The notes beneath the pieces were generated by a model that worked only from the letters and a program-made list of their open reading frames with translations, did not search any database and was not told the DNA's origin. Below, in pieces: positions 1 to 64,000 of a stretch of DNA of 64,000 nt. The position numbers and the translations under genes are program-made. The stretch lies in assembly GCF_017798165.1 (NCBI RefSeq), contig NZ_CP059068.1, positions 4,650,001 to 4,714,000 on the forward strand. The letters are read 5' to 3'. How positions within the stretch are numbered: the first letter of the stretch is position 1; each line of letters opens with the position of its first letter. The stretch comes from Rhodoferax sp. AJA081-3. Its GTDB lineage: Bacteria > Pseudomonadota > Gammaproteobacteria > Burkholderiales > Burkholderiaceae_C.

Positions 1-408
1 GTGCCGGAGCGCATCAGCATGCTGCCCACGGAAACTCGGCATGCCCAGGTGGTACCCGCTCTGCAGCAAATTACGGGACTATGGTCAGCTTTTGTTGCCC
101 CTGACCTGGCAGCCATATTCGCCGACTCGCCAGGACTGGATGTGTACCCGAGTGTTGAAGCGCAGGCCAATGTTCTTGCACCTCTCAAATCTATCAAGGC
201 GGCAGTGTTTGAGGCGATCTTTGACCAGGTCATTTCCGATGTCGAACGAATCGCAGCGACCCATCCAGTCAGCACTCCCGTGGTACCTCCGCCCACCCAA
301 CACAGCGATTCAAACGCCAAGCGCTTCCTGACAGAGGTCATGAACGACCAATCGGTAGAAATGCACTTGCGCATCGAAGCTGCCAAGGCATTACTACCTT
401 ACTCTTAG
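1..408 (+). CDS. Hypothetical protein with phage-terminase-like C-terminus, possibly 5'-partial
   Basis: The frame is open from the first base (a GTG) to TAG at 406-408, so the true start may lie upstream of the window; 135 residues are visible. The last 30 residues (FLTEVMNDQSVEMHLRIEAAK, then ALLPYS, at about 108-135) recall the 'MND...LRIEAAKALLPY' ending of some phage small-terminase-like proteins. That is recalled family knowledge and is weak support. No other phage genes follow; the next 400 bases hold two gene relics, so this may itself be a prophage or island remnant. No function is assigned. Confidence 0.45.
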   Translation: MPERISMLPTETRHAQVVPALQQITGLWSAFVAPDLAAIFADSPGLDVYPSVEAQANVLAPLKSIKAAVFEAIFDQVISDVERIAATHPVSTPVVPPPTQHSDSNAKRFLTEVMNDQSVEMHLRIEAAKALLPYS

Positions 409-428
409 GCCAAGGCGCTACCCCGCCA

Positions 429-495
429 CTAACACTTCTTCACCACCGCGCTGCCAATCGAATAGCCCGCGCCAAACGAACAAATCACACCCACC
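429..495 (-). pseudogene. 3' remnant of a FabH-like ketoacyl synthase gene
   Basis: On the minus strand this stretch encodes GVICSFGAGYSIGSAVVKKC followed by a stop. This is the C-terminal signature of the intact synthase at 11904-13025. At DNA level 433-495 matches 11911-11973 over 63 bases with three differences by eye. Homology stops abruptly near 496, where the plus-strand dehydrogenase relic begins, so a deletion or recombination junction lies there. It is either a decayed paralogue or a duplicated gene end. Confidence 0.75.
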
Positions 496-519
496 CCGAT
501 TGGGAAAAATGGCGCCTGC

Positions 520-763
520 GTTGACAGCCGGCCGCGGTGGGGACCAGATCCTGGAATTGGGTGGCCCCGATACCTACGACCGGTCGATTCCGGCCATTGT
601 CCCTGGCGGCAAGATTGCACAAATCGGCGTACTGACTGGCTTTGCCTCGCAATTGCAGCGCTTGACACAGTTCATAGTACAGCACCAGATTCACCCGGTG
701 ATTGACGCGCTATTTCCGTTCGAGGAAGCACCCAAGGCCTATGCCCAACTGGCCAGCTCCTGA
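520..763 (+). pseudogene. C-terminal remnant of a zinc-type alcohol dehydrogenase
   Basis: The translated frame keeps the end of an MDR-superfamily dehydrogenase: GRGGDQILELGGPDT (cofactor-domain strand), PGGKIAQIGVLTG, then HQIHPVIDALFPFEEAPKAY, which is typical of the C-terminus. The N-terminal catalytic domain and the zinc ligands are missing. The stretch between the IGVLTG strand and the VIQHQIHPVID-like helix also looks shorter than in the family, suggesting an internal deletion. The stop is at 761-763. It differs from the dehydrogenase at 13190-14212, so it is not a simple copy of that gene. Confidence 0.65.
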
Positions 764-800
764 CGTCAGGTGTGGACGACGACGCGTGGGGCGCCTCGCG

Positions 801-1784
801 TCACTGGCCGGCAGTTACTGCCAGACGGACACCATTGCGTCCATGGGTCTTCACCGCGTACATGGCGACATCTGCGCTATGGGTCAGTGCGAGTTCGTCC
901 ATCCCATGGTCGGGGTAGATCGCAACACCCATGCTGGCGGAAATCTGGACAACGTGTCCGTCCAGCTCAAACGTTGCGTGCAGAGCATGGCGAATCTTTT
1001 CCGCCACTGCCAGGGCGTCTGTAGGTCCTTCCACCACCGGCAGCAAAACCACAAACTCGTCACCGCCCAATCGTGCGACCGTATCGGACTGGCGTACACA
1101 CGCGCTCATGCGCTGCGCGGCCTTTTGCAGTAAAGCGTCACCCATCGCGTGACCGAGCGTGTCATTGATGGGTTTGAATTCGTCCAGGTCGATGAATAGC
1201 AATGCCAGTTTTGTCTGGTTGCGCTTGGCCAGTGCCAACGCCAATTGGAGACGATCTGAAAACAGGGCGCGGTTCGGCAAATCGGTCAGCGGGCAGTACT
1301 GGGCCATGCGCAGCAACCGGGCTTGTGCACGTTTCAACTCGGTAACGTCTCTAAACACAACGGTGGCCCCATAGATCACGCCATGGTTGTCGCGCAAGGG
1401 CGCGGTTGTGTACTCGACCGGGAAACACGCTCCATCTTGACGCCAGAACACATCGTCTTTGATGTGGCGCGTTTGACCATCCATGATCGTGGCATAGATC
1501 GGGCAGTCCGCTAGTGCATGCTCGGTCAGGTCTGCATGGTGGTGGTGAATCTCCATGTGACCATGTTTGCCCACCAGGCAGTCGCCACACCAGCCCAGCA
1601 TCTTTGCGGAGGCCGCGTTCTCAATCAGCACGATGCCATTGACGTCAACCACGTGAACGCCGTCGCTGACCGACTGGATAATATGCTCGTGCAGTTGTCG
1701 CAGACGGTCGGGGTCGCTGGATAAGCTATCGCTCACCTTGTCCTGTGTCAGGGTAATCACAATGTGGGTCCTCGCGACAAGCAA
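801..1784 (-). CDS. PAS-GGDEF diguanylate cyclase
   Basis: 327 residues. A PAS sensor domain spans about residues 30-150 and a GGDEF domain about 160-322. The active-site signature is intact (GGDEF at 240-244), and the RxxD inhibitory I-site lies five residues before it (R231-D234). The protein should therefore make cyclic di-GMP from two GTP and be product-inhibited. There is no membrane segment, so it acts in the cytosol. The PAS domain has a His-rich patch (MEIHHHH, about 77-83) and two cysteines near 66-69, which could bind metal or sense redox state; that is speculative. It ends beside the dehydrogenase relic, with no operon partner. Confidence 0.9.
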   Translation of the reverse strand: MLVARTHIVITLTQDKVSDSLSSDPDRLRQLHEHIIQSVSDGVHVVDVNGIVLIENAASAKMLGWCGDCLVGKHGHMEIHHHHADLTEHALADCPIYATIMDGQTRHIKDDVFWRQDGACFPVEYTTAPLRDNHGVIYGATVVFRDVTELKRAQARLLRMAQYCPLTDLPNRALFSDRLQLALALAKRNQTKLALLFIDLDEFKPINDTLGHAMGDALLQKAAQRMSACVRQSDTVARLGGDEFVVLLPVVEGPTDALAVAEKIRHALHATFELDGHVVQISASMGVAIYPDHGMDELALTHSADVAMYAVKTHGRNGVRLAVTAGQ

Positions 1785-1831
1785 TGGCGCCCGTCGACTG
1801 CAGTATGTTGTTTCGCTGCGCCGGTGTCAAT

Positions 1832-2845
1832 TCAAGCGCGGAGCCATTGCGCCAGCGGTGCAAAACCTTGCGGCATGTGACCCGCCAGCTTCGGGCCGTG
1901 GGCGTCAATCATGCGGCGGTTTTTCTCGGCCAAGCGGCCCTGGCCCAGCGAGGGTGCGCGCGACGCATCGACCGCGTAGTTCATGGCCTTGAAGATTGGT
2001 GTGAACTTGGTGTTGGCGGAATCCCGCGCATAGGGGCGCGTGGCGATTGAAAGTTGCGCAATGCGCAGCGGGTCGTTGGCACGGCTGAAGCGTGCAAAGC
2101 CCTGGTAGGTGAAGCGCTCGTCCACTTGGCGGTCGCTGTGCGCCACCATGGCGGCCATGATCTCGTGCAGCAACTCGCTCTGGTTCACCGTCTGGAGCAG
2201 CACGGTGAACTGCAGGTCGTTGAACTCGGGCAAGTCCCCCTCGACCTGGCGTGCCAGTGGCAAGGTGCCCAGCTTCAAGTCGACCAAGGTCACCCCCTGG
2301 GGGCGGGGCATTAAGTCCTGCATAACAATCTGCCGCTGCCCAAAGCGCACGTGCTCCAGGAAATGCGCAATGCGTACGGTGCGTGTCGCTTGGGCATGGT
2401 GGTCGGGCGCGGCCACCAAGTCGGAGTTGCGCGCCATGAGCGGCAAATCGAGATGGCTGCTAAACGGGGTACTCACCTTGCCGCTGGCGCTGTCTGAGAT
2501 CGTTAGCAATTCGCGTACTTCATGTTCGCGGACCTTCTTGATGGCGAGAAACGCCGTTTGGATGATCTCCGACGTGGGGGTGTCGGCGTCGATGCGCCAC
2601 TTGCGTCCGTAAACCAGCTTCAGTGGTCGCACGGCAGGGGCTCGGTCATAGTTCTCACGACCGATCAGCCCGACTTGCAAATACATGCCGTGGTCGTCGG
2701 CATTGGCAAATACTGGCGTGTGGCTGTCAAAGTGCAGGTCCGCCACGATAGCCGAAATCGTCTGGGGCGTCTGGTGGTAGCGCAGGTAGTGCTGTGGAAT
2801 GCAGGACGTGCCGTTGGACAGTTCAACACTGGGGGCAAATGCCAT
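1832..2845 (-). CDS. Hypothetical protein
   Basis: 337 residues from the ATG at 2845, which has GGTGAAG upstream; an upstream ATG at 2920 would add 25 residues but lacks a ribosome site. I do not recognise the family. The protein is soluble, without signal peptide or membrane segment, and has a mixed composition typical of a folded protein, with several Arg/His-rich stretches in the C-terminal half. It runs in the same direction as the diguanylate cyclase gene 47 bp downstream, so the two may share a transcript. Confidence 0.6.
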   Translation of the reverse strand: MAFAPSVELSNGTSCIPQHYLRYHQTPQTISAIVADLHFDSHTPVFANADDHGMYLQVGLIGRENYDRAPAVRPLKLVYGRKWRIDADTPTSEIIQTAFLAIKKVREHEVRELLTISDSASGKVSTPFSSHLDLPLMARNSDLVAAPDHHAQATRTVRIAHFLEHVRFGQRQIVMQDLMPRPQGVTLVDLKLGTLPLARQVEGDLPEFNDLQFTVLLQTVNQSELLHEIMAAMVAHSDRQVDERFTYQGFARFSRANDPLRIAQLSIATRPYARDSANTKFTPIFKAMNYAVDASRAPSLGQGRLAEKNRRMIDAHGPKLAGHMPQGFAPLAQWLRA

Positions 2846-3244
2846 CGGCACTTCACCGGCTGCCAGTGTTGCTGATGGGGCTTCACGGTTGGGAGATGGG
2901 TGCAGGCAATGGATGGCCATGGTCGTGTGTTGCGGCTGGGTTGACGAATGGCGTGACTATGCCTCGCGATCCTGAAGTGCGGAACAGCCGCAAAAGGCAA
3001 TCCACTCTTTCGACTAGTGGAACAGTGTTGGGCCAGCCTCGCACCGAAGGAACCTGACAAGACGCCAAGACACTTTTACGAGACGCAGAGCCACTTGCGT
3101 TGGCACCGCAATTTCTACACTGAACTCCATGTTGCAACACACCACTGTCAACTTTTCCCGCGTCAGCTCACAAACACGTCCGCGTGATGCGAGCCTGACA
3201 TTTTTCCAACTCCAACCACCAACCTCCAATTAAAGGAATACAAC
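2846..3244. other. Intergenic region without recognised feature
   Basis: About 400 bases between divergent genes. It should hold the promoters of both the unknown protein on the minus strand and the YHS protein on the plus strand. I see no convincing -35/-10 pair, hairpin or conserved ORF. Short frames here look like chance openings. Confidence 0.5.
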
Positions 3245-3748
3245 ATGAAACCGAACAAACTTCGCGCCACACTGCTTGCAGTCGCCACAACCATTGCTTT
3301 GGGCGCTGCAATGGCACCGGTCACCAGCTTTGCCTATGATGAAAACTCGACTTCTGCCGTCAACGTCGACGCCAAGGGTGTTGGCCTCAAGGGACATGAC
3401 CCAGTGGCCTACTTCACTGTTGGCGCGCCGACCGCTGGCAAAGCCGAATACACATACAAACATGATGGCGTGACCTACCAGTTCGCTAGTGCAGCTAACC
3501 GTGATGCTTTCAAGTCAGCCCCCGCTAAGTATGCACCCCAGTTCGGCGGCTTCTGCGCAATGGGTGTGGCGCTGGAGAAGAAGCTTGACGGTGACCCGAC
3601 TGCCTGGACCATTGCCAACGACAAGTTGTATCTGAACGTCAACAAGGATGTGCAGAAGAAATACTTGGAAGATGTGAACGGCAACAATAAGAAGGCCGAA
3701 TCCAACTGGCCTCAACTGCGCCACAAGACTCCGAAGTCACTGAGCTGA
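3245..3748 (+). CDS. Exported YHS-domain protein
   Basis: 167 residues with a clear Sec signal peptide (basic MKPNKLR, hydrophobic core to about 25, cleavage after SFA at 30), so it is periplasmic. A YHS domain follows at about 45-105: HDPVAYF at 51-57 and GGFCAMGV at 101-108, with the single conserved Cys104. YHS domains are small beta modules linked to metal (copper, heme) handling; no specific ligand can be read here. Start ATG with AAAGGA 8 bases upstream. The gene is followed by a strong hairpin at 3753-3783 and then a DoxX gene. Confidence 0.85.
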   Translation: MKPNKLRATLLAVATTIALGAAMAPVTSFAYDENSTSAVNVDAKGVGLKGHDPVAYFTVGAPTAGKAEYTYKHDGVTYQFASAANRDAFKSAPAKYAPQFGGFCAMGVALEKKLDGDPTAWTIANDKLYLNVNKDVQKKYLEDVNGNNKKAESNWPQLRHKTPKSLS

Positions 3749-3752
3749 TCCG

Positions 3753-3783
3753 AGCGGAGCGGGATTACCTCTCCCGCTCCGCT
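3753..3783. terminator. Perfect 12-bp hairpin after the YHS gene
   Basis: AGCGGAGCGGGA at 3753-3764 and its exact complement at 3772-3783 enclose a 7-base loop. There is no run of T on either side, so it may be a transcript-stabilising or partial terminator structure and not a classic intrinsic terminator. Confidence 0.5.
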
Positions 3784-3855
3784 GCATTGCGCCTGAGCCA
3801 ATGTGCTTTGGTCGAGCACGAGCGAATTCCCCCCCAAAAAAATTGGACACCACCC

Positions 3856-4347
3856 ATGAATAGTTTCATAAAGCCAACTATCTCGGCGAATGCCGAACGA
3901 CCCCAATTTCTTGCCGCCCTGGGTGAACGAGTTAGTCGGTGGGTTAGCCACGACCTCTTGGCCCTGGGGGCGCGAGCGTCCATGGCCGGGGTATTCTTTC
4001 TTTCAGGACGCACCAAGGTCGAGGGTTGGCTTACCGTGAGCGAAACCGCCGTATCCTTGTTTGAGGACGAGTACAAACTTCCCTTGCTGGCGCCAGACCT
4101 GGCCGCACACCTGGCTACCTACGCCGAACACGCATTCCCAGTTCTTCTGGTGCTAGGACTAGGTACACGCTTGTCGGCGGCAGCGTTGCTGGTCATGACC
4201 CTGGTGATACAGCTATTCGTGTACCCTGCTGCCTGGCCTTCCCATCTGAGTTGGGCCACACTGCTGCTGTACTTGGTCGGTCGCGGCGGCGGTCGTTGGT
4301 CGGTCGACTATTTCTTGTCGGCCCGCTGGGCACCACCGCGCGGCTGA
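3856..4347 (+). CDS. DoxX family membrane protein
   Basis: 163 residues from the ATG at 3856; a frame extension to 3787 has no ribosome site and reads through the hairpin downstream region. Four hydrophobic segments, a GARASMAGVFFLSGRTK motif in the first helix region and a central LLVLGLGTRLSAAALLVM helix fit the DoxX family of small inner-membrane proteins. The family is linked to redox and thiosulfate metabolism, but members differ in role. The gene follows the YHS gene in the same direction, and an AraC regulator lies downstream. Confidence 0.8.
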   Translation: MNSFIKPTISANAERPQFLAALGERVSRWVSHDLLALGARASMAGVFFLSGRTKVEGWLTVSETAVSLFEDEYKLPLLAPDLAAHLATYAEHAFPVLLVLGLGTRLSAAALLVMTLVIQLFVYPAAWPSHLSWATLLLYLVGRGGGRWSVDYFLSARWAPPRG

Positions 4348-4434
4348 TGCCGCGAACGTCATTGCGAATCCCGGAATGAACTCTTGTTGGTTTCGATAGT
4401 TCCCTTGTTTCTGAGCGAATGAAACAATGAAGGC

Positions 4435-5265
4435 ATGCATGATCACCTCGCACCACTTCTGGACCGTTTCGAACTGAGGTCTCGGGTCTTCTACGCTGGC
4501 AATCTTTGCAGCTTGGTCAATTTCGACCCAGACCACGGGGCCGGGCATTTCCACCTGTTGAAGGCTGGACGGCTTCTATTAACAAAACCCGGCAGTGCCG
4601 TGCGTGAATTGAGCGAGCCCAGTCTGATCTTCTTCCCAAGGTCCACCCAGCATCGGCTGAGCGCAGACCAGGCCAAAGGTGCAGACCTCGTGTGTGCATC
4701 TGTTGAATTCGGTTCGCTATTCGGCAACCCGCTGCTGCATGGTCTGCCCGAGCCGCTGGTGCTGCCGATCAATGAAGCCCCTGCACTTGCCGGTGTGCTC
4801 GAAGCGTTGTTTACCGAAGCCTTTGACAAGCAAGATGGAGGACGCGGCGCAGTGCTCAATCGCCTGTGCGAGGTCGTGCTGGTTTACATGCTGCGCCATG
4901 CGATCGCGTGTGGGCTGCTGAAGTCAGGTGTGGTCGCTGGCCTCGCCGACACCGGCCTGGCCAAAGCACTCCATGCAATGCATGCGCAGCCCGCTGTGCC
5001 GTGGACTTTGCAAGGGTTGGCGGCGTTGGCGGGCATGTCGCGTGCGCGCTTCGCCGCGCACTTTGCAGACGTCGTCGGCCAGCCCGCGATTGAGTACCTG
5101 GCTGGTTGGCGCCTCAGCGTAACGCAGGCACTTCTTGTTCAAGGGCGGCAGGTCAAGAGTATTGCCGACGAGGTGGGCTACGGTAGCCCCAATGCGCTAA
5201 CGCGTGCGTTTACACAGCGGCTCGGGCAAACACCTACACAGTGGCTGGCCCAACATGTTGGTTAG
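4435..5265 (+). CDS. AraC-family transcriptional regulator
   Basis: 276 residues. The N-terminal 100 or so residues look like a cupin-type ligand-binding domain (HFHLLKAGRLLL, then FFPRSTQHRLS). The C-terminal hundred residues carry the two helix-turn-helix units of the AraC family: LQGLAALAGMSRARFAAHF and the second unit IADEVGYGSPNALTRAFTQR followed by LGQTPTQW. It is a DNA-binding activator or repressor; the ligand is unknown. It converges on the glutathione transferase gene of the minus-strand redox operon with a 29-bp gap, so its target is more likely the DoxX/YHS side or a distant locus. Confidence 0.88.
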   Translation: MHDHLAPLLDRFELRSRVFYAGNLCSLVNFDPDHGAGHFHLLKAGRLLLTKPGSAVRELSEPSLIFFPRSTQHRLSADQAKGADLVCASVEFGSLFGNPLLHGLPEPLVLPINEAPALAGVLEALFTEAFDKQDGGRGAVLNRLCEVVLVYMLRHAIACGLLKSGVVAGLADTGLAKALHAMHAQPAVPWTLQGLAALAGMSRARFAAHFADVVGQPAIEYLAGWRLSVTQALLVQGRQVKSIADEVGYGSPNALTRAFTQRLGQTPTQWLAQHVG

Positions 5266-5294
5266 AGCCGCTACCGTCGCTGGACGAAGCGCTG

Positions 5295-5912
5295 TCAGGC
5301 AATCGCTTGTAGCCCACGGATTACGGCAGGTCGCGCGGCCATGCGGGTAACCCATGCCCGCACAGCGGGATAGTTGTCGAGCGGCACGCCGGCATATTGC
5401 GCGGCGCGCAGCCACCCGAAGTTCATGATGTCGGCCACCGAGTAGCTCTCGCCAGCCAGCCAGGGCGATACCTGGAGGCGTGCTTCGAGCACGGCGGTCA
5501 AGCGGTTGGATTCAGTCTGGTAACGCGCGACTGCCAGTGGCATTGGCTCGCTGTGGCGCATGAACCAGCCCGCCTGCCCGAACATCGGTCCTACGCCTCC
5601 GACCTGGAAGAACGTGTACTCCAACGCGCGGATGCGTTCGACGGGGCTCTCGGGCATGAGCCCCGGGAACTTTTCCGCCAGGTACCATAGGATGGCCCCT
5701 GACTCAAACACACTCAGCGGCGCATTGCCCGGCCCGTCGTTGTCGACAATGGCAGGAATACGCCCGTTCGGGTTGAGGCGCAGGAAGTCAGAGCGCTTTT
5801 GCTCTAGTGCGCCCAGGTCAACACGAATCACGCGGTACGGTACGGCCAGTTCCTCCAGCGCAATGGGAACTTTCACACCGTTGGGCGTGTTGGCGGTGTA
5901 GACGTCGATCAT
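5295..5912 (-). CDS. Glutathione S-transferase (YfcG/nu-like)
   Basis: 205 residues from the ATG at 5912, preceded by AAAGGC; an 18-residue upstream extension is not supported. The thioredoxin-like domain has the TPNG motif at the N-terminus (as in nu-class enzymes such as YfcG), NGRIPAIVD with the cis-proline, and FESGAILWYLAEKF for glutathione binding. The helical domain fills the remainder. Nu-class enzymes act as disulfide-bond reductases more than as conjugating enzymes. It is the last gene of a five-gene operon and follows the disulfide oxidoreductase by 37 bp, consistent with glutathione or thiol redox work. Confidence 0.85.
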   Translation of the reverse strand: MIDVYTANTPNGVKVPIALEELAVPYRVIRVDLGALEQKRSDFLRLNPNGRIPAIVDNDGPGNAPLSVFESGAILWYLAEKFPGLMPESPVERIRALEYTFFQVGGVGPMFGQAGWFMRHSEPMPLAVARYQTESNRLTAVLEARLQVSPWLAGESYSVADIMNFGWLRAAQYAGVPLDNYPAVRAWVTRMAARPAVIRGLQAIA

Positions 5913-5949
5913 GGGTATGCCTTTGTTAAGTGTTTTGAAGAAAGGCTGC

Positions 5950-7398
5950 TCAGGCGCCTGGACCACAGTCCAGGCAGCGCTCCACTGGCGGTGGCCCTAT
6001 GTGCAGCGCGCGTTGCAGCTGGCGCAGCGCAGTACGCAGGCCTTCTTCCACCACCGGGTGGTAGAACGGACTGTCGAGCATTTGCTGCACGGTGTCGCCT
6101 CGCTGTACAGACCACGCCAGCAAGTGGCCAATGTGTTCGGCGGCCGGGCCCAGCATCTCTGCACCCAGGAAGCGGCCCGTTGCGGCTTCTCCATAGACGT
6201 GCAAGGCTCCCTGGTTGCGGCCCATCACGCGACTGCGCCCCTGGTCATCGAACGAAACGCGGCCGGTTTCAAAAGCAATGCCAGCAGCCATCAACTCAGA
6301 ATGGCTAGCGCCAGCCAGTGCGATCTGCGGGTCGCTGAATACCACCGCCAGGGGCGCCCGCCGCGGCCGCACGCGCACATCAGGGAAGCGACCCGCATTG
6401 CCGCCAGCGATGCGGCCTTCGTCGGCTGCTTCGTGCAATAGTGGTCGGTCTTGGCTGACGTCCCCGGCGATGAAAACGGGGCGGTTGGCCACCTGCGCGC
6501 TTCGCCGGTCGTGCACCGGAATGCCATTGGGATCCATTGGCAGGGGTTGTGTTTTCGAGCCGAGTTGATCGACGTTGGGTCGTCGCCCCGTGGTTGCCAG
6601 CAGCCAGTCAAAGTGCTCTTCGTGCACATTGCCGTCACGGTTTGTGGCACGCACGACAACGCTATCGCCTTCACGGCGCGGCTCGATATGGGCAAGGTCG
6701 ACACTCAGGGGTAGGTCGGCCGCGAACACGTGGTGCGCCAGTGCCTGCAATTGAGGGTCGGTTAACGGGCCAACTCGGCCACTGCGGCCGTAAAGCCGCA
6801 CCCGCACGCCCAGGCGGTGCAAGGCCTGCGCCAGTTCCAGGCCAATAACGCCCGGGCCAACCACTGCTACGGAGCGCGGTAGATCTGTCCAGTTAAACAC
6901 ATCGTCGTTCACAATCAGCCGGTCACCCAAGGCAAGCCGCCAGGCCTGGGGCACCGCAGGGCGCGAGCCGGTGGCGATAACGATGCGCTGCGCCTTCACC
7001 CGTGTAGCACCCACTTGCAGCGTGTGATCATCCACGAAGCGGGCATGACCCACCAACCGCTGTTCGGTTGGCCAGTTCTGAACGGTGTCAACTACAAAAC
7101 CAACAAATCGGTCACGTTCGCTGCGCACGCGCGCCATTACGGCACGGCCATCTATCGTTGGTAGTCCGGCAGTCACGCCGAAGCGCGACGCACCGACCAC
7201 TGCATGCGCCGCATCGGCGGCGGCAATCAGAAGCTTGCTCGGCATGCAGCCAACGCGCGCGCATGTAGTGCCGTAGAGACCGCTCTCGATCAAGAGTACG
7301 CGCGATGTTTGCTCCAGCGCTGCGCGGTAGGCGGACATACCAGCAGTTCCAGCTCCGATGATGGCGACGTCGGTGTTGATGACGGTATTGGGGTTCAT
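5950..7398 (-). CDS. Pyridine nucleotide-disulfide oxidoreductase (dihydrolipoyl dehydrogenase-like)
   Basis: 482 residues; the ATG at 7398 is preceded by AGGAG with good spacing, so it is preferred to the GTG 21 bases upstream. Class I flavoprotein disulfide reductase: FAD-binding GAGTAG near residue 15, redox disulfide Cys46 and Cys51 in TTCARVGCMPSK, NAD(P)-binding GPGVIGLE, second FAD motif VFIAGDV, and a C-terminal FYHPVVEEGL supplying the base His and its Glu partner in the dimer. Dihydrolipoyl dehydrogenase, glutathione reductase or a mycothione-like reductase are all possible. It sits away from any 2-oxoacid dehydrogenase genes, within a glutathione-transferase operon, so a thiol or quinone detoxification role is more likely than the pyruvate complex. 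Confidence 0.85.
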   Translation of the reverse strand: MNPNTVINTDVAIIGAGTAGMSAYRAALEQTSRVLLIESGLYGTTCARVGCMPSKLLIAAADAAHAVVGASRFGVTAGLPTIDGRAVMARVRSERDRFVGFVVDTVQNWPTEQRLVGHARFVDDHTLQVGATRVKAQRIVIATGSRPAVPQAWRLALGDRLIVNDDVFNWTDLPRSVAVVGPGVIGLELAQALHRLGVRVRLYGRSGRVGPLTDPQLQALAHHVFAADLPLSVDLAHIEPRREGDSVVVRATNRDGNVHEEHFDWLLATTGRRPNVDQLGSKTQPLPMDPNGIPVHDRRSAQVANRPVFIAGDVSQDRPLLHEAADEGRIAGGNAGRFPDVRVRPRRAPLAVVFSDPQIALAGASHSELMAAGIAFETGRVSFDDQGRSRVMGRNQGALHVYGEAATGRFLGAEMLGPAAEHIGHLLAWSVQRGDTVQQMLDSPFYHPVVEEGLRTALRQLQRALHIGPPPVERCLDCGPGA

Positions 7399-7415
7399 AA
7401 GGTGCTCCTGCGGGT

Positions 7416-7907
7416 TCACAAGCCGAGTTCACTCAGCCCTGGGTGGTCATCGGGCCGGCGGCCCTGAGCCCAATGGAATTTGCGATCGATTGCTGCAATC
7501 GGCTTGTCGTTGATGCTGGCTAAGCGCCGGTGCATGTAGCCATGTTCATCGAACTCCCAGTTTTCGTTGCCGTAGGAGCGAAACCAGTTGCCGGCATCGT
7601 CGCGCCACTCGTAGGCAAACCGCACCGCGATACGGTGACCGTCGTGAGCCCACAGTTCTTTGATCAGCCGGTAGTCGAGCTCGCGCGCCCACTTGCGTTC
7701 GAGTAAGGCTTGCACTTGGGAACGCCCAACCGGGAACTCGGTGCGGTTGCGCCAAATCGTGTTGACCGTGTAGGCCAGCGCCACACGTTGTGGGTCACGC
7801 GTGTTCCAGGCATCCTCTGCAAGGCGCACCTTCTGCACCGCGGTCTCGCGGGTGAACGGTGGAACAGGAGGGCGAGGTGAGGTGGGGTCTGTGGATGGGG
7901 GTGTCAT
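7416..7907 (-). CDS. NTF2-like (DUF1348) family protein
   Basis: 163 residues from the ATG at 7907, which has GGAG four to eight bases upstream (CCGGAGCTACC). A longer open frame to 7997 has no such site. After a Pro-rich N-terminus comes the DUF1348 pattern: [29 protein letters not shown], a WAREL segment and [20 protein letters not shown]. This is a single alpha+beta barrel of the SnoaL/NTF2 fold, about 150 residues. Members are small cytosolic proteins of unsettled function. It is 17 bp upstream of the disulfide oxidoreductase gene and belongs to the redox operon. Confidence 0.85.
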
Positions 7908-8052
7908 TGGTAGCTCCGGAGTTGGTGGTGGAGTGGTGTTGTTGGCGCAAACGCAGCAGGGCCTGCATAACGTCTCGACCAAGCCAGGCAGTGTCATCGC
8001 CTAGGCCATAGGGTGTTTCTGAAAAGAACGGTGATGGAAGCATGATGTGGCC

Positions 8053-10116
8053 TCAAAGGTCCAGGTCGATGCGACCGCTGCCTGCTGCGGGCACAGCGCA
8101 GCAAAGCAATACCTCGCCCTCGGGTGGTCGCCAAGCGGTTGGCTCGGCATAGGTCACCGTGCCAGCAGTCAGGCGCGTGGCACAGGATCCGCAGTGCCCG
8201 GCGCGGCAGGAGAACGGCGCACTCAGGCCTTTCCCTTCGGCGAATTCCAACAACGTACCGCGATCAGGGGTCCACTCGGCCGTATCGCCCGTGCGCGTAA
8301 AGCGCACAGTGGCTTGTTTCGCTGCCGGGGATGGCGGTGGCGGCAATGCCGTTGCGCTATCCAGGCGACGTTTTAGCGATGAAGGTCCGAATGCTTCTGC
8401 CTGAATGCGTTCGTCGCGCACACCCAGATCACGAAGACCGTCGTAGAGCGCCTGCATGAAGCCGGGCGGGCCGCAGAGGAAGAACTCATGGTCGTCGAAA
8501 GGCAACAGGGTCTTGAGCAGGTCTATCGTCAGAGGACCTGGATGCGCGCCCGGTTGTGCATCAGCGTCGCTATCCAGCACCACGAGCAGCTTCATCGCAC
8601 CGTTGGACCGCTGCGCCAAGGCCTGCAGTTCGTCGCCAAAGGCCCGAAGCGCTGCATCACGCGCCACCTGGATCACGTGCAGTGGGCGTGTGCGCCGGTT
8701 GCGGAAGCCTTCAGTGACAACGTGGCGTGCAAACGCAACCATGGGTGTAATGCCCACGCCCGCGCCGATCAATACCGCGGGGCGGCGAAGCTTGTCGTCG
8801 ATGGTGAACTGACCGCGTGGGCCCATTGCCTCGATCAAGCCGCCTTCGTGAACATGGTCGTGCAAGTGGCTTGAGGCCAATCCCTCGCGCTTGATGCTCA
8901 AGCGCAGGCCGTCGTCACTGGGTGCCTGCGAGATGGTGTACACGCGGTGCAGTTCCTCACCTGCTGCGGTTTTGATGCGTATGGGTAAGTGTTGCCCGGC
9001 CAGAAACGGCGGTACCGCACGTCCATCGGTTGGTGCAAGATAAAAGGAGCGTATGACGCTGCTTTCTTCCACAATGCGGGTCACGCGGTATGGTCGCCAA
9101 GTCTGGGCCAGGCGGTGCACTTCGCGCTTCGCTTCCGCTTCGGCCCAGGTGCCTGTGATGGCGGAATGGGGCGATAACTCGCGAAAAGCCCAACGCAACG
9201 GCAAGGCCTCGCGCAGACGCCAGCCGGCATCAATGCGGAATCGCCAGGCACGTTCAGCGCCGTCAAAGGCCTTGAGCGCGTCGCCATCCCACACAACTTC
9301 TGCAGTTCCAGTCAGCGTGATCAGGTCGCCGGTTTCGAAATCGACGAACAGCACGCCAGCGCGTGGATTCAACTCCAAATTGCCGAACGTCATAAAAAAG
9401 AAGTTACCGGTGAAGTCGGGTACGAGGAAAGTGCGCTCATCCTCGACCTTTACGAAGCCGGGCCTACCGCCGCGGTGCGAAACGTCAGCACCACGGCCGG
9501 TCTGCTTATCTGGGGCGCCGTCGATAGCGGGTGCCTGCGTGGCAATGAAAAGCGTATCCGCGCGTTCGACAAATGCCCGCGCGTCGGCATCCAGTCGGTT
9601 CAGTGGCTCGATAGAGCGCGGCATCAGGTCTCCCGCTTCGCGAATCCACTGGAACTCGCGGCCCTGGATGTACTGGGGGCAGTTGCCCACCGATTGGTCT
9701 ACTTCGATGCCAAAGCCATCTTTATCGACCGCGACGACATGGCCATTGACGCGGTTGCGTCGGCGCGTGTGCAACTCTATGCCCAGGAAGCCGAGCTGTG
9801 CACCAATGGTCAACCCTTCGGTGATTGGGTCGCCCTGGATGGGGCGAACCTTGAAGTTCAAACGCTTCTCATGCGGTGCTTGGACAAAACCGGGCCGCCC
9901 CACGAGCATGGAGGCCCAAGTCCGGCCAGCCGCATCGACTGAACCCGCCAGCATGAACGGAAGTTGTTCGTAGAAGCGCTGGTGTTGCTCGGGCATCACG
10001 GTGCGGATGACGCGCTGCCCTACATCGACCATGCGCTCGCGGATGCCCAGCCGTTCGTGAACGGCCTGCTCACCGGCATGAAAGGGGTTGTCGTTTCGCG
10101 AGGTGGTGGGGTGCAT
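8053..10116 (-). CDS. Three-domain fusion: FMN split-barrel, ferredoxin-NADP reductase, 2Fe-2S ferredoxin
   Basis: 687 residues from the ATG at 10116, preceded by AAGGAG. Residues about 30-310 form a pyridoxamine-phosphate-oxidase-like FMN-binding split barrel. About 325-570 is a ferredoxin reductase module, with RVYTIS for FAD, GAGVGITPM for NAD(P) and CGPPGFM near its end. The last 80 residues are a plant-type 2Fe-2S ferredoxin with Cys637, Cys642, Cys645 and a fourth ligand at Cys672 or 673. Electrons should pass from NAD(P)H through FAD to the cluster, and possibly to the FMN domain or an external acceptor. It follows a glutathione transferase gene in an operon controlled by a divergent LysR regulator. 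Confidence 0.9.
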   Translation of the reverse strand: MHPTTSRNDNPFHAGEQAVHERLGIRERMVDVGQRVIRTVMPEQHQRFYEQLPFMLAGSVDAAGRTWASMLVGRPGFVQAPHEKRLNFKVRPIQGDPITEGLTIGAQLGFLGIELHTRRRNRVNGHVVAVDKDGFGIEVDQSVGNCPQYIQGREFQWIREAGDLMPRSIEPLNRLDADARAFVERADTLFIATQAPAIDGAPDKQTGRGADVSHRGGRPGFVKVEDERTFLVPDFTGNFFFMTFGNLELNPRAGVLFVDFETGDLITLTGTAEVVWDGDALKAFDGAERAWRFRIDAGWRLREALPLRWAFRELSPHSAITGTWAEAEAKREVHRLAQTWRPYRVTRIVEESSVIRSFYLAPTDGRAVPPFLAGQHLPIRIKTAAGEELHRVYTISQAPSDDGLRLSIKREGLASSHLHDHVHEGGLIEAMGPRGQFTIDDKLRRPAVLIGAGVGITPMVAFARHVVTEGFRNRRTRPLHVIQVARDAALRAFGDELQALAQRSNGAMKLLVVLDSDADAQPGAHPGPLTIDLLKTLLPFDDHEFFLCGPPGFMQALYDGLRDLGVRDERIQAEAFGPSSLKRRLDSATALPPPPSPAAKQATVRFTRTGDTAEWTPDRGTLLEFAEGKGLSAPFSCRAGHCGSCATRLTAGTVTYAEPTAWRPPEGEVLLCCAVPAAGSGRIDLDL

Positions 10117-10147
10117 GGTCTGCTCCTTGCGGGCTGGTGGCGCTGGC

Positions 10148-10768
10148 TTAGCCCGCCATGCCAACTGCTGTCTTATGAAACGGTACGAAGCCCGGCAAGG
10201 CCTCCACACGTGCCAACCAAGCCCGCACATTGGGGTAGGCCGAGAGATCTACGTTTCCTTCTGGCGCGGCTGATACGTAGCTGTATCCCGCAATATCGGC
10301 CAGCGTAGCAACATTGCCCACCAAGAAATGGTTGGCGGATAGTTGCGTGTCCATCACCTTGAGCAAACCATGTGCACGGCCAATCACCTCTTCTGGGTTG
10401 TACTTGGCACCGAACACGGTGATGAGCCGCGCCGCCGCAGGGCCGAAGGCGATCTGTCCGGCCGCCACCGACAACCAGGCCTGTACATCGGCTTGGCCTT
10501 TCGGGTCGCTTGGCAGCCAGCGGCGGTCGGCGTCATACTTTGTGGCCAGGTAGACGAGGATGGCGTTGGAGTCGAACAAGATTGTTCCGTTGTCGTCCAG
10601 CACTGGAACCTGACCAAAGGGGCTGAGTTTGATGAACTCAGGCGTCTTGTGCGCGCCTTTCATCAGGTCGACTTCGACCAGTTCGTGCGGCAGTTTCATC
10701 AGAGAAAGCGCTAGCTGAACGCGGTGTGAATGACCGGAAAGTGGATGGCGATGTAGCTTGATGGACAT
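10148..10768 (-). CDS. Glutathione S-transferase
   Basis: 206 residues from the ATG at 10768, preceded by GAAGGAAATC; a 33-residue upstream extension is unsupported. The N-terminal thioredoxin fold has [23 protein letters not shown] with the cis-proline and [15 protein letters not shown] for glutathione binding; the C-terminal helical domain covers about 85-200. It is first in the five-gene redox operon and therefore closest to the operator shared with the divergent LysR gene. It probably conjugates or reduces an electrophile or quinone recognised by that regulator; the substrate is not readable. Confidence 0.88.
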
Positions 10769-10885
10769 AGTGATTTCCTTCGGGTTTACGGTGGTTTGGA
10801 TCTTGTCTTCGCTGCTGGCACAGCGAATGGATGAACTGTAATTAATCCAATTTAAATATAGAATCACCTATAAAACCAATTCACA

Positions 10886-10902
10886 ATTCCACTTTTCGGA
10901 AT
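10886..10902. promoter_or_regulatory. LysR-type operator (ATTCC-N7-GGAAT)
   Basis: A perfect inverted repeat ATTCC/GGAAT with a 7-base spacer, containing the LysR consensus T-N11-A (T10888, A10900). It ends three bases before the regulator's start codon and lies in the 137-bp gap between the regulator and the glutathione transferase operon, so it fits autoregulation and control of the divergent operon. AT-rich DNA at 10842-10880 probably holds the promoters. Confidence 0.6.
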
Positions 10903-10905
10903 GCT

Positions 10906-11805
10906 ATGGACAGATTCCACCTGATCAATGTGTTTGTCGCCGTCGTGGACACGAACGGGTTTGCTGGTGCTGCGCGCAAGCTGAACATGTCGCCCCCTGC
11001 TGTGACACGGGCAATCAATGAGTTGGAGACCCACTTGGGGCTTCGACTTCTGACCCGCACCACGCGCACGGTTCGCGTTACCGATGCGGGTGAGCGGTAT
11101 GTGCAGGATTGCAGGCGCATCCTGACAGAGATGCTGGAAGCGGATGAATCCGTGACTGGCATGCACACATCTCCCCGCGGGAGGCTGACCATCACGGCAC
11201 CGGTACTGTTTGGTGGGATGTACGTCACTCCCATCGTTACAGAGTACCTGACCCGCTACCCTGAAGTGAGCGCGTCATGCCTGTTTTTGGACCGGGTCGT
11301 GAATCTGGTGGATGAAGGGGTGGATGTAGCGGTCCGGATTGGCGCGTTACCGGATTCAACCATGCAGGCAATTCGTGTGGGTCAGGTCAGGCGCGTGATC
11401 TGCGCAGCACCGGACTATTTGGCCCATCACGGAATTCCGATTTCACCCGATGATCTGCATGCTCACACCATTGTTTCGGCCAGCAGCGTGACTCCAAACC
11501 CCGAATGGAAACTGCAGGAAAAAGGTGAGCCTCGAAACGTTCGACTCCACGCGCGGATGATTACTACGACAAACGACTCTGCTGTGGCTGCCGCAGTCGG
11601 CGGTTTTGGCCTGACTCGCCTGCTGTCGTATCAGGTGGCAGAACACTTGCGCACTGGAAAGTTAAAAACCGTCTTGCCAGAATTTGAACCCCCCGCATTG
11701 CCAGTGCATGTGGTGCACAGAGAGGGACGCCAAGCGCCACAGCGGGTCCGCGCGTTCCTGGATTTGGCAATCGAGCGGTTGCGCCAAGACGCAACACTGA
11801 ATTAG
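10906..11805 (+). CDS. LysR-family transcriptional regulator
   Basis: 299 residues. The N-terminal winged helix (about 1-60) has FVAVVDTNGFAGAARKLNMS and the recognition helix PPAVTRAINELETHLG followed by RLLTRTTR, as in the CrgA/AaeR-like subgroup. The C-terminal substrate-binding domain (about 90-290) includes RLTITAPVLFG and a hinge typical of the family. It is divergent from the five-gene redox operon and separated by a candidate operator, so it is the likely regulator of that operon and of itself. The inducer is unknown. Confidence 0.92.
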   Translation: MDRFHLINVFVAVVDTNGFAGAARKLNMSPPAVTRAINELETHLGLRLLTRTTRTVRVTDAGERYVQDCRRILTEMLEADESVTGMHTSPRGRLTITAPVLFGGMYVTPIVTEYLTRYPEVSASCLFLDRVVNLVDEGVDVAVRIGALPDSTMQAIRVGQVRRVICAAPDYLAHHGIPISPDDLHAHTIVSASSVTPNPEWKLQEKGEPRNVRLHARMITTTNDSAVAAAVGGFGLTRLLSYQVAEHLRTGKLKTVLPEFEPPALPVHVVHREGRQAPQRVRAFLDLAIERLRQDATLN

Positions 11806-11903
11806 CTCTGAGCTTGCGACTGGTGGTGAACGTCCGGTCTAATCGGGCTGGGCCGGCAGTCGCTATGTGCCCTGCGGAGCAAAGGGGGGCAGAAGTTGGC
11901 CCT

Positions 11904-13025
11904 TTACTGGCACTTCTTCACCACCGCGCTGCCAATCGAATACCCCGCGCCAAATGAACAAATCACTCCCACCTCACCGGCCTTGAAATCCGCCTTGTGG
12001 CGGTGGAAGGCGATGATGGAGCCCGCGGATGCCGTGTTGGCAAACTCGTCCAGGATCACCGGCGCGTCGTCCAGCGTGGCGTCGCGGCCCAGTAGCCGGC
12101 GGGTGATGAACTGGTTCATGCTCAGGTTGGCCTGGTGCAGCCAGTAGCGGCGCACGTCGGTGGGTGTCAGTTGGTGTGATCCCAGGTGGCTGGAGATGTG
12201 GTCGGCAGCCATGGGGCAGACCTCTTTGAACACGCGGCGGCCTTCCTGGCGGAACAGCTGGTCGCGGTCCTCGGGGGCGCGGTCTTCAGCGCGTGACATG
12301 AAGCCCGCGTTGTTGCGGATGGCGTTGGAGAAAGTGGTCTGCAGGCGTGTGCCCAGAATCTCGAACGCACCCGCGGGCGCCAGGTCCAGTCGCTCCACTA
12401 ATATGGCAGTGCACACGTCGCCAAAGATGAAGTGGCAATCGCGGTCCATCCAGGCCAGGTGGGCGGATGTGATTTCGGGGTTGACCACCAGGATTGCGCG
12501 GGCCGAGCCGGTGCGCACCGCGTTGTAGGCCATCTCCACTGCAAAGGTCGCGGAAGAGCAGGCCACGTTCATGTCAAATGCATAACCATTGATGCCCAGC
12601 TCGGTTTGAATCTCCACGCCCATGGCGGGGTAGGCGCGCTGCATATTGGCGGCGGCGCAGTAGACGCCATCCACATCGGCAGCAGTCTTGCCGGCGTTGG
12701 CCAGCGCGTCCTGCGCAGCCTTGACGGCAATCTCGGCCATCATCGAAATTTCGGTGTCGGGGCGAGCCTTGAACTCAGGGCGCATACGCCGTGGGTCCAG
12801 CACGCCAGACTTGTTCATCACATAGCGGCGCTTGATGCCGGAGGCTTTTTCGATGAACTCGACATTGGAGTCGGTGATGGCGGCGCGGGTGCCGGCAGCG
12901 ATCTCGTCTGCGTATTTTTCGTTTTCGAGGGCGGCGTAGGCGTTGAAGGCGGCCACCAATTCTTCGTTGGTAATGACTTCGGGCGGCGTAAAGATGCCTG
13001 TGCTACTGATGGCGACGCGGTGCAT
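11904..13025 (-). CDS. Beta-ketoacyl-ACP synthase III-like enzyme
   Basis: 373 residues from the ATG at 13025; upstream residues in frame lack a ribosome site. The thiolase-fold catalytic triad of FabH-type enzymes is present: Cys156 (NVACSSATF), His297 (LHQANLSMN) and Asn330 (EFANTASAG). It is longer than E. coli FabH (317), as in the extended Burkholderiales variants with the AALENEKYADEI insert near residue 31. It condenses an acyl-CoA with malonyl-ACP or a related donor in fatty acid or secondary lipid synthesis. A remnant of a second copy lies at 429-495. It is divergent from an alcohol dehydrogenase gene 164 bp away. Confidence 0.9.
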   Translation of the reverse strand: MHRVAISSTGIFTPPEVITNEELVAAFNAYAALENEKYADEIAAGTRAAITDSNVEFIEKASGIKRRYVMNKSGVLDPRRMRPEFKARPDTEISMMAEIAVKAAQDALANAGKTAADVDGVYCAAANMQRAYPAMGVEIQTELGINGYAFDMNVACSSATFAVEMAYNAVRTGSARAILVVNPEITSAHLAWMDRDCHFIFGDVCTAILVERLDLAPAGAFEILGTRLQTTFSNAIRNNAGFMSRAEDRAPEDRDQLFRQEGRRVFKEVCPMAADHISSHLGSHQLTPTDVRRYWLHQANLSMNQFITRRLLGRDATLDDAPVILDEFANTASAGSIIAFHRHKADFKAGEVGVICSFGAGYSIGSAVVKKCQ

Positions 13026-13189
13026 AGTAAGAACTTCTGTAAGGGGGATTTGTATCGGCACATCCGATGCCGCGCTGATTATGCGCCGCCTTTCTCTATG
13101 AAACGGGCAGTCGCCACCGTTACAAGCCAAGGGGAAACCCGGGCGTGAATGGCGCTAAGCTCGCCCAATTTACGCGAAGGAGTTCCGCC

Positions 13190-14212
13190 ATGACAGCAAC
13201 AAAGTTCCGCGCCTGGGCCGCCACCAGCGCTGGCAGCCCCTTGGAACGCCTGGATTACGACCCCGGTGAACTGCACCCCGAAGACGTGGAGATTGCGGTG
13301 GAATACTGCGGCGTCTGCCACTCCGACCTGGCCATGGTGGACAGCGAGTGGTTCCCCGCCACCTATCCGCTGGTGCCCGGCCACGAGATCATTGGCACTA
13401 TCACTGCCGTGGGCGCACAGGCCAAAGGCCGCACGGTGGGCCAGCGCGTGGGTATTGGCTGGCACAGCAAGAGCTGCTGCCACTGCAACTTCTGCACGGG
13501 TGGTGAACAAAACCTGTGCACCAAGCGCCAGCCCACCATTGTGGGCCGTCATGGGGGATTTGCCGACAAGGTGCGCGCGCACTGGGGCTGGGCCTTGCCG
13601 ATACCCGAGGGTGTGGACCCCGCCAGCGCCGGCCCGCTGATGTGCGGCGGTGGCACCGCCTTTTTGCCTTTTGTGATCCATGGCATCAAACCCACGGACA
13701 AGGTGGGTGTGGTCGGCATCGGCGGCCTGGGCCATTTGGCGGTCAAGTTTGCCCACGCCTGGGGTTGTGAAGTCACGGCCTTCACCTCATCGCCCTCCAA
13801 GCGCGAAGAGGCGCTCTTACTGGGCGCGCACAAAACGGTCAGCAGCGTAGACGTAAAAGAACTGAAGGCGATTGCCGGCACGCTGGACTTTCTGCTGGTC
13901 ACCGTAGGCGCCAGCCTGGAGTGGGACGCATTGATTAACACCCTGGCCCCCAAGGGTCGCCTGCACCTGGTGGGCGTGGTGACCGAAGCCATGAAGGTCA
14001 AGACCGGCGGCCTGCTGTCTTGGCAGCGCAGCATCTCGGCGTCCCCCACACCGTCGCCCGTGGTGCTGACCAAGATGATGGAGTTCTGCGCCCGCCACGG
14101 CATTGCACCGCAGGTGGAGCATTTCCCCATGAGCAAGACCAACGATGCGCTGGACCATCTGCGCTCGGGCAAGGCGCGCTACCGGGTGGTGCTGGATGCG
14201 GATTTTGCGTAG
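13190..14212 (+). CDS. NAD(P)-dependent zinc alcohol dehydrogenase (YahK/CAD-like)
   Basis: 340 residues from the ATG at 13190 with AAGGAG upstream. MDR superfamily. Catalytic zinc ligands are Cys43 (CGVCHSD), His65-Glu66 (PGHE) and a Cys further on (LMCGGGTAF). Structural zinc ligands are in the CCHCNFC region and Cys110. The cofactor domain has GIGGLGHLAVKFA. The layout fits the cinnamyl-alcohol dehydrogenase/YahK group, NADPH-linked aldehyde reductases of broad range. It is divergent from the FabH-like gene, and a copy of the 60-bp dispersed repeat follows its stop. Confidence 0.92.
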   Translation: MTATKFRAWAATSAGSPLERLDYDPGELHPEDVEIAVEYCGVCHSDLAMVDSEWFPATYPLVPGHEIIGTITAVGAQAKGRTVGQRVGIGWHSKSCCHCNFCTGGEQNLCTKRQPTIVGRHGGFADKVRAHWGWALPIPEGVDPASAGPLMCGGGTAFLPFVIHGIKPTDKVGVVGIGGLGHLAVKFAHAWGCEVTAFTSSPSKREEALLLGAHKTVSSVDVKELKAIAGTLDFLLVTVGASLEWDALINTLAPKGRLHLVGVVTEAMKVKTGGLLSWQRSISASPTPSPVVLTKMMEFCARHGIAPQVEHFPMSKTNDALDHLRSGKARYRVVLDADFA

Positions 14213-14223
14213 GTCTTGTACGT

Positions 14224-14281
14224 GATTTAGGGCTCTAGCCCCCGTGTTATCTACATGAAGTGCTACAAATGTTGTAGCGTT
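14224..14281 (-). repeat. Copy of the 60-bp dispersed repeat
   Basis: Read on the minus strand: GCTACAACATTTGTAGC, about 17 bases, then CGGGGGCTAGAG and an AT-rich tail. This is the pattern of the other copies at 20817, 28607, 35708, 39165, 43050, 46346, 52026 and 55641. Here it is intergenic, just after the alcohol dehydrogenase stop. Confidence 0.7.
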
Positions 14282-14363
14282 TTGGTATGAAGCCCGTCCA
14301 CCGCTGGTTTGGCGGGTGGTGCTGCACCCTAGAATTGCTACCCCTGTCAACGGTGTAGCCACT

Positions 14364-14864
14364 ATGCGGTCCCTATTTCTTTCGTTCCTGATTCTGCTTG
14401 GCGCTGCCAGCACCCACGCAGCCGAGCCCATCACCCACTTCAACGTGGTCCTGCTGCAGCCCAGCCCCATCATGGAAAAGCGCGTAGCCAATATCGACGC
14501 CATGGCGGACTACATCAAGGCGGTGCAGGCCGCAGCGCGCGAGGCTGTGGTCGCCAGTGGCGCCACGCAGGCGGTGGGGGGATTCATCGTGCTGGCAGTC
14601 AAGCCGGGGCAGAAGTCCAAAGTCTGGCTCGACTTTGACACCCTGCTGGATCTGGAAATGCGCAAGCAGATCTCCAACAGCGTGAAAACCATCCCGCCGT
14701 TCGATGTCACCGAAGGCCCGGTAGTGTTCGCGCTGAAAGTTTCCACGTGGGATGCCAAGGAGTCCAAACGCATGGCGCCATCACCGGTCGAATGGAAGAA
14801 GGCCACACGCAATGGCAAGCCCATTGAAGTAGGGCGGTTGGTGGAAAAAGTCTGGAACGACTAG
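14364..14864 (+). CDS. Exported hypothetical protein
   Basis: 166 residues from the ATG at 14364, chosen because it begins a good signal peptide (MRSLFLSFLILLGAAS, cleavage near THAA at 20). The mature part is a small mixed alpha/beta protein with a helix rich in Ala around 45-65 and no cysteines. I do not recognise the family. It is probably periplasmic. It is followed four bases later by another small unknown gene and both may be cotranscribed. Confidence 0.6.
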   Translation: MRSLFLSFLILLGAASTHAAEPITHFNVVLLQPSPIMEKRVANIDAMADYIKAVQAAAREAVVASGATQAVGGFIVLAVKPGQKSKVWLDFDTLLDLEMRKQISNSVKTIPPFDVTEGPVVFALKVSTWDAKESKRMAPSPVEWKKATRNGKPIEVGRLVEKVWND

Positions 14865-14868
14865 CACG

Positions 14869-15114
14869 ATGCCAGCCACCGAACTTATCGTCACATCCAT
14901 GGGCAGCGTTGCCGGCAAGGAGCTGCTGATTCCCACTGGCAAAGAGGGCCAGTACTTCGCGCACGTGCAAGACTGGGTGACCGCCAAGCTCAAGGCCAAA
15001 AAGCCGGTCAAAGACATCAGCAACCTCGTGCTGGTGAAGGGTATCAAGCAGTGGGCGGTGTTTGAAGAGAAGGCGGGTGGCAAAACCGTTCGCACGGTCT
15101 TCAAAATCACCTGA
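14869..15114 (+). CDS. Small hypothetical protein
   Basis: 81 residues, starting four bases after the previous stop. It is Lys-rich (the middle reads KLKAKKPVKD) with no signal or membrane segment. The family is not recognised. Tight spacing with the exported protein upstream supports it as a real gene and suggests translational coupling. It converges with the diguanylate cyclase gene that ends 26 bp downstream. Confidence 0.55.
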   Translation: MPATELIVTSMGSVAGKELLIPTGKEGQYFAHVQDWVTAKLKAKKPVKDISNLVLVKGIKQWAVFEEKAGGKTVRTVFKIT

Positions 15115-15140
15115 GCCTAATAGGCGCGCGGCCTTGCAGC

Positions 15141-16823
15141 TTACGCAGGCTGTGTGAACACCACTACCCGGTTGCGACCGGACGATTTGGCCGCATACAA
15201 GGCTTCGTCCGCCCTGTGGAACAGGTCTTTGCTACCGGGTGAACGCGGGTCCCACAGGCTGATGCCAATGCTGACGGTGATCTGGCCGACGGTGGGAAAG
15301 CGGGTCTGTTCTACCGCTGCACGCACTTTCTCTGCCACGGTGGTGGCCTCTTCGGCGAGCGCAGTCTCGGGCAGCAGCACCACAAACTCCTCGCCGCCAT
15401 ACCGCGCCACAAAGTCGGTGCTGCGGGTGTGTTCGGTCAGCAGGCGTGCCAGCTGTTGCAGCACGGCGTCGCCCGTGGTGTGGCCATGGGTGTCGTTGAT
15501 GCGTTTGAAGTGGTCGGCATCCAGCACCAACAGCGCGAAACTGCGCCCGCTGCGTTTGCTGGTGTGCACACATTCGTTCAACTTTTCATCGAAGCTGCGC
15601 CGGTTGTACAAACCAGTGAGCGCATCACGCGTGGCCAGTTGCTCCAACTGGCGGTTGGCGGCCTCCAGTGCTTCGGTGCGCTGCATCACTTGCTGCTCCA
15701 GCGTCTGGTTGAGCGCCTCCAGTTGCTGCTCACGCTGCAGCAGTGATTGGGTCATGGACTGCATGGACTGGCTCAACTGTGCCACTTCGTCCACACCGGT
15801 GTGGGCTGGGTAGCGGGGCGCTACCTCGCGCCGTTCAATCTGCCGTGCAGCCTCGGCCAGTTGTTCTATGGGTTGGCTGACGCTGCGTGCCAGCCGCAGT
15901 GCAACCAGCGCAAAAACAATCGTGGCGATAAAGCCCAGCACCACCAGTCGGTTGCGCAGGGTGTACAAGGGCTGCAAGGCCATGTCCAGGGGCTGGCGCA
16001 CCACGATGTGCCAGCCCAGGTTGTTCTGGGTGCGTGCGTCCACCGCGACCTGGCTGGTGAGGTAGTCCCGTCCATCACCCCACAACACGTTGGCATAGTG
16101 TTGTTGGGGTGTCGGCATGCCACTGGGTAGTTGGGTGACACCCATGTGGTGCTGGGGGTAGAGCACAGCGCCCTGCTTGTCCAGGATCAGAATCTCGGTG
16201 CCGGATTCGCCGCCCATGCGGTCGGCCGCGGACTGCACGGTCTCGGTCACCCAGCGCCAATGGCCGTGGGCGCCGATGACACCAATGACCTGGCCGTCCT
16301 TGTTTTTGATGGGCGCAGCAAAGTCAATAAAGCGCAATGGTTCACCGGACGCCAGGCCGGGCAGCAGCTTGGCTAGCAACATGGCCTCGTGTACGTCGCC
16401 GGTATATACGCCTTGCAGCCCCGCCACAAACCACGGGCGTTTGCCCACCGACAAGCCCTGCAGCATGCCGCTGCTGGCCTGTATGACCGTGCCATTGGCG
16501 TCCGCCACACCCAGCCACGCGAACTCGCTGCGGGCTTTTTTGCGCAGTTCCAGCGACCGCAAAACGTCCGGGTGGGAGAGGTCGCCGCGCACAAAGTGGG
16601 CTGCCTGGCTGAGCAAGGCAATTTCCAATTCGCGCTCCCGCAGGTTGGCGCCCAGCAGATTGGCTGCGGCCTTGGCGGTTGCGTGCACAGCCTCTCCGGC
16701 CGTCACTTCCATTTGTTGGGTGGCCAGGCGCCCCACGTACGTGCCCACGCTGAGCAAGGTCAACAGAGACAGGCCACCGAACCACAGCGCAAGCCGCCCC
16801 CTGAAGCTGGTGAGTGTCAACAT
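15141..16823 (-). CDS. Membrane sensor diguanylate cyclase (Cache-HAMP-GGDEF)
   Basis: 560 residues from the ATG at 16823. Two membrane segments (about 10-30 and 290-310) bracket a 260-residue periplasmic domain of Cache type, including the FAWLGVADANGTVIQAS and DVHEAMLLAK regions. A HAMP helix (about 310-365), a coiled coil (QREQQLEALNQTLEQQ region) and a GGDEF domain at about 390-555 follow. The signature is GGEEF and the RxxD I-site precedes it (RSTD, five residues upstream). It should make cyclic di-GMP in response to an external small molecule. It starts 14 bases after the exonuclease gene and is probably in its operon. Confidence 0.88.
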   Translation of the reverse strand: MLTLTSFRGRLALWFGGLSLLTLLSVGTYVGRLATQQMEVTAGEAVHATAKAAANLLGANLRERELEIALLSQAAHFVRGDLSHPDVLRSLELRKKARSEFAWLGVADANGTVIQASSGMLQGLSVGKRPWFVAGLQGVYTGDVHEAMLLAKLLPGLASGEPLRFIDFAAPIKNKDGQVIGVIGAHGHWRWVTETVQSAADRMGGESGTEILILDKQGAVLYPQHHMGVTQLPSGMPTPQQHYANVLWGDGRDYLTSQVAVDARTQNNLGWHIVVRQPLDMALQPLYTLRNRLVVLGFIATIVFALVALRLARSVSQPIEQLAEAARQIERREVAPRYPAHTGVDEVAQLSQSMQSMTQSLLQREQQLEALNQTLEQQVMQRTEALEAANRQLEQLATRDALTGLYNRRSFDEKLNECVHTSKRSGRSFALLVLDADHFKRINDTHGHTTGDAVLQQLARLLTEHTRSTDFVARYGGEEFVVLLPETALAEEATTVAEKVRAAVEQTRFPTVGQITVSIGISLWDPRSPGSKDLFHRADEALYAAKSSGRNRVVVFTQPA

Positions 16824-16836
16824 AGGTTGGTTTGTA

Positions 16837-17352
16837 TCAGGGGCTGTGCCCATTGCGCAAGCGCAGCAGTGTGAGCTGCAGCAGGCGCGCATCGGCACTG
16901 GCGCGGTGGCGCTGCACGCCACGCTCGCTGCTGACCTGGGCTTTGACGGTATGCCACTGGTCAGCCTCCTGGTCGTCCAGCAACACGCGCAGGTTTTCGA
17001 GTTTGAAGCTGGGGCTCATGTCGGCGGCGTCAAAGAGTGCGCCTATCCAGCTGTAGTCGTTGACCCAGCCGTCGGAATACACGGTCTGGCCATACAACTG
17101 CGCGTTGATGGTGCGGGCCACCTCCGGCACTGGCACACCACGCGCCAGGATCAGTGCACGCGAAATGTGGTGGGTGGCCTCGGCCTGTGCGTCCCAGTGG
17201 GTCCAGTGGGCCTCCGGGCGCACCAGGGTGCAAAAGGTGTGGCCATTGGGCAGTACAAAACCGATTTCTATGGGGTAGCTGTTACGCCCAAAACCGGAAG
17301 CCTCGACGTCCAGAACGGTGGGGACGGCAAGGTCTGGGTGGGGAGGGCGCAT
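16837..17352 (-). CDS. DnaQ-like 3'-5' exonuclease domain protein
   Basis: 171 residues. A DEDDh exonuclease fold: Asp15 and Glu17 in VLDVEASGFG, a central Asp (94 or 99) in the YSDGWVNDYSW stretch, and His149 with Asp154 (RHRASADARL) as the last motif. These are the metal-binding and catalytic positions of RNase T/DnaQ-type exonucleases. It is a stand-alone small protein, so the substrate (DNA or RNA ends) cannot be told. It lies 14 bp upstream of the membrane diguanylate cyclase gene and is divergent from the DUF808 gene. Confidence 0.75.
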   Translation of the reverse strand: MRPPHPDLAVPTVLDVEASGFGRNSYPIEIGFVLPNGHTFCTLVRPEAHWTHWDAQAEATHHISRALILARGVPVPEVARTINAQLYGQTVYSDGWVNDYSWIGALFDAADMSPSFKLENLRVLLDDQEADQWHTVKAQVSSERGVQRHRASADARLLQLTLLRLRNGHSP

Positions 17353-17415
17353 GGGCCCATTTTGCGCCCGGTATCACCTGCGACAATGGGTATTTTCCCG
17401 TTCAGAGTCCACACC

Positions 17416-18363
17416 ATGTCCAGTAGCCTGCTTGCCCTGATTGACGACATCGCCACCATCCTCGATGACGTCGCCATTTTGTCCAAAGTTGCCGCCAAGA
17501 AGACCGCCGGTGTGCTGGGTGATGACCTGGCGCTCAATGCCCAGCAGGTGGCGGGTGTCAAGGCCGAGCGGGAACTGCCCGTGGTGTGGGCCGTGTTCAA
17601 GGGCTCGATGGTCAACAAGCTGATCCTGGTGCCGACTGCGCTGCTGATCAGCCTGTTCATCCCCTGGGCCGTGACACCGTTGTTGATGATTGGTGGCGCC
17701 TATTTGTGTTTTGAAGGGTTCGAGAAGCTGGCGCACAAGTTTCTGCACAGCAAGGCTGAAGACCAGGCCCATGAGGCCGAGTTGTTGAAGGCGTTGACCG
17801 ACCCCGCCGTGGACATGGTGGACGTGGAGCGCGACAAGATCAAAGGTGCTGTGCGCACTGACTTTGTGTTGTCTGCCGAGATCATTGCCATCACACTGGG
17901 CACCGTGCAGTCGCTGGCGTGGACCACCCAGCTGGCCGTGCTCAGCAGCATCGCCATTCTGATGACGGTGGGTGTCTACGGTTTTGTGGCTGGCATCGTC
18001 AAGATGGATGACGCCGGCTTGTACCTGAGCAAGCTGCCCGGCAGCGGCGTAGCGCAGCGTATGTTGCAGGCCTTTGGTCGCGGCTTGCTGCGGGCCGCGC
18101 CGGTGTTGATGAAGGTTTTGGCGGTGGTGGGCACAGCCGCCATGTTCTTGGTGGGCGGTGGCATTCTGGTCCACGGCATTGGTCCCTTGCACCATGCCGT
18201 AGATGCGGTGCTGGCCCAGCTGGGAACCAGTGGCGGTGCGCTGGCCGGTGTGGCGGGCACACTGTTGCCCATCGGCGTGGAGGCCTTGACCGGTATCGTG
18301 GCGGGGGCCCTGGTGTTCCTGGTTGTGAGCGGTGTGGCCCGTTTGCGGAAAATGCTGGGCTAA
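17416..18363 (+). CDS. DUF808 (YedI-like) membrane protein
   Basis: 315 residues starting at the ATG at 17416; the frame is open far upstream only because it runs antisense through neighbouring genes. The N-terminus MSSSLLALIDDIATILDDVA followed by KVAAKKTAGVLGDDLALNAQ is diagnostic for DUF808/YedI. Several hydrophobic segments follow (about 75-95, 155-205, 230-260, 290-310), so it is an inner-membrane protein. Function is unknown; members are widespread and have been proposed to be transporters. It ends 4 bp into the opposite-strand 74-residue gene. Confidence 0.88.
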   Translation: MSSSLLALIDDIATILDDVAILSKVAAKKTAGVLGDDLALNAQQVAGVKAERELPVVWAVFKGSMVNKLILVPTALLISLFIPWAVTPLLMIGGAYLCFEGFEKLAHKFLHSKAEDQAHEAELLKALTDPAVDMVDVERDKIKGAVRTDFVLSAEIIAITLGTVQSLAWTTQLAVLSSIAILMTVGVYGFVAGIVKMDDAGLYLSKLPGSGVAQRMLQAFGRGLLRAAPVLMKVLAVVGTAAMFLVGGGILVHGIGPLHHAVDAVLAQLGTSGGALAGVAGTLLPIGVEALTGIVAGALVFLVVSGVARLRKMLG

Positions 18364-18584
18364 GCCACCGGGTCTATGCGCCTGCGCAGGGTGTGGGGCC
18401 GGGGGTTGATCTCCACCACCACGGCTTGACCATCGGGCAGCGAGACGGCCAGTAACTCCTGGCCATCCAGGTTGAACTGGTACACGGTAGACGCACCCAC
18501 CGCGCGCGAATCATCCAGCCGCGCTTTTTCAAGCAACAAGGCCAACTCCCCGTGGGGGGCCGAACGCCAGCGCATGCGGCTCAT
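18360..18584 (-). CDS. Small hypothetical protein coupled to a GGDEF-EAL gene
   Basis: 74 residues. Its ATG overlaps the stop of the GGDEF-EAL gene upstream in an ATGA arrangement (18581-18584), a strong sign of translational coupling. The sequence looks like a small beta-rich domain (YQFNLDGQELLAVSLPDG, then VVVEINPR) with no membrane segment. The family is not recognised. It may modulate or accompany the cyclic di-GMP enzyme. Confidence 0.6.
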   Translation of the reverse strand: MSRMRWRSAPHGELALLLEKARLDDSRAVGASTVYQFNLDGQELLAVSLPDGQAVVVEINPRPHTLRRRIDPVA

Positions 18585-20680
18585 GCCTGGTGGGTCTGCT
18601 GTTCGCGCAGCCGAGCGGTGAAGGCCGCCACCGTGAGGGGCCGCGCATAGTAATAGCCCTGCACCTGGCTGCAGCCCAGGGTGGACAGCAGCTCGGCCTG
18701 CTCCTTGTTCTCCACACCTTCGGCCACGACCGACAGGCCCAGGCTGCGCGCCATGGCGATGATGGCGCCGGCAATGGCCGCATCGTCCGGGTTGGTGTGG
18801 ATGTCGTTGATGAAGCTGCGGTCGATCTTGAGCTCATCAATCGGAAAACGCCGCAGATAGGACAGGCTGGAGTAGCCAGTGCCAAAGTCATCCAACGACA
18901 GCGATAACCCCAGTTTCTTGAGCGCACGCAAGCTGGCCAGGGTGCTGTCCACATCGTGCATGACCATGCTTTCGGTCAGCTCCACGATGAATTGGCTGGG
19001 GTCGGCGCCGGTGCTGGCAAACACGGCGGCGATGCGGTCGGTCAGCTCGTCCTGGCGGAACTGGCGGGCCGACATATTGATGGAGATGCGCAAGGGTGTC
19101 ACGCTCTGCTGGCGCCACAAGACCTGCTGTCTGCAGGCCTCGGCCAGTACCCACTCGCCCAGGGGCAGGATCAGGCCGGTTTCTTCGGCCAGGCGGATGA
19201 ACTCTATCGGGTGGATCAGGCCAATCTGCGGATGCTGCCAGCGTATCAGCGCTTCGGCACCCACCACGGCCTGGGTGGCCAGGTCAATCTTGGGCTGGTA
19301 GTGCAACACAAACTCGCCACGCTCCAGACCGCGGCGCATGGCGCCTTCCATGTCGAGCCGGCTGATGGCGGTGGACCCCATTTCGGGTACAAACTGGCGC
19401 ACGCTGTTGCGGCCATGCTCCTTGACGCGGTACATGGCCATGTCGGCATACCGCAGCAGAATTTCGCCATGGTCACCGTCGCGCGGGTACAGCGACACAC
19501 CAATGCTGGCGGTCACAAACACATCGCGCCCCGCCACCTCGGCGGGGCGGGAGAGGGTGGACAAAATCTTCTCGGCGATCTGGTCCACGTCATCAGGTTG
19601 TGGCAAGTCGGTGAGGATGATGACAAACTCGTCACCCCCCAGCCGCGCCACGGTATCGGTCTCGCGCACACAGGCGGTCAACCGCTGGGCCACTTCTTTC
19701 AGCAAGGCGTCGCCCGCGCTGTGGCCCGAGGCGTCGTTGATGAGTTTGAAGTGGTCCAGGTCCAGCAGCATCACGCCCAATACATGGCCGTTGCGCTTGG
19801 CCCAGGCAATGGCCTGTTCGATGCGGTCGTTCAGCAGGTTGCGGTTGGCCAGGCCGGTCAGGCTGTCGTGGTTGGCCTGGTACTCCAGCGCATGCTGGTA
19901 TCGCACGCGTTCGCTGATGTCGTTGATGACACTGACAAAATGGGTGGTGGTGCCGCCGGCCAGGTCGTGCACCGGGGCGATGTGCAGCTCGTTCCAGAAC
20001 AGCGAGCCATCCTTGCGGTAGTTGCGCAGTGTGGCCGAGCCTTCGCGTCGTTCACGCAGCGCCGAGCGAATGTGCTCCAGATCCGGCTGGGCCAGGTCAT
20101 CACGCACCAGGAAACGCCCCTCCAGCCCAATGACCTCTTCGGCGCTGTAACCGGTGATGCGCTCAAACGCCGGGTTGACGTAGACGATGGAGTGGTCGTC
20201 CGCATCGCTGCGGGTGATCATGATGCCGTTGCTGCTGCTGGCCAAGGCCTTTTCGTGCAGGTGGCGGGTTTGGGCGTAGTCGGCCCGACGCAATTTGCGG
20301 TCGCTGACATCTTCCTTGACGACCACGAGGTGTGTGGGTTGGCCCTGGGCGTCGCGCAGTGTCGAGACCACCTGGCGCTCCCAGTACACATTGCCGTCCT
20401 TGTGTGTGCTTTGCACATCACCCTTCCAGCTGTCGCTGGTGTGTTGTGAATTCAGCAGCTTGCTGTAAATGGCGGTGGTGGCTTCGTCCGGGTTCCAGGG
20501 GTGGGGGGTGATGCCTATCACCTCGGCAGGTGAGAACCCCGAGAGGGCGGTGAATCCGGGGTTGCTGTATTGCACCTGACCCGCCCGGTCCACAACGATG
20601 ATGCCCAGGGGGCTTTGTTCAACAGCCCGTGCCAACAGCGCGGCATGGCTGGGGGACAGCGTCGTCGGGTCAGGGTTCAT
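18581..20680 (-). CDS. PAS-PAS-GGDEF-EAL cyclic di-GMP enzyme
   Basis: 699 residues, no membrane segment. Two PAS domains (about 12-130 and 145-270), a GGDEF domain (about 275-435) with intact GGDEF and RxxD I-site (RETD), and an EAL domain (about 445-695). The EAL domain keeps the catalytic set: EAL in VGAEALIRW, Asn in INMSARQF, ELTES, DDFGTGYSS, LKIDRSF and AEGVE. Both synthesis and hydrolysis of cyclic di-GMP are therefore possible; such hybrids are often controlled by the PAS input. The stop overlaps the start of a 74-residue gene. Confidence 0.92.
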   Translation of the reverse strand: MNPDPTTLSPSHAALLARAVEQSPLGIIVVDRAGQVQYSNPGFTALSGFSPAEVIGITPHPWNPDEATTAIYSKLLNSQHTSDSWKGDVQSTHKDGNVYWERQVVSTLRDAQGQPTHLVVVKEDVSDRKLRRADYAQTRHLHEKALASSSNGIMITRSDADDHSIVYVNPAFERITGYSAEEVIGLEGRFLVRDDLAQPDLEHIRSALRERREGSATLRNYRKDGSLFWNELHIAPVHDLAGGTTTHFVSVINDISERVRYQHALEYQANHDSLTGLANRNLLNDRIEQAIAWAKRNGHVLGVMLLDLDHFKLINDASGHSAGDALLKEVAQRLTACVRETDTVARLGGDEFVIILTDLPQPDDVDQIAEKILSTLSRPAEVAGRDVFVTASIGVSLYPRDGDHGEILLRYADMAMYRVKEHGRNSVRQFVPEMGSTAISRLDMEGAMRRGLERGEFVLHYQPKIDLATQAVVGAEALIRWQHPQIGLIHPIEFIRLAEETGLILPLGEWVLAEACRQQVLWRQQSVTPLRISINMSARQFRQDELTDRIAAVFASTGADPSQFIVELTESMVMHDVDSTLASLRALKKLGLSLSLDDFGTGYSSLSYLRRFPIDELKIDRSFINDIHTNPDDAAIAGAIIAMARSLGLSVVAEGVENKEQAELLSTLGCSQVQGYYYARPLTVAAFTARLREQQTHQA

Positions 20681-20816
20681 TGCCTATTCACTCTTTGGGT
20701 CTGCAGCGGGCGGAACGCCCTGGGACGGGATTTTAGACGCTGGCCCGCTTGACTGCTCCTGTACAGTGGTGCCCGCGTGCGGTTTGGCCACAGCTGTCCC
20801 GTTTTCACCACAAGAC

Positions 20817-20880
20817 TTATAGCAATATATGGCTGTAGCCCCTGTAAATAATCACTCTATAGCTCCTAAATCAATAGCAT
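20817..20880 (-). repeat. Dispersed repeat forming a transporter's 5' end
   Basis: Read on the minus strand: TGCTATTGATTTAGGAGCTA, then CAGGGGCTACAGCC and an AT-rich end. It spans the start codon of the transporter at 20829 and encodes its first 17 or so residues (MAVAPVNNHSIAPKSIAF). Confidence 0.6.
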
Positions 20881-21767
20881 TTGGCTTGGCATTGGCCGTC
20901 GTGGGGGCCGTGGCGTTCAGTGGCAAGGCCATCATTGTCAAACTGGCCTACCGCCATGGGGTGGATGCGGTCACCCTGATCATGCTGCGCATGCTCTTTG
21001 CACTGCCCTTTTTTCTGGCCATGGCCTGGTGGGCCAGCCGCAAGAGGGTGGGTCAGCCGCCGCCAGTGGCGCTGACGCGCAAGGACTGGCTGGGTGTGGT
21101 CTGGCTGGGCGTGACGGGTTATTACCTGGCCAGCTTTCTGGACTTTGCGGGTCTGCAGTACATCACCGCCTCGTTGGAGCGGCTCATCCTTTACCTCAAC
21201 CCCACACTGGTCTTGTTGCTGGGCTGGGTGTTTGTCGGGCGGCGCATTGCACGGGCGCAGGCCCTGGGCATGGCCATCAGTTATGGCGGTGTGTTGCTGG
21301 TGTTTGGCCACGAGATCACGCTGCAGGGTGCCGATGTGGCGCTGGGTGCGGTACTTGTTTTTCTGAGCGCCGTCAGTTATGCGCTCTACCTCTTCTACAG
21401 TGGGGAAATGGTGCAGCGCCTGGGCTCCCTGCGCCTGGTGGGGCTGGCTACGTCGGTGGCTTGTCTGCTGTGCATAGCACAGTTTGTGCTGCTGCGCCCG
21501 CTGGAGACGGTGTGGGCCGTGGCGCCGCAGGTGGTGTGGCTGTCTGTGCTCAATGCCACGCTGTGTACGGTGGTGCCGGTCATGCTGGTGATGATGGCCA
21601 TCGAACGCATAGGCTCCGGCCTGGCCGCCCAGGTGGGCATGGTGGGCCCCATGTCCACCATGCTCATGGGAGTGTTGTTGCTGGATGAGCCCTTCACAGC
21701 CTGGCTGGTCGGTGGCACCGTGCTGGTGATTGTGGGTGTGGCCGTGTGCAGCCGGTCCCGTGTTTGA
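20829..21767 (+). CDS. EamA/DMT-family transporter
   Basis: 312 residues, about ten hydrophobic segments arranged as two five-helix EamA repeats (for example FSGKAIIVKLAYRHGVDAVT in the first and VMLVMMAIERIGSGLAAQVG in the second). It is an inner-membrane drug/metabolite exporter; the substrate is unknown. The first 17 residues come from a dispersed repeat, so the original start may have been remodelled. Divergent from the PAS-GGDEF-EAL gene and upstream of the HDOD gene in the same direction. Confidence 0.88.
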   Translation: MAVAPVNNHSIAPKSIAFGLALAVVGAVAFSGKAIIVKLAYRHGVDAVTLIMLRMLFALPFFLAMAWWASRKRVGQPPPVALTRKDWLGVVWLGVTGYYLASFLDFAGLQYITASLERLILYLNPTLVLLLGWVFVGRRIARAQALGMAISYGGVLLVFGHEITLQGADVALGAVLVFLSAVSYALYLFYSGEMVQRLGSLRLVGLATSVACLLCIAQFVLLRPLETVWAVAPQVVWLSVLNATLCTVVPVMLVMMAIERIGSGLAAQVGMVGPMSTMLMGVLLLDEPFTAWLVGGTVLVIVGVAVCSRSRV

Positions 21768-21831
21768 CAGGCCGTTTGGTGTTCGTTCTGCAATTTTCTA
21801 TACTTGCTGCAGTTTTTGATTGGGAGTTTTC

Positions 21832-22638
21832 ATGTCCGAACTAGCCGCTTTTTTTGAAACCGCCAGGCTGCCCATCATGTCCGAGGTGGCCCATTCGCTG
21901 GTGCGCACACTGAACGATCCCGATGCCACGGCCGCGCAGATCGAGGCCATCATCTCCAAAGACCCTGCGCTGACGGCCAACCTGCTGCGCATGGCCAACA
22001 GCGCCCAGTTTGGTCTGAGCCGGCAGGTGTTGTCGCTCAACCATGCCATCACCATGCTGGGCATGTCACGCATCCGTTCGCTGGCGCTGTCGACCAGTAT
22101 CAGCACCTCGTTCCCCACCGTCCCGGGCATGGACCGCAAAGCCTTCTGGACTTTCAGCATGGCCTGTGCCGGTTATGCACAGTGGCTGGCCGGTGGCGCG
22201 GGTCTGGACCCTCAGCAGGCCTGGTTGTCCGGCATGATGCTGCGCCTGGGCGAGCTGCTGATTGGCCAGCGTTCGCCCGAGAGCCTGGCCGAAATCGCGG
22301 CAGAGACCTCCAGTGCGCCGGTGCGCTGGGAGCGCGAGCAGCAATTGCTGGGCTTTGACGAGGTGCAGGTGACCGCGGTGCTGGCCCGGCACTGGAATTT
22401 TCCCGAGGCCATCGTGAACGGCCTGCAAAGTGCCAGCGCCCCCATGACCGCCGAGACCTTTGACAAGTTGTCCGGCGTGGTGCACCTGGCCGCGCTGCTG
22501 GCCGATGACCCCAGCCCCACGCCCGACCTGGTGAGTGAGCTGCCTTTGCCGGTCATCAACGCGTTGGCGCTGGACCGCCACTGGATGGTGGCCCGCTTCC
22601 CCCGTGCTGACACCTTTGTGGATGTAACCAGTTTGTAG
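21832..22638 (+). CDS. HDOD-domain protein
   Basis: 268 residues from the ATG at 21832 with GGGAG upstream; a TTG four codons earlier is less likely. HDOD domain at about 12-205: LPIMSEVAHSLVRTLND, then SKDPALTANLLRMANSA and LNHAITMLGMSRIRSLALS. HDOD is a degenerate HD-type domain found in signalling proteins, often near cyclic di-GMP enzymes and chemotaxis genes, and usually acts as a protein-binding module. No second domain is present. It overlaps on the opposite strand an ORF reading from 23060. Confidence 0.88.
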   Translation: MSELAAFFETARLPIMSEVAHSLVRTLNDPDATAAQIEAIISKDPALTANLLRMANSAQFGLSRQVLSLNHAITMLGMSRIRSLALSTSISTSFPTVPGMDRKAFWTFSMACAGYAQWLAGGAGLDPQQAWLSGMMLRLGELLIGQRSPESLAEIAAETSSAPVRWEREQQLLGFDEVQVTAVLARHWNFPEAIVNGLQSASAPMTAETFDKLSGVVHLAALLADDPSPTPDLVSELPLPVINALALDRHWMVARFPRADTFVDVTSL

Positions 22639-23060
22639 GCCATTGGGGCGGGCGTGCATCGTTGCGCAGCGCTGGGACGTAGCGATGGGGGGGCGAAAAC
22701 ACGGCTTCCTACTTTGATGGCGAGCGCGGCCGCGATCAGTGCTGCAGCTATTGCGAGCGTGGTTTGCATGCCTACGGCAAGCGTATCGGGAACTGCAATT
22801 CTGATGTCGCTCATCAACGAGGCTAACGCAAACACCGCGTCCACGGCGGACGCACCGGTGACCGACCTAAGCTTGCGGGACAGGCTGAGCACGCCGCAAA
22901 TGAAAGCGCGCTGGTCTGGGTGCGCATCCACCATGACGGCCGTTTTGTTCTCCGTCTGTAAGTGCTGAAAGTCTGGGGGAAGGACGACGATGGTGGAAAT
23001 GTAGCCCGCCATGCCAAATACCGTCGCCAGCACGGATAAGGCCCTGGAAGCAGTCGCCAT
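22212..23060 (-). CDS. Doubtful membrane protein, possibly with lost stop
   Basis: From the ATG at 23060 (GGAG nine bases upstream) the frame encodes a plausible membrane protein for about 140 residues: a first helix in ALSVLATVFGMAGYIST and a second in TTLAIAAALIAAALAI, with an acidic/polar stretch between. It then continues 140 residues antisense through the HDOD gene to a stop at 22212, where the composition turns Ser/Arg-rich like a shadow frame. The likely reading is a small membrane protein whose 3' end has been lost or truncated. No family is recognised. Confidence 0.35.
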   Translation of the reverse strand: MATASRALSVLATVFGMAGYISTIVVLPPDFQHLQTENKTAVMVDAHPDQRAFICGVLSLSRKLRSVTGASAVDAVFALASLMSDIRIAVPDTLAVGMQTTLAIAAALIAAALAIKVGSRVFAPPSLRPSAAQRCTPAPMAYKLVTSTKVSARGKRATIQWRSSANALMTGKGSSLTRSGVGLGSSASSAARCTTPDNLSKVSAVMGALALCRPFTMASGKFQCRASTAVTCTSSKPSNCCSRSQRTGALEVSAAISARLSGERWPISSSPRRSIMPDNQAC

Positions 23061-23328
23061 GGTGATGAGCTCCACTCAACTCATGCAGTGCGGCTGATGT
23101 ACCGATGGACGCTTTAAATAGTCGCAAACCCCGTCAATATGTGCTCCTTATGGGCGCCAACCCCAAAAAAAGCACCAACCCCCTACATCTGTAGGGTGTT
23201 CAAAACAAACACGCTCAATCAAAATAACCGCTCGTGCGGACTCTGCATCAAAGCAAAGCCACGGAGGGCGTGTCCAGTCAACCCGGCACGCAGGCGTAAA
23301 CCAAGAAAGATAGAAAGAACCCCCGAGG

Positions 23329-25845
23329 ATGCACGACTACTCACGCTACGACCCTCCAGGCTACCAATCGGGCATATCAGACACAGACATCACGGACTTC
23401 TATCTTGCACACGCCGGAGATGCAGCAGCCATCAATGCCGCCATGTCCCAATACGGCGTTAGCGCAGACCGCGTAGCCGCACTCACCGGCTGGCGCTCGG
23501 CGCAGGCAGAACCCGCTGAGGTGTGGGTGTCCCGGGAACCAACCCCGGCCGCAGTAACAGTTGCAGCAACCCCTGCAGTGTCAGATGCCGCCATCGTGAG
23601 CTTCTACCAAGCCCACGCCGGAGATGCAGCAGCCCTCAACGCCGCCATGGCCCAACACGGAGTCAGCGCAGAGCGTGTAACGGCCCTCACCGGCTGGAAC
23701 CCAACACAGGCAACACCCACAACACCGTCTCCCACCACACAACAAGCCGCATCGACACCAACACCAACACCAGAACAGCAACGCCGACAAGCGATGGCTG
23801 ACTACTGGAACCAACACAAAAACGACCCCGCCAAAATCTATGAAGGCATGCAGGCCAACAACATAGGAGTCAACGAGGCCGCCCAGTTTATAGGTGTCAC
23901 ACCGACGGACATGGCCAACTACCTGAACTCCGGCCGCTACGCGAGCAGCAGCGTAAGCACGGGTGCCGGGGACAATCTAGACATCCGTGACATCTACAAA
24001 TACGAAGAAGTACACCGAGAACCTCAGACCCGTGCAGAGTTTGAAACCACCATTGAGCCCTGGATGCTGGACACCAATGGCCGCTTCAAAGGGCCAAATG
24101 ACGGGGTCAACTACCGCTGGGAGGGCATGACACCCGACGAAGTGTTCCAATCCTGGCAACCAGTCCCCTTTGACCCCACTATGGCGCGTGATGGCGCTGA
24201 CGGCACCCAGCCGCAAATTTGTTACCTGCCGGGTCAAGCACCCTACGACCCGATCAATCTCCATTGGGAGCCCGGTTATGACAACGGAGGGGGCGTATTG
24301 GGTGGCATGGTGAGGGCCGTAGGCAATCTAGGCACCGGAGTTGCCAAAAACCCCGCCCTCATGATGGCGCTGACAGCCGGAGTCGTAAATCCCTTCATCA
24401 GCACCATCGGCCAAACTGCGGGTGCAGGCACTGCCCTGAACACCATAGGCAACATCCTGAATGCCCCAGGAGTGACTTCGGGGCTGATGAACTTCGTGCG
24501 CACCGGTGACCTGGGCTCATCCTTTATGGCAGGCGTAACGAGTTGGGCGGGCGGTTTGGCCAGCGGCCAAATATCCGACAGTATTGTTGACTTGACGGGC
24601 ATGCCCGTAGACACCGCGCGGGTACTGGGTGGCATGACGTTTACGGCGATGACGGACGGGGACCTCATGGGGGTCATCAACAGCGGCGCCTCCACTGCGA
24701 GTTCCATGGCCATGCGTACACCCGCCGCCTACACGAATGATGAAGCGGTGGCAGACACGCTGCGTGAATCCCGTCGCAGCGGCTCCACACCCGGTGATAT
24801 GTCGTTTGCATATGAGGATGTTGCTGCCCTAAATCCCTCCCAGGTTACGGCAATGCAACCTGGTACGGCCAGCACTGCCAGCACTACGTTCAACGATGCA
24901 AATCTGATTGGCAATCCGTACACCGATGGTGATGCCGGGCTAACTTTCGCCCAGGACACTGCTGCCCGTACCGTAGCAACAGACCCGCTGAACATTCGCG
25001 GCATGGGGGATACAAACCCATCGACCTCCGTATACTTGCAAGCTGACTTCCGCGCCAGCGAGCGCGACTACCGCAGCAGTACAGAGATCAGTGTGTCTGG
25101 TCGCACGTACGTGGTGCAGGCCAATGACAACATCTCCACGATAGTGGGTAGCAGCCATCCGCAGGCCTTGGGCAACTTCATGGCCGCCAATGGCATGAGC
25201 ACCGATAGGCTCAATGTAGGTGACACCGTTTTTGTGCCAGATAGCTGGCAGGCCTATGGAGACCAGTCCACGCATGGCCAAAGTGCGCTCAACGCGGGCA
25301 ATGTGCGCATTGCGGCTGCGAACCAGAACAACGCGGCCGCTGACCGCGCGCACTGGGACGAGGTTCAAGCTGGGGCCTGGAGTGGGCGCACGAATCAGGT
25401 TGACGAGTACAACCGCATCGCAGAGAGTGCAGGAGGGCCGGTGGTTGTTTTTGACGGTAAGCTAACGATCAGTGAGGCCAACGAGATAGGCCGGGCGAAC
25501 AACGATCCAAGCCTCACCGTTTCGGTCGATGCCAGCAAGCTGACTATCACACTAACAAGCCAATTCGATGCAAGCGGCGTGGCGAAAGCCCGCGTCGAGG
25601 GCTATGATTGGCTCACGCACGGCAACGTGTCGGTGCAGCTACAGTCCGACGGATCCGTCGCCATCCGAGGGGAGCGTTATGACTTTGAAATGCACACTGT
25701 GGCGCAACATGATGGTTCTGTATTGCGTACAGCAGCCCGGAACTTTGAGACCATCATCGGCGGGAGCGTGGCGAGAAATGGCAATAGGTATCAGAACTTC
25801 ATCGGTTTCAATGTGCAGTTCACCGGGAGCCCAAAAATTGATTGA
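23329..25845 (+). CDS. LysM-containing polymorphic-toxin-like protein
   Basis: 838 residues. Residues 17-55 and 85-123 are a near-identical 39-residue helical repeat (the second has AHAGDAAALNAAMAQHGVSA), with a divergent third at about 155-200. A Pro/Thr-rich linker (125-150) separates them. Residues about 320-460 are Gly/Ala-rich and weakly hydrophobic, like translocation or pore-forming regions. A LysM-like peptidoglycan-binding domain spans 592-638 (TYVVQANDNISTIVG to NVGDTVFVP). The last 80 residues form a compact domain with YDFEMH (784-789), RNFET and FNVQFTG. Neither a signal peptide nor a strong ribosome site is seen. The gene overlaps a lipoprotein gene. The modular layout suggests a secreted effector with a C-terminal toxin; this is inference. 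Confidence 0.65.
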   Translation: MHDYSRYDPPGYQSGISDTDITDFYLAHAGDAAAINAAMSQYGVSADRVAALTGWRSAQAEPAEVWVSREPTPAAVTVAATPAVSDAAIVSFYQAHAGDAAALNAAMAQHGVSAERVTALTGWNPTQATPTTPSPTTQQAASTPTPTPEQQRRQAMADYWNQHKNDPAKIYEGMQANNIGVNEAAQFIGVTPTDMANYLNSGRYASSSVSTGAGDNLDIRDIYKYEEVHREPQTRAEFETTIEPWMLDTNGRFKGPNDGVNYRWEGMTPDEVFQSWQPVPFDPTMARDGADGTQPQICYLPGQAPYDPINLHWEPGYDNGGGVLGGMVRAVGNLGTGVAKNPALMMALTAGVVNPFISTIGQTAGAGTALNTIGNILNAPGVTSGLMNFVRTGDLGSSFMAGVTSWAGGLASGQISDSIVDLTGMPVDTARVLGGMTFTAMTDGDLMGVINSGASTASSMAMRTPAAYTNDEAVADTLRESRRSGSTPGDMSFAYEDVAALNPSQVTAMQPGTASTASTTFNDANLIGNPYTDGDAGLTFAQDTAARTVATDPLNIRGMGDTNPSTSVYLQADFRASERDYRSSTEISVSGRTYVVQANDNISTIVGSSHPQALGNFMAANGMSTDRLNVGDTVFVPDSWQAYGDQSTHGQSALNAGNVRIAAANQNNAAADRAHWDEVQAGAWSGRTNQVDEYNRIAESAGGPVVVFDGKLTISEANEIGRANNDPSLTVSVDASKLTITLTSQFDASGVAKARVEGYDWLTHGNVSVQLQSDGSVAIRGERYDFEMHTVAQHDGSVLRTAARNFETIIGGSVARNGNRYQNFIGFNVQFTGSPKID

Positions 25846-26257
25846 TGTCCGGCTTGCTTTCACAGCCGTAATGGCCATGGCCATGGTCGGATGTGGCCCA
25901 GCGTTCACGGATGGCGACTATGCCATCCGTGCGGCCCCGGGTTTCTACTTCTCGGATTCTGGCGGCGATGAAAAGATGATCCTGGTCGATGTGCCGGGTG
26001 GCCAGAAAATGATACTGATTGATTCACGCGTCAACGCTTATCACGTGGACAAAGGGAGGCTGTATGTCTCACGCTCGCCGCGTGTGCTCAAAAAGGATAG
26101 TGCAGGGCATCTGACCGGTCATGTCCAACAACGCTGCGAATTTTGGTCGGTAGACATTGCCAGCCGCACGCTAAAGCGGGAAATCGAGGGCGTCAAAGGC
26201 CTGCGTTGTACATACGTCCCGGGCACCTCGGCTCCAGGGGCGTGGATTGCAAAATAG
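25838..26257 (+). CDS. Lipoprotein, candidate immunity protein of the upstream effector
   Basis: 139 residues from a TTG start at 25838, with GGGAG eight bases upstream and the start codon inside the last codons of the effector gene (stop at 25843-25845). The N-terminus is a lipoprotein signal ending in the lipobox MVGC, with Cys19 as the lipidated residue, so the protein is anchored in a membrane facing the periplasm. The mature part is a beta-rich domain (DEKMILVDVPGGQKMILIDS, then RLYVSRSPRVL) with two more cysteines (RCEFW, LRCTY) that could form a disulfide. Overlap with the effector gene and periplasmic location fit an immunity protein against a periplasm-acting toxin. Confidence 0.6.
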   Translation: MIDVRLAFTAVMAMAMVGCGPAFTDGDYAIRAAPGFYFSDSGGDEKMILVDVPGGQKMILIDSRVNAYHVDKGRLYVSRSPRVLKKDSAGHLTGHVQQRCEFWSVDIASRTLKREIEGVKGLRCTYVPGTSAPGAWIAK

Positions 26258-26538
26258 CCATCGTGCACGCAGTAGCCTGGTGTCTTTACTGGAAGCCGGG
26301 GCACCGTCACAGGGCTGCGCATCGTGGGCAGTGTGGCCAGTACTTCCGTGGATTTGGCTGCGCAGGCAGGCAGGTGGGGCAGGCAGTTTGTTGTTCCCAC
26401 AAACGGTAGGACTGGGCACTTCTTCAACGATGGCAGATTTACGAGCCACTGGAGCCAGGCCCGGCGTACACGCGTTGCCCTGGGTCAATGAAATCTCGGC
26501 ACATGGATCAAATGCGCGTCGGCACCAACAACTTAGCT
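26258..26538. other. Possible gene relic downstream of the effector pair
   Basis: No complete gene. On the plus strand a frame with no start runs from about 26270 to a TGA near 26490. It encodes a coding-like stretch (TVTGLRIVGSVASTSVDLAA, later FVVPTNGRTGHFFNDGRF). It may be the remnant of another cassette gene, as often found after toxin-immunity pairs. The region separates the pair from the convergent CoA-transferase gene. Confidence 0.3.
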
Positions 26539-28407
26539 TTAGAACAGCTGCGTCAGGTGCACCGAATCTTCGGTGCGTTCAATCTGTACCGAGGGTGGGC
26601 CGTTGCGCGCCAGGCGCAACATGCGTGTATTGCCGGGCAGCACATCGGCCACAAAGCCGCGCAGGCCACGCTTTTTGGCGTGCTGCACCATGCAGTTTTG
26701 CAGTGCAGTGCCCAGGCCACAACCCTGCCAGTCCGGGTGCACCATAAATGCCGTGTCGGCCAGGTTGACCGTGGGGTTGATGAAGTAACACGACTGCCCC
26801 ACGATCAGCGACTCCTCCCGCGTGCCGGCCGTGGCCACAAAGGCCACTTCGTTTTCGTAGTTCACATTGCACAGGCGCTGCACCTCGGCATTGGACAGGC
26901 CACGCACATGGCGGAAGAACCGGGTGTAGACATCGGCCTCGCTCAGGTGGTGGAACAGGTCGCGTATGCCCTGGGCGTCGCTGGACAGCGCGGGGCGCAG
27001 CATCACACTGCGGCCATCTTTTAACGTGATGGTTATTTCTTCTTCCACCGGGTAGGCGCGCAGGTTCTGCAGTGTCTGGTCGCCACTGAGGTAACCCAGG
27101 GCTTGGGCCTGGGCAAACAACTCGGGCCGGAATTGCGGATGCGCCAATTCGATCAAGGCCGTGGCCCGCTCGCGGATGGATTTGCCAAACAGGTAGGCAA
27201 TGCCGAACTCAGTCACCACGTAGTGCACATCGGTACGGGCAATGGTGGCGGACTCACCCAGGAGTAGTGCCGGCCGTATGCGCGACTGGGTGCCGTCTTC
27301 GGTGGTGGAGGTCATACACACAATGGGCTTGCCACCCGGCGAGCGTGATGCGCCGCGCATGAATTCACCCTGGCTGCCAATGCCGCTGTAGAACTCTCCG
27401 GCAAATTGGTCAATGCAGACCTGCCCGGTCAGGTCTATGGAAAAGGCCTGGGCGATGGCCACCATCTTGTACTGTGCCGCAATGGTGGCCGGGTTGCACA
27501 CGGCGTCCATGGGCTCAAACGAGAAGAGTGGGTTGCCGTCGATCAGGTCGTACAGCGCACGTGAGCCCAGGGCTAGGCTGGCCACAATCTTGAATGGCTT
27601 GCTTGTCTTGCGCGCGCCGGTGAGATTGCCGTTTTGCAGCAGCGGAAGGATGGCGTCCGATATCAGGTCGGAGTGCACACCCAGGTCTTTGCGGTCGGTC
27701 AGGTACTGCAGGGCCTCGTGTGCCACATGGCCCAGGCCAATCTGCAGCGTGGAGCCATCGTCAATGATGCCGGCGATGTAACGCGCGATGCGCTGCACGT
27801 CGTCCGTTTGTAACGGCAGGCGCTGGAACTCGGTCACCGGCGTGTAGACCGGGACCAGGTGGTGTATGCGGCTGATGTGCAGGGTGGAGTCGCCCATGGA
27901 CCGTGGCATGGCCGGGTTGACCTCGGCAATCACCAGGCGTGCACGTGCAATGGCCGCCGGGATGATGTCCACCGACACGCCCAGGCTCACATAACCAAAG
28001 GCATCGGGTGTGGACACCTGCACCAGCGCCACATCCACCGGAATACGGCCCAGCGCCACCATCTCGGGCACACGCGCCACCGACATGGGCACATAGTCCA
28101 CCAGGCCCTGCTTGACTGCGGCGCGCATGTCCTGGCCCACAAAAAAGCTGCGGTGCCGAAAACGGGTGGTGCTGTGGCCGTCTGCATCGTGGTCAAAGGC
28201 ATTGACGGTAAAAAAATGCAGCATCTCCACGTCCGCCGGCGGATTGCGCATCTGCTCCAGCGCCTGCACCAGGCCGCGTGGGGCGGCGCAACCGGTGCCC
28301 ACAAACACATGGTCACCATTGCGTATATCGCCCAGCGCCATTTCAGCCGTGCTGACTTGGGCCAAGAAGGGCTTCAGGGAGGGGTGCAGGGTGGGTTTGC
28401 GTGCCAT
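26539..28407 (-). CDS. Acetyl-CoA hydrolase/transferase fused to a GNAT acetyltransferase
   Basis: 622 residues. Residues about 1-430 match the acetyl-CoA hydrolase / 4-hydroxybutyrate CoA-transferase family: GTGCAAPRGLVQAL near the N-terminus, QIGLGHVAHEAL, GSQGEFMRGASRSPGGKPI, and the TEFGIAYLFGKSIRERA segment with the catalytic-Glu region. Residues about 460-610 are a GNAT N-acetyltransferase domain, with MVHPDWQGCGLGTALQNCM as the acetyl-CoA-binding motif. The combination suggests CoA transfer linked to, or regulated by, acetylation. Such fusions exist in proteobacteria. Divergent from an SDR gene 61 bp away. Confidence 0.88.
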   Translation of the reverse strand: MARKPTLHPSLKPFLAQVSTAEMALGDIRNGDHVFVGTGCAAPRGLVQALEQMRNPPADVEMLHFFTVNAFDHDADGHSTTRFRHRSFFVGQDMRAAVKQGLVDYVPMSVARVPEMVALGRIPVDVALVQVSTPDAFGYVSLGVSVDIIPAAIARARLVIAEVNPAMPRSMGDSTLHISRIHHLVPVYTPVTEFQRLPLQTDDVQRIARYIAGIIDDGSTLQIGLGHVAHEALQYLTDRKDLGVHSDLISDAILPLLQNGNLTGARKTSKPFKIVASLALGSRALYDLIDGNPLFSFEPMDAVCNPATIAAQYKMVAIAQAFSIDLTGQVCIDQFAGEFYSGIGSQGEFMRGASRSPGGKPIVCMTSTTEDGTQSRIRPALLLGESATIARTDVHYVVTEFGIAYLFGKSIRERATALIELAHPQFRPELFAQAQALGYLSGDQTLQNLRAYPVEEEITITLKDGRSVMLRPALSSDAQGIRDLFHHLSEADVYTRFFRHVRGLSNAEVQRLCNVNYENEVAFVATAGTREESLIVGQSCYFINPTVNLADTAFMVHPDWQGCGLGTALQNCMVQHAKKRGLRGFVADVLPGNTRMLRLARNGPPSVQIERTEDSVHLTQLF

Positions 28408-28468
28408 GGCTGCGTATCATCGGCCCTATCGCCGCGTTTCGGCAACATTGTTTTTAGGGGGACTCACC

Positions 28469-29263
28469 ATGGATTTGGGCATCAAGGGTAAGTGGGCACT
28501 GGTGTGTGGCGCCAGCAAAGGCCTGGGCCTGGGCTGCGCCCAGGCGCTGGTGCAAGAGGGTGTGAACGTGTTGATCGTGGCACGGGGTGCCGAACAATTG
28601 GCGGTATCTGCTTCAGATTTAATAGCACACCAAGCAGCATCCACGGGGGCTAACGTGCTATTTTGTGCACAAGACATCACCACAGAGGCAGGTCGGGCCG
28701 CGGTGTTTGCCATGCGCAAGGACTTTGACATCGTGGTGACCAACGCCGGTGGCCCGCCCCCCGGCGATTTCCGCGACTGGGATCGCGAGGCCTGGATCAA
28801 GGCGGTCGACGCCAATATGCTGACCCCCATCGAGCTGATCAAGGCCACGGTGGATGGCATGGCAGCACGCGGCTTTGGCCGCATCGTCAACATCACCTCC
28901 AGCTCGGTGAAGGCGCCGATCGATGTGTTGGGCCTGTCCAATGGCGCGCGCAGCGGGCTGACGGGTTTTGTGGCGGGGGTGGCGCGCAGTGGCCTGGCCG
29001 CCAAGGGCGTGACCATCAACAACCTGCTGCCCGGTGTGTTTGACACCGACCGCATCAAGACCATGCTGGCCGCCAATTCCAAGAAAACCGGGCAGACGGT
29101 GGAGGCGCTGGCAGATGCGCGGCGCCAGAACATCCCGGCGCGCCGCTTTGGCACGCCGCAGGAGTTTGGCGCCATCTGCGCGTTTTTATGCAGCCAGCAG
29201 GCCGGCTACATCAATGGCCAGAATGTGCTGGCGGATGGCGGGGCGTATCCGGGGACTTACTGA
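28469..29263 (+). CDS. Atypical short-chain dehydrogenase/reductase
   Basis: 264 residues from the ATG at 28469 with AGGGGGA upstream. Classical SDR architecture: cofactor motif GASKGLGLG at 14-22, NAGG in the VTNAGGPPPGD region, SSS in the active-site region (NITSSSVK) and a C-terminal GQNVLADGGAYPG. The usual catalytic YxxxK is replaced: the aligned region reads LGLSNGARSGLTGF, with Ser/Asn and Arg in place of Tyr and Lys. It therefore belongs to a subgroup whose activity is uncertain. A copy of the dispersed repeat at 28607-28673 encodes about 20 residues in frame (SASDLIAHQAASTGANVLF). Confidence 0.82.
   Translation: MDLGIKGKWALVCGASKGLGLGCAQALVQEGVNVLIVARGAEQLAVSASDLIAHQAASTGANVLFCAQDITTEAGRAAVFAMRKDFDIVVTNAGGPPPGDFRDWDREAWIKAVDANMLTPIELIKATVDGMAARGFGRIVNITSSSVKAPIDVLGLSNGARSGLTGFVAGVARSGLAAKGVTINNLLPGVFDTDRIKTMLAANSKKTGQTVEALADARRQNIPARRFGTPQEFGAICAFLCSQQAGYINGQNVLADGGAYPGTY
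28607..28673 (+). repeat. Dispersed repeat inside the SDR gene
   Basis: CTTCAGATTTAATAGC, about 17 bases, then CGGGGGCTAACGTGC and an AT-rich tail, in frame within the SDR gene at 28469. It is more AT-rich than the flanking coding sequence and matches the intergenic copies. Confidence 0.65.
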
Positions 29264-29272
29264 AATCCGGAA

Positions 29273-30199
29273 TCAAACTCCGGGAACCTGGTCTGTGGGG
29301 TATTTCCAGAAATCGCGCAGCAAATAGTTCATCGGCAGGTTCAGCGGCGTGTTCTTGGGCGGGATGGGTTTGAGGAACCAGCGGTCGTAGATGACATGGG
29401 CTTCTCTGGACACAATCAGGCGCTTCATCTCGTTGTCCAGTATGGCCTTGAACTCGGGGTCACCTTTTGGCAGCATGATGGCCAGCGGTTCCACGGTCAG
29501 GAACTTGCCGATAACCTTGAGCTTTTCGGGTTGGGCGCGGCTGGCGATCAGGCCGTAGAGCAACACGTCGTCCATGATGAAGGCGTCGGATTCGGATTTT
29601 TCAACCATCTCGACGGCACGGGCATGGTCGGGTGCTTCCTGCAAGGTCAAGCGCAATACCCGTTCGCGGTTGGCGCGCTCAATGGCTTTCAGGGGAGTAG
29701 TGCCCTTGGTGGATACCACGCGCTGGTTTTCCAGGCCCACCAGGTCGGTGGCCGGGTTATTGGCGCGCACCATGTAGCGGGCGCCGGTGATGTAGTGGGG
29801 AACGGTAAAGGCCACCTTGTTGCGCCGTTCGGCGTTGTTGGTGGTGGAGCCACATTCCATGTCCACCTTGCCTTCTTCCACCAGACTGATGCGGTTGCTC
29901 GGGGTGACCATCACGTACTCGACGTTCAGGGTCTTCATGTCCAGTTTCTTCTTGACCGCGTCGGCCAGCTTGAGGCACAGGTCCAGCGCGTAGCCCACCG
30001 GTTTTTTGTCCGCGTCCATATAGGAAAAAGGCACGGACGATTCCCGGTGTCCCAGCACCACCTTGCCGGTGACGCGGATGCGGTCCAGCGTGGGACCCGC
30101 TGTTGCGGCGCTTGCCAGGGCCAGCAACACGGCACCAAGCACCATGTTCGAAGGCCGCCCAAAAATGGAGGAGGGAGTGGGTTTGAGCATGGTGGTCAT
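29273..30199 (-). CDS. Amino-acid ABC transporter substrate-binding protein (GltI-like)
   Basis: 308 residues from the ATG at 30199 (an ATG three codons later is equally possible). Signal peptide with a hydrophobic core MVLGAVLLALASAATAG at about 20-36, so it is periplasmic. The mature part is a family 3 solute-binding protein of the glutamate/aspartate type: SVPFSYMDADKKPVGYALDL, then KVDMECGSTTNNAERR, and the C-terminal PEFKAILDNEMKRLI region. No permease or ATPase genes are adjacent, so the transporter parts are elsewhere or the protein is an orphan receptor. It ends 10 bp from the convergent SDR gene. Confidence 0.88.
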   Translation of the reverse strand: MTTMLKPTPSSIFGRPSNMVLGAVLLALASAATAGPTLDRIRVTGKVVLGHRESSVPFSYMDADKKPVGYALDLCLKLADAVKKKLDMKTLNVEYVMVTPSNRISLVEEGKVDMECGSTTNNAERRNKVAFTVPHYITGARYMVRANNPATDLVGLENQRVVSTKGTTPLKAIERANRERVLRLTLQEAPDHARAVEMVEKSESDAFIMDDVLLYGLIASRAQPEKLKVIGKFLTVEPLAIMLPKGDPEFKAILDNEMKRLIVSREAHVIYDRWFLKPIPPKNTPLNLPMNYLLRDFWKYPTDQVPGV

Positions 30200-30413
30200 T
30201 CGTGGGTGGTTTGTGTTATTGCAGTCGAGCAGTCCAACGCCTCTGCGCTGCAGTATCCGGGCGATATAGCCAACCGTCAAATTCCGTTCGGGCATGGATC
30301 GATGTTCTAAGTGTATTTCCTGCAATACCAAGGCGCAGAAGCGGTCAATAATGGCGCAAAAGAAGCAGCAGCGTCAACCGTGCAGGCAAAACTGGACCAG
30401 GAACCGGCGAACT

Positions 30414-31503
30414 ATGCAAACACCGTGCCAGACGAAAGGTTGGGGAATTTTTCACCGCGTGTGCAGCGGTGTGCTCCTGGCGTTGGGCACGGCCACTCTG
30501 CTCGCGCAAACGCCGATTCCCGCACCGTACAAGCTGCGGGTGGTGGGGGGGGCTGGCAGGTGTCAGCCAATTCACCCGCTGGGAAGAGCCCTTTTGGACG
30601 CGTGAGCTGGCCCGGCTGAGTGGCGGCAAGTTCAGTGCTGACATTGTTCCCTTTGACCGTGCGGGCATCCCCGCCGCGGAAATGTTGCATTTGCTGCAAC
30701 TGGGCGTGGTTCCGTTTGGCACCACCCTGATGAGTTCCCTGGGTGCGCAGTATCTGCAGTACACCGCACCCGACTTGGCAGGTCTGAACCCCGATATCGC
30801 CAGTTTGAAGCAGAGCCTGGCTGCGTTTCGCCCCTATTTGGAGAAAAACCTGCGCGAACTGCATGGTATAGAAGTGCTGGCCATCTACACCTATCCGGCC
30901 CAGGTGATATTCTGCAAAAAGCCCATTGCCTCGCTGGCAGAGCTGTCTGGCCGGCGGGTGCGCGTGTCGTCTGTAGGACAGGCCGATTTTGTCGGCGCCC
31001 TGGGGGCTGTGCCGGTGAGTATGGCCTTTAACGAAATGGTGGTCAGTTTGCAAAACGGCCATGTGGAATGTGCCATTACCGGCACCATGTCGGGCAATGC
31101 ATTGGGTTTGCAGTCCCTGACCAGCCATTTGCACACCATGCCGCTGAACTGGGGGCTGGCGGTATTTGGCGCCAACCGCGCAGCCTGGGATGCCCTGTCA
31201 CCCGACCTGCGGGCACTGTTGCGCAGCGAATTGCCCAAACTGGAGGCCGCCATTTGGGACGAGTCGGCACGTGACACCGTGGAAGGCATAGCCTGCAATA
31301 CTGGGCAAGATGCCTGCAAAAGCGGACGCAAGGGCTCCATGGTCTTGGTGCCGGTTTCGGCCGCCGACGAGCGCAAACGCCAGGAGATATTCAGCGCCCA
31401 TGTATTGCCCCGCTGGTTGAAGCGTTGTGGCACGCGCTGCACTGAGGTCTGGGGCCAGACCGTGGGGCCGGCGCGCAAAATCCCGGTTCCTGCCAGCCCA
31501 TGA
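30414..31503 (+). pseudogene. TRAP-type substrate-binding protein, frameshifted at a G run
   Basis: Two frames together encode a DctP-like periplasmic binding protein. The first frame, from the ATG at 30414, gives a signal peptide (RVCSGVLLALGTATLLAQ) and PYKLRVVGG. The second continues with GLAGVSQFTRWEEPFWTREL and runs to the stop at 31501-31503 with conserved TRAP segments (FNEMVVSLQNGHVECAITG). The switch falls in a run of eight G at 30545-30552; seven would restore one frame. The product would be about 362 residues. The stop overlaps the next gene's ATG, so this binding protein was the coupled partner of the membrane GGDEF-EAL protein. Sequence error or phase variation cannot be excluded. 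Confidence 0.75.
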
Positions 31504-34148
31504 TTGCAGCCACGCCGGCCCGTATCCGTATCACGGTCTGGGGGCTGGTCCTGGCCCTGGTGGCGATGATTGCCCTGGCGTCGAGCTACCAGATCTGGAA
31601 TGCGCACCGACGCGCCTTGGCGGACAGCCAGGCCCAAGCCACACGTTTCATGGCGGGTGCCGAGTCGGCCTTCAACCGCTCCTTGTTGGGTATTGATGTG
31701 TTGTTGGCCGGCACGGACGAGTTTTTGGGGCTGTCCACCACCGTGGCGCAATGGGTGGATGCCGAGGCGGCCGGGCATTTGCTGCGTTCTGCCGCGGGGC
31801 AGAATTTGACGGTGCGGTTTGTCGCCCTGGTGGACGAAAAGGGAAAACTCTTTGCATCGTCCGAGCCCGTGGGCGCGCGGGTGGAGCGTGAACTGCCCCA
31901 GGCTTTTATAGACGAAGCAATGGCACAACCCATGTCCACCCTGGTGGTGAGTGCGCCGGTGGACAGCGCCGCCAGCCTGGAGCGGGTGTTGTACTTTGGC
32001 CGCTACATTCGCATGGCCGATGGCTCCAACCTGCTGGCCGTTGCCGAAGTGCCGATTGCCATGCTGACAACGGTGTTGATGCAGGGAACCGACATCGCCG
32101 GCCTGGAGGTCACCCTGGAGCGCGGCAACGGACAGCTGCTGTTGGGTGTGCCCAACCAGGATGCCCGCCAGACCCCCTTGCTGGGAGTCCCTTTGGGTGC
32201 CAACCCCGGTGCACCCGGTCAGTCGCTGGGGCGGGCGCGCCTGAGCAATGCACCGGCTTTGGTCGTGAGCCGGCCCCTGTTGTACCGGGACCTCTGGATT
32301 TCGGCCAGCATTCCGCTGGACGCAGCCCTGTCCAAGTGGCGGTTTGACCGCAATGTGCTGCTCTTGGCGGCGCTGCTTTTCAGTGTGCTGCTGCTGGCCA
32401 TCGCCGGTTTTGTGGTGGACTATTTGCGGCGTATAGCCGCGGCCCGCCTGGCCATTGCGCAGTCCAAGCGGACGCTGGACCAGGCGCTGGAATCCATGGT
32501 GAGTGGATTTGTGCTGCTGGACGCAGAGCAGCGGGTGGTGCAGTGGAACCGCCGATTTGAGGAAATATTCCCCTGGATGGCAGGTTGCATGGAGGTTGGT
32601 TTGCCGTTTCGCCATGCGTTGGAAACTGCGTCCAAACACCACCTGCCCGGCGGTACAGACGCCGAACATGCGGCGTGGGTAGAAGAGCGCTTGCTGGCAC
32701 AAATGACCCGCGACGCCATTCCCCATGAGCAGATCCTGCCCAATGGGCAACACATCGAGATCACCGAGCGCCCCACTCCAGAGGGGGGCATGGTGATCAC
32801 TTACCACGATGTCAGTGCCATGCGCCGTGCCAGTGCCGAGATCGAGACCCTGGCGTTTTACGACGCCCTGACTGGCTTGCCCAACCGCCGTCTGCTGCTA
32901 GACCGGCTGACACAGGCCACGGCCGCTGCCGAGCGCTCTGGCCAATGGGGCGCGCTGCTGTTCCTGGACCTGGACCATTTCAAACTGGTGAACGACACCA
33001 TGGGCCATGAGGTAGGTGACCTGCTGCTGCAGCAAGTCGCGCAGCGCCTGAAAGCCTGTGTGCGGGATGCCGACACCGTGGCCCGCCTGGGGGGTGACGA
33101 GTTTGTGGTCATGCTCAAAGACCTGTCTACCGACAAGACCCATGCGGCCCAGGTGGCGCAGCGCATTGGCGAGGAAATGCTGTTGACTCTGGACCAGCCC
33201 TACACGCTGGGGGACCAGCCCTACCGCAGCACCTGCAGCCTGGGTGCAACCCTGTTTGCCGCCGAAGAACACAACGCGGGCGAATTGCTCAAACAGGCGG
33301 ACATCGCCATGTACCAGGTCAAGGCGCAGCGTGGCAATGCCCTGTGCTTTTTTGATCCACAGATGCAGGCGGTCATCAGTGACCGCGCCCAGTTGGAGGT
33401 AGACCTGCGCACGGCACTGGAGCAGGACGAGTTTGAGCTGTACTACCAGCCGCAATATGCGTCACACGGGGGCGTGGTGGGTGCCGAGGCACTGCTGCGC
33501 TGGCGCCATCCACAGCGTGGCCTGCTGGCGCCCGGTGCCTTTATTGTGGCGGCCGAAGAGAGTGAATTGATCGTGCCCATGGGTGCCTGGGTGTTGCGCA
33601 CCGCCTGCCAGCAATTGGCGGCCTGGCAGGGTAAAGGGCCCTTGGGTGCCTTGCAACTGTCGGTTAATGTCAGTGCGCGCCAGTTCCGCCAGGCCGACTT
33701 TGTGCAAGTCGTGACCGAGGTTGTGCAGTCGACCGGCATAACCCCCCACTTGCTCAAGCTGGAGTTGACCGAATCCCTGATGCTGGACAAGGTGGACGAC
33801 TGCATAGACAAAATGGACCAGCTCAAAAAAACCGGCATACGGTTCTCGCTGGACGACTTTGGCACGGGGTATTCGTCCCTGGCCTACCTCACACGCCTGC
33901 CGCTGGACCAGCTCAAGATCGACCAGTCTTTTGTGCGCAACCTGGGCGTGCGCCACAGCGATGGGCTCATCGTGCAGACGATTGTGGGTATGGCACGCAG
34001 CCTGGGCCTGGAAGTCATGGCGGAAGGTGTGGAAACCCCGGCCCAAAAGGACTTGCTGGCGCAATATGGCTGCGCCTTGTACCAGGGCTATCTGTTTGCC
34101 CGCCCCGCGCCGGTGGCCCAGTTGGAAGCCTTAATTGCGCCGCGATGA
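31500..34148 (+). CDS. Membrane sensor PAS-GGDEF-EAL cyclic di-GMP enzyme
   Basis: 882 residues. Membrane helices at about 12-32 and 285-310 enclose a periplasmic sensor domain of about 250 residues. Then come a PAS domain (about 325-445), GGDEF (about 455-615; motif GGDEF, I-site RDAD five residues before) and EAL (about 630-878). The EAL domain keeps EAL (VGAEALLRW), NVSARQF, ELTES, DDFGTGYSS, LKIDQSF and AEGVE. Both cyclase and phosphodiesterase activity are possible. Its ATG overlaps the stop of a TRAP-type binding-protein gene (ATGA at 31500), so it may read the ligand-loaded binding protein in the periplasm. The 3' end overlaps the convergent transporter gene by 18 bases. Confidence 0.92.
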   Translation: MIAATPARIRITVWGLVLALVAMIALASSYQIWNAHRRALADSQAQATRFMAGAESAFNRSLLGIDVLLAGTDEFLGLSTTVAQWVDAEAAGHLLRSAAGQNLTVRFVALVDEKGKLFASSEPVGARVERELPQAFIDEAMAQPMSTLVVSAPVDSAASLERVLYFGRYIRMADGSNLLAVAEVPIAMLTTVLMQGTDIAGLEVTLERGNGQLLLGVPNQDARQTPLLGVPLGANPGAPGQSLGRARLSNAPALVVSRPLLYRDLWISASIPLDAALSKWRFDRNVLLLAALLFSVLLLAIAGFVVDYLRRIAAARLAIAQSKRTLDQALESMVSGFVLLDAEQRVVQWNRRFEEIFPWMAGCMEVGLPFRHALETASKHHLPGGTDAEHAAWVEERLLAQMTRDAIPHEQILPNGQHIEITERPTPEGGMVITYHDVSAMRRASAEIETLAFYDALTGLPNRRLLLDRLTQATAAAERSGQWGALLFLDLDHFKLVNDTMGHEVGDLLLQQVAQRLKACVRDADTVARLGGDEFVVMLKDLSTDKTHAAQVAQRIGEEMLLTLDQPYTLGDQPYRSTCSLGATLFAAEEHNAGELLKQADIAMYQVKAQRGNALCFFDPQMQAVISDRAQLEVDLRTALEQDEFELYYQPQYASHGGVVGAEALLRWRHPQRGLLAPGAFIVAAEESELIVPMGAWVLRTACQQLAAWQGKGPLGALQLSVNVSARQFRQADFVQVVTEVVQSTGITPHLLKLELTESLMLDKVDDCIDKMDQLKKTGIRFSLDDFGTGYSSLAYLTRLPLDQLKIDQSFVRNLGVRHSDGLIVQTIVGMARSLGLEVMAEGVETPAQKDLLAQYGCALYQGYLFARPAPVAQLEALIAPR

Positions 34149-35036
34149 CAGCACAATGCCCGCCACGATCAGCACAAACGCCAGCGCGTGGAACAGCTGG
34201 GGCGCTTCACCCAGAAACGCGGCGGACAACAGGGCCGTAAACAGAGGCGTCAGGTTGATGAAAAAGCCCGCTGCAGCCGGGCCCGCACGGGCCACACCGC
34301 CGCCCCAGGCCGCGTAGGCAATCACCGCAGGCCCTGCAGCAATGAACAGCAATGCCGCCAGCAGCGGCCAGCCCCATTGCAGGCGGGCATCGGTTACGGT
34401 CCATTCCACACCAGCGAACAGCAGGGACCAACCCAGGCCAAACACCACCTGGCCCATCAGAAATGTTGCCCAGTGGGCACGCAGCGGGGCCGACTCGGGG
34501 GTGGGGTGGGCCAGCATCCAGCTGTAATAGGCCCATCCCATGCTGGCCAGCAACACATATAAATCACCCGCGACCAGGTTCAGGCCCAGCAACAGCTCCC
34601 ACTGGCCGCGGCACAACACCAGCACCACGCCGCCAATGGACAACACGGCGCCCAGCATTTGCCGTGCCGATGCCGGTGTGCCGAAGAAGAAGCGCCCAAT
34701 CAGCAGCATCCACACCGGTGTGCTGGCACCCACCAGCGTGACGTTGATGGGTGCAGAGGTATTGAGCGCGAGGTACAGCAGGGCGTTGTAGCCGCTGGTG
34801 CTGAGCAGTGCCAGCCCAACGAAACGGCGCCACTGCGGCCACAACAAGCTGTCTTTGCGCAACACACTGCCCGCCAAGGGCAGCAGCAGCACGAACGCAA
34901 AAAACCAGCGCAACAGGTTGAGCGTCATGGGTGATATCAACGGGCTGACGACCCGCCCCACCACGGCATTGCCGGCCCACAGCAGCGGGGGTATGGTGAG
35001 CAGCAGGGCTGCGGTGGGTGTCAGGCGGTGGGTCAT
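34131..35036 (-). CDS. EamA/DMT-family transporter
   Basis: 301 residues from the ATG at 35036; the 54-residue upstream extension lacks ribosome-site and helix character. Ten hydrophobic segments in two EamA halves, for example LLLTIPPLLWAGNAVVGR at the start and FFINLTPLFTALLSAAFLGE in the second half (AAAGFFINLTPLF is typical). It is an inner-membrane exporter or permease of unknown substrate. It ends within the last 18 bases of the convergent GGDEF-EAL gene. Confidence 0.88.
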   Translation of the reverse strand: MTHRLTPTAALLLTIPPLLWAGNAVVGRVVSPLISPMTLNLLRWFFAFVLLLPLAGSVLRKDSLLWPQWRRFVGLALLSTSGYNALLYLALNTSAPINVTLVGASTPVWMLLIGRFFFGTPASARQMLGAVLSIGGVVLVLCRGQWELLLGLNLVAGDLYVLLASMGWAYYSWMLAHPTPESAPLRAHWATFLMGQVVFGLGWSLLFAGVEWTVTDARLQWGWPLLAALLFIAAGPAVIAYAAWGGGVARAGPAAAGFFINLTPLFTALLSAAFLGEAPQLFHALAFVLIVAGIVLSSRRN

Positions 35037-35172
35037 AGGGTGGAACTGTACTAGGCCATGTCCCTCGCTTTGCTTGCACATTGCTTTCGACCGCTGCTGC
35101 GGATGGCAAATCGTGGCACTATGCCTTGCGCCGCCCGTTTGGGCGCATCCATTCAATACAGGAGAGAGCACC

Positions 35173-36168
35173 GTGAGCCCAACCCAGTCCCGCGCCATTC
35201 AGATCGACCAACATGGAGGCCCCGAACAGCTCAAGCTGGTGCAGGTTACGGTGGGGGAACCCGGCCCGGGCGAAATCCGCATCCGCCACAAGGCCGTGGG
35301 CCTGAATTTCATCGACGTCTACCAGCGCAGCGGCCTGTACCCCATGTCCATGCCCTTGCAACTGGGCATGGAAGCCGCTGGCGTGGTGGAGGCGGTGGGT
35401 GAGGGGGTGACCCACTTGCAAGTGGGTGACCGCGCCGCCTATGCCAGCCAGCCACCCGGCGCTTACTGCGACCTGCGCGTCATGCCCGCCAAATGTGTGT
35501 GCAAACTGCCTGACGGCATTTCGTTTGACACGGGAGCGGCCATGATGCTCAAGGGCCTGACGGCCCAGTACCTGCTGAAGAAGACCCTGCCCCAAGGCGG
35601 GCTGAACCCTGGCGACTTTGTGTTGTTCCATGCCGCTGCCGGTGGTGTGGGCCTGATCGCCTGCCAGTGGGCCAAGGCCATGGGTCTACGGCTGATTGGG
35701 ACGGCAGGATCTAAGGAAAAATGTGCCCTAGCCCTCGCCAATGGGGCAGAGTATGCTATTAATTATGCAGCAGAAGACTTTGCGGCCCGGGTCAAGGAGA
35801 TCACCGGAGGCAAGGGCGTCAAGGTGGTCTACGACTCGGTGGGCAAGGACACCTGGGACAAGTCACTGGACTGCCTGGCCCCGTTTGGGCTGATGGCGAG
35901 TTTTGGCAATGCCTCCGGCCCGGTGGCACCCATGGCGCCCGGCATCTTGGGGCCCAAGGGCTCGATTTATCTCACGCGCCAGACGCTGTTCACCCACATC
36001 GCCACGCGCGAAAGTACCCAGGCCATGGCCGACGACCTGTTTGCGGTGGTTGAGAGCGGTCAGGTCAAGATCCATATCGCCCAGCGTTTTGCGCTGGAAG
36101 ATGTGCAGCTGGCCCACCGCGCACTGGAAGCGCGCCAGACTACGGGCTGCACCCTATTGACCTTGTGA
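35173..36168 (+). CDS. NADPH:quinone oxidoreductase (QorA-like)
   Basis: 331 residues from the GTG at 35173, with GGAGAG upstream; the frame is open further upstream only by antisense overlap. Zeta-crystallin type MDR without zinc ligands: GLNFIDVYQRSGLYP, PPGAYCDLRVMPA, HAAAGGVGLIACQWAKAMG for NADPH, and YDSVGKDTWDKSLDCL. It catalyses quinone reduction, usually with one-electron transfer in this family. A copy of the 60-bp dispersed repeat lies inside it at 35708-35772 and encodes about 21 residues in frame. The next gene is an outer-membrane protein 42 bp downstream. Confidence 0.9.
   Translation: MSPTQSRAIQIDQHGGPEQLKLVQVTVGEPGPGEIRIRHKAVGLNFIDVYQRSGLYPMSMPLQLGMEAAGVVEAVGEGVTHLQVGDRAAYASQPPGAYCDLRVMPAKCVCKLPDGISFDTGAAMMLKGLTAQYLLKKTLPQGGLNPGDFVLFHAAAGGVGLIACQWAKAMGLRLIGTAGSKEKCALALANGAEYAINYAAEDFAARVKEITGGKGVKVVYDSVGKDTWDKSLDCLAPFGLMASFGNASGPVAPMAPGILGPKGSIYLTRQTLFTHIATRESTQAMADDLFAVVESGQVKIHIAQRFALEDVQLAHRALEARQTTGCTLLTL
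35708..35772 (-). repeat. Dispersed repeat inside the quinone reductase gene
   Basis: Read on the minus strand: TGCTGCATAATTAATAGCAT, then GAGGGCTAGGGC and an AT-rich end. It lies in frame within the quinone oxidoreductase gene and contributes residues around KEKCALALANGAEYAINYAA. Confidence 0.6.
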
Positions 36169-36209
36169 AAGTGTGGCCGTAGGCAGGTGGAGGGTAAAAT
36201 TGCCCTCCT

Positions 36210-37136
36210 ATGATCAATCTTCCTGCATTTTCCATGCGGGCTGGCGCACTGATTGCAGCCAGCCTTTTTTTTGCTCCCGTGGCCTGGGGCCAAACAGCAA
36301 ACCCATCGACCGCCGCAAGCCCCGCGAGTGCCTCACCCCAGAGCGCCGAGCGGGCCAAAATCGACCGGGCCCTGAAGGAAGACGGTAACTGGTATTTCTC
36401 CTGGGGCTACAGCCGCCAGCAGTACGCGCCGACCAATATCCACGTATCCCAGCCCAGCCTGGGCAATGACTTCACGGTGAACCAGGTCGCCGGGAGCGAC
36501 TTCCCGTCGAGCATCCCCGACACACTGAGTTCACTGGTGCGATTGGACCTGACTAATCCCCAAGAGAATGTGCGGGTTGGCAGATTCATGAACCCGGAGA
36601 AGACCTTTGCCATCGAGTTTTCACTGGACCACAGCAAATACAACATCGACCTGAACCAGACTGCCAGGGTGAGTGGAACCATCAACAACCAGCCCTACAA
36701 CGCGGACATGGTTCTCAACGCGCAGAACTTCAACTACACGTTGCACAACGGGCTGAACCACATCATGCTGAATGCGGTCTGGTTGCAACATTTGTATGGA
36801 CCCGAACAACAGCCCGGTGATTTACAACTGATCAGTCGTGCTGGCGCCGGCATCTTGTTGCCGCATGCCGAGAACACGATTTTGGGTAACACCAACGAGG
36901 TAGGGCCCAAGAACGAAAACGTGTGCTGCTCCTCCAGCAAGGACTGGTGGCAGGTCAATGGCTGGACCGCCGGAGTAGAGGTGGGGCTGCGCTACAGGGT
37001 CTACAAGACGATTTACGTCGAACTGACGCAGAAATTTGCCTACGGCGCGCTCAAGGGTGTGCCGGTGTACAAGGGCACGGCGGACCACAATCTCTGGATG
37101 AGCGAGCAGGTTTTCTCGGCAGGCTTCCTGTTTTAG
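36210..37136 (+). CDS. Outer-membrane beta-barrel-like protein
   Basis: 308 residues with a signal peptide (hydrophobic GALIAASLFFAPVAW, cleavage near GQ at about 27). The remainder alternates polar and hydrophobic residues in strands (WYFSWGYSRQQ, FAIEFSLDHSKYNIDL, VEVGLRYRVYKTIYVELTQK) and ends with FSAGFLF, whose terminal aromatic residue is the usual outer-membrane targeting signature. Two adjacent Cys at about 237-238. No specific family is recognised; a porin- or OmpW-like role is possible. It is followed by the remains of a palindromic repeat. Confidence 0.7.
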   Translation: MINLPAFSMRAGALIAASLFFAPVAWGQTANPSTAASPASASPQSAERAKIDRALKEDGNWYFSWGYSRQQYAPTNIHVSQPSLGNDFTVNQVAGSDFPSSIPDTLSSLVRLDLTNPQENVRVGRFMNPEKTFAIEFSLDHSKYNIDLNQTARVSGTINNQPYNADMVLNAQNFNYTLHNGLNHIMLNAVWLQHLYGPEQQPGDLQLISRAGAGILLPHAENTILGNTNEVGPKNENVCCSSSKDWWQVNGWTAGVEVGLRYRVYKTIYVELTQKFAYGALKGVPVYKGTADHNLWMSEQVFSAGFLF

Positions 37137-37147
37137 CCCCTACCCAG

Positions 37148-37186
37148 CTAGTTAGTGGGCCGGGTGAGTGGAATAGCGAGGTAAAG
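37148..37186 (+). repeat. Left half of a palindromic repeat, split by the IS110 element
   Basis: CTAGTTAGTGGGCCGGGTGA at 37148-37167, then GCGAGGTAAAG up to 37186, where the IS begins. The complementary half resumes after the element at 38425-38483 (core GAGGAGCCCG..GGGCGGGGGACACG and arm CGGCCCGCTAACTAG). Together they rebuild a third copy of the repeat seen intact at 60735-60827 and 60888-60984. Confidence 0.75.
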
Positions 37187-37201
37187 ACACCGTTGTGAAA
37201 G

Positions 37202-38184
37202 TCAAGCGCCCATCGGCTTCAAATGGTGAGGATTGAAGGGTTTGCCCGACTTCAGCACGCCGTAGGCAATTGCCAGCAACTTGTGCATGCATGCCTCCAC
37301 GATGACCTTGCCCGGTTTGTTCTGCGCCTTCAAGCGCTGCCAGAACGCCGCTATCAGCGGGTTGTACTTGCCCGCCACCATGGCTGGGTAATACAACGCA
37401 CTCTTGAGTGCCCTGTTTCCTTGGGGGTGTGTTCCCTTGTGTTTATTCAAGGATGTTCCAGACTGGCGGATCAGCGGCGCCAAGCTGGCATAGGCAATCA
37501 GGGCTTTGACACTCTTGAAGCGCTCAGGCCTGCCAATGTAGGCCAGCAACTTAGGAATTGTCTTGTCTCCCAGGCCGGGGATCGATTCCAGAAGACCCCG
37601 GCGCTGCTTCAGATCCGGGTCGTCGTCGATGGTCTTGCGGATCTGCTCTCGCACCGCCTGGATTGATTCTTCCAATCCAAGCATCACATCCCGGATGGAC
37701 TGCTGGACCGAGGCATGCGCCACATCCAGGCGGTTGCTCTCACCCTGGAGCATCTCCTGTAGCGTATCCAGGCGCAGCACCAGGGCTTGCAGGGTGCGTA
37801 CGCCTACAGACGGGCCTCCCACAACTCGGGAGCCGTCAGCCGGCAAAACCGGGCCAGGCACTTCGCATCCCCCTCGTCAGTCTTGTTTCGCACCCCATCG
37901 GCTTCAATGAAGCGTTTGACCAGGAGCGGGTTGACCACCGATACTGCCACACCGTGGTCAAACAGGAACAGCGCCAGTGCTTCGTGGTACGCGCCGGTGG
38001 CTTCCATGCATACCTGTACTGCCTCGCCTGGCGGGATATGGGTCTGTATCCATTGCAGCAGGTGTTGGAAGCCCGACACATCGTTGGCAAACACTTTGCT
38101 GCGGTATTTACCATCCACCCTGAGCAAGGCAGCATCAAGCTTGGCCTTGCTGACATCGATTCCTACGCTCCAGATCATTGCCAT
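37202..38184 (-). pseudogene. IS110-family transposase, frameshifted
   Basis: Read 38184 to 37202. The first frame gives the RuvC-like DEDD domain: SVGIDVSKAKLDAALL, CMEATGAYHEAL, and KTDEGDAKCLARF with two catalytic Asp. It stops after PELWEARL at about 37808. The second frame continues with SVGVRTLQALVLRLDTLQ and the Transposase_20 domain (IPGLGDKTIPKLLAYIGRPE, RQSGTSLN with the candidate catalytic Ser). Adding one C in the short C run near 37812-37816 would join them as LWEAPSVGVRT, giving about 327 residues, normal for the family. The enzyme carries out recombination guided by a bridge RNA. As sequenced it is inactive, unless the shift is a sequence error. Confidence 0.85.
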
Positions 38185-38224
38185 CTCCCTTCAGATGCAA
38201 GTCTCAGCGCCGTATCCGACATGC

Positions 38225-38385
38225 ACACCCTGATATGCGGGGTCACCGCTGGCCGCATACAAACAAAATGATCCGGCCAGCGGCGCCCCAAGACACCGTT
38301 CGAGCTTCTGCGTCGAATCCGGGCAGCGCCCCAGTCTTTACCTCGGGTTTGGCTTCCCAAGGAGGAGCACGGGGTCGTCCGCTCG
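38225..38385 (-). ncRNA. Candidate IS110 bridge RNA with all four guides
   Basis: Transcribed strand is minus, so it is read from 38385 down. Left target guide 38360-38368 (plus strand AGGAGGAGC, equal to the right flank from 38425). Right target guide 38336-38345 (CTTTACCTCG, exact complement of the left flank 37177-37186). Left donor guide 38291-38300 (AGACACCGTT, equal to the element's end 37185-37194). Right donor guide 38230-38236 (CTGATAT, complement of the other end, 38420-38426). A perfect 10-bp stem (38246-38255 with 38274-38283) separates the donor guides, and CCCC 38329-38332 can pair with GGGG 38371-38374 around the target guides. Order and layout match IS621. RNA ends are estimates. 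Confidence 0.75.
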
Positions 38386-38424
38386 GGCTCCCTTTAGCGC
38401 AACGAGAGCGGATTGAACAATATC

Positions 38425-38483
38425 AGGAGGAGCCCGAAGGGCGGGGGACACGAGCGGTTTCATTCACTCGGCCCGCTAACTAG
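38425..38483 (+). repeat. Right half of the palindromic repeat split by the IS110 element
   Basis: AGGAGGAGCCCGAAGGGCG, GGGGACACGAGCGG, then the arm ATTCACTCGGCCCGCTAACTAG, which is complementary to the left arm at 37148-37174 over its outer 15 bases (one wobble position). The arm overlaps the stop codon of lspA at 38480-38482, so the hairpin probably also ended the lspA transcript. Confidence 0.75.
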
Positions 38484-39004
38484 CTCTTCCTCACCCGCAG
38501 CAGCTCGTCCAGTATCAAACAGACTGCGCCAATGCTGATGGCGCTGTCAGCCACGTTGAATGCTGGAAAGTGCCCACCGTGAAATAACGGGGCCATCCAG
38601 CTCCAGTGGAAGTCCAGGAAGTCGATCACATAGCCGTGCACCATGCGGTCAATCACATTGCCGATGGCGCCGCCCAGAATACAAGCCATGGCAAAGCTGA
38701 ACAGCTTCTGGGTCGGGTGGGCCTTCAGCATCCAGATGATCACGCCTGCGGCCACTAGGCCCAGCGCCGTGAAGAACCAGCGTTGCCAGCCCGACTCGTT
38801 GGCCAGAAAGGAAAACGCAGCGCCGGGGTTGTGCGCGCGCACGATGTTAAAAAAGCTGGTGACATAGGTGCTGTCCCCCAACTGGTAATAGCCCACGATC
38901 AGCACCTTGGTGAACTGGTCCGCCAAGATGATGATGAAGGCCAGGCCCAGCCATTGCAGCAGACTGGCGCCGGTCGATTTGCTGCCGAAAGTGGAGCGTG
39001 CCAT
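38480..39004 (-). CDS. lspA: Lipoprotein signal peptidase
   Basis: 174 residues from the ATG at 39004; earlier in-frame residues fall within the end of ileS. Four membrane helices with the conserved signal peptidase II motifs: [10 protein letters not shown] (60-69), [10 protein letters not shown] with catalytic Asp119, and FNVADSAIS with catalytic Asp153. It removes signal peptides from diacylated prolipoproteins at the inner membrane. It follows ileS by 34 bp in the ribF-ileS-lspA order standard in proteobacteria. Its stop codon lies in the arm of the palindromic repeat. Confidence 0.97.
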
Positions 39005-39038
39005 TAAGCCTCCTGTTGAATCAGGTTGATCGAGGTAT

Positions 39039-41927
39039 TCATGCGAACCTGCGGGCTTCGCCCGCGCCAAACAGGTTGCTGGTGCAACGGCCACACAGAG
39101 TGGGGTGTGCGGCGTCGGTGCCTACGTCGTCCCGGTAGTGCCAGCAGCGCTCGCACTTTACGGCTTTCGAGGCGCTAACCCCGGCAGATAGATCACTTCC
39201 AGCTACCAAATGCATAGCAGATGTGATGAAGACGAATTTCAGGTCATCCCCCAGACTGGATAGCAGGGCGTGGTCATCGGGGTTCACCGTGAGCGCCACA
39301 TTCGCCTGCAAGGACGAGCCGACTTGGCCTTCGGCGCGCAGGGTCTCGATGTCCTTGTTGACCGTCTCACGGATCTCGCGGATGCGGCCCCACTTGGCCA
39401 GCAACGCGGTATCGGGTTCGGCAAACTGTACATAACCATCCAGGAAAATGGACAGTTTGGTTGCCTCAGGGGTTTTGCCCTCGGTTCCCAGCACAGCCCA
39501 TGCTTCTTCAGCCGTGAAGCTCAGGAAGGGCGCCATCCAGCGCAGCATGGCCTGGGTGATCTGCCATAGCGCGGTTTGTGCCGAGCGGCGAGCCTGGCTG
39601 TTGGCGGCGGTCGTGTACAGCCGGTCTTTCAGGATGTCGAGGTAGAACGCGCCCAGGTCTTCGCTGCAATAGATCTGCAGCTTGGAGACCACGGGGTGGA
39701 ACTCGTAGACCTTGTAGTGGGCCAGGATGTCGGCTTGCAACTGCGCAGCGCGCGAGAGCGCGTAGCGGTCGATCTCCAGCATCTGCTCCAGCGGAACGGT
39801 GTCCTTGGAGGGGTCAAAGTCGGAGACATTGGCCAGCAGGAACTTCAAGGTGTTGCGCACGCGCCGGTACGTGTCCACCACGCGGGCCAGGATCTTGTCG
39901 TCGATGTTCAGGTCGCCCGAGTAATCGGTCGATGCCACCCACAGGCGAGCGATTTCGGCACCCAGCTTGCTGGTCACTGTTTGCGGGTCCACCGTGTTGC
40001 CCAGCGACTTGCTCATCTTGCGGCCCTGGCCGTCGGTGGCAAAGCCGTGGGTCAGCAGGCCGCGATACGGTGCGCGGTCGTACAACGCACAACCCAACAG
40101 CAGCGAGCTGTGGAACCAGCCGCGGTGCTGGTCGTGGCCTTCCAGATACAGGTCGGCCTCGGGCCCTTCGCTGTGGAAGGGTGGGCGCGCGTAGGCATCC
40201 TTGTGGCTGCCGCGCAGCACGTGTTGGAAGGTGCTGCCGGAGTCAAACCACACTTCCAGAATGTCGGTGCTCTTGGTGTAGTTCGGCGCATCGGCCGCGC
40301 CGAGGATGTCTTCGACCGTCACGCGGCTCCAGGCCTCGATACCGCCTTTTTCGACGATGTCTGCTGCCTGATCCAGGATGGCCATGGTGTTGGGGTGCAA
40401 CTCGCCGCTGTCCTTGTGCAGGAAGAAGGGCACGGGCACGCCCCAGCTGCGCTGACGGCTGATGCACCAATCGGGCCGATTGGCGATCATGTCGCGCAGG
40501 CGGCTCTTTCCGTTCTCGGGGTAGAACTGGGTTTGTTCGATGGCGTCCAGTGCCAGTTGGCGCAGGGTTTTGGGCGCCTTGTCCTGCGTGAACACGCCCG
40601 GGCCTTCGTCCATGCGGATGAACCACTGGGCGGCGGCGCGGTAGATCACCGGCGTCTTGTGGCGCCAGCAGTGCGGGTAGCTGTGCATGATGCCCACAGT
40701 GGCCATCAGGCGGCCGGCCACCTTGAGCGCGTCCAGGATGACGGGCACAGCCTTCCAGATGTGCAGGCCACCAAACAACGGGAAGTCGGCGGCATAGCTG
40801 CCGTTGCCTTGCACAGGGTTCAGGATGTCGTCGTACTTCAGGCCGTTTGCAACGCAGGAGTTGAAGTCATCCACGCCATAGGCAGGCGACGAATGCACGA
40901 TGCCGGTGCCGTCGCCATCACTCACATAATCAGCCAGGTAGACGGGCGACAGGCGGCGATAGCCTGCATCCACGTCATACAGCGGGTGGCGGAAGGCCAG
41001 GCCGCCCAGCTTCTCTCCCTTGGTGGTGGCCAGCACGGTGCCGGTCAGACCAAAACGCTCCAGGCACTTGCCCACCAGGCTTTCGGCAAGCACCAGGCAG
41101 CCCTTGTCGGTCTGCACCAGTGCGTAGCTGAGTTCGGGGTGTGCGTTGAGCGCCTGGTTGGCGGGGATGGTCCAAGCGGTGGTGGTCCAGATTACCGCAA
41201 AGGCGGTTTGGCCAGCGGGCAGGGCGGCCAGGCCAAAGGCGGCAGCTAGCTTGCCCGCGTCATTGGTTTCAAAGGCCACGTCCAGCGTGTCGCTTTTCTT
41301 GTCCGCGTATTCGATTTCAAACTCGGCCAAGGACGAGCCGCAGTCAAAACACCAGTACACGGGCTTCAGGCCGCGGTAGACAAAACCACGCTCGATGACA
41401 CGTTTGAAGGCACGGATCTGGCCAGCCTCATTCGCGGGGTCCATGGTGCGGTAGGGGCGCTCCCAGTCGCCCAGCACGCCCAGGCGCTTGAAGTCTTCAC
41501 GCTGCTGGTCGATCTGCTCGGTCGCGTAGGCACGGCTCTTGGCCTGCATGTCGTCACGGCTCAGGTTGCGGCCATGCAATTTTTCGATGGCGTTTTCGAT
41601 GGGCAGGCCGTGGCAGTCCCAGCCGGGGATGTATTGGGCATCAAAGCCAGCGAGCTGCTTGCTCTTGACGATCATGTCCTTGAGCACCTTGTTCAGCGCG
41701 TGGCCGATGTGGAGCTTGCCATTGGCATAGGGTGGGCCGTCATGCAGCACAAACAGCGGTGCGCCAACGCGGGCATCGCGCAGGCGCTTGTAGAGGCCTT
41801 CTTCGTTCCAGGTTTTCACCCATGCCGGTTCGCGTTTGGGCAGGTCGCCGCGCATGGGGAAGGGTGTGTCGGGCAGGTTCAGGGTGCCGCGGTAGTCGAC
41901 GGGTGTAGGGGTGGTGGAGTCAGTCAT
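39039..41927 (-). CDS. ileS: Isoleucyl-tRNA synthetase
   Basis: 962 residues, full length for the bacterial enzyme. HIGH at 73-76 ([10 protein letters not shown]), the editing domain in the middle, KMSKS ([12 protein letters not shown]) in the second half, a tryptophan-rich anticodon-binding region, and a C-terminal zinc site (CERCWHY and [11 protein letters not shown]). It charges tRNA-Ile in the cytosol. The DNA at 39165-39216, encoding [20 protein letters not shown] before the zinc site, is a copy of the 60-bp dispersed repeat. It lies between ribF and lspA. Confidence 0.98.
39165..39216 (-). repeat. Dispersed repeat inside ileS
   Basis: Read on the minus strand: CTATGCATTTGGTAGCTGG, about 17 bases, then CCGGGGTTAGCGCC. 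It fits the family consensus, slightly decayed, and is in frame just before the C-terminal zinc ligands of IleS. Confidence 0.55.
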
Positions 41928-42068
41928 GGTGGCGTGCTCAATCTAGAAATTCGGGTGGGGCCTGGCCGGCACAACAGCAGTTGCGAGGCGCAGAAGCGAG
42001 ACTCTCTTTTGGGAGGAGAGGTGACGCGGGGCAAAGTGCGTCGCTGACCATCAGGGTGGTCGGCCCGG

Positions 42069-43043
42069 TCAAATTCGGGCTGCGAACCAGGCCCGTGCGT
42101 CGTCGCAGTCCTGGTTGATGCCCTTGGTCAGGGCTTCCAGGCTGTCGTATTTCAGCTCGTCGTGTAGTTTGTGCAGCAGTTCCACACGGATGATTTTACC
42201 GTAGGCCCCCTCGGGCCCCAGCGGGGCGGGCCAATCCAGGCAGTGGGTCTCCAGCAGTACGCGTCCGCCGTTCACATCGTTCGGGTCCAGCGAGGGCCTT
42301 ACACCCAGGTTGGCCACGCCCTGGACCGGTTTGTCGGCCAGTCCATGGACGAGCACGGCAAAGATGCCGCCGGCGGCTGGTTTCCAGTGCGCAAATCGCA
42401 GGTTCAGCGTTTTGAATCCGAGTGTGCGTCCGAGCTTGCGGCCATGCACCACGTGGCCGGAGATGCAGTATGGCCGGCCCAGCAGGCGGGCTGCAGCAGC
42501 CATGTCGCCACGGCCCAGGGCTTCACGCACAGCCGAGCTGGAGACACGCAAACCATGCACTTCGTACGAATTCATGCGCGCCACGTCAAAGCCCTGAGCG
42601 TCTCCCGCCGCATCCAGAAACGCGTAGTCGCCCGCGCGTTGGGCACCAAAACGGAAGTCATCGCCCACCAGCACATACCGTGCGCCCAGACCTTGAACGA
42701 GCACCGTGTCAACAAAGGTCTGCGGTGATTGACCTGCGAGCTTGGCGTCAAAGGGCAGCACGATCGTCTGGTCCACGCCGCAGGAGGCCAGATCGTCCAG
42801 TTTGTCGCGCAAGGTGCCCACGCGTGCCGGGGCTAATTCTGGCTTCTTGAATTTGGCGGCAAAAAAATCACGCGGATGCGGCTCGAAGGTCAACACACAG
42901 CTGGGCACACCGCGTTGTTGTGCCTCGCCGCGCAACAACGCCAGCATGGCCTGGTGGCCGCGGTGCACACCGTCGAAATTGCCGATGGTCAGCGCACAGG
43001 CCGGTGCCACGCCCGGATGGTTAAAACCGCGGAAAACCTTCAT
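42069..43043 (-). CDS. ribF: Bifunctional riboflavin kinase / FAD synthetase
   Basis: 324 residues from the ATG at 43043; in-frame residues upstream are a copy of the dispersed repeat and non-coding DNA. N-terminal nucleotidyltransferase with LTIGNFDGVHRGHQAML (16-32) and VLPFDAKLAG, then the flavokinase domain with GHVVHGRKLGRTLGFKTLNL and PEGAYGKIIRVELLHKL. It converts riboflavin to FMN and FAD. It is first in the ribF-ileS-lspA operon. Confidence 0.97.
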   Translation of the reverse strand: MKVFRGFNHPGVAPACALTIGNFDGVHRGHQAMLALLRGEAQQRGVPSCVLTFEPHPRDFFAAKFKKPELAPARVGTLRDKLDDLASCGVDQTIVLPFDAKLAGQSPQTFVDTVLVQGLGARYVLVGDDFRFGAQRAGDYAFLDAAGDAQGFDVARMNSYEVHGLRVSSSAVREALGRGDMAAAARLLGRPYCISGHVVHGRKLGRTLGFKTLNLRFAHWKPAAGGIFAVLVHGLADKPVQGVANLGVRPSLDPNDVNGGRVLLETHCLDWPAPLGPEGAYGKIIRVELLHKLHDELKYDSLEALTKGINQDCDDARAWFAARI

Positions 43044-43049
43044 GGATTC

Positions 43050-43105
43050 GTTATCTTTTTGATAGCAGGCGGCGCTAGGGGTTCTAGCGTCTGAAGCCAA
43101 TTTGT
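43050..43105 (+). repeat. Dispersed repeat upstream of ribF
   Basis: GTTATCTTTTTGATAGCAGG, then AGGGGTTCTAGCGTC and an AT-rich tail. It lies in the 5' untranslated region of ribF on the opposite strand. Confidence 0.65.
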
Positions 43106-43218
43106 CACGGAAACAGGGTATATTGTGACGTAGCAGCGTGCCATGCCCACATGGCGCAGGGCTGCAGAGATGTGCATTTCCGGTGTGTGGTTGATCTAAC
43201 CGTTGCAGGAGGCGTGTT

Positions 43219-43776
43219 TTGAAAGTCTTGAAATTGTCGGCCCAGGGGCTGCCGCAGTCGTGGATTTCGCTGGAACAGGCGGTCATCCACTATGCGTCGG
43301 ATGAGGTGCGCTGGGAGTCCGGTGGTGAGGTGGCCGTGTTCCATGGCGGTCATAACGCGATCACGGGCCTGCAATCCATCATCCGCGTCAACAGCATCAT
43401 TGGCACCCGCGGTGTGCCCAATATCAACCCTTTCAATCTGCGCCCCGGTCTGACCAATGGCAAGCTGTTCGACCGTGATCGCAATGTGTGCGCCTACTGC
43501 GGCCAGCGTTTCCACGAACACGACCTGACCCGCGAACACATCATCCCCTTCGCCCAAAAGGGTGTGGACACCTGGATGAACGTCGTCACCGCCTGCCGAC
43601 CCTGCAACCACCGCAAGAGCCACCGCACACCCGAACAGGCCCATATGCCACTGCTGTACACGCCCTACGTGCCCAGCTTGTGGGAAGATTTCATATTGCG
43701 CAACCGGCGCATATTGGCCGACCAGATGGAGTTCCTGATCGCCCACGTGCCCAAGTCGTCACGCCTGCTGGCTTGA
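43219..43776 (+). CDS. HNH endonuclease
   Basis: 185 residues from a TTG start at 43219, set by a near-perfect AGGAGG six bases upstream (43207-43212). HNH domain with four-Cys zinc site: Cys91 and Cys94 (VCAYCGQRF), His107 (TREHIIPF), then Cys126 and Cys129 (ACRPCNHRK). It is a metal-dependent nuclease of the small stand-alone type; restriction, repair or mobile functions are all possible. No methylase or phage genes are adjacent. Divergent from ribF. Confidence 0.88.
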   Translation: MKVLKLSAQGLPQSWISLEQAVIHYASDEVRWESGGEVAVFHGGHNAITGLQSIIRVNSIIGTRGVPNINPFNLRPGLTNGKLFDRDRNVCAYCGQRFHEHDLTREHIIPFAQKGVDTWMNVVTACRPCNHRKSHRTPEQAHMPLLYTPYVPSLWEDFILRNRRILADQMEFLIAHVPKSSRLLA

Positions 43777-43974
43777 CATTTTTGGCGCACTACTGACCAA
43801 TTGGTTACAACTCGTTACTTTTTTGGCACGCCAATCGTCGCTTAATCGCGGCAGATGCGTCGCACACGGTTCGACTCGAAAGAGAAATGAACCACAATCC
43901 CCAGATAGCCCCCGTTTTTGAATTGCAAAGTCCGCTTCCGCGGGCCTATTTTTTGACCCCAGACAGACAGCATC

Positions 43975-46338
43975 GTGAACCGCGAGCCACCGATTTCCCC
44001 CGTTAAACGCACAACTGGCTCCGCGCCGCAGAATCCGGCCGTGCGCCTGGCGCGGATGCTGATCGCGCAAACGCTGGCCTATTTCGCCGAACACGAAACC
44101 AAAAACCTGAACCTGGTGCGTAACCGCCTGATGGAACTGGTGGACGACAAGCCCAGTTTGGGCCAGGGACAAAACCTGCGCTCGGCCCACTTGTTGCTGG
44201 GCAAATACGCCCAGCAGTTCAACCGCGGTTTCCAGCAGACGCTGGCCGATTGCCTGAGCGAAGAGTTGACGTCCATCGTGCCCCAGCTGGCATTGGCCGG
44301 TGGAACCAAGGCGGCCGACGACGCGCTCAATGGCATGAGCCTGAGCCTGCTGGATGTGGGTGAGGTCGAACGTGTGTTGATGCTGGACCGCATCGCGCAA
44401 CGCTTTTCCGTACGGTACGACGCGGTACTGGAGCCGCTGACACAGCGCCTGAGCGTGTTATTCGGGCACGACAAGACCTCCATCCACGACAACCCCTTCC
44501 AGCCCATGGTGTTGCTCAAGGCCTTTGCCACCGCATGGGACAAGTGTGAACTGGACCCCCAGGCCAGTGCGGACCTGGTGCAATCGCTGGATCCCAATTT
44601 CTGGTTGGACCTGACGCCGCTGTACACCGAGCTCAACAACACCCTGGTGCGCGCCGGTGTGCCGGCCTCGCGTGCCATGCGCATCAAACACGGAAACAGC
44701 GGCCACGCTCCGCTGGCCCCCCGCACGGGCAGCATGCCGCTCAACTCCCAACCGGCGCCGCTGGGCGGGCCGGAGTCCTCGCGGGCGCCTTTTGCCGCGC
44801 AGGACGGCGGTGCACCGCGTTCTGCCTGGTCGTCTCTGGATACTGCAGGCCGCACCGTGGCGGCTCATGCCCGTCAGTTTTTGCAGCGCCTGGGATTTGC
44901 CGGGCAGGCGAATGCCGGAGGTGCTGTGCAGCATGCCGGTGGTCAATCTGGCAGTGCTTCCGCATTTGCAGATACCGACGGTGGGGCCCAAACCCGCCCC
45001 CAGTATGCGGCGGCCAGCCCCGCCCTCATGGGGTATCTGGGTGACCTGCAAGCCGGTGCAAGCGCCCGCGCTGCCTCGTCAAACCACCAGCGGTACGACG
45101 CCCAAGACCTGGCCGACCACAACGTGCTGCGCCAAATGCGCGACCGCGACGAGATCCGCCACGCGCCCGAGCTGGACCGTGGAACGGTAGATGCGCTGGC
45201 CGAGGTGTTCGACTTCGTGTTCGCCGACCAGGCCATTCCGATCCAGATGAAGTTCATCATCGGGCGCCTGCAGATACCGGTGCTCAAGGCGGCCATGATT
45301 GACCGCGACTTCTTCCTGTCTGACCAGCACCCGGCGCGGCGCCTGGTGGACACACTTGCCGGTGCATCCGTGGCCTGGGCCCCCGAGAAGGGCGAAGAAG
45401 ACCCGCTCTACCTGCGCATCGAGCACACGGTGCAGCGTGTGTTGACCGAGTTCGAGAACGATCTTGCGCTGTTTGTCGACCTGCTGCGTGAGTTCACCGA
45501 GTTTCTGTTTGAGTCCGAGCAGCAGGCCCAGGTTCGCGTCGAACCGGTGGCCGAGCTGGAGCGCACGGGCGAGTCCTGGGAGCAGGCCCTCGAACATGCG
45601 GATGAGCTGATCCATGAGCGCATACAGGCCCTGTCGGCCGAACAGTCCGTAGCGCCCTTTCTGTTGCCGTTCTTGACCAACCAATGGCGTGAAGTCATGG
45701 CCAGGGCCTGGATGGATGAGGCCACACGCGAGCAGAACTACGCGTTGGCCACCAAGACCATGGAGCAGTTGATCTGGTCCATCCAGCCCAAGACGTCTGC
45801 CGACGAGCGGCGCGAGCTGGTTGCCATACTGCCCGACATGGTGCGCCAACTCAATGCAGGGCTGGACACGATTGAATGGAACGGCAAGCCCCGCGCCACC
45901 TTTACCCGCAGGCTGATCACGACCCACACGCTGGCCATTCGCCTGACGCAGTCCATGCCGCTGGACACCGGCTCCGCCGCGTTGGAAGACCGCGAAGGCC
46001 AGGTCGCCATGCAACAGTTGGACGAGCGCCGCGCCGCCCGCCAGTTCAGCGCGCAGGACAATTTTGATGCCCAGGCCCAGTCGTTCAAACGCGGCATGTG
46101 GTTTGACGTGTCCATGGAGCAGGGCACCCACATCCGCTGCCGCTTGAGCTGGGTCAGCCCCATGCGCACGCGTCTGTTGTTCACCAACCGCGATGGGTAT
46201 GACGCCTTTGTGCGCTCGGAGCGCGAGGTTTCGGCCATGCTGCGCAACGGCCGCATCCGAGTGCTGGACAACGAGGCCATCGTCGGCCGCGCACTCGACA
46301 AGATCATGGTCGGTGGCGATATGCAGCTGGCGGCCTAG
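43975..46338 (+). CDS. DUF1631 family protein
   Basis: 787 residues from the GTG at 43975. It begins with RLARMLIAQTLAYFAEHETK and contains NRLMELVDDKPSLG, then a long low-complexity linker (about 240-355), and ends with GMWFDVSMEQGTHIRCRLSW followed by LLFTNRDGYDAFVRS. This is the layout of the DUF1631 family of Beta- and Gammaproteobacteria, in which the C-terminal part looks like a PilZ-type beta barrel. Function is unknown. Given four cyclic di-GMP enzymes in the window, a ligand-binding role is conceivable but not shown; no RxxxR-type PilZ motif is evident. Confidence 0.85.
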   Translation: MNREPPISPVKRTTGSAPQNPAVRLARMLIAQTLAYFAEHETKNLNLVRNRLMELVDDKPSLGQGQNLRSAHLLLGKYAQQFNRGFQQTLADCLSEELTSIVPQLALAGGTKAADDALNGMSLSLLDVGEVERVLMLDRIAQRFSVRYDAVLEPLTQRLSVLFGHDKTSIHDNPFQPMVLLKAFATAWDKCELDPQASADLVQSLDPNFWLDLTPLYTELNNTLVRAGVPASRAMRIKHGNSGHAPLAPRTGSMPLNSQPAPLGGPESSRAPFAAQDGGAPRSAWSSLDTAGRTVAAHARQFLQRLGFAGQANAGGAVQHAGGQSGSASAFADTDGGAQTRPQYAAASPALMGYLGDLQAGASARAASSNHQRYDAQDLADHNVLRQMRDRDEIRHAPELDRGTVDALAEVFDFVFADQAIPIQMKFIIGRLQIPVLKAAMIDRDFFLSDQHPARRLVDTLAGASVAWAPEKGEEDPLYLRIEHTVQRVLTEFENDLALFVDLLREFTEFLFESEQQAQVRVEPVAELERTGESWEQALEHADELIHERIQALSAEQSVAPFLLPFLTNQWREVMARAWMDEATREQNYALATKTMEQLIWSIQPKTSADERRELVAILPDMVRQLNAGLDTIEWNGKPRATFTRRLITTHTLAIRLTQSMPLDTGSAALEDREGQVAMQQLDERRAARQFSAQDNFDAQAQSFKRGMWFDVSMEQGTHIRCRLSWVSPMRTRLLFTNRDGYDAFVRSEREVSAMLRNGRIRVLDNEAIVGRALDKIMVGGDMQLAA

Positions 46339-46345
46339 GCCGTCT

Positions 46346-46410
46346 ATTTGCTACTTATTTGATAGCGAACTAGTCATATTTCACGGGGGCTAGAGGCTCA
46401 TTTCTTATAA
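46346..46410 (+). repeat. Intergenic copy of the dispersed repeat
   Basis: ATTTGCTACTTATTTGATAG at its start, about 17 bases, then CGGGGGCTAGAGGC and an AT-rich tail. It fills the gap between the convergent DUF1631 and phosphofructokinase genes. Confidence 0.7.
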
Positions 46411-46415
46411 ATGAC

Positions 46416-47633
46416 CTAGCCAGGGCGCAATACCTTGGTCACCGGGTTGGTGCGCAACCGGAACGCATCGGGCATGCCCGAACCCAGCAGCGGGCGCAGA
46501 TAGAGGCGAAACGCATCCGTCACATCCGTGCCATTGGGCGTGATGAAGTGGTCTTCCATCACCCGGGTCTTGCCTGCCACCGCATCCAATGGCAGCAGTT
46601 CGTAGTCCACCGAATAAAACCCAGTGCGCTTGATGGCCACCGAGCCATCGCGGTCACCCCACATCGCAAACTGCACGGCCTTCTCGCCCACCTCACGCGC
46701 TTCGCGCTGGTCCACATCGGATACACAGCCGATGAAGGAGCGCTGCAAATAGCCCAGGGTGTCACCGCGCACCCGTTTGATGCCCAGTTTGCTCTTGATC
46801 TCTTCACACAGCAGGTCGGCCAGCGCGCCGCTGCCGGACAGCTGCACATTGCCATGGGCGTCGTGCTCCAGGTCCTTGGCCAGCTGCGCGGCAATGGATT
46901 GGCCCGACGCGTCGTGTATGCCCTCGGACACGGCCACCACGCAGCGCCCCAGCCGGTCGTACGTGGCCTTTACATCGGCCAGGAATTGCGCCAGGTCGAA
47001 GGTGCGCTCGGGCATGTAAATCAGGTGTGGGCCATCGTCGGGAAACTTCTTCCCCAAGGCGGAGGCGGCCGTCAGAAAACCAGCGTGCCGACCCATCACC
47101 ACCGCCACGTACACGCCCGGTAACGCGGCATTGTCCAGGTTGGCACCGGCAAAGGCCTGGGCTACAAAACGGGCGGCCGATGGAAAGCCCGGCGTGTGGT
47201 CGTTGCCCACCAAATCGTTGTCAATCGTCTTGGGGATGTGGATGCAGCGCAGCGCATAGTTGGCCTTGCGCGCTTCTTCGCTGACGATACGCACGGTGTC
47301 GGAAGAGTCGTTACCGCCGATGTAGAAGAAGTGGCCAATCTCGTGCGCCTGCAACACCTTGAAGATTTCGTGGCAGTAGGCTGCGTCGGGCTTGTCGCGT
47401 GTGGAACCTAAAGCGCTGGAAGGGGTGTTGGCCACCATCTCCAGGTTGTGGCTGGTCTCCTGCGTCAGGTGCACAAAATCTTCGTTGACGATGCCACGCA
47501 CACCGTGGCGGGCGCCGTAAACATGGGCGATGTTGTGGAATCGCCGCGCCTCCAGCGCCACACCCACCAGGGACTGGTTGATGACGGCGGTGGGTCCCCC
47601 GCCTTGTGCGACCAAAATTTTTCCAGATGCCAT
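46416..47633 (-). CDS. 6-phosphofructokinase, pyrophosphate-dependent type
   Basis: 405 residues from the ATG at 47633. The fold markers are GGGPTAVINQ (11-20), FYIGGNDSSDT (103-113), and PKTIDND (134-140). The ATP-specific enzymes have Gly at the position of Asp109 (GGDGS) and Gly in place of Lys135; here Asp109 and Lys135 are both present, the pair that identifies PPi-dependent enzymes. It should phosphorylate fructose 6-phosphate reversibly with pyrophosphate, serving both glycolysis and gluconeogenesis. It stands alone between a convergent gene and the ankyrin protein gene. Confidence 0.88.
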   Translation of the reverse strand: MASGKILVAQGGGPTAVINQSLVGVALEARRFHNIAHVYGARHGVRGIVNEDFVHLTQETSHNLEMVANTPSSALGSTRDKPDAAYCHEIFKVLQAHEIGHFFYIGGNDSSDTVRIVSEEARKANYALRCIHIPKTIDNDLVGNDHTPGFPSAARFVAQAFAGANLDNAALPGVYVAVVMGRHAGFLTAASALGKKFPDDGPHLIYMPERTFDLAQFLADVKATYDRLGRCVVAVSEGIHDASGQSIAAQLAKDLEHDAHGNVQLSGSGALADLLCEEIKSKLGIKRVRGDTLGYLQRSFIGCVSDVDQREAREVGEKAVQFAMWGDRDGSVAIKRTGFYSVDYELLPLDAVAGKTRVMEDHFITPNGTDVTDAFRLYLRPLLGSGMPDAFRLRTNPVTKVLRPG

Positions 47634-47708
47634 GGTACGGGTGTCCTGTGAAGAGGTGGTGGTTCGCCGAAAACTATCGTAGCAAGGTATGGGCATGTGT
47701 GTGCCGTG

Positions 47709-48683
47709 CTAACGGGGTGTTTGCAACAGTTGCACCATGTCAGGCAGTTCCATTTGGCGGGCCAGGCGCAGTGCCGTCAAGCCCTCGTTGTTGACTAAAG
47801 CCGGGTCTGACCCACTGTCCAAGAGTATTCGCACGGTGTTCAGCTGCCGGTGGGTCACGGCGAGCATCAAAGCGGTGTTGCCTTTGTTGTCGCGGGTATG
47901 GATGGCGACACCTTGGGCTAGCAGACGTTGCAGGGTTTCGACCTGTCCGCTACGCGCGGCTTGCAAAAATTGTTCAGTGGCCGGGCTCCCAGCCATTTCG
48001 CGCGCACGGCGGCTTGTGTCTGCAAGTGGGGGGGCGGGTGGCGCGGCCGCTGTGACGGAAGTTGCTGCGGCAGTTGCTGCGGCAGGCGCCGCCGGGGCTG
48101 CTGCAGCGCGTGTGGCTGATTCCCCCCGGGTTTCAGATGTGCCATCGCGCGCAACTGTCTCAGCGCTTGCAATTTGAGCGGTGGTGTTGCTGGTTACCTG
48201 CGCCGGACCTGCATCTGCCTCGGCGGGCACAGCGGAATACACCCTGGGCACAGGAGCCGCTTTTGCCAGGCTGGGTGCTGCGGTCTGCGGGGACCGGTTG
48301 GTGACCGGTGGCGGGTTGACGCTGGTCACGGTTTTTTCCGCAGCGGGGCCGGGTGAGGCCACCGGTGCGGGTGTATAAGCGGGTGCTGGTGCACCCAGAG
48401 CGATCTCGCGGTCTTCGGGGACGCCTCGGTCGATCTGCATATACAGCAGCCCTGCCAGACCGACCACGGCCAGGCTGGCAGCCAAGGAGAGTGTCCATCG
48501 GGGCTGGTTGGCCGCTGTTTGGGTGGGGGCGATACCCTCAGCACGTTTGGCCTCAGACGCCTGGTCGCGCAGCATTTGGGCGTGGGCACGCGCGGCATGG
48601 CGGACGCGCTCGGAGGGTCGGCGCGGGTCCTGCGCTGCCGCTTCGGCGTAGCGCTCCAGTAACTCGTCACGCGGCTTGGTCAT
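47709..48683 (-). CDS. Single-pass membrane protein with ankyrin repeats, probable anti-sigma factor
   Basis: 324 residues. A cytosolic N-terminus (about 1-62, DELLERYAEAAAQDPRRPS), one membrane helix (about 63-85, LSLAASLAVVGLAGLLYM), a long Ala/Pro-rich periplasmic linker (about 95-230) and two or three ankyrin repeats at the C-terminus (FLQAARSGQVETLQRLLAQG, then NKGNTALMLAVTHRQLNTV). Its ATG overlaps the stop of the ECF sigma gene (ATGA, 48680-48683). Position and topology fit an anti-sigma factor whose periplasmic ankyrin part senses or binds something; a zinc-type anti-sigma motif is not visible. Confidence 0.7.
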   Translation of the reverse strand: MTKPRDELLERYAEAAAQDPRRPSERVRHAARAHAQMLRDQASEAKRAEGIAPTQTAANQPRWTLSLAASLAVVGLAGLLYMQIDRGVPEDREIALGAPAPAYTPAPVASPGPAAEKTVTSVNPPPVTNRSPQTAAPSLAKAAPVPRVYSAVPAEADAGPAQVTSNTTAQIASAETVARDGTSETRGESATRAAAAPAAPAAATAAATSVTAAAPPAPPLADTSRRAREMAGSPATEQFLQAARSGQVETLQRLLAQGVAIHTRDNKGNTALMLAVTHRQLNTVRILLDSGSDPALVNNEGLTALRLARQMELPDMVQLLQTPR

Positions 48684-49282
48684 GCGTACTCCTGCAGCAG
48701 TTCTTTCAAGCGGCTGCGTGCGTAGCGCAGCCGGCTCTTGGCGGTCTCAAAACTGACCCCGGTGGTCTTGGCAATCTCCTGCACATCCATGCCCGCTTCT
48801 GCCTGCAGCATAAAGGCCTCACGCTGGGCAAACGGCAGTTCCTCTATGGCGTCGAGCAGGGCCTTGGCCTGCTCCTTGGATTCCAGGCGCCTGAGTGGCC
48901 CAAAGCCGGAGTTGGCGGCCAGGGTCTGCACCAGCGCCACACTGTCGTGCTCTGTTTCGTCATCCCCATCCAGGCTGACATGTTGTTTGGCCGTGCGAAA
49001 GTAATCCACCAGGCGGTTGTGGGCCAGCGTGAACAACCAGGTCTTGAACTTGGCCGTGGGCTGGTAGTGGGGTGCTTGGCGGGCCAGTGCAAACCAGACA
49101 TCCTGCAACAAATCATCCGCCACTGCCTGTACCCGCACACTGCGGAACACATAACGCCAAACGCCCATTTCGTGCCGCTCGTACAGCAGGTTGAAGGCCT
49201 GCAGGTTTCCGGCGGCGTAACGCAGCATCAGCGACTCATCGGTGTCGGTGGTGGGGTCGGTAACACGGGCCATGGCCCGCAT
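48680..49282 (-). CDS. ECF-type RNA polymerase sigma factor
   Basis: 200 residues from the ATG at 49282 (an ATG three codons later is possible). Region 2: LLYERHEMGVWRYVFRSV and DDLLQDVWFALAR; region 4: LPFAQREAFMLQAEAGMDVQ and IAKTTGVSFETAKSRLRYAR. It directs RNA polymerase to its own stress promoter. It sits between an exported protein gene (19 bp upstream) and an overlapping membrane ankyrin protein gene, a likely anti-sigma factor. Confidence 0.9.
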   Translation of the reverse strand: MRAMARVTDPTTDTDESLMLRYAAGNLQAFNLLYERHEMGVWRYVFRSVRVQAVADDLLQDVWFALARQAPHYQPTAKFKTWLFTLAHNRLVDYFRTAKQHVSLDGDDETEHDSVALVQTLAANSGFGPLRRLESKEQAKALLDAIEELPFAQREAFMLQAEAGMDVQEIAKTTGVSFETAKSRLRYARSRLKELLQEYA

Positions 49283-49301
49283 TATGGGCCGCCTGCAGCC
49301 T

Positions 49302-50171
49302 TCAATAGCGGCGTGCGGGTGGGTCGGGTACGTAGGAGAAACTGTCCGAGTTGGGAAAGGGGTTGGGCACACGACTGGGGCGCTCAACGATCACGCCAGA
49401 GGCGACCAGGTTTTCGCGGCTGTCGTAACGTATGGTGATGATCTCGTTGGGCTGCGACTGCAGGCGCTCAAAGCTGGTTTGCGACACATAGGAGTCTTCG
49501 CGCTGGCCGTGGCCAGTCCCCAGTTTGGCGGCCGAGCGGTTGCGGTCGGCCATGGCTTCTGCGGGGGCTGCGCTGGATAGTTCAGCTGAGCCCATGCTCT
49601 TTTGCGGTGCGGGTGACGCTGCAGCGGGTGGTGCAGAGGGCAATGCGCTGTCCCGGCGTGATTCGTTGAACTCGCGTTCCTGGCGGTAGGGCAGAGGTGT
49701 AGGCACGGCGATGGGCTGCGACACACGCTCCTTGAACAGCGCAACACCTATCACCCCCACCTGGCTGGGTCTGCCGGTGCGCTCGGCATAAGAGTCCTGG
49801 GATGCTGCAAACTCAAAGGCTGCCACTTCGGAATTGCTCTTGCGCCAGCCGGTGATCTGGTAGTTTGCATAGGGACTGAAGACGTAGCCGGTCTGGCCCC
49901 AACTGGCGGTTGCACCGTTCAACACATTGACGCCATCCACCGACGTGACGGCCATCACCCGTTCGCCCAAGCGGTTGCGCACCGCAATGGCGTAGCGCGC
50001 GCCGGGCGCGCCTGCTACCCAGTATTCGCCCCTGCTGTGGTAGACGGGTAACGTGGCGCCGGTGTTGCGGTCTATGACGGTGACATCGGCCAGGCGGCCA
50101 ACGGCCTGTGCTTGTATGCCATTGCAAACCAGCACAACGGCCAGACCCAGGCGGCTCAGATTTGTGTACAT
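49302..50171 (-). CDS. Exported protein of an ECF sigma operon
   Basis: 289 residues with a short signal peptide (LGLAVVLVCNGIQAQA, cleavage near residue 23). The middle reads like a small beta domain (VTVIDRNTGATLPVYHSRGE, SWGQTGYVFSPYANYQITGW), followed by a Pro/Ala-rich tail. The family is not recognised. It is first in an operon with the ECF sigma factor and the ankyrin protein, so it may be the periplasmic sensor or a target of the system. Confidence 0.65.
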   Translation of the reverse strand: MYTNLSRLGLAVVLVCNGIQAQAVGRLADVTVIDRNTGATLPVYHSRGEYWVAGAPGARYAIAVRNRLGERVMAVTSVDGVNVLNGATASWGQTGYVFSPYANYQITGWRKSNSEVAAFEFAASQDSYAERTGRPSQVGVIGVALFKERVSQPIAVPTPLPYRQEREFNESRRDSALPSAPPAAASPAPQKSMGSAELSSAAPAEAMADRNRSAAKLGTGHGQREDSYVSQTSFERLQSQPNEIITIRYDSRENLVASGVIVERPSRVPNPFPNSDSFSYVPDPPARRY

Positions 50172-50362
50172 ATCGACTCCAAAGTTTGGTTGAGGAGTGG
50201 ACTGAAACGAACCAGGCTGAGCAATGGGGTTAAGTTTCTTGAAATTTTTCTGAAAGGCAGCCGAGGGATGCTGTCTGCCATTGCATTCGGTGCGTTGTCA
50301 TACAGACTCCCGGCGCTGGCTGCGTAGCATGGGCTGCTTGTATCTCCACCATAAAGGCCACC

Positions 50363-50599
50363 ATGGAACTATCCGTCGACAACCCGCAAATACTGATCCT
50401 TGCTGGACTGGCCCTGCTACTGCTGGTCGCACTACTGGTACGCCAGTTTGGTCACCGCAAAAATCCCCGCACACCGCGCAGCCGGTTCGGAGAAGACCAC
50501 AGCCAGGCCATCACCGAGATGGGCAACCGCACACGACAAGATGCGCAGCGTAAGGAGCGTGAACGCCTGGCCGAAACTACGCCCAACCTGGGGCACTGA
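50363..50599 (+). CDS. Small membrane protein
   Basis: 78 residues with one membrane helix (about 9-27, ILILAGLALLLLVALLV) and a basic, polar C-terminal half (RKNPRTPRSRFGED; RQDAQRKERERLAE). The ATG has AAAGG upstream. The family is not recognised. It is a stand-alone gene divergent from the ECF operon. Confidence 0.6.
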   Translation: MELSVDNPQILILAGLALLLLVALLVRQFGHRKNPRTPRSRFGEDHSQAITEMGNRTRQDAQRKERERLAETTPNLGH

Positions 50600-50713
50600 A
50601 TTACCATGCGCTGGTACCGGTACTGCGGGGCAGCACGGTACGGATGGCATGGGTTTGCACGTTGCGCGTAAATTTGCCCCCCGGTTTGTGGGGCCACAAC
50701 CACGCTAACGCGG

Positions 50714-51250
50714 CTAGTGTGGCGCGCACACGGAAAGAACGAATGCTGTTTTTGCGTCTGTGTATGCCTCACGGTCTGCCGTGTGCTTGCGTGCAATATC
50801 GTGCTTAAGCCGCGCGTACCGCTCGGCCAGATCCGAGTCGGCACGCAGTGCATCCCGAAAGTGCACGCGCTGCTGCCACTCGGCACCACCCAGAACCACC
50901 AGGTGCAGATGGTGTGTGCGTCGTCCATCTGCCCAGCGCATCAGCCATCGCCGGTCGGTCAGCGTGGCATTGAACTCCATCGACGTGGTGTAGGCTGAGC
51001 GCAGCAACGGCCCGATCAGGGTGTCGGCCACTGCAATGGATTCGACGCTGCCCAATATGTCAATGATGGGCTTGGCGGCCATGCCGGGGATGGCCGTGCT
51101 GCCGATGTGCTCTACGCTCAGGAATTGCGTGGGAAACAAGCTGAGCAGACGCGTGCGTTCAGCCATGAAGCGTGCTGGCCATTGCAGGTCATAGGGGCAC
51201 AGCGCCACGTCTTCGTGTATGGCCCGTTGCAGGGATTCGGCTTCGGTCAT
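50714..51250 (-). CDS. GrpB family protein (UPF0157)
   Basis: 178 residues with the family pattern: YDLQWPARFMAERTRLLSLF, VEHIGSTAIPGMAAKPIIDI, and DILGSVES. This is the GrpB/UPF0157 group, distantly related to nucleotidyltransferases (the HIGSTAIPG segment corresponds to the GS motif, with acidic residues in PIIDIL). Members are small cytosolic proteins of unclear role, sometimes fused to CoaE. It lies between genes on the same strand with a terminator downstream of the acyl-CoA dehydrogenase gene 70-120 bp away. Confidence 0.88.
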   Translation of the reverse strand: MTEAESLQRAIHEDVALCPYDLQWPARFMAERTRLLSLFPTQFLSVEHIGSTAIPGMAAKPIIDILGSVESIAVADTLIGPLLRSAYTTSMEFNATLTDRRWLMRWADGRRTHHLHLVVLGGAEWQQRVHFRDALRADSDLAERYARLKHDIARKHTADREAYTDAKTAFVLSVCAPH

Positions 51251-51320
51251 GCCTGTTGGATCGTTGGTTGTGTACTGAGCGGATGCAAAGCCTTGGCACT
51301 ATAGCCCGGCATGAAGCGCA

Positions 51321-51347
51321 TAAAAATAAGCCCTCCGTTCGGAGGGC
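51321..51347 (-). terminator. Intrinsic terminator after the acyl-CoA dehydrogenase genes
   Basis: On the minus strand GCCCTCC-GAAC-GGAGGGC (51330-51347) is followed by TTATTTTTA. It terminates the two acyl-CoA dehydrogenase genes before the GrpB gene. Confidence 0.8.
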
Positions 51348-51373
51348 CCTCGTTACAGTGCAATCTCGCTGTA

Positions 51374-52489
51374 TCAGGCAAATACGCCAGCCGTATCCTG
51401 CATGCGTGCCGACACTTCACCCAGGTGGTGCAGGCTGTCACCAAAGGTCATTTCCAGCTGTGTCAACTTTTTGAAGTAGTGGCTGACGATGTATTCGTCC
51501 GTCACGCCAATGCCACCATGCAGCTGCACCGATTGCGCGGCGATGAAACGCATGCTCTGGCCTAGTTGGTACTTGGCGCGTGCCATGGCGGCGCGGCGCT
51601 CAGGTGCAGGCGCGTTGAGCTTCAAGCTGGCGTAATAACTCATGGAGCGGGCGAGCTCCAGCTGCATCTTCATGTCGGCCGCGCGGTGGCGCAGGGCCTG
51701 GAAGCTGCTGATGGCCACACCAAACTGCTTGCGTGTGTTCAGGTACTCGGCGGTGATAGCCATGGTCTTGTCCATCACGCCTACAGCCTCAGCGCAGCTG
51801 GCGGCGATGCCAATGTCCACTGCGTGTTCCAGTGCGGTCAAACCGTCCTGGGTAATCAATGTGGCGGGGGCGTTCTTCAGCACCAGTTCGGCAGCGCGAC
51901 CGCCGTCTTGTGTGCCGTAGCCGCGGGTGGTCACGCCAGCGGACTGGCGTTCGACCAGGAACAGGGCCAACTGGCTGTTGATCTTGGCCGGCACAATGAA
52001 GGCGTCGGCCTGGTCACCCACGGGTACTACACTTTTTGTAGCATTCAAGACATAACCGCCGGGGGCTTGCGTCGCTTTTGCTTCACATACATCCAGCTTG
52101 TAGCGGGCCGCGCGCTCTTGGTAGGCCAGTACCACCAGGGCTTCACCGCTGGCAATTTTGGGTAGCCAAGCGGCTTTGGTGGCGGCATCGGCATAACCGG
52201 CCAGCACGCCACCGGCGATCAGGGATTGGGCCAGAGGTTCGAGCACGATGCCGCGGCCCAGCTCTTCCATCACCACCATGCCTTCGACCGGGCCCATGCC
52301 CAGGCCGCCATCGTCTTCCGGCACGTACAGACCCGTCAGGCCCAGCTCGGCCAGTTCGTTCCACGCGGCGCGGTCAAAGCCACCGGCCTTTTCGTTTGCA
52401 CGGCGGCGCTCGAAGGTGTAACCCTTGTCCACCCATTTGCGTACGGCATCGCCGAGTTGTACCTGGTCGTCAGAAAAATCGAAATCCAT
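51374..52489 (-). CDS. Acyl-CoA dehydrogenase, pimeloyl-CoA dehydrogenase small-subunit-like
   Basis: 371 residues from the ATG at 52489. Acyl-CoA dehydrogenase fold: DFDFSDDQVQLGDAVRKWVD at the start, LYVPEDDGGLGMGPVEGMVV, a C-terminal helical domain with YLNTRKQFGVAISSFQALRH and QLHGGIGVTDEYIVSHYFKK. The start pattern matches the small subunit of pimeloyl-CoA dehydrogenase (PimD type) as I recall it. FAD-dependent oxidation of a dicarboxyl- or other acyl-CoA. A dispersed-repeat copy at 52026-52082 lies inside, in frame. Tandem with the large-subunit-like gene upstream. Confidence 0.88.
   Translation of the reverse strand: MDFDFSDDQVQLGDAVRKWVDKGYTFERRRANEKAGGFDRAAWNELAELGLTGLYVPEDDGGLGMGPVEGMVVMEELGRGIVLEPLAQSLIAGGVLAGYADAATKAAWLPKIASGEALVVLAYQERAARYKLDVCEAKATQAPGGYVLNATKSVVPVGDQADAFIVPAKINSQLALFLVERQSAGVTTRGYGTQDGGRAAELVLKNAPATLITQDGLTALEHAVDIGIAASCAEAVGVMDKTMAITAEYLNTRKQFGVAISSFQALRHRAADMKMQLELARSMSYYASLKLNAPAPERRAAMARAKYQLGQSMRFIAAQSVQLHGGIGVTDEYIVSHYFKKLTQLEMTFGDSLHHLGEVSARMQDTAGVFA
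52026..52082 (+). repeat. Dispersed repeat inside an acyl-CoA dehydrogenase gene
   Basis: TACACTTTTTGTAGCATTC, about 15 bases, then CCGGGGGCTTGCGTCGC and an AT-rich tail. In frame; it encodes, on the opposite strand, part of the GGYVLNATKSVVPVG segment. Confidence 0.6.
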
Positions 52490-52582
52490 AACTATCTCCT
52501 GCATTCATCACTATGGAGCCCCTATGAGAGGGGGCTTGGGGGAGCTCACATTGACGCCCATCGCGCGGGCCGTTCTACAGCG

Positions 52583-53764
52583 CTAGCTGAGGACGGTTTG
52601 CGCGACGATATTGCGTTGCACTTCGTTCGATCCGCCATAAATGGTGGTCTTGCGCAGATTGAAGAAGGTTGATGCCAGCGGCGCATTGGCCACTTCACCA
52701 CCGGGGAAGTCGCCCTGCCAGCCGGCTTCCATGGCCTCGCGTATCAGGGGCAGCGAGAAAGGCCCGGCGGCCAGCATCATCAGCTCGGAATAGCGTTGCT
52801 GGATCTCGCTGCCGCGAATTTTGAGCAGACCGGCGATGTCCAGCGAGTTTTTGCCGGATTTCTCGGCTGCCAACACGCGCAGCACCAGCATCTCCAGCGC
52901 GACCACGTCCACTTCCATCTTGGCGACCTCATCGCGGAATCTTGTGTCGTCCCACACCCCTTCGCGTTTGGCAATGCGTTTGAGGCGCTCCAGCTCACGC
53001 TTGGCGCGGTTCACATCGGCAATATTGGTGCGTTCATGGCTGAGCAGGTGTTTGGCATAGGTCCAGCCCTTGTTCTCTTCGCCAATCAGGTTCTCGGCCG
53101 GCACGGCGACGTTGTCGAAAAACACCTCGTTCACCTCGTGGCCGCCGTCCAGCATGATGATGGGGCGCACGGTGACGCCAGGCGACTTCATGTCGATCAG
53201 CAAGAAGGAAATGCCGGTTTGGGGCTTGCCTTCGGTGCTGGTGCGCACCAGGCAGAAGATCCACTCGCCGTACTGGCCCAGTGTGGTCCAGGTCTTTTGG
53301 CCGTTGACGATGTATTGGTTGCCCTGGCGCTCGGCGCGGGTCTTGACAGATGCCAGGTCCGAGCCGGAGCCCGGTTCGCTGTAGCCCTGGCTCCACCACA
53401 CTTCACCGCTGGCAATGCCGGGCAAAAAGCGCTTTTGCTGCTCGGCGTTGCCAAAGGCCATGATGACCGGGGCCACCATGACAGGGCCAAAGGGCACGAC
53501 GCGGGGGGCACCCGCCAGCGCACACTCTTCTTCAAACAAATGCTTTTGCACCGCATTCCAGCCGGGGCCGCCAAATTCTTTGGGCCAGGCATGGCCCAGC
53601 CAGCCCTTTTTGCCCAGGATCTTGGCCCAGCGCTGCATATCGTCGCGGGTCAGCTCCAGTGCGTTGTGCACCTTGTGGGCGATATCGGAGGGCAGATTGG
53701 CCCCCACCCAGGCGCGAATGTCTTCGCGGAATTGCTGTTCTTCAGGGGTAAAAGCCAAATCCAT
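52583..53764 (-). CDS. Acyl-CoA dehydrogenase, pimeloyl-CoA dehydrogenase large-subunit-like
   Basis: 393 residues from the ATG at 53764, with GGAGAG upstream. It begins MDLAFTPEEQQFREDIRAW and continues HKVHNALELTRDDMQRWAKI, the pattern of the pimeloyl-CoA dehydrogenase large subunit. Conserved features: QGYSEPGSGSDLASVKTRAE for FAD and substrate binding, QKTWTTLGQYGEWIFCLVRT, and the C-terminal GGSNEVQRNIVAQTVL. It is cotranscribed with the small-subunit-like gene 93 bp downstream. Together they may oxidise dicarboxylic acyl-CoAs from long-chain or aromatic degradation. Confidence 0.9.
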   Translation of the reverse strand: MDLAFTPEEQQFREDIRAWVGANLPSDIAHKVHNALELTRDDMQRWAKILGKKGWLGHAWPKEFGGPGWNAVQKHLFEEECALAGAPRVVPFGPVMVAPVIMAFGNAEQQKRFLPGIASGEVWWSQGYSEPGSGSDLASVKTRAERQGNQYIVNGQKTWTTLGQYGEWIFCLVRTSTEGKPQTGISFLLIDMKSPGVTVRPIIMLDGGHEVNEVFFDNVAVPAENLIGEENKGWTYAKHLLSHERTNIADVNRAKRELERLKRIAKREGVWDDTRFRDEVAKMEVDVVALEMLVLRVLAAEKSGKNSLDIAGLLKIRGSEIQQRYSELMMLAAGPFSLPLIREAMEAGWQGDFPGGEVANAPLASTFFNLRKTTIYGGSNEVQRNIVAQTVLS

Positions 53765-53805
53765 CAAAACTCTCCAATTAGGTGTGTGCCCCCACGCTTA
53801 ACCGC

Positions 53806-53875
53806 TGCGCGGGTCGCTGCCCCCCAAGGGGGCTAACTCGCCTTGGGGCGGCCCGGCGGCGAGTTGCACCTAGTT
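53806..53875. repeat. GC-rich hairpin element
   Basis: GCCCCCCAAGGGGG and CGCCTTGGGGCGG at 53816-53856 can pair imperfectly around GCTAACT. The same style of GC-rich hairpin is common between Comamonadaceae genes (recalled, not searched). It lies between the large-subunit gene and the DUF3297 gene and may act as a terminator. Confidence 0.4.
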
Positions 53876-53978
53876 TTTAGCACGGTCGTTCGATTTGCTC
53901 TGTCAAAGTTGTGACAGAGATGGGAGATGGCTTCCTGCAATTTCCCCGCGTAGCGGCGGAGTGTGGGGACTACATTGG

Positions 53979-54227
53979 TTAGCGGTAAAACGCTTCCACC
54001 GTACCCTTGAGCTTGATCATTACCGGATGGCCCTTGCGGTCCACGGTCTTGCCAGCGGGGACTTTGACCCAGCTTTCGCTGATGCAGTATTCGGCCACAT
54101 CGTTGCGTTCCTTGCCGTTGAGACGGATGCCGATGTCGTGTTCGAACACGGCCGCATTGAAATGCGGACTGCGCGCATCGGTGGACAAATGGTCGGGCAG
54201 TGCGGGGCGTGTGGTGGCTTCGGTCAT
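53979..54227 (-). CDS. DUF3297 family protein
   Basis: 82 residues from the ATG at 54227. The whole sequence, from PALPDHLSTDARSPHFNAAV through ESWVKVPAGKTVDRKGHPVM to GTVEAFYR, fits DUF3297, a small conserved cytosolic protein of proteobacteria with unknown function. Longer frames upstream are out of step with this start. It lies 38 bp after the YceH-type gene. Confidence 0.88.
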   Translation of the reverse strand: MTEATTRPALPDHLSTDARSPHFNAAVFEHDIGIRLNGKERNDVAEYCISESWVKVPAGKTVDRKGHPVMIKLKGTVEAFYR

Positions 54228-54265
54228 GGCTGTCTTTTCTTCTAGGGATTGGGTTGGTTGTGTTC

Positions 54266-54967
54266 TTAAGGGGTCTGTTCCGGTGGGGCCACGCCCAGTT
54301 CGGCACACAGTTTTTGTACGGTCTGGCGCAGGCTGGCCACTTCGGCCTCCAGGCGGTCTATGCGTTCGGCGGTGTTGCTGCCCGCAGGGCCGCCTTCGGC
54401 CGGCCGACCATAGGTGGCCAGTGCCGTGGCGTCCACCGGTCCACACAACAGGTGGGCCCAGCGCTGCTCACGGGCACCGCTGGCGCGGGGTAATTTGACA
54501 ACCAGTGGACCGCCTTTTTCGGCGGAGCGGTCTTGCAGCTCTTCCAGAAAACCTTCAACCGACGAGATATCGGCAAAGCGGTACCAGCGTTCGGCATTCA
54601 AGCGTAATTCGCCCGCGGTCTGCGGGCCGCGCAGCATCAGCAGGCCCAGCACCACGGCGGATTGCTCGGGCACGCCCACACCACGCTGGAAGTTGTGTTC
54701 ATACCGTGCGACGCGGCTGCCGCTGGCGGCACGCACCAGGTTGAGGGGCAGCAGCGTGTCCAGCGCAGTGGCGATTTCGGCTTCGGTGATTTCCATCACC
54801 GGGTCGCGGCTGCTTTTCTGGTTGCAGCCCAGCATCAGCGTGTTCAAAGACAGCGGGTAGCTGTCGGGCACGGTGCGGGCCTTCTCCATCAGTGTGGCCA
54901 GTACGCGGGCTTCGATCACCGAGAGTGTGATGGGGGCTGGGGCTTGCGATTCTGTGCTGGGGGTCAT
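54266..54967 (-). CDS. YceH family protein (DUF480)
   Basis: 233 residues from the ATG at 54967. It carries the YceH signature: [20 protein letters not shown], then [20 protein letters not shown] and [20 protein letters not shown], and a C-terminal coiled coil ([20 protein letters not shown]). The N-terminal half contains winged-helix-like folds. Members are widespread and of unknown function. The gene is divergent from purN. Confidence 0.9.
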
Positions 54968-55067
54968 GTCGGGTTGGGAATGCGGGGCGGTTCGGGTCAA
55001 TTGCGGTTGCAGGCGCAATTATCGGTGTCTTGCGGCACAGGGCCCCGCGGCGATAATTCCGGCCTAC

Positions 55068-55658
55068 ATGAAGAACATCGTTATTTTGATTTCCGGCGGC
55101 GGCTCCAATATGGCTGCCATTGTCAAGGCGGCGCAGCGCGAAGCCTGGGCCGATCGACTGGGCGCCAAGGTAGCCGCCGTCATCAGCAACAAAGCCGATG
55201 CCAAGGGCCTGGTCTTTGCGAAAGAGCAGGGCATAACTACCGCAGCGCTGGACCACAAGGCCTTTGCCTCGCGCGAGGCCTTTGATGCGGAACTGGCTGC
55301 GCTGATCGACCGGTACGACCAGGCCGATGCGCCGGTGCTGGTGGTGCTGGCGGGTTTTATGCGTATCCTGACGCCCGGGTTTGTGGACCGTTACGCCGGG
55401 CGCCTGGTCAACATCCACCCGTCCCTATTGCCTGCCTTTACCGGGCTGCACACCCACCAGCGCGCCATTGATGCGGGCTGCAAGTTTGCCGGTGTGACCG
55501 TGCACCAGGTGACCAGCGTGCTGGATGAGGGCCAGATTTTGGCGCAGGCCGTGGTGCCGGTGCTGCCCACGGATACGGCAGACACCCTGGCGGCCCGTGT
55601 GCTGACCCAGGAGCATCTGATCTATCCCCGGGCGATTGCCGATTTGCTACAAAAATAG
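55068..55658 (+). CDS. purN: Phosphoribosylglycinamide formyltransferase
   Basis: 196 residues from the ATG at 55068; the open frame upstream has no start features. Catalytic residues Asn115, His117 and Asp153 are in place (LVNIHPSLLPAF and VTSVLDEGQIL), corresponding to N106, H108 and D144 of the E. coli enzyme. It transfers a formyl group from 10-formyltetrahydrofolate to GAR in purine synthesis. Its last codons (DLLQK and the stop) come from a copy of the dispersed repeat. Confidence 0.95.
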   Translation: MKNIVILISGGGSNMAAIVKAAQREAWADRLGAKVAAVISNKADAKGLVFAKEQGITTAALDHKAFASREAFDAELAALIDRYDQADAPVLVVLAGFMRILTPGFVDRYAGRLVNIHPSLLPAFTGLHTHQRAIDAGCKFAGVTVHQVTSVLDEGQILAQAVVPVLPTDTADTLAARVLTQEHLIYPRAIADLLQK

Positions 55659-55705
55659 TAGCAATAAACCTATATTTTTCGGGGGCTATAGGCTAATTTT
55701 CCTTA
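55641..55705 (+). repeat. Dispersed repeat at the 3' end of purN
   Basis: GATTTGCTACAAAAATAGTA, then CGGGGGCTATAGGC and an AT-rich end. It supplies the last purN codons and the stop, so the gene's end was set by the repeat. Confidence 0.7.
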
Positions 55706-55716
55706 GACGATACCCG

Positions 55717-56076
55717 CTAGGAATGGCCGGGCAGTTTGGCAATGGCGTCCTGGGCCAAGGCCCATTGGGCCTCCAATGCGGCGAAATCTTGCGCGAGCGT
55801 GGCTACTTCGCCCCGTTTGGTGGCCAGCTCCAGCTTGCGTGCGCTGTCGCCCAGGGCCAGGGCTCCACTCATGCGGCTGGCGCCGGCCATTTTGTGGGCC
55901 AGTGCAGCGACTGCGTCGAAGTCCTGCGCATCGATTGCCAGGGCCAAATCTGCCAGGTTGGCGCGGGTACCAGCCTTAAATGTTTGCAAAACGCTGGCGA
56001 TCAACGCAGTCTCGTCGCCAAACATGGCGCCCAGCACACTTGGGTCAAATACAACGTGCTCAGCGGCAGTGTCCAT
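55717..56076 (-). CDS. Hpt-domain phosphotransfer protein
   Basis: 119 residues from the ATG at 56076 (a GTG nine codons earlier is possible). An all-helical Hpt domain with ALAHKMAGASRMSG; His61 is the phosphorylated residue. Such proteins pass phosphate between a hybrid sensor kinase and a response regulator. No kinase is adjacent, but a response regulator gene starts 178 bp away in the other direction. Confidence 0.85.
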   Translation of the reverse strand: MDTAAEHVVFDPSVLGAMFGDETALIASVLQTFKAGTRANLADLALAIDAQDFDAVAALAHKMAGASRMSGALALGDSARKLELATKRGEVATLAQDFAALEAQWALAQDAIAKLPGHS

Positions 56077-56253
56077 CGGGGAGTTAGTGTCGGGTGGGAG
56101 CACGGGCGGGTAGCGGCAAGCGAGGGTTTAGGCGGGGCGCCGTTGGTGGCGAATAGGATCAATGCTCAGTTTAGCGGCAGGTGCTGACGGTGGCGTTGGC
56201 AAAATCAACGCCATAATCGCGGTCTGCACGGAAAAGCAGCAACCCCTAAGCCC

Positions 56254-56988
56254 ATGAACCCAGACATTCCCTATTTGCTGGTCGTTGAGGATGAACCCAC
56301 GCAGCGCCAGATTCTGACCGAGTACCTCTCGCGCCAGGGCCTGCGCGTGGCTGCGGTACCCGACGGCCGGCTGATGCGTGAAGCCCTGGTGGCGGAAATG
56401 CCGCAATTGCTGCTGCTGGATGTGGGCCTGCCGGGTGAAGACGGTTTTGCGCTGGCCCGCTGGCTGCGCGAGCGCCATCCCACACTGGGCATCATCATGG
56501 TCACCAGCGCTTCGGATTCGGTGGACCGCATCGTGGGCCTGGAAACCGGGGCGGATGACTACGTCACCAAACCCTACGATCCGCGTGAGTTGCTCGCCCG
56601 CATCAAAAGTGTGTTGCGCAGAACCCAGGCCCTGGCGGCGCACCGCGCCGCACCCATGGCCAACACCGCCGAGGCGCAACCGATTCCGCTGGGGCGCTGC
56701 AGTTTTGACCGGGGCCGCCGTGTGCTGCTGACGCCGGACGGCATGCACGAACAGTTGACTGCCACCGAATACGATCTGCTGGACCTGTTCTGCCAGCATC
56801 CCAATCGCCCCTTGACCCGTGAATGGCTGCTGGAGACCACCAGCCAGAGGGACTATGACGGCAGCGACCGCAGCATCGACCTGCGGGTGACCCGTTTGCG
56901 ACGCAAGATCGAACTGGACGCCGACAAGCCACAAACCCTGCGTACCGTGCGCGGCGTGGGTTATATGCTGGTCTTGGACAAGGCCTGA
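56254..56988 (+). CDS. OmpR-family response regulator
   Basis: 244 residues. Receiver domain at about 1-120 with the acidic pair Glu12/Asp13, phosphoacceptor Asp56 (LLLLDVGLPG) and Lys106 (TKPYDPRELL). The C-terminal winged helix (about 140-240) is of OmpR type: ATEYDLLDLF and DRSIDLRVTRLRRKI, ending in RTVRGVGYML. It binds DNA when phosphorylated. The partner kinase is not in the window; the Hpt gene nearby may be part of the same relay. The 3' end overlaps the convergent 88-residue gene. Confidence 0.9.
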   Translation: MNPDIPYLLVVEDEPTQRQILTEYLSRQGLRVAAVPDGRLMREALVAEMPQLLLLDVGLPGEDGFALARWLRERHPTLGIIMVTSASDSVDRIVGLETGADDYVTKPYDPRELLARIKSVLRRTQALAAHRAAPMANTAEAQPIPLGRCSFDRGRRVLLTPDGMHEQLTATEYDLLDLFCQHPNRPLTREWLLETTSQRDYDGSDRSIDLRVTRLRRKIELDADKPQTLRTVRGVGYMLVLDKA

Positions 56989-57227
56989 TACTGCGACTGG
57001 TTGGACGCCGACATGGTGCGCAGCATGGGGTGCATGGTGACATTGGCCCTGGGGTCCACGCGTGAGCGGCGGTCGCCTGAATCGGCAGCACGCCAGACCT
57101 CGCCGAACATATCCACAATTTCCACGCGTGTGAAATACTGCGCGATTTCAATGCACTCCGACAGAATGTTGGATGCAAACACGTGGTCGCCCCCGCCTAC
57201 GGGGACTACATAAAAAGCATTGTTCAT
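56961..57227 (-). CDS. Small hypothetical protein
   Basis: 88 residues from the ATG at 57227. The sequence begins MNNAFYVVPVGGGDHVFASN and continues LSECIEIAQYFTRVEIVDMF, with no signal or membrane segment. It looks coding by composition but the family is not recognised. It overlaps the end of the response regulator gene by 28 bases on the opposite strand. Confidence 0.5.
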   Translation of the reverse strand: MNNAFYVVPVGGGDHVFASNILSECIEIAQYFTRVEIVDMFGEVWRAADSGDRRSRVDPRANVTMHPMLRTMSASNQSQYQALSKTSI

Positions 57228-57385
57228 GTTCTTGGGCTTTGCAGAAAAGGTCGGTTGCTCGTCGTGTCCGACCCAGGTTGGCGCGCAGGCTGCATACCAC
57301 CGCTGATCGGATGGATGAAGTATCCGCAACCCACGTATCGCCCGCGTGTCATCGCGCGGATGCTTTGTATCGTTTGTATCGCCGC

Positions 57386-57748
57386 TCAGGCGACCAGTGC
57401 ACGCACCGTTTTCAACAGGAGTTCGCGGGTGAAGGGTTTGGACAGGCAGGCATCGGCCAGGGCTACGGCGCTGTCGGCACCCGGGTCGCCATCCGAGTAG
57501 CTGGCCAGCAGAACAAAACGGACACCATCCAGGGCCGGGTTGGCGCGCACGGCGGTTAGCAGTGCGTAGCCGTTTAGGCGTGGCATCCGCACATCCGAAA
57601 TGATCACATCAGGAGCCGAAGCCAACACCTGCTCTAGGGCGGCTTGGCCATCGGGCGCCGCAGTCACATCAAAGCCTTCCAACGTGAGCAGAGTCGCTAT
57701 CAGATGGCGGATGCTGGGTTCGTCATCGACGATTAAGACGCGGGTCAT
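57386..57748 (-). CDS. Single-domain response regulator
   Basis: 120 residues from the ATG at 57748: a CheY-like receiver with Asp8/Asp9 (VDDEPSIRHL), Asp52 (IISDVRMPRLN) as phosphoacceptor and Lys104 (LSKPFTRELL). No output domain, so it acts through protein contacts or as a phosphate sink in a relay. It lies near an Hpt gene and another response regulator, without a kinase gene. Confidence 0.88.
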   Translation of the reverse strand: MTRVLIVDDEPSIRHLIATLLTLEGFDVTAAPDGQAALEQVLASAPDVIISDVRMPRLNGYALLTAVRANPALDGVRFVLLASYSDGDPGADSAVALADACLSKPFTRELLLKTVRALVA

Positions 57749-57785
57749 GCCCGGATTGTGCAGCGGTGCGGGCGTGTTCAGGTAT

Positions 57786-58037
57786 TCAGGCCTTCTCGGC
57801 GTCCGATACCTTGGCAAAACGCGGCTGCAGGAGGCCGTTGACCACCACCTCTTCGTTGAACATGGCTGCAGGGCGCACCCACAGCCCGTGTTCGCCGTAG
57901 AGTGCGCGGTACAGCGTCAGCGGCTCCAGGGTTTCGCTGTGTCGCACGGTGTCGACCACTTGGTACAAATTGCCTTTGTAATGGCGGTACAGGCCGGGTG
58001 GGGTGGTTATCAATGGGGGGAGGTTTTCCGCTGGCAT
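57786..58037 (-). CDS. DUF1653 family protein
   Basis: 83 residues. The family core GLYRHYKGNLYQVVDTVRHS followed by LEPLTLYRALYGEHGLWVRP is clear. It is a small cytosolic domain, function unknown. It is 37 bp from the single-domain response regulator gene and divergent from the methyltransferase gene 16 bp away. Confidence 0.85.
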   Translation of the reverse strand: MPAENLPPLITTPPGLYRHYKGNLYQVVDTVRHSETLEPLTLYRALYGEHGLWVRPAAMFNEEVVVNGLLQPRFAKVSDAEKA

Positions 58038-58053
58038 GGGACAATCCTATCCT

Positions 58054-59325
58054 ATGCACCCAAAAGCTCTCTTAGACGCCTGCGCCGAACTGGTCAGGCT
58101 CACCCTTAAATTCGACCACCCTGCGGACGCCATCGTGTCGCGCTTTTTCCGCGACAACCGGGGCCTGGGGCCGCGTGAACGCGCCACCATGGCCGAAACG
58201 GTTTACACCGTGCTGCGCAAAAAGCTGTTGTTTGACCACCTGGCACCCTCGGGCAGCGGCCCCAAAGAGCGCCGCCTGGCCATTCTGGGCTTTTACGGTC
58301 CGGGCGACTTCCTGCGTAGCGCCTTGAGCGAGCAGGAAATCAACTGGCTGGACCAGTGCGAAAAGGTTAGCCCCCATGACTTGATGGAGCGCCACCGCCA
58401 CAACCTGCCTGAGTGGCTGGTTGAGCCACTCAAAGCGCAGTTGGGCGCGGAGTTCTGGCCTCTGGTCGAGACCCTGAATCTGGGCGCAGGGCTTGATTTG
58501 CGGGTCAATACTTTCAAGACAAAACGTGCCGACGTACAAAAAGAGTTGGCCAAGGCGGGTATCAAGGCCGTCAACACACCGTATTCCCCTTGGGGCCTGC
58601 GCATTGCTGGCAAACCGGCGCTGAACAAGAACGATGCCTTTGTGCGCGGCGAGTTCGAGGTGCAGGACGAAGGTTCGCAGTTGCTGTCCATGTTGTTGGA
58701 TGCCAAGCGCGGCGAGATGGTGGTCGACTTTTGCGCCGGCGCCGGTGGCAAGACCTTGGCGTTGGGAGCGGCCATGCGCAGCACCGGTCGCCTGTACGCC
58801 TTTGACACCTCTGCCCACCGGCTGGATGCCTTCAAGTCGCGCCTCAAGCGCAGCGGTTTGTCCAATGTGCACCCCGCAGCCATTGCCCATGAGCGGGATG
58901 ACCGCGTCAAACGCCTGACGGGCAAGATGGACCGGGTGCTGGTGGATGCACCCTGTACCGGCTTGGGTACGCTGCGTCGCAATCCCGACTTGAAGTGGCG
59001 CCAGAACATGCAGGCAGTGGAGGAAATGGCAGTCAAACAGACGGCCATCCTGCAAAGCGCCGCGCGCATGTTGAAACCCGGCGGCCGCCTGGTGTATGCC
59101 ACCTGCAGCGTGCTGCCCCAGGAGAACGAGGCCATTGCCGAAGCATTTTCGGCCGCCAACCCCGAGTTCGAGCCCTTGGCAGCCGGTGACCTGCTGGCAG
59201 AGCTGAAGGTGGAAAACGCTGCCACCTTGTGCAGCGGTGGCGAGGCCGGTCAGCTGTACCTGCGCCTGTGGCCGCACCGGCACGCGACAGACGGCTTTTT
59301 TGCTGCAGTGTGGCAAAAGAAATAA
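58054..59325 (+). CDS. RsmB/NOP-family RNA methyltransferase
   Basis: 423 residues from the ATG at 58054. An N-terminal helical RNA-binding part, then the SAM-dependent methyltransferase domain: VDFCAGAGGKTLALGAAMRS for SAM, DAPCTGLGTLRRNPDLKW and VYATCSVLPQENEAIAEA with the two active-site cysteines of RNA m5C methyltransferases. It probably methylates rRNA (m5C967-type) or tRNA. Close relatives in this group are longer or shorter than E. coli RsmB, so the exact target is uncertain. Confidence 0.9.
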   Translation: MHPKALLDACAELVRLTLKFDHPADAIVSRFFRDNRGLGPRERATMAETVYTVLRKKLLFDHLAPSGSGPKERRLAILGFYGPGDFLRSALSEQEINWLDQCEKVSPHDLMERHRHNLPEWLVEPLKAQLGAEFWPLVETLNLGAGLDLRVNTFKTKRADVQKELAKAGIKAVNTPYSPWGLRIAGKPALNKNDAFVRGEFEVQDEGSQLLSMLLDAKRGEMVVDFCAGAGGKTLALGAAMRSTGRLYAFDTSAHRLDAFKSRLKRSGLSNVHPAAIAHERDDRVKRLTGKMDRVLVDAPCTGLGTLRRNPDLKWRQNMQAVEEMAVKQTAILQSAARMLKPGGRLVYATCSVLPQENEAIAEAFSAANPEFEPLAAGDLLAELKVENAATLCSGGEAGQLYLRLWPHRHATDGFFAAVWQKK

Positions 59326-59426
59326 AGGCTTTGGTCTAGGCGCGATCCTCTAAAATCGTAGACCGCGCCGGATGTGCTCCGGCCTTTCAGAAGAACTATT
59401 ACGCGTTGTAAACAAGAGATCCGACC

Positions 59427-60641
59427 ATGTTGTTACCCGATTGGGCCGTGCTGAATTCCGCCATTGACTGGTTTGCCCATGGACTTTGGGATTTGCATTG
59501 GTGGCAAATCGTGCTGTTCACGCTGGGCATGACCCATATCACCATGATCAGTGTGACGGTGTTTTTGCACCGCCACCAGGCCCACCGGGCACTGGACCTG
59601 CACCCCATAGCCTCGCATTTTTTCCGTTTCTGGCTGTGGCTGACCACCGGCCAGGTGACCAAGGAATGGGCTTCCATCCACCGCAAGCACCACGCCAAGT
59701 GTGAGCAGCCGGATGACCCGCACAGCCCCCATGTGTACGGTATCAAGACAGTGCTGTTGCAGGGCTATGAGTTGTACCGTGCCGAGGCGCAGAACAAAGA
59801 CACCCTGAGCCGTTACGGCCATGGCACCCCCAGCGACTGGGTAGAGCGCCATGTGTACACAGGTTTGTCTTCGCTGGGTATTGTGCTGATGCTGGCCATT
59901 GACCTGGCGCTGTTCGGTGCCGCTGGTATGGTGGTCTGGGCGGTGCAAATGGCCTGGACGCCCGTCATGGCGGCCGGCATCATCAACGGTGCGGCGCACT
60001 ACTGGGGTTATCGCAATTTCGAAGCGCCCGACGCCAGCAACAACATTTCACCCTGGGGTATCCTGATCGCCGGTGAAGAGTTGCACAACAACCACCACAC
60101 CTATCCTACGTCGGCCAAGCTGTCGGTCAAGCCCTATGAATTTGATATCGGCTGGGTTTACATCAGCCTGATGCAGCGTGTGGGCTTGGCCAAGGTCAAG
60201 AAGACGCCGCCCAAGGCCGCCTATGGTGCGATACGGCCAGTGGCAGACGAGAAAACGCTGGAAGCGCTGATCGCCAACCGTTATGAGCTGATGGCCGGTT
60301 ATGCCAAGAGCATGCGCCAGGCAGCCCGCACCGAGCTGGACGCCATGCGAGCGCGCAGCGCTGATGCGGCAGTCATCAAGGCCGCCAAACGCTGGATGCA
60401 CCGTGACGTGGAGAAGGTGCCTGCATCTGCCGTGCCTGAACTGGAGAAAGCCCGTGCGGCATCGCCCATGCTGGACAAGATGGTGACCATGCGTGAGGAG
60501 TTGCGCCAGATGTGGCTGAACACTTCGGTTTCGCGCGAGCAGTTGACCAAGGATTTGCAGGCCTGGTGCCACCGGGCGGAAGAGAGCGGTATTGCCGCGC
60601 TGCGTGATTTTTCTATGCGGTTGCGTGCGGCGCACGTTTAA
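59427..60641 (+). CDS. Fatty-acid desaturase
   Basis: 404 residues. Integral membrane di-iron desaturase with three histidine boxes: HRHQAH (48-53), HRKHH (85-89) and HNNHH (220-224), and hydrophobic segments around 25-45, 60-78, 150-190. It belongs to the stearoyl-CoA/acyl-lipid delta-9 type. A long Lys/Arg-rich C-terminal part (about 260-404) is longer than in minimal members. It introduces a cis double bond, adjusting membrane fluidity. The gene is monocistronic, with a terminator at 60665-60691. Confidence 0.92.
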   Translation: MLLPDWAVLNSAIDWFAHGLWDLHWWQIVLFTLGMTHITMISVTVFLHRHQAHRALDLHPIASHFFRFWLWLTTGQVTKEWASIHRKHHAKCEQPDDPHSPHVYGIKTVLLQGYELYRAEAQNKDTLSRYGHGTPSDWVERHVYTGLSSLGIVLMLAIDLALFGAAGMVVWAVQMAWTPVMAAGIINGAAHYWGYRNFEAPDASNNISPWGILIAGEELHNNHHTYPTSAKLSVKPYEFDIGWVYISLMQRVGLAKVKKTPPKAAYGAIRPVADEKTLEALIANRYELMAGYAKSMRQAARTELDAMRARSADAAVIKAAKRWMHRDVEKVPASAVPELEKARAASPMLDKMVTMREELRQMWLNTSVSREQLTKDLQAWCHRAEESGIAALRDFSMRLRAAHV

Positions 60642-60664
60642 GTACGCTTCTTCGCACGTTCTAG

Positions 60665-60691
60665 AAAGCCCGTTGTTTAGCGGGCTTTTTT
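60665..60691 (+). terminator. Intrinsic terminator of the desaturase gene
   Basis: AAAGCCCG-TTGTTTAG-CGGGCTTT followed by further T: a strong hairpin with a U tract, about 24 bases after the desaturase stop. Confidence 0.85.
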
Positions 60692-60734
60692 GTGGGTGAG
60701 TGATTTTTGAAGGGGCACTCTCTTCGCTTGCTCC

Positions 60735-60827
60735 AGAACAGTCGGGCCATGCGTTTTGCTCCGTGTCCCCCGCCCGCTGCGCGGACTCCTCCTTTTACCT
60801 GCGCAAAACGCATGGCCCGACTGTTCT
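60735..60827 (-). repeat. Palindromic repeat, copy 1 (inverted orientation)
   Basis: A perfect 24-bp inverted repeat (60735-60758 with 60804-60827) encloses a 45-base core. The core on the minus strand reads AGGTAAAAGGAGGAGTCCG, then GGGCGGGGGACACGGAG, like copy 2 on the plus strand. The arms share little sequence with those of the other copies, while pairing within each copy. Confidence 0.8.
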
Positions 60828-60887
60828 TGCGGTGTGTGGCACGTCACCATTCTTGATTTGAACTTCATTCGCGCGCCAATCACTCCA

Positions 60888-60984
60888 GCGGCAGGCATGG
60901 GGCAGGCCTTTTGCGTAGGTAAAAGGAGGAGGGCCCGCAGGGCCCGGGGGACACGGAGCAAAAGGTCTGTCCCATGCCTGCTGC
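60888..60984 (+). repeat. Palindromic repeat, copy 2
   Basis: Arms 60888-60914 and 60958-60984 (27 bases, three mismatches) enclose GTAGGTAAAAGGAGGAG, GGCCCGCAGGGCC, and CGGGGGACACGG. An inner hairpin GGGCCC-GCA-GGGCCC lies in the core. It is in opposite orientation to copy 1, 60 bases away, so the pair could also pair with each other. Confidence 0.8.
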
Positions 60985-61025
60985 GTGCGAGAAAAGAAAG
61001 CTCGGCCTGCAACATTTTGCAGACG

Positions 61026-61050
61026 TAAAAAAGCCCACACAGGGCGGGCT
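61026..61050 (-). terminator. Intrinsic terminator of rpmB-rpmG
   Basis: On the minus strand GAGCCCGCCCTGTGTGGGC followed by six T, 23 bases after the rpmG stop. Confidence 0.8.
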
Positions 61051-61073
61051 CTTTCGGACAAGGGGAACCTGAA

Positions 61074-61244
61074 TTACTTCAGCTTCATTTCCTTGTAGTC
61101 CACATGCTTGCGAGCTTTGGGATCAAATTTCTTGATCAACATCTTCTCGGGCATGGTTTTCTTGTTCTTGCTGGTCGTGTAGAAATGACCAGTACCTGCT
61201 GTGGATTCCAGCTTGATTTTTTCGCGTCCGCCTTTGGTTGCCAT
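61074..61244 (-). CDS. rpmG: 50S ribosomal protein L33
   Basis: 56 residues, translated from the ATG at 61242-61244 (AAGGAG upstream) to TAA at 61074. The sequence starts [20 protein letters not shown] and ends DYKEMKLK, which is L33 of the cysteine-free type. Cytosolic component of the large subunit. It is 11 bp downstream of rpmB, the usual pairing. Confidence 0.97.
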
Positions 61245-61255
61245 GGTTTTGCTCC

Positions 61256-61489
61256 TTATGCCTGGCCACGTGCGCGCAAATCTGCGAGCACAACATCAAT
61301 ACCCTTTTTGTCGATCAAACGCAGACCCGCGTTCGAAATCCGCAGGCGAACCCAACGGTTTTCTGTCTCGACCCAGAAACGGCGGTATTGCAGGTTCGGC
61401 AGGAACCGGCGCTTGGTTTTGTTGTTGGCGTGGGAAACATTGTTCCCGACCATGGGGCCTTTGCCCGTAACTTCACATACGCGTGCCAT
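61256..61489 (-). CDS. rpmB: 50S ribosomal protein L28
   Basis: 77 residues from the ATG at 61489. [20 protein letters not shown] and [20 protein letters not shown] are diagnostic of L28. It is transcribed with rpmG. A likely promoter lies near 61676. Confidence 0.97.
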
Positions 61490-61675
61490 CAGGACACTCC
61501 GATACATTAAAACGGCTATTACTGGCGATCAAATCTGTTCGATTCGATCTCGCTTTAGCCTCACCTCGCCAATGAAAAAGGGTGGCGGTAACCCCCTGCC
61601 CAACTGCTATCAGTTGCGTGGCAGTGATTGCTATTGAGCCCAAGCCCTCACGGGCTGAATTCAGCAAAGCCTTGG

Positions 61676-61681
61676 ATTATA
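61676..61681 (-). promoter_or_regulatory. Candidate -10 element for rpmB-rpmG
   Basis: A perfect TATAAT on the minus strand within the 244-bp gap between trxB and rpmB, about 190 bases from the rpmB start. No good -35 hexamer at 17 bases; a weak TCGCTT is present. Confidence 0.4.
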
Positions 61682-61733
61682 GCGCTTTTAACAGCTAAAG
61701 CGATCTTCCCAACCGCCTTAACGGTTGAATGGG

Positions 61734-62750
<1,017 letters not shown>

Positions 62751-62805
62751 TCAATGCGAACCCGATTGTAAGAAGTGCCGGCGCGAATGTCCCGGAGCCG
62801 ATTTG

Positions 62806-63480
62806 ATGACAATGCTGAGTAACCTGGATTTGATCCGCAGGGTCTCCCTGTTCTCCACTTTGACGCCTGAACAGGCCGAGGCCCTGGCGGCCACCGTTTC
62901 CAAAAAACGCTTCAAACGCGGCGAGATTCTGGTTGAACAGGGCAAAAAGACCGACGCTCTCTTTATTGTGTTGACCGGACGCACCCGCGTGCTGATGACT
63001 GACAGCAAGGGCCGCGAAGTGATTTTGGCAACACTGGCATCCGGTGACTACGTGGGCGAGATGAGCTTGATCGACAACGCACCCCATTCAGCAACCGTGG
63101 TCGCGGACCAGCAAGTGGATGTTCTGGTGCTGGGTCGCGACAGTTTTTTGCGCTGCCTGGGCGAAAACATGGAAATGTCCCATGCGGTCATGCGGGTGCT
63201 GGTGCAGCGTTTGCGCAAGGCCAGTGAAAACATCAGCTCCCTGGCGTTGGTGGGTGTTTATGGCCGCGTGGCCAAAGTGTTGCTGGAATCGTCGGTGCCA
63301 GACGCCAATGGCGACCTGCTCATCCGTGACAAGGTGTCGCGCCAGGACATTGCCAAAATGGTGGGTGCCTCGCGCGAAATGGTCAGCCGGGTCATGAAAG
63401 ACTTTGAAGAGCAGGGGTTCATCCAACTGCTGGACACCGGCGCAGTGCGTGTCATAGAGCGGCGCTCCCAACCGCGCTAG
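62806..63480 (+). CDS. Crp/Fnr-family transcriptional regulator
   Basis: 224 residues from the ATG at 62806, with GGAG nine bases upstream. Cyclic-nucleotide-binding-like domain (about 10-125, with DYVGEMSLIDNAPHSATVVA) and a C-terminal winged helix (about 160-215: KVSRQDIAKMVGASREMVSR). The effector is not certain; the RSA motif of cAMP-binding Crp is partly kept (HSATV). No N-terminal iron-sulfur cysteines within this start. It lies between trxB and ftsK. Confidence 0.9.
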   Translation: MTMLSNLDLIRRVSLFSTLTPEQAEALAATVSKKRFKRGEILVEQGKKTDALFIVLTGRTRVLMTDSKGREVILATLASGDYVGEMSLIDNAPHSATVVADQQVDVLVLGRDSFLRCLGENMEMSHAVMRVLVQRLRKASENISSLALVGVYGRVAKVLLESSVPDANGDLLIRDKVSRQDIAKMVGASREMVSRVMKDFEEQGFIQLLDTGAVRVIERRSQPR

Positions 63481-63540
63481 GCGCCTGCGCCTGGACGCTG
63501 GCGTGCGTTAAGCTAGCCCCGACTGCCCGCTTTTTTTTAC

Positions 63541-64000
63541 ATGACCTATTCTCTCCATACCCTCCATTCCCCTGCACCCCAGCGCGCGCCAGCACCCACC
63601 GGCATGGGCCGCTTCGCCAATGAAATTGCGTTGATCGGTGGTTTTGTTTTTCTGGTCCTGTGGCTCACGGCATTGCTGACGTATTCCCCGCAAGACGCGG
63701 CCTGGTCCACATCGGGCACCGGTCTGCCGATTGCCAACAAGGTTGGGCGCCTGGGTGCCTGGCTGGCCGATGCCAGTTATTTCCTGCTGGGTTATTCTGC
63801 CTGGTGGTGTGTGGCGGTGGGCATTCGCCTGTGGCTGGCCTTGCTGGCCAACCGCCTGCGGGGTGATGTGGCCAGCCCTGCAGTCCCCCGGCGCTTTGTG
63901 TTCTGGATGGGCCTGGCGCTGCTGCTGTACGCCAGCACCTCGCTGGAATGGGCCCGTTTGTACAGCCTGGAGTCCCGTTTGCCAGACCATGCGGGTGGCG
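63541..64000 (+). CDS. ftsK: DNA translocase FtsK, 5' part
   Basis: 153 residues are visible; the gene runs off the window. The N-terminal four-helix membrane domain is recognisable: GGFVFLVLWLTALLTYSPQD, YFLLGYSAWWCVAVGIRLW and FVFWMGLALLLYAST. This domain anchors the septal DNA pump that resolves and segregates chromosome termini; the motor and gamma domains lie beyond the window. Confidence 0.88.
   Translation, partial: MTYSLHTLHSPAPQRAPAPTGMGRFANEIALIGGFVFLVLWLTALLTYSPQDAAWSTSGTGLPIANKVGRLGAWLADASYFLLGYSAWWCVAVGIRLWLALLANRLRGDVASPAVPRRFVFWMGLALLLYASTSLEWARLYSLESRLPDHAGG

Follow-up and report, generated by a model that had tools for sequence, protein, structure and literature searches.

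A predicted bridge-RNA-guided IS110 element of IS621 type and its hairpin-repeat target in Rhodoferax sp. AJA081-3

The closest described system to the element analysed here is IS621 of E. coli, a member of the IS110 group whose recombinase carries the catalytic residues D11, E60, D102, D105 and S241 (PMC11208158, in the part drawn on here, as holds for each paper cited below). Excision of IS621 rebuilds a promoter over the joined ends, and the circle drives the bridge RNA (PMC11208160). Targeting of palindromic repeats (REP) has already been published for IS110 elements, IS621 among them (PMC11208160, PMC11187229), and ISPpu10 and ISPa11 also insert into abundant palindromic repeats (PMC11187229).

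Within a window of 64,000 nucleotides from Rhodoferax sp. AJA081-3 (the whole stretch analysed; contig NZ_CP059068.1, positions 4,650,001 to 4,714,000) we examined an element that resembles IS621 in its DEDD/Ser residues, long leader and CT core, in the order of its predicted guides (left target, right target, left donor, right donor) and in a promoter-like pair formed where the ends join (PMC11208160, PMC11208158), as well as in having a palindromic-repeat target (PMC11208160, PMC11187229). It differs from IS621 in its target sequence and in its host repeat, which belongs to another family and is also distinct from the repeats used by ISPpu10 and ISPa11; ISPa11 differs further in being of IS1111 type, with its RNA downstream of the gene (PMC11187229). 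The first-pass annotation had described the target as differing from that of IS621 and as the core of a palindromic repeat; the sequence was correct, but the published targeting of such repeats makes it less novel than first rated.

Element boundaries, copies and transposase

The element and its parts are as follows.

37185..38426, minus strand: IS110-group element with a CT core at each end, delimited by a near-identical second copy and uninterrupted corresponding sites
38425..38426, minus strand: left CT core, read directly (AG on the forward strand)
37185..37186, minus strand: right CT core, read directly (AG on the forward strand)
37804..38184, minus strand: N-terminal part of the transposase, a 126-aa ORF with the DEDD RuvC-like domain, ended early by a 1-nt difference
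37202..37861, minus strand: C-terminal part of the transposase, a 219-aa ORF with the PF02371 domain and catalytic serine
37812..37814: frameshift site, three Gs in the window copy and four in the intact copy
38185..38426, minus strand: left non-coding end with the predicted bridge RNA inside, 242 nt with the core

Searching the genome for the element revealed one further copy (G000:C1:82401-83643), which differs from the window copy by one base and has the same leader, ends and cores. Its transposase is intact (327 aa, L002:1743-2726), with Pfam domains PF01548 and PF02371, scores above the cut-off for NCBIfam NF033542 'IS110 family RNA-guided transposase' and is 45% identical to IS621, with the five IS621 catalytic residues aligned to invariant D10, E61, D103, D106 and S242. 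Its relatives by sequence in the PDB were IS621 and ISCro4, the latter giving the best match (9t56, 279 bits). In the window copy a 1-nt frameshift splits the transposase into the 126- and 219-aa ORFs, possibly through a homopolymer assembly error; the first-pass annotation had mentioned neither this frameshift nor the intact second copy.

Judged by its sequence, the element belongs to the IS110 group and is of IS621 type. The DEDD RuvC-like domain and the Tnp domain with its catalytic serine are present in the intact copy and split in the window copy, and the long left non-coding end contrasts with 15 nt from stop codon to core at the right. Long subterminal inverted repeats mark IS1111, and no inverted pairs of at least 12 nt linking both element ends were found. 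When the two flank pairs were compared with unoccupied repeats elsewhere in the genome and with the relatives' corresponding sites, insertion was seen at the dinucleotide core with no extra target duplication, and the uninterrupted sites in relatives indicate that both insertions duplicated CT alone. A search of plasmid DNA for the element gave no match, and a plasmid protein search for the transposase returned 31 records, none reaching 60% identity.

Given the split ORF, the window copy would probably be unable to make active recombinase, and we rate as an even call the view that it is a dead relic and that only the copy in mutL matters. The 1-nt difference speaks for this view, whereas the possible assembly error speaks against it, as does the identity of leader, ends and cores in both copies, which would allow the copy in mutL to supply recombinase in trans. 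A relic at this position would be compatible with the guide-RNA explanation developed below.

Predicted bridge RNA and its guides

Four guide segments, and a hairpin between the last two, can be read in the leader.

38360..38368, minus strand: left target guide (LTG), GCTCCTCCT, equal to the left flank (9/9)
38336..38345, minus strand: right target guide (RTG), CGAGGTAAAG, complementary to the right flank (10/10), functional part probably 38336-38343
38291..38300, minus strand: left donor guide (LDG), AACGGTGTCT, equal to the element's right end (10/10)
38230..38236, minus strand: right donor guide (RDG), ATATCAG, complementary to the element's left end (7/7)
38240..38289, minus strand: hairpin between LDG and RDG, from arm pairing, fold and compensatory changes

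Direct reading confirmed these segments at the positions and in the sense first proposed for them, each with its CT core, and likewise the claimed 5' order LTG, RTG, LDG, RDG on the transposase strand, so that at the level of sequence the bridge-RNA arrangement of the IS110 group, four ordered guides that all include the core, is present. Core-anchored ordered guide matches total 36 bases, while 1000 versions of the leader shuffled by dinucleotides scored 13.1 on average (sd 1.6) and 20 at most. The full 10/10 complementarity first described for the RTG also held, but probably just 7-8 nt of it act as the guide, because the first two bases at the 5' end of this 10-base segment lie within or beside the predicted stem of the target-loop hairpin (CCCG/UGGG) and the match runs unbroken for 8 bases in copy 2 and for 7 in three relatives. 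The contiguous RTG match of 7-10 bases here compares with 4 in IS621, although longer RTGs have been reported for IS621 orthologues (PMC11208160), and the RDG match is contiguous here and discontiguous in IS621.

The predicted leader RNA (38210-38398, minus strand) folded at -91.5 kcal/mol, whereas its shuffles averaged -73.9 (z -3.7) and 0 of 200 were as low; the whole leader gave a z of -3.5, with 1 of 200 as low. In the predicted folds a small hairpin separates the LTG from the RTG and a long one the LDG from the RDG; against a guide-loop reading, however, the RDG is placed within a small hairpin of its own and not open opposite the LDG. The stem previously described between the donor guides exists but is longer than the 10 bp given for it, with 19-nt arms (38240-38258 and 38271-38289) that are 84% complementary. 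A consensus fold, limited to 4 sequences, contained 55 pairs, of which 9 had both sides changed and 9 were broken in one sequence. The leader structure is thus conserved in part. Rfam searches of the window, the second locus, six repeat loci and part of one repeat locus gave no bridge-RNA match.

We then compared guides with flanks over five rows, comprising the window copy and copy 2, which share one leader, and three related elements with leader and flanks from an uncultured beta-proteobacterium (L034; 82% protein identity), Variovorax (L035; 70%) and a further genome (G122; 69%), giving four distinct leaders. The target of copy 2, in mutL, agrees with the left guide at 9/9 and with the right guide at 8/10 bases, and the summed guide scores of the five rows were 36, 34, 25, 32 and 30, each reached by 0 of 1000 shuffles. 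Guide positions also correspond, the RTG ending at leader position 91 in all five rows, the best contiguous LTG match at position 67 in four (G122 excepted) and the best LDG match at position 136 in four, the exception being L034 with 9/10 there.

The RTGs CGAGGTAAAG, CGTGGTCAAG, CGTAATAAAG and CGCAATTAAG stand opposite the flanks CTTTACC, CTTGACC, CTTTATT and CTTAATT, respectively. When these four distinct RTGs were swapped between elements, each fitted its own flank best (8, 7, 7 and 7 of 8; next best 7, 6, 6 and 6), with the eighth base mismatched in all three relatives. Own-flank scores for the LTG were 9, 8, 8 and 7 of 9 and did not discriminate between elements, because the left flank is CTCCTCCT in four of the five rows; G122 runs against the guide reading here, since its LTG scores 8/9 with the L034 flank but 7/9 with its own, and its contiguous match at the LTG position is only 3 bases. 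The right ends are all alike, so the LDG swap is unable to discriminate, while in G122 the RDG has altered along with the left end (8/8, compared with 5-6/8 in swaps). Covariation was therefore found for the RTG in four distinct elements and for the RDG in one, and the proposed comparison of other copies' guides with their own flanks came out in favour of copy 2 and the RTG but was uninformative for the LTG. Right flanks like those of the five rows (CTTTACCT, CTTGACCT or CTTGACTT) also occur at six partial loci (L036-L041), of which a single Roseateles genome contributed four.

These data bear on whether the matches could instead be remnants of old flanks and ends captured by the leader, with no guide RNA operating. 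The frameshifted window transposase and the failure of LTG matches to track flanks fit such a history, whereas the corresponding positions, the kept order, the RTG changes fitting the own flank in three further elements and the partly conserved leader structure do not, and a guide mechanism has been described in this recombinase family (PMC11208160); we give remnants scarcely any chance. The bridge-RNA reading of the first-pass annotation is supported by copy 2 at its matching site, the corresponding guide positions, the fold and the uninterrupted sites in relatives, and from the sequences compared we consider the element almost certainly an IS621-type IS110 insertion sequence with bridge-RNA guides.

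Two promoter-like boxes lie at opposite ends of the element.

37200..37205, minus strand: -35-like TTGACT at the right end, 17 nt from the -10-like box once circularised
38417..38422, minus strand: -10-like TATTGT at the left end

Joining the ends places TTGAC[T/A/G] 17 nt from TATTGT or TACGAT in all five rows, and this pair has 9-10 of 12 consensus bases compared with a best of 6-7 of 12 at the integrated junction. An excised circle would thus bring the -35/-10 pair together as a putative promoter at the end junction, from which the bridge RNA would be made, and the DEDD/Ser recombinase would exchange strands at CT as in IS621. We infer circle formation, RNA expression, recombinase binding and strand exchange at CT by analogy with that system.

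The hairpin repeat at the insertion sites

The window copy interrupts a hairpin repeat, which is the proposed target.

38427..38485, minus strand: left half of the interrupted hairpin repeat, from arm pairing and the uninterrupted relatives L059 and L062
37146..37184, minus strand: right half of the interrupted hairpin repeat, from arm pairing and the uninterrupted relatives

The joined flanks of both copies read GGGCTCCTCCTTTACC, and this 16-mer has 35 exact unoccupied sites in the 5.17-Mb genome, with 69 sites at up to 2 mismatches compared with 6 for the reversed pattern. Fold and arm tests were made on 30 of the 35 exact sites, and in all 30 the 16-mer forms the 3' side of the repeat apex. 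The centre of the repeat is conserved (TGTCCCC, an inner stem, then CTCCTCCTTTACC) while the arms vary by locus. Judged by eye, the long hairpin was in the minimum-energy structure of 28 of the 30 sites, and in the exceptions, L022 and L033, in-register pairing of the arms still covers 79% and 88% of the 24 positions. Arms from the same locus paired at a mean of 91% of 24 positions, compared with 63% for arms from different loci, and the best partner of the left arm was its own right arm in 27/30.

Among 103 genomes of the genus, 67 contained a longer form of the motif, and among 299 of the family, 127 (from 75 of 141 genera) contained a relaxed form; the own genome counts in both, and the reversed-motif control gave 0 among the matches listed. 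Relatives of the element, own included, were found in 1 of the 103 genus genomes (E <= 1e-60) and 2 of 399 family genomes (1e-100), an order-level search (1e-90) returning the same 2 of 399. As the motif occurs in many genomes and the element in one of the genus, the hairpin repeat is independent of the element.

Because both occupied sites lie within such a repeat, and unoccupied repeats fold into a long hairpin in 28 of the 30 cases, the recombinase might read the hairpin shape rather than the sequence, with the guide match secondary. This is very unlikely, as the insertion point is base-exact, the RTG follows the flank variants TTACC, TGACC, TTATT and TAATT, and IS621 is active on reprogrammed targets (PMC11208160). 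A supporting role of hairpin structure in sequence-guided targeting is possible.

The repeat may be the published Beta-proteobacterial repeat element (BRE), which, compared by description only, is alike in its tens of copies, ~90 bp length and high GC and occurs in Comamonadaceae including Rhodoferax, at times within coding sequences; we found no IS110 link in the part of PMC3110155 drawn on here. A literature search with the letters of the repeat returned only papers with unrelated titles. We rejected assignment to the enterobacterial-type REPs, as it is the apex that is conserved in this repeat, its stems differing between loci. Enterobacterial REPs have a conserved stem and are mobilised by the RAYT transposase, and RAYT was likewise rejected as a carrier of the present repeat, there being one Y1_Tnp gene and no exact CTCCTCCTTTACC in the surrounding 10-kb stretch.

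Several further features of the repeats were observed. Inverted pairs roughly 100-250 bp apart are frequent in the own and family genomes (e.g., G000:C1:4522895/4523035 and 2244311/2244448), the conserved apex CTCCTCCTT is similar to the anti-Shine-Dalgarno sequence, with AAGGAGGAG on the opposite strand, and an SAH riboswitch near repeat L019 was the sole Rfam match. In six relatives (L047-L052) the repeat lies on both sides of a similar ~2.2-kb gene block, with differing orientations. We rejected the idea that such pairs bound a mobile element, given the cobalamin-like genes between them, which by eye we take to be conserved cobalamin genes.

Uninterrupted sites, mutL and implications

Copy 2 splits mutL, separating the N-terminal domains from MutL_C (L002:805-1749 and 2730-4082; G000:C1:81705-84982), and the genome gave no other MutL_C match. 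Uninterrupted sites were sought at 29 non-own loci for each insertion, from 92 genomes with a mutL match and 88 with an lspA match, using a single fixed pattern within 300 bases. Beside lspA, the counterpart of the window site, an uninterrupted repeat was found in 2 of 29 relatives (L059 and L062), while at the corresponding place in mutL it was found in 15 of 29 relatives' loci, in one orientation in all 15 (L090, L091, L094-L096, L102, L104, L105 and L110-L116). The remaining 14 mutL loci gave no match to the fixed pattern, L106 among them offering just 49 bases.

Covariation was assessed in 14 of the 15 mutL repeats, the incomplete L111 being dropped, and both sides had changed in 10 of 26 helix pairs with 94% of cells paired; on this evidence pairing seems to be preserved despite translation of the stretch. 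At a further locus (L117, G026:C79:82400-84200) a mutL hairpin repeat lies elsewhere in the gene in an open frame and encodes AQVKEEPAQRAGDTE, and the interrupted mutL halves end with AQVK and begin with EEPAQRAGDTE, residues shared with that peptide. Palindromic elements of Rickettsia also occur in frame, and the G026 repeat resembles them. Another locus (L119, G004:C15:23000-29500) has a second, partial match to the mutL 3' end ~4.4 kb from the full one.

Since copy 2 interrupts the sole MutL_C match, the strain may be a natural mutator, with mismatch repair presumably lost through the insertion. Many Rhodoferax species have the repeat in the linker of mutL, which raises the further idea that an IS110 clade co-evolved with variants of a family-wide hairpin repeat and that the element acts, via mutL, as a reversible RNA-guided mutator switch, which we regard as unlikely. 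If it were true, insertion would halt mismatch repair and scarless excision would restore it.

A host repeat of this kind as IS110 target, right guides that track repeat variants and an insertion in mutL are, to our knowledge, new here, a limited literature search, mostly of sources other than subscription journals, having returned no report of any of the three. The locus offers a natural, sequence-only case in which a putative bridge RNA predicts the landing site, through a genome with two copies, relatives in which right guide and flank have both changed, and uninterrupted sites in sister species. It adds a beta-proteobacterial IS621-type recombinase with the natural target CTCCTC-CT-TTACC, and connects one clade of IS110 elements with a hairpin repeat, the motif of which was present in 75 of the 141 genera sampled from the family. 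Finally, the insertion in mutL may link RNA-guided transposition to mutation rate in a testable way.
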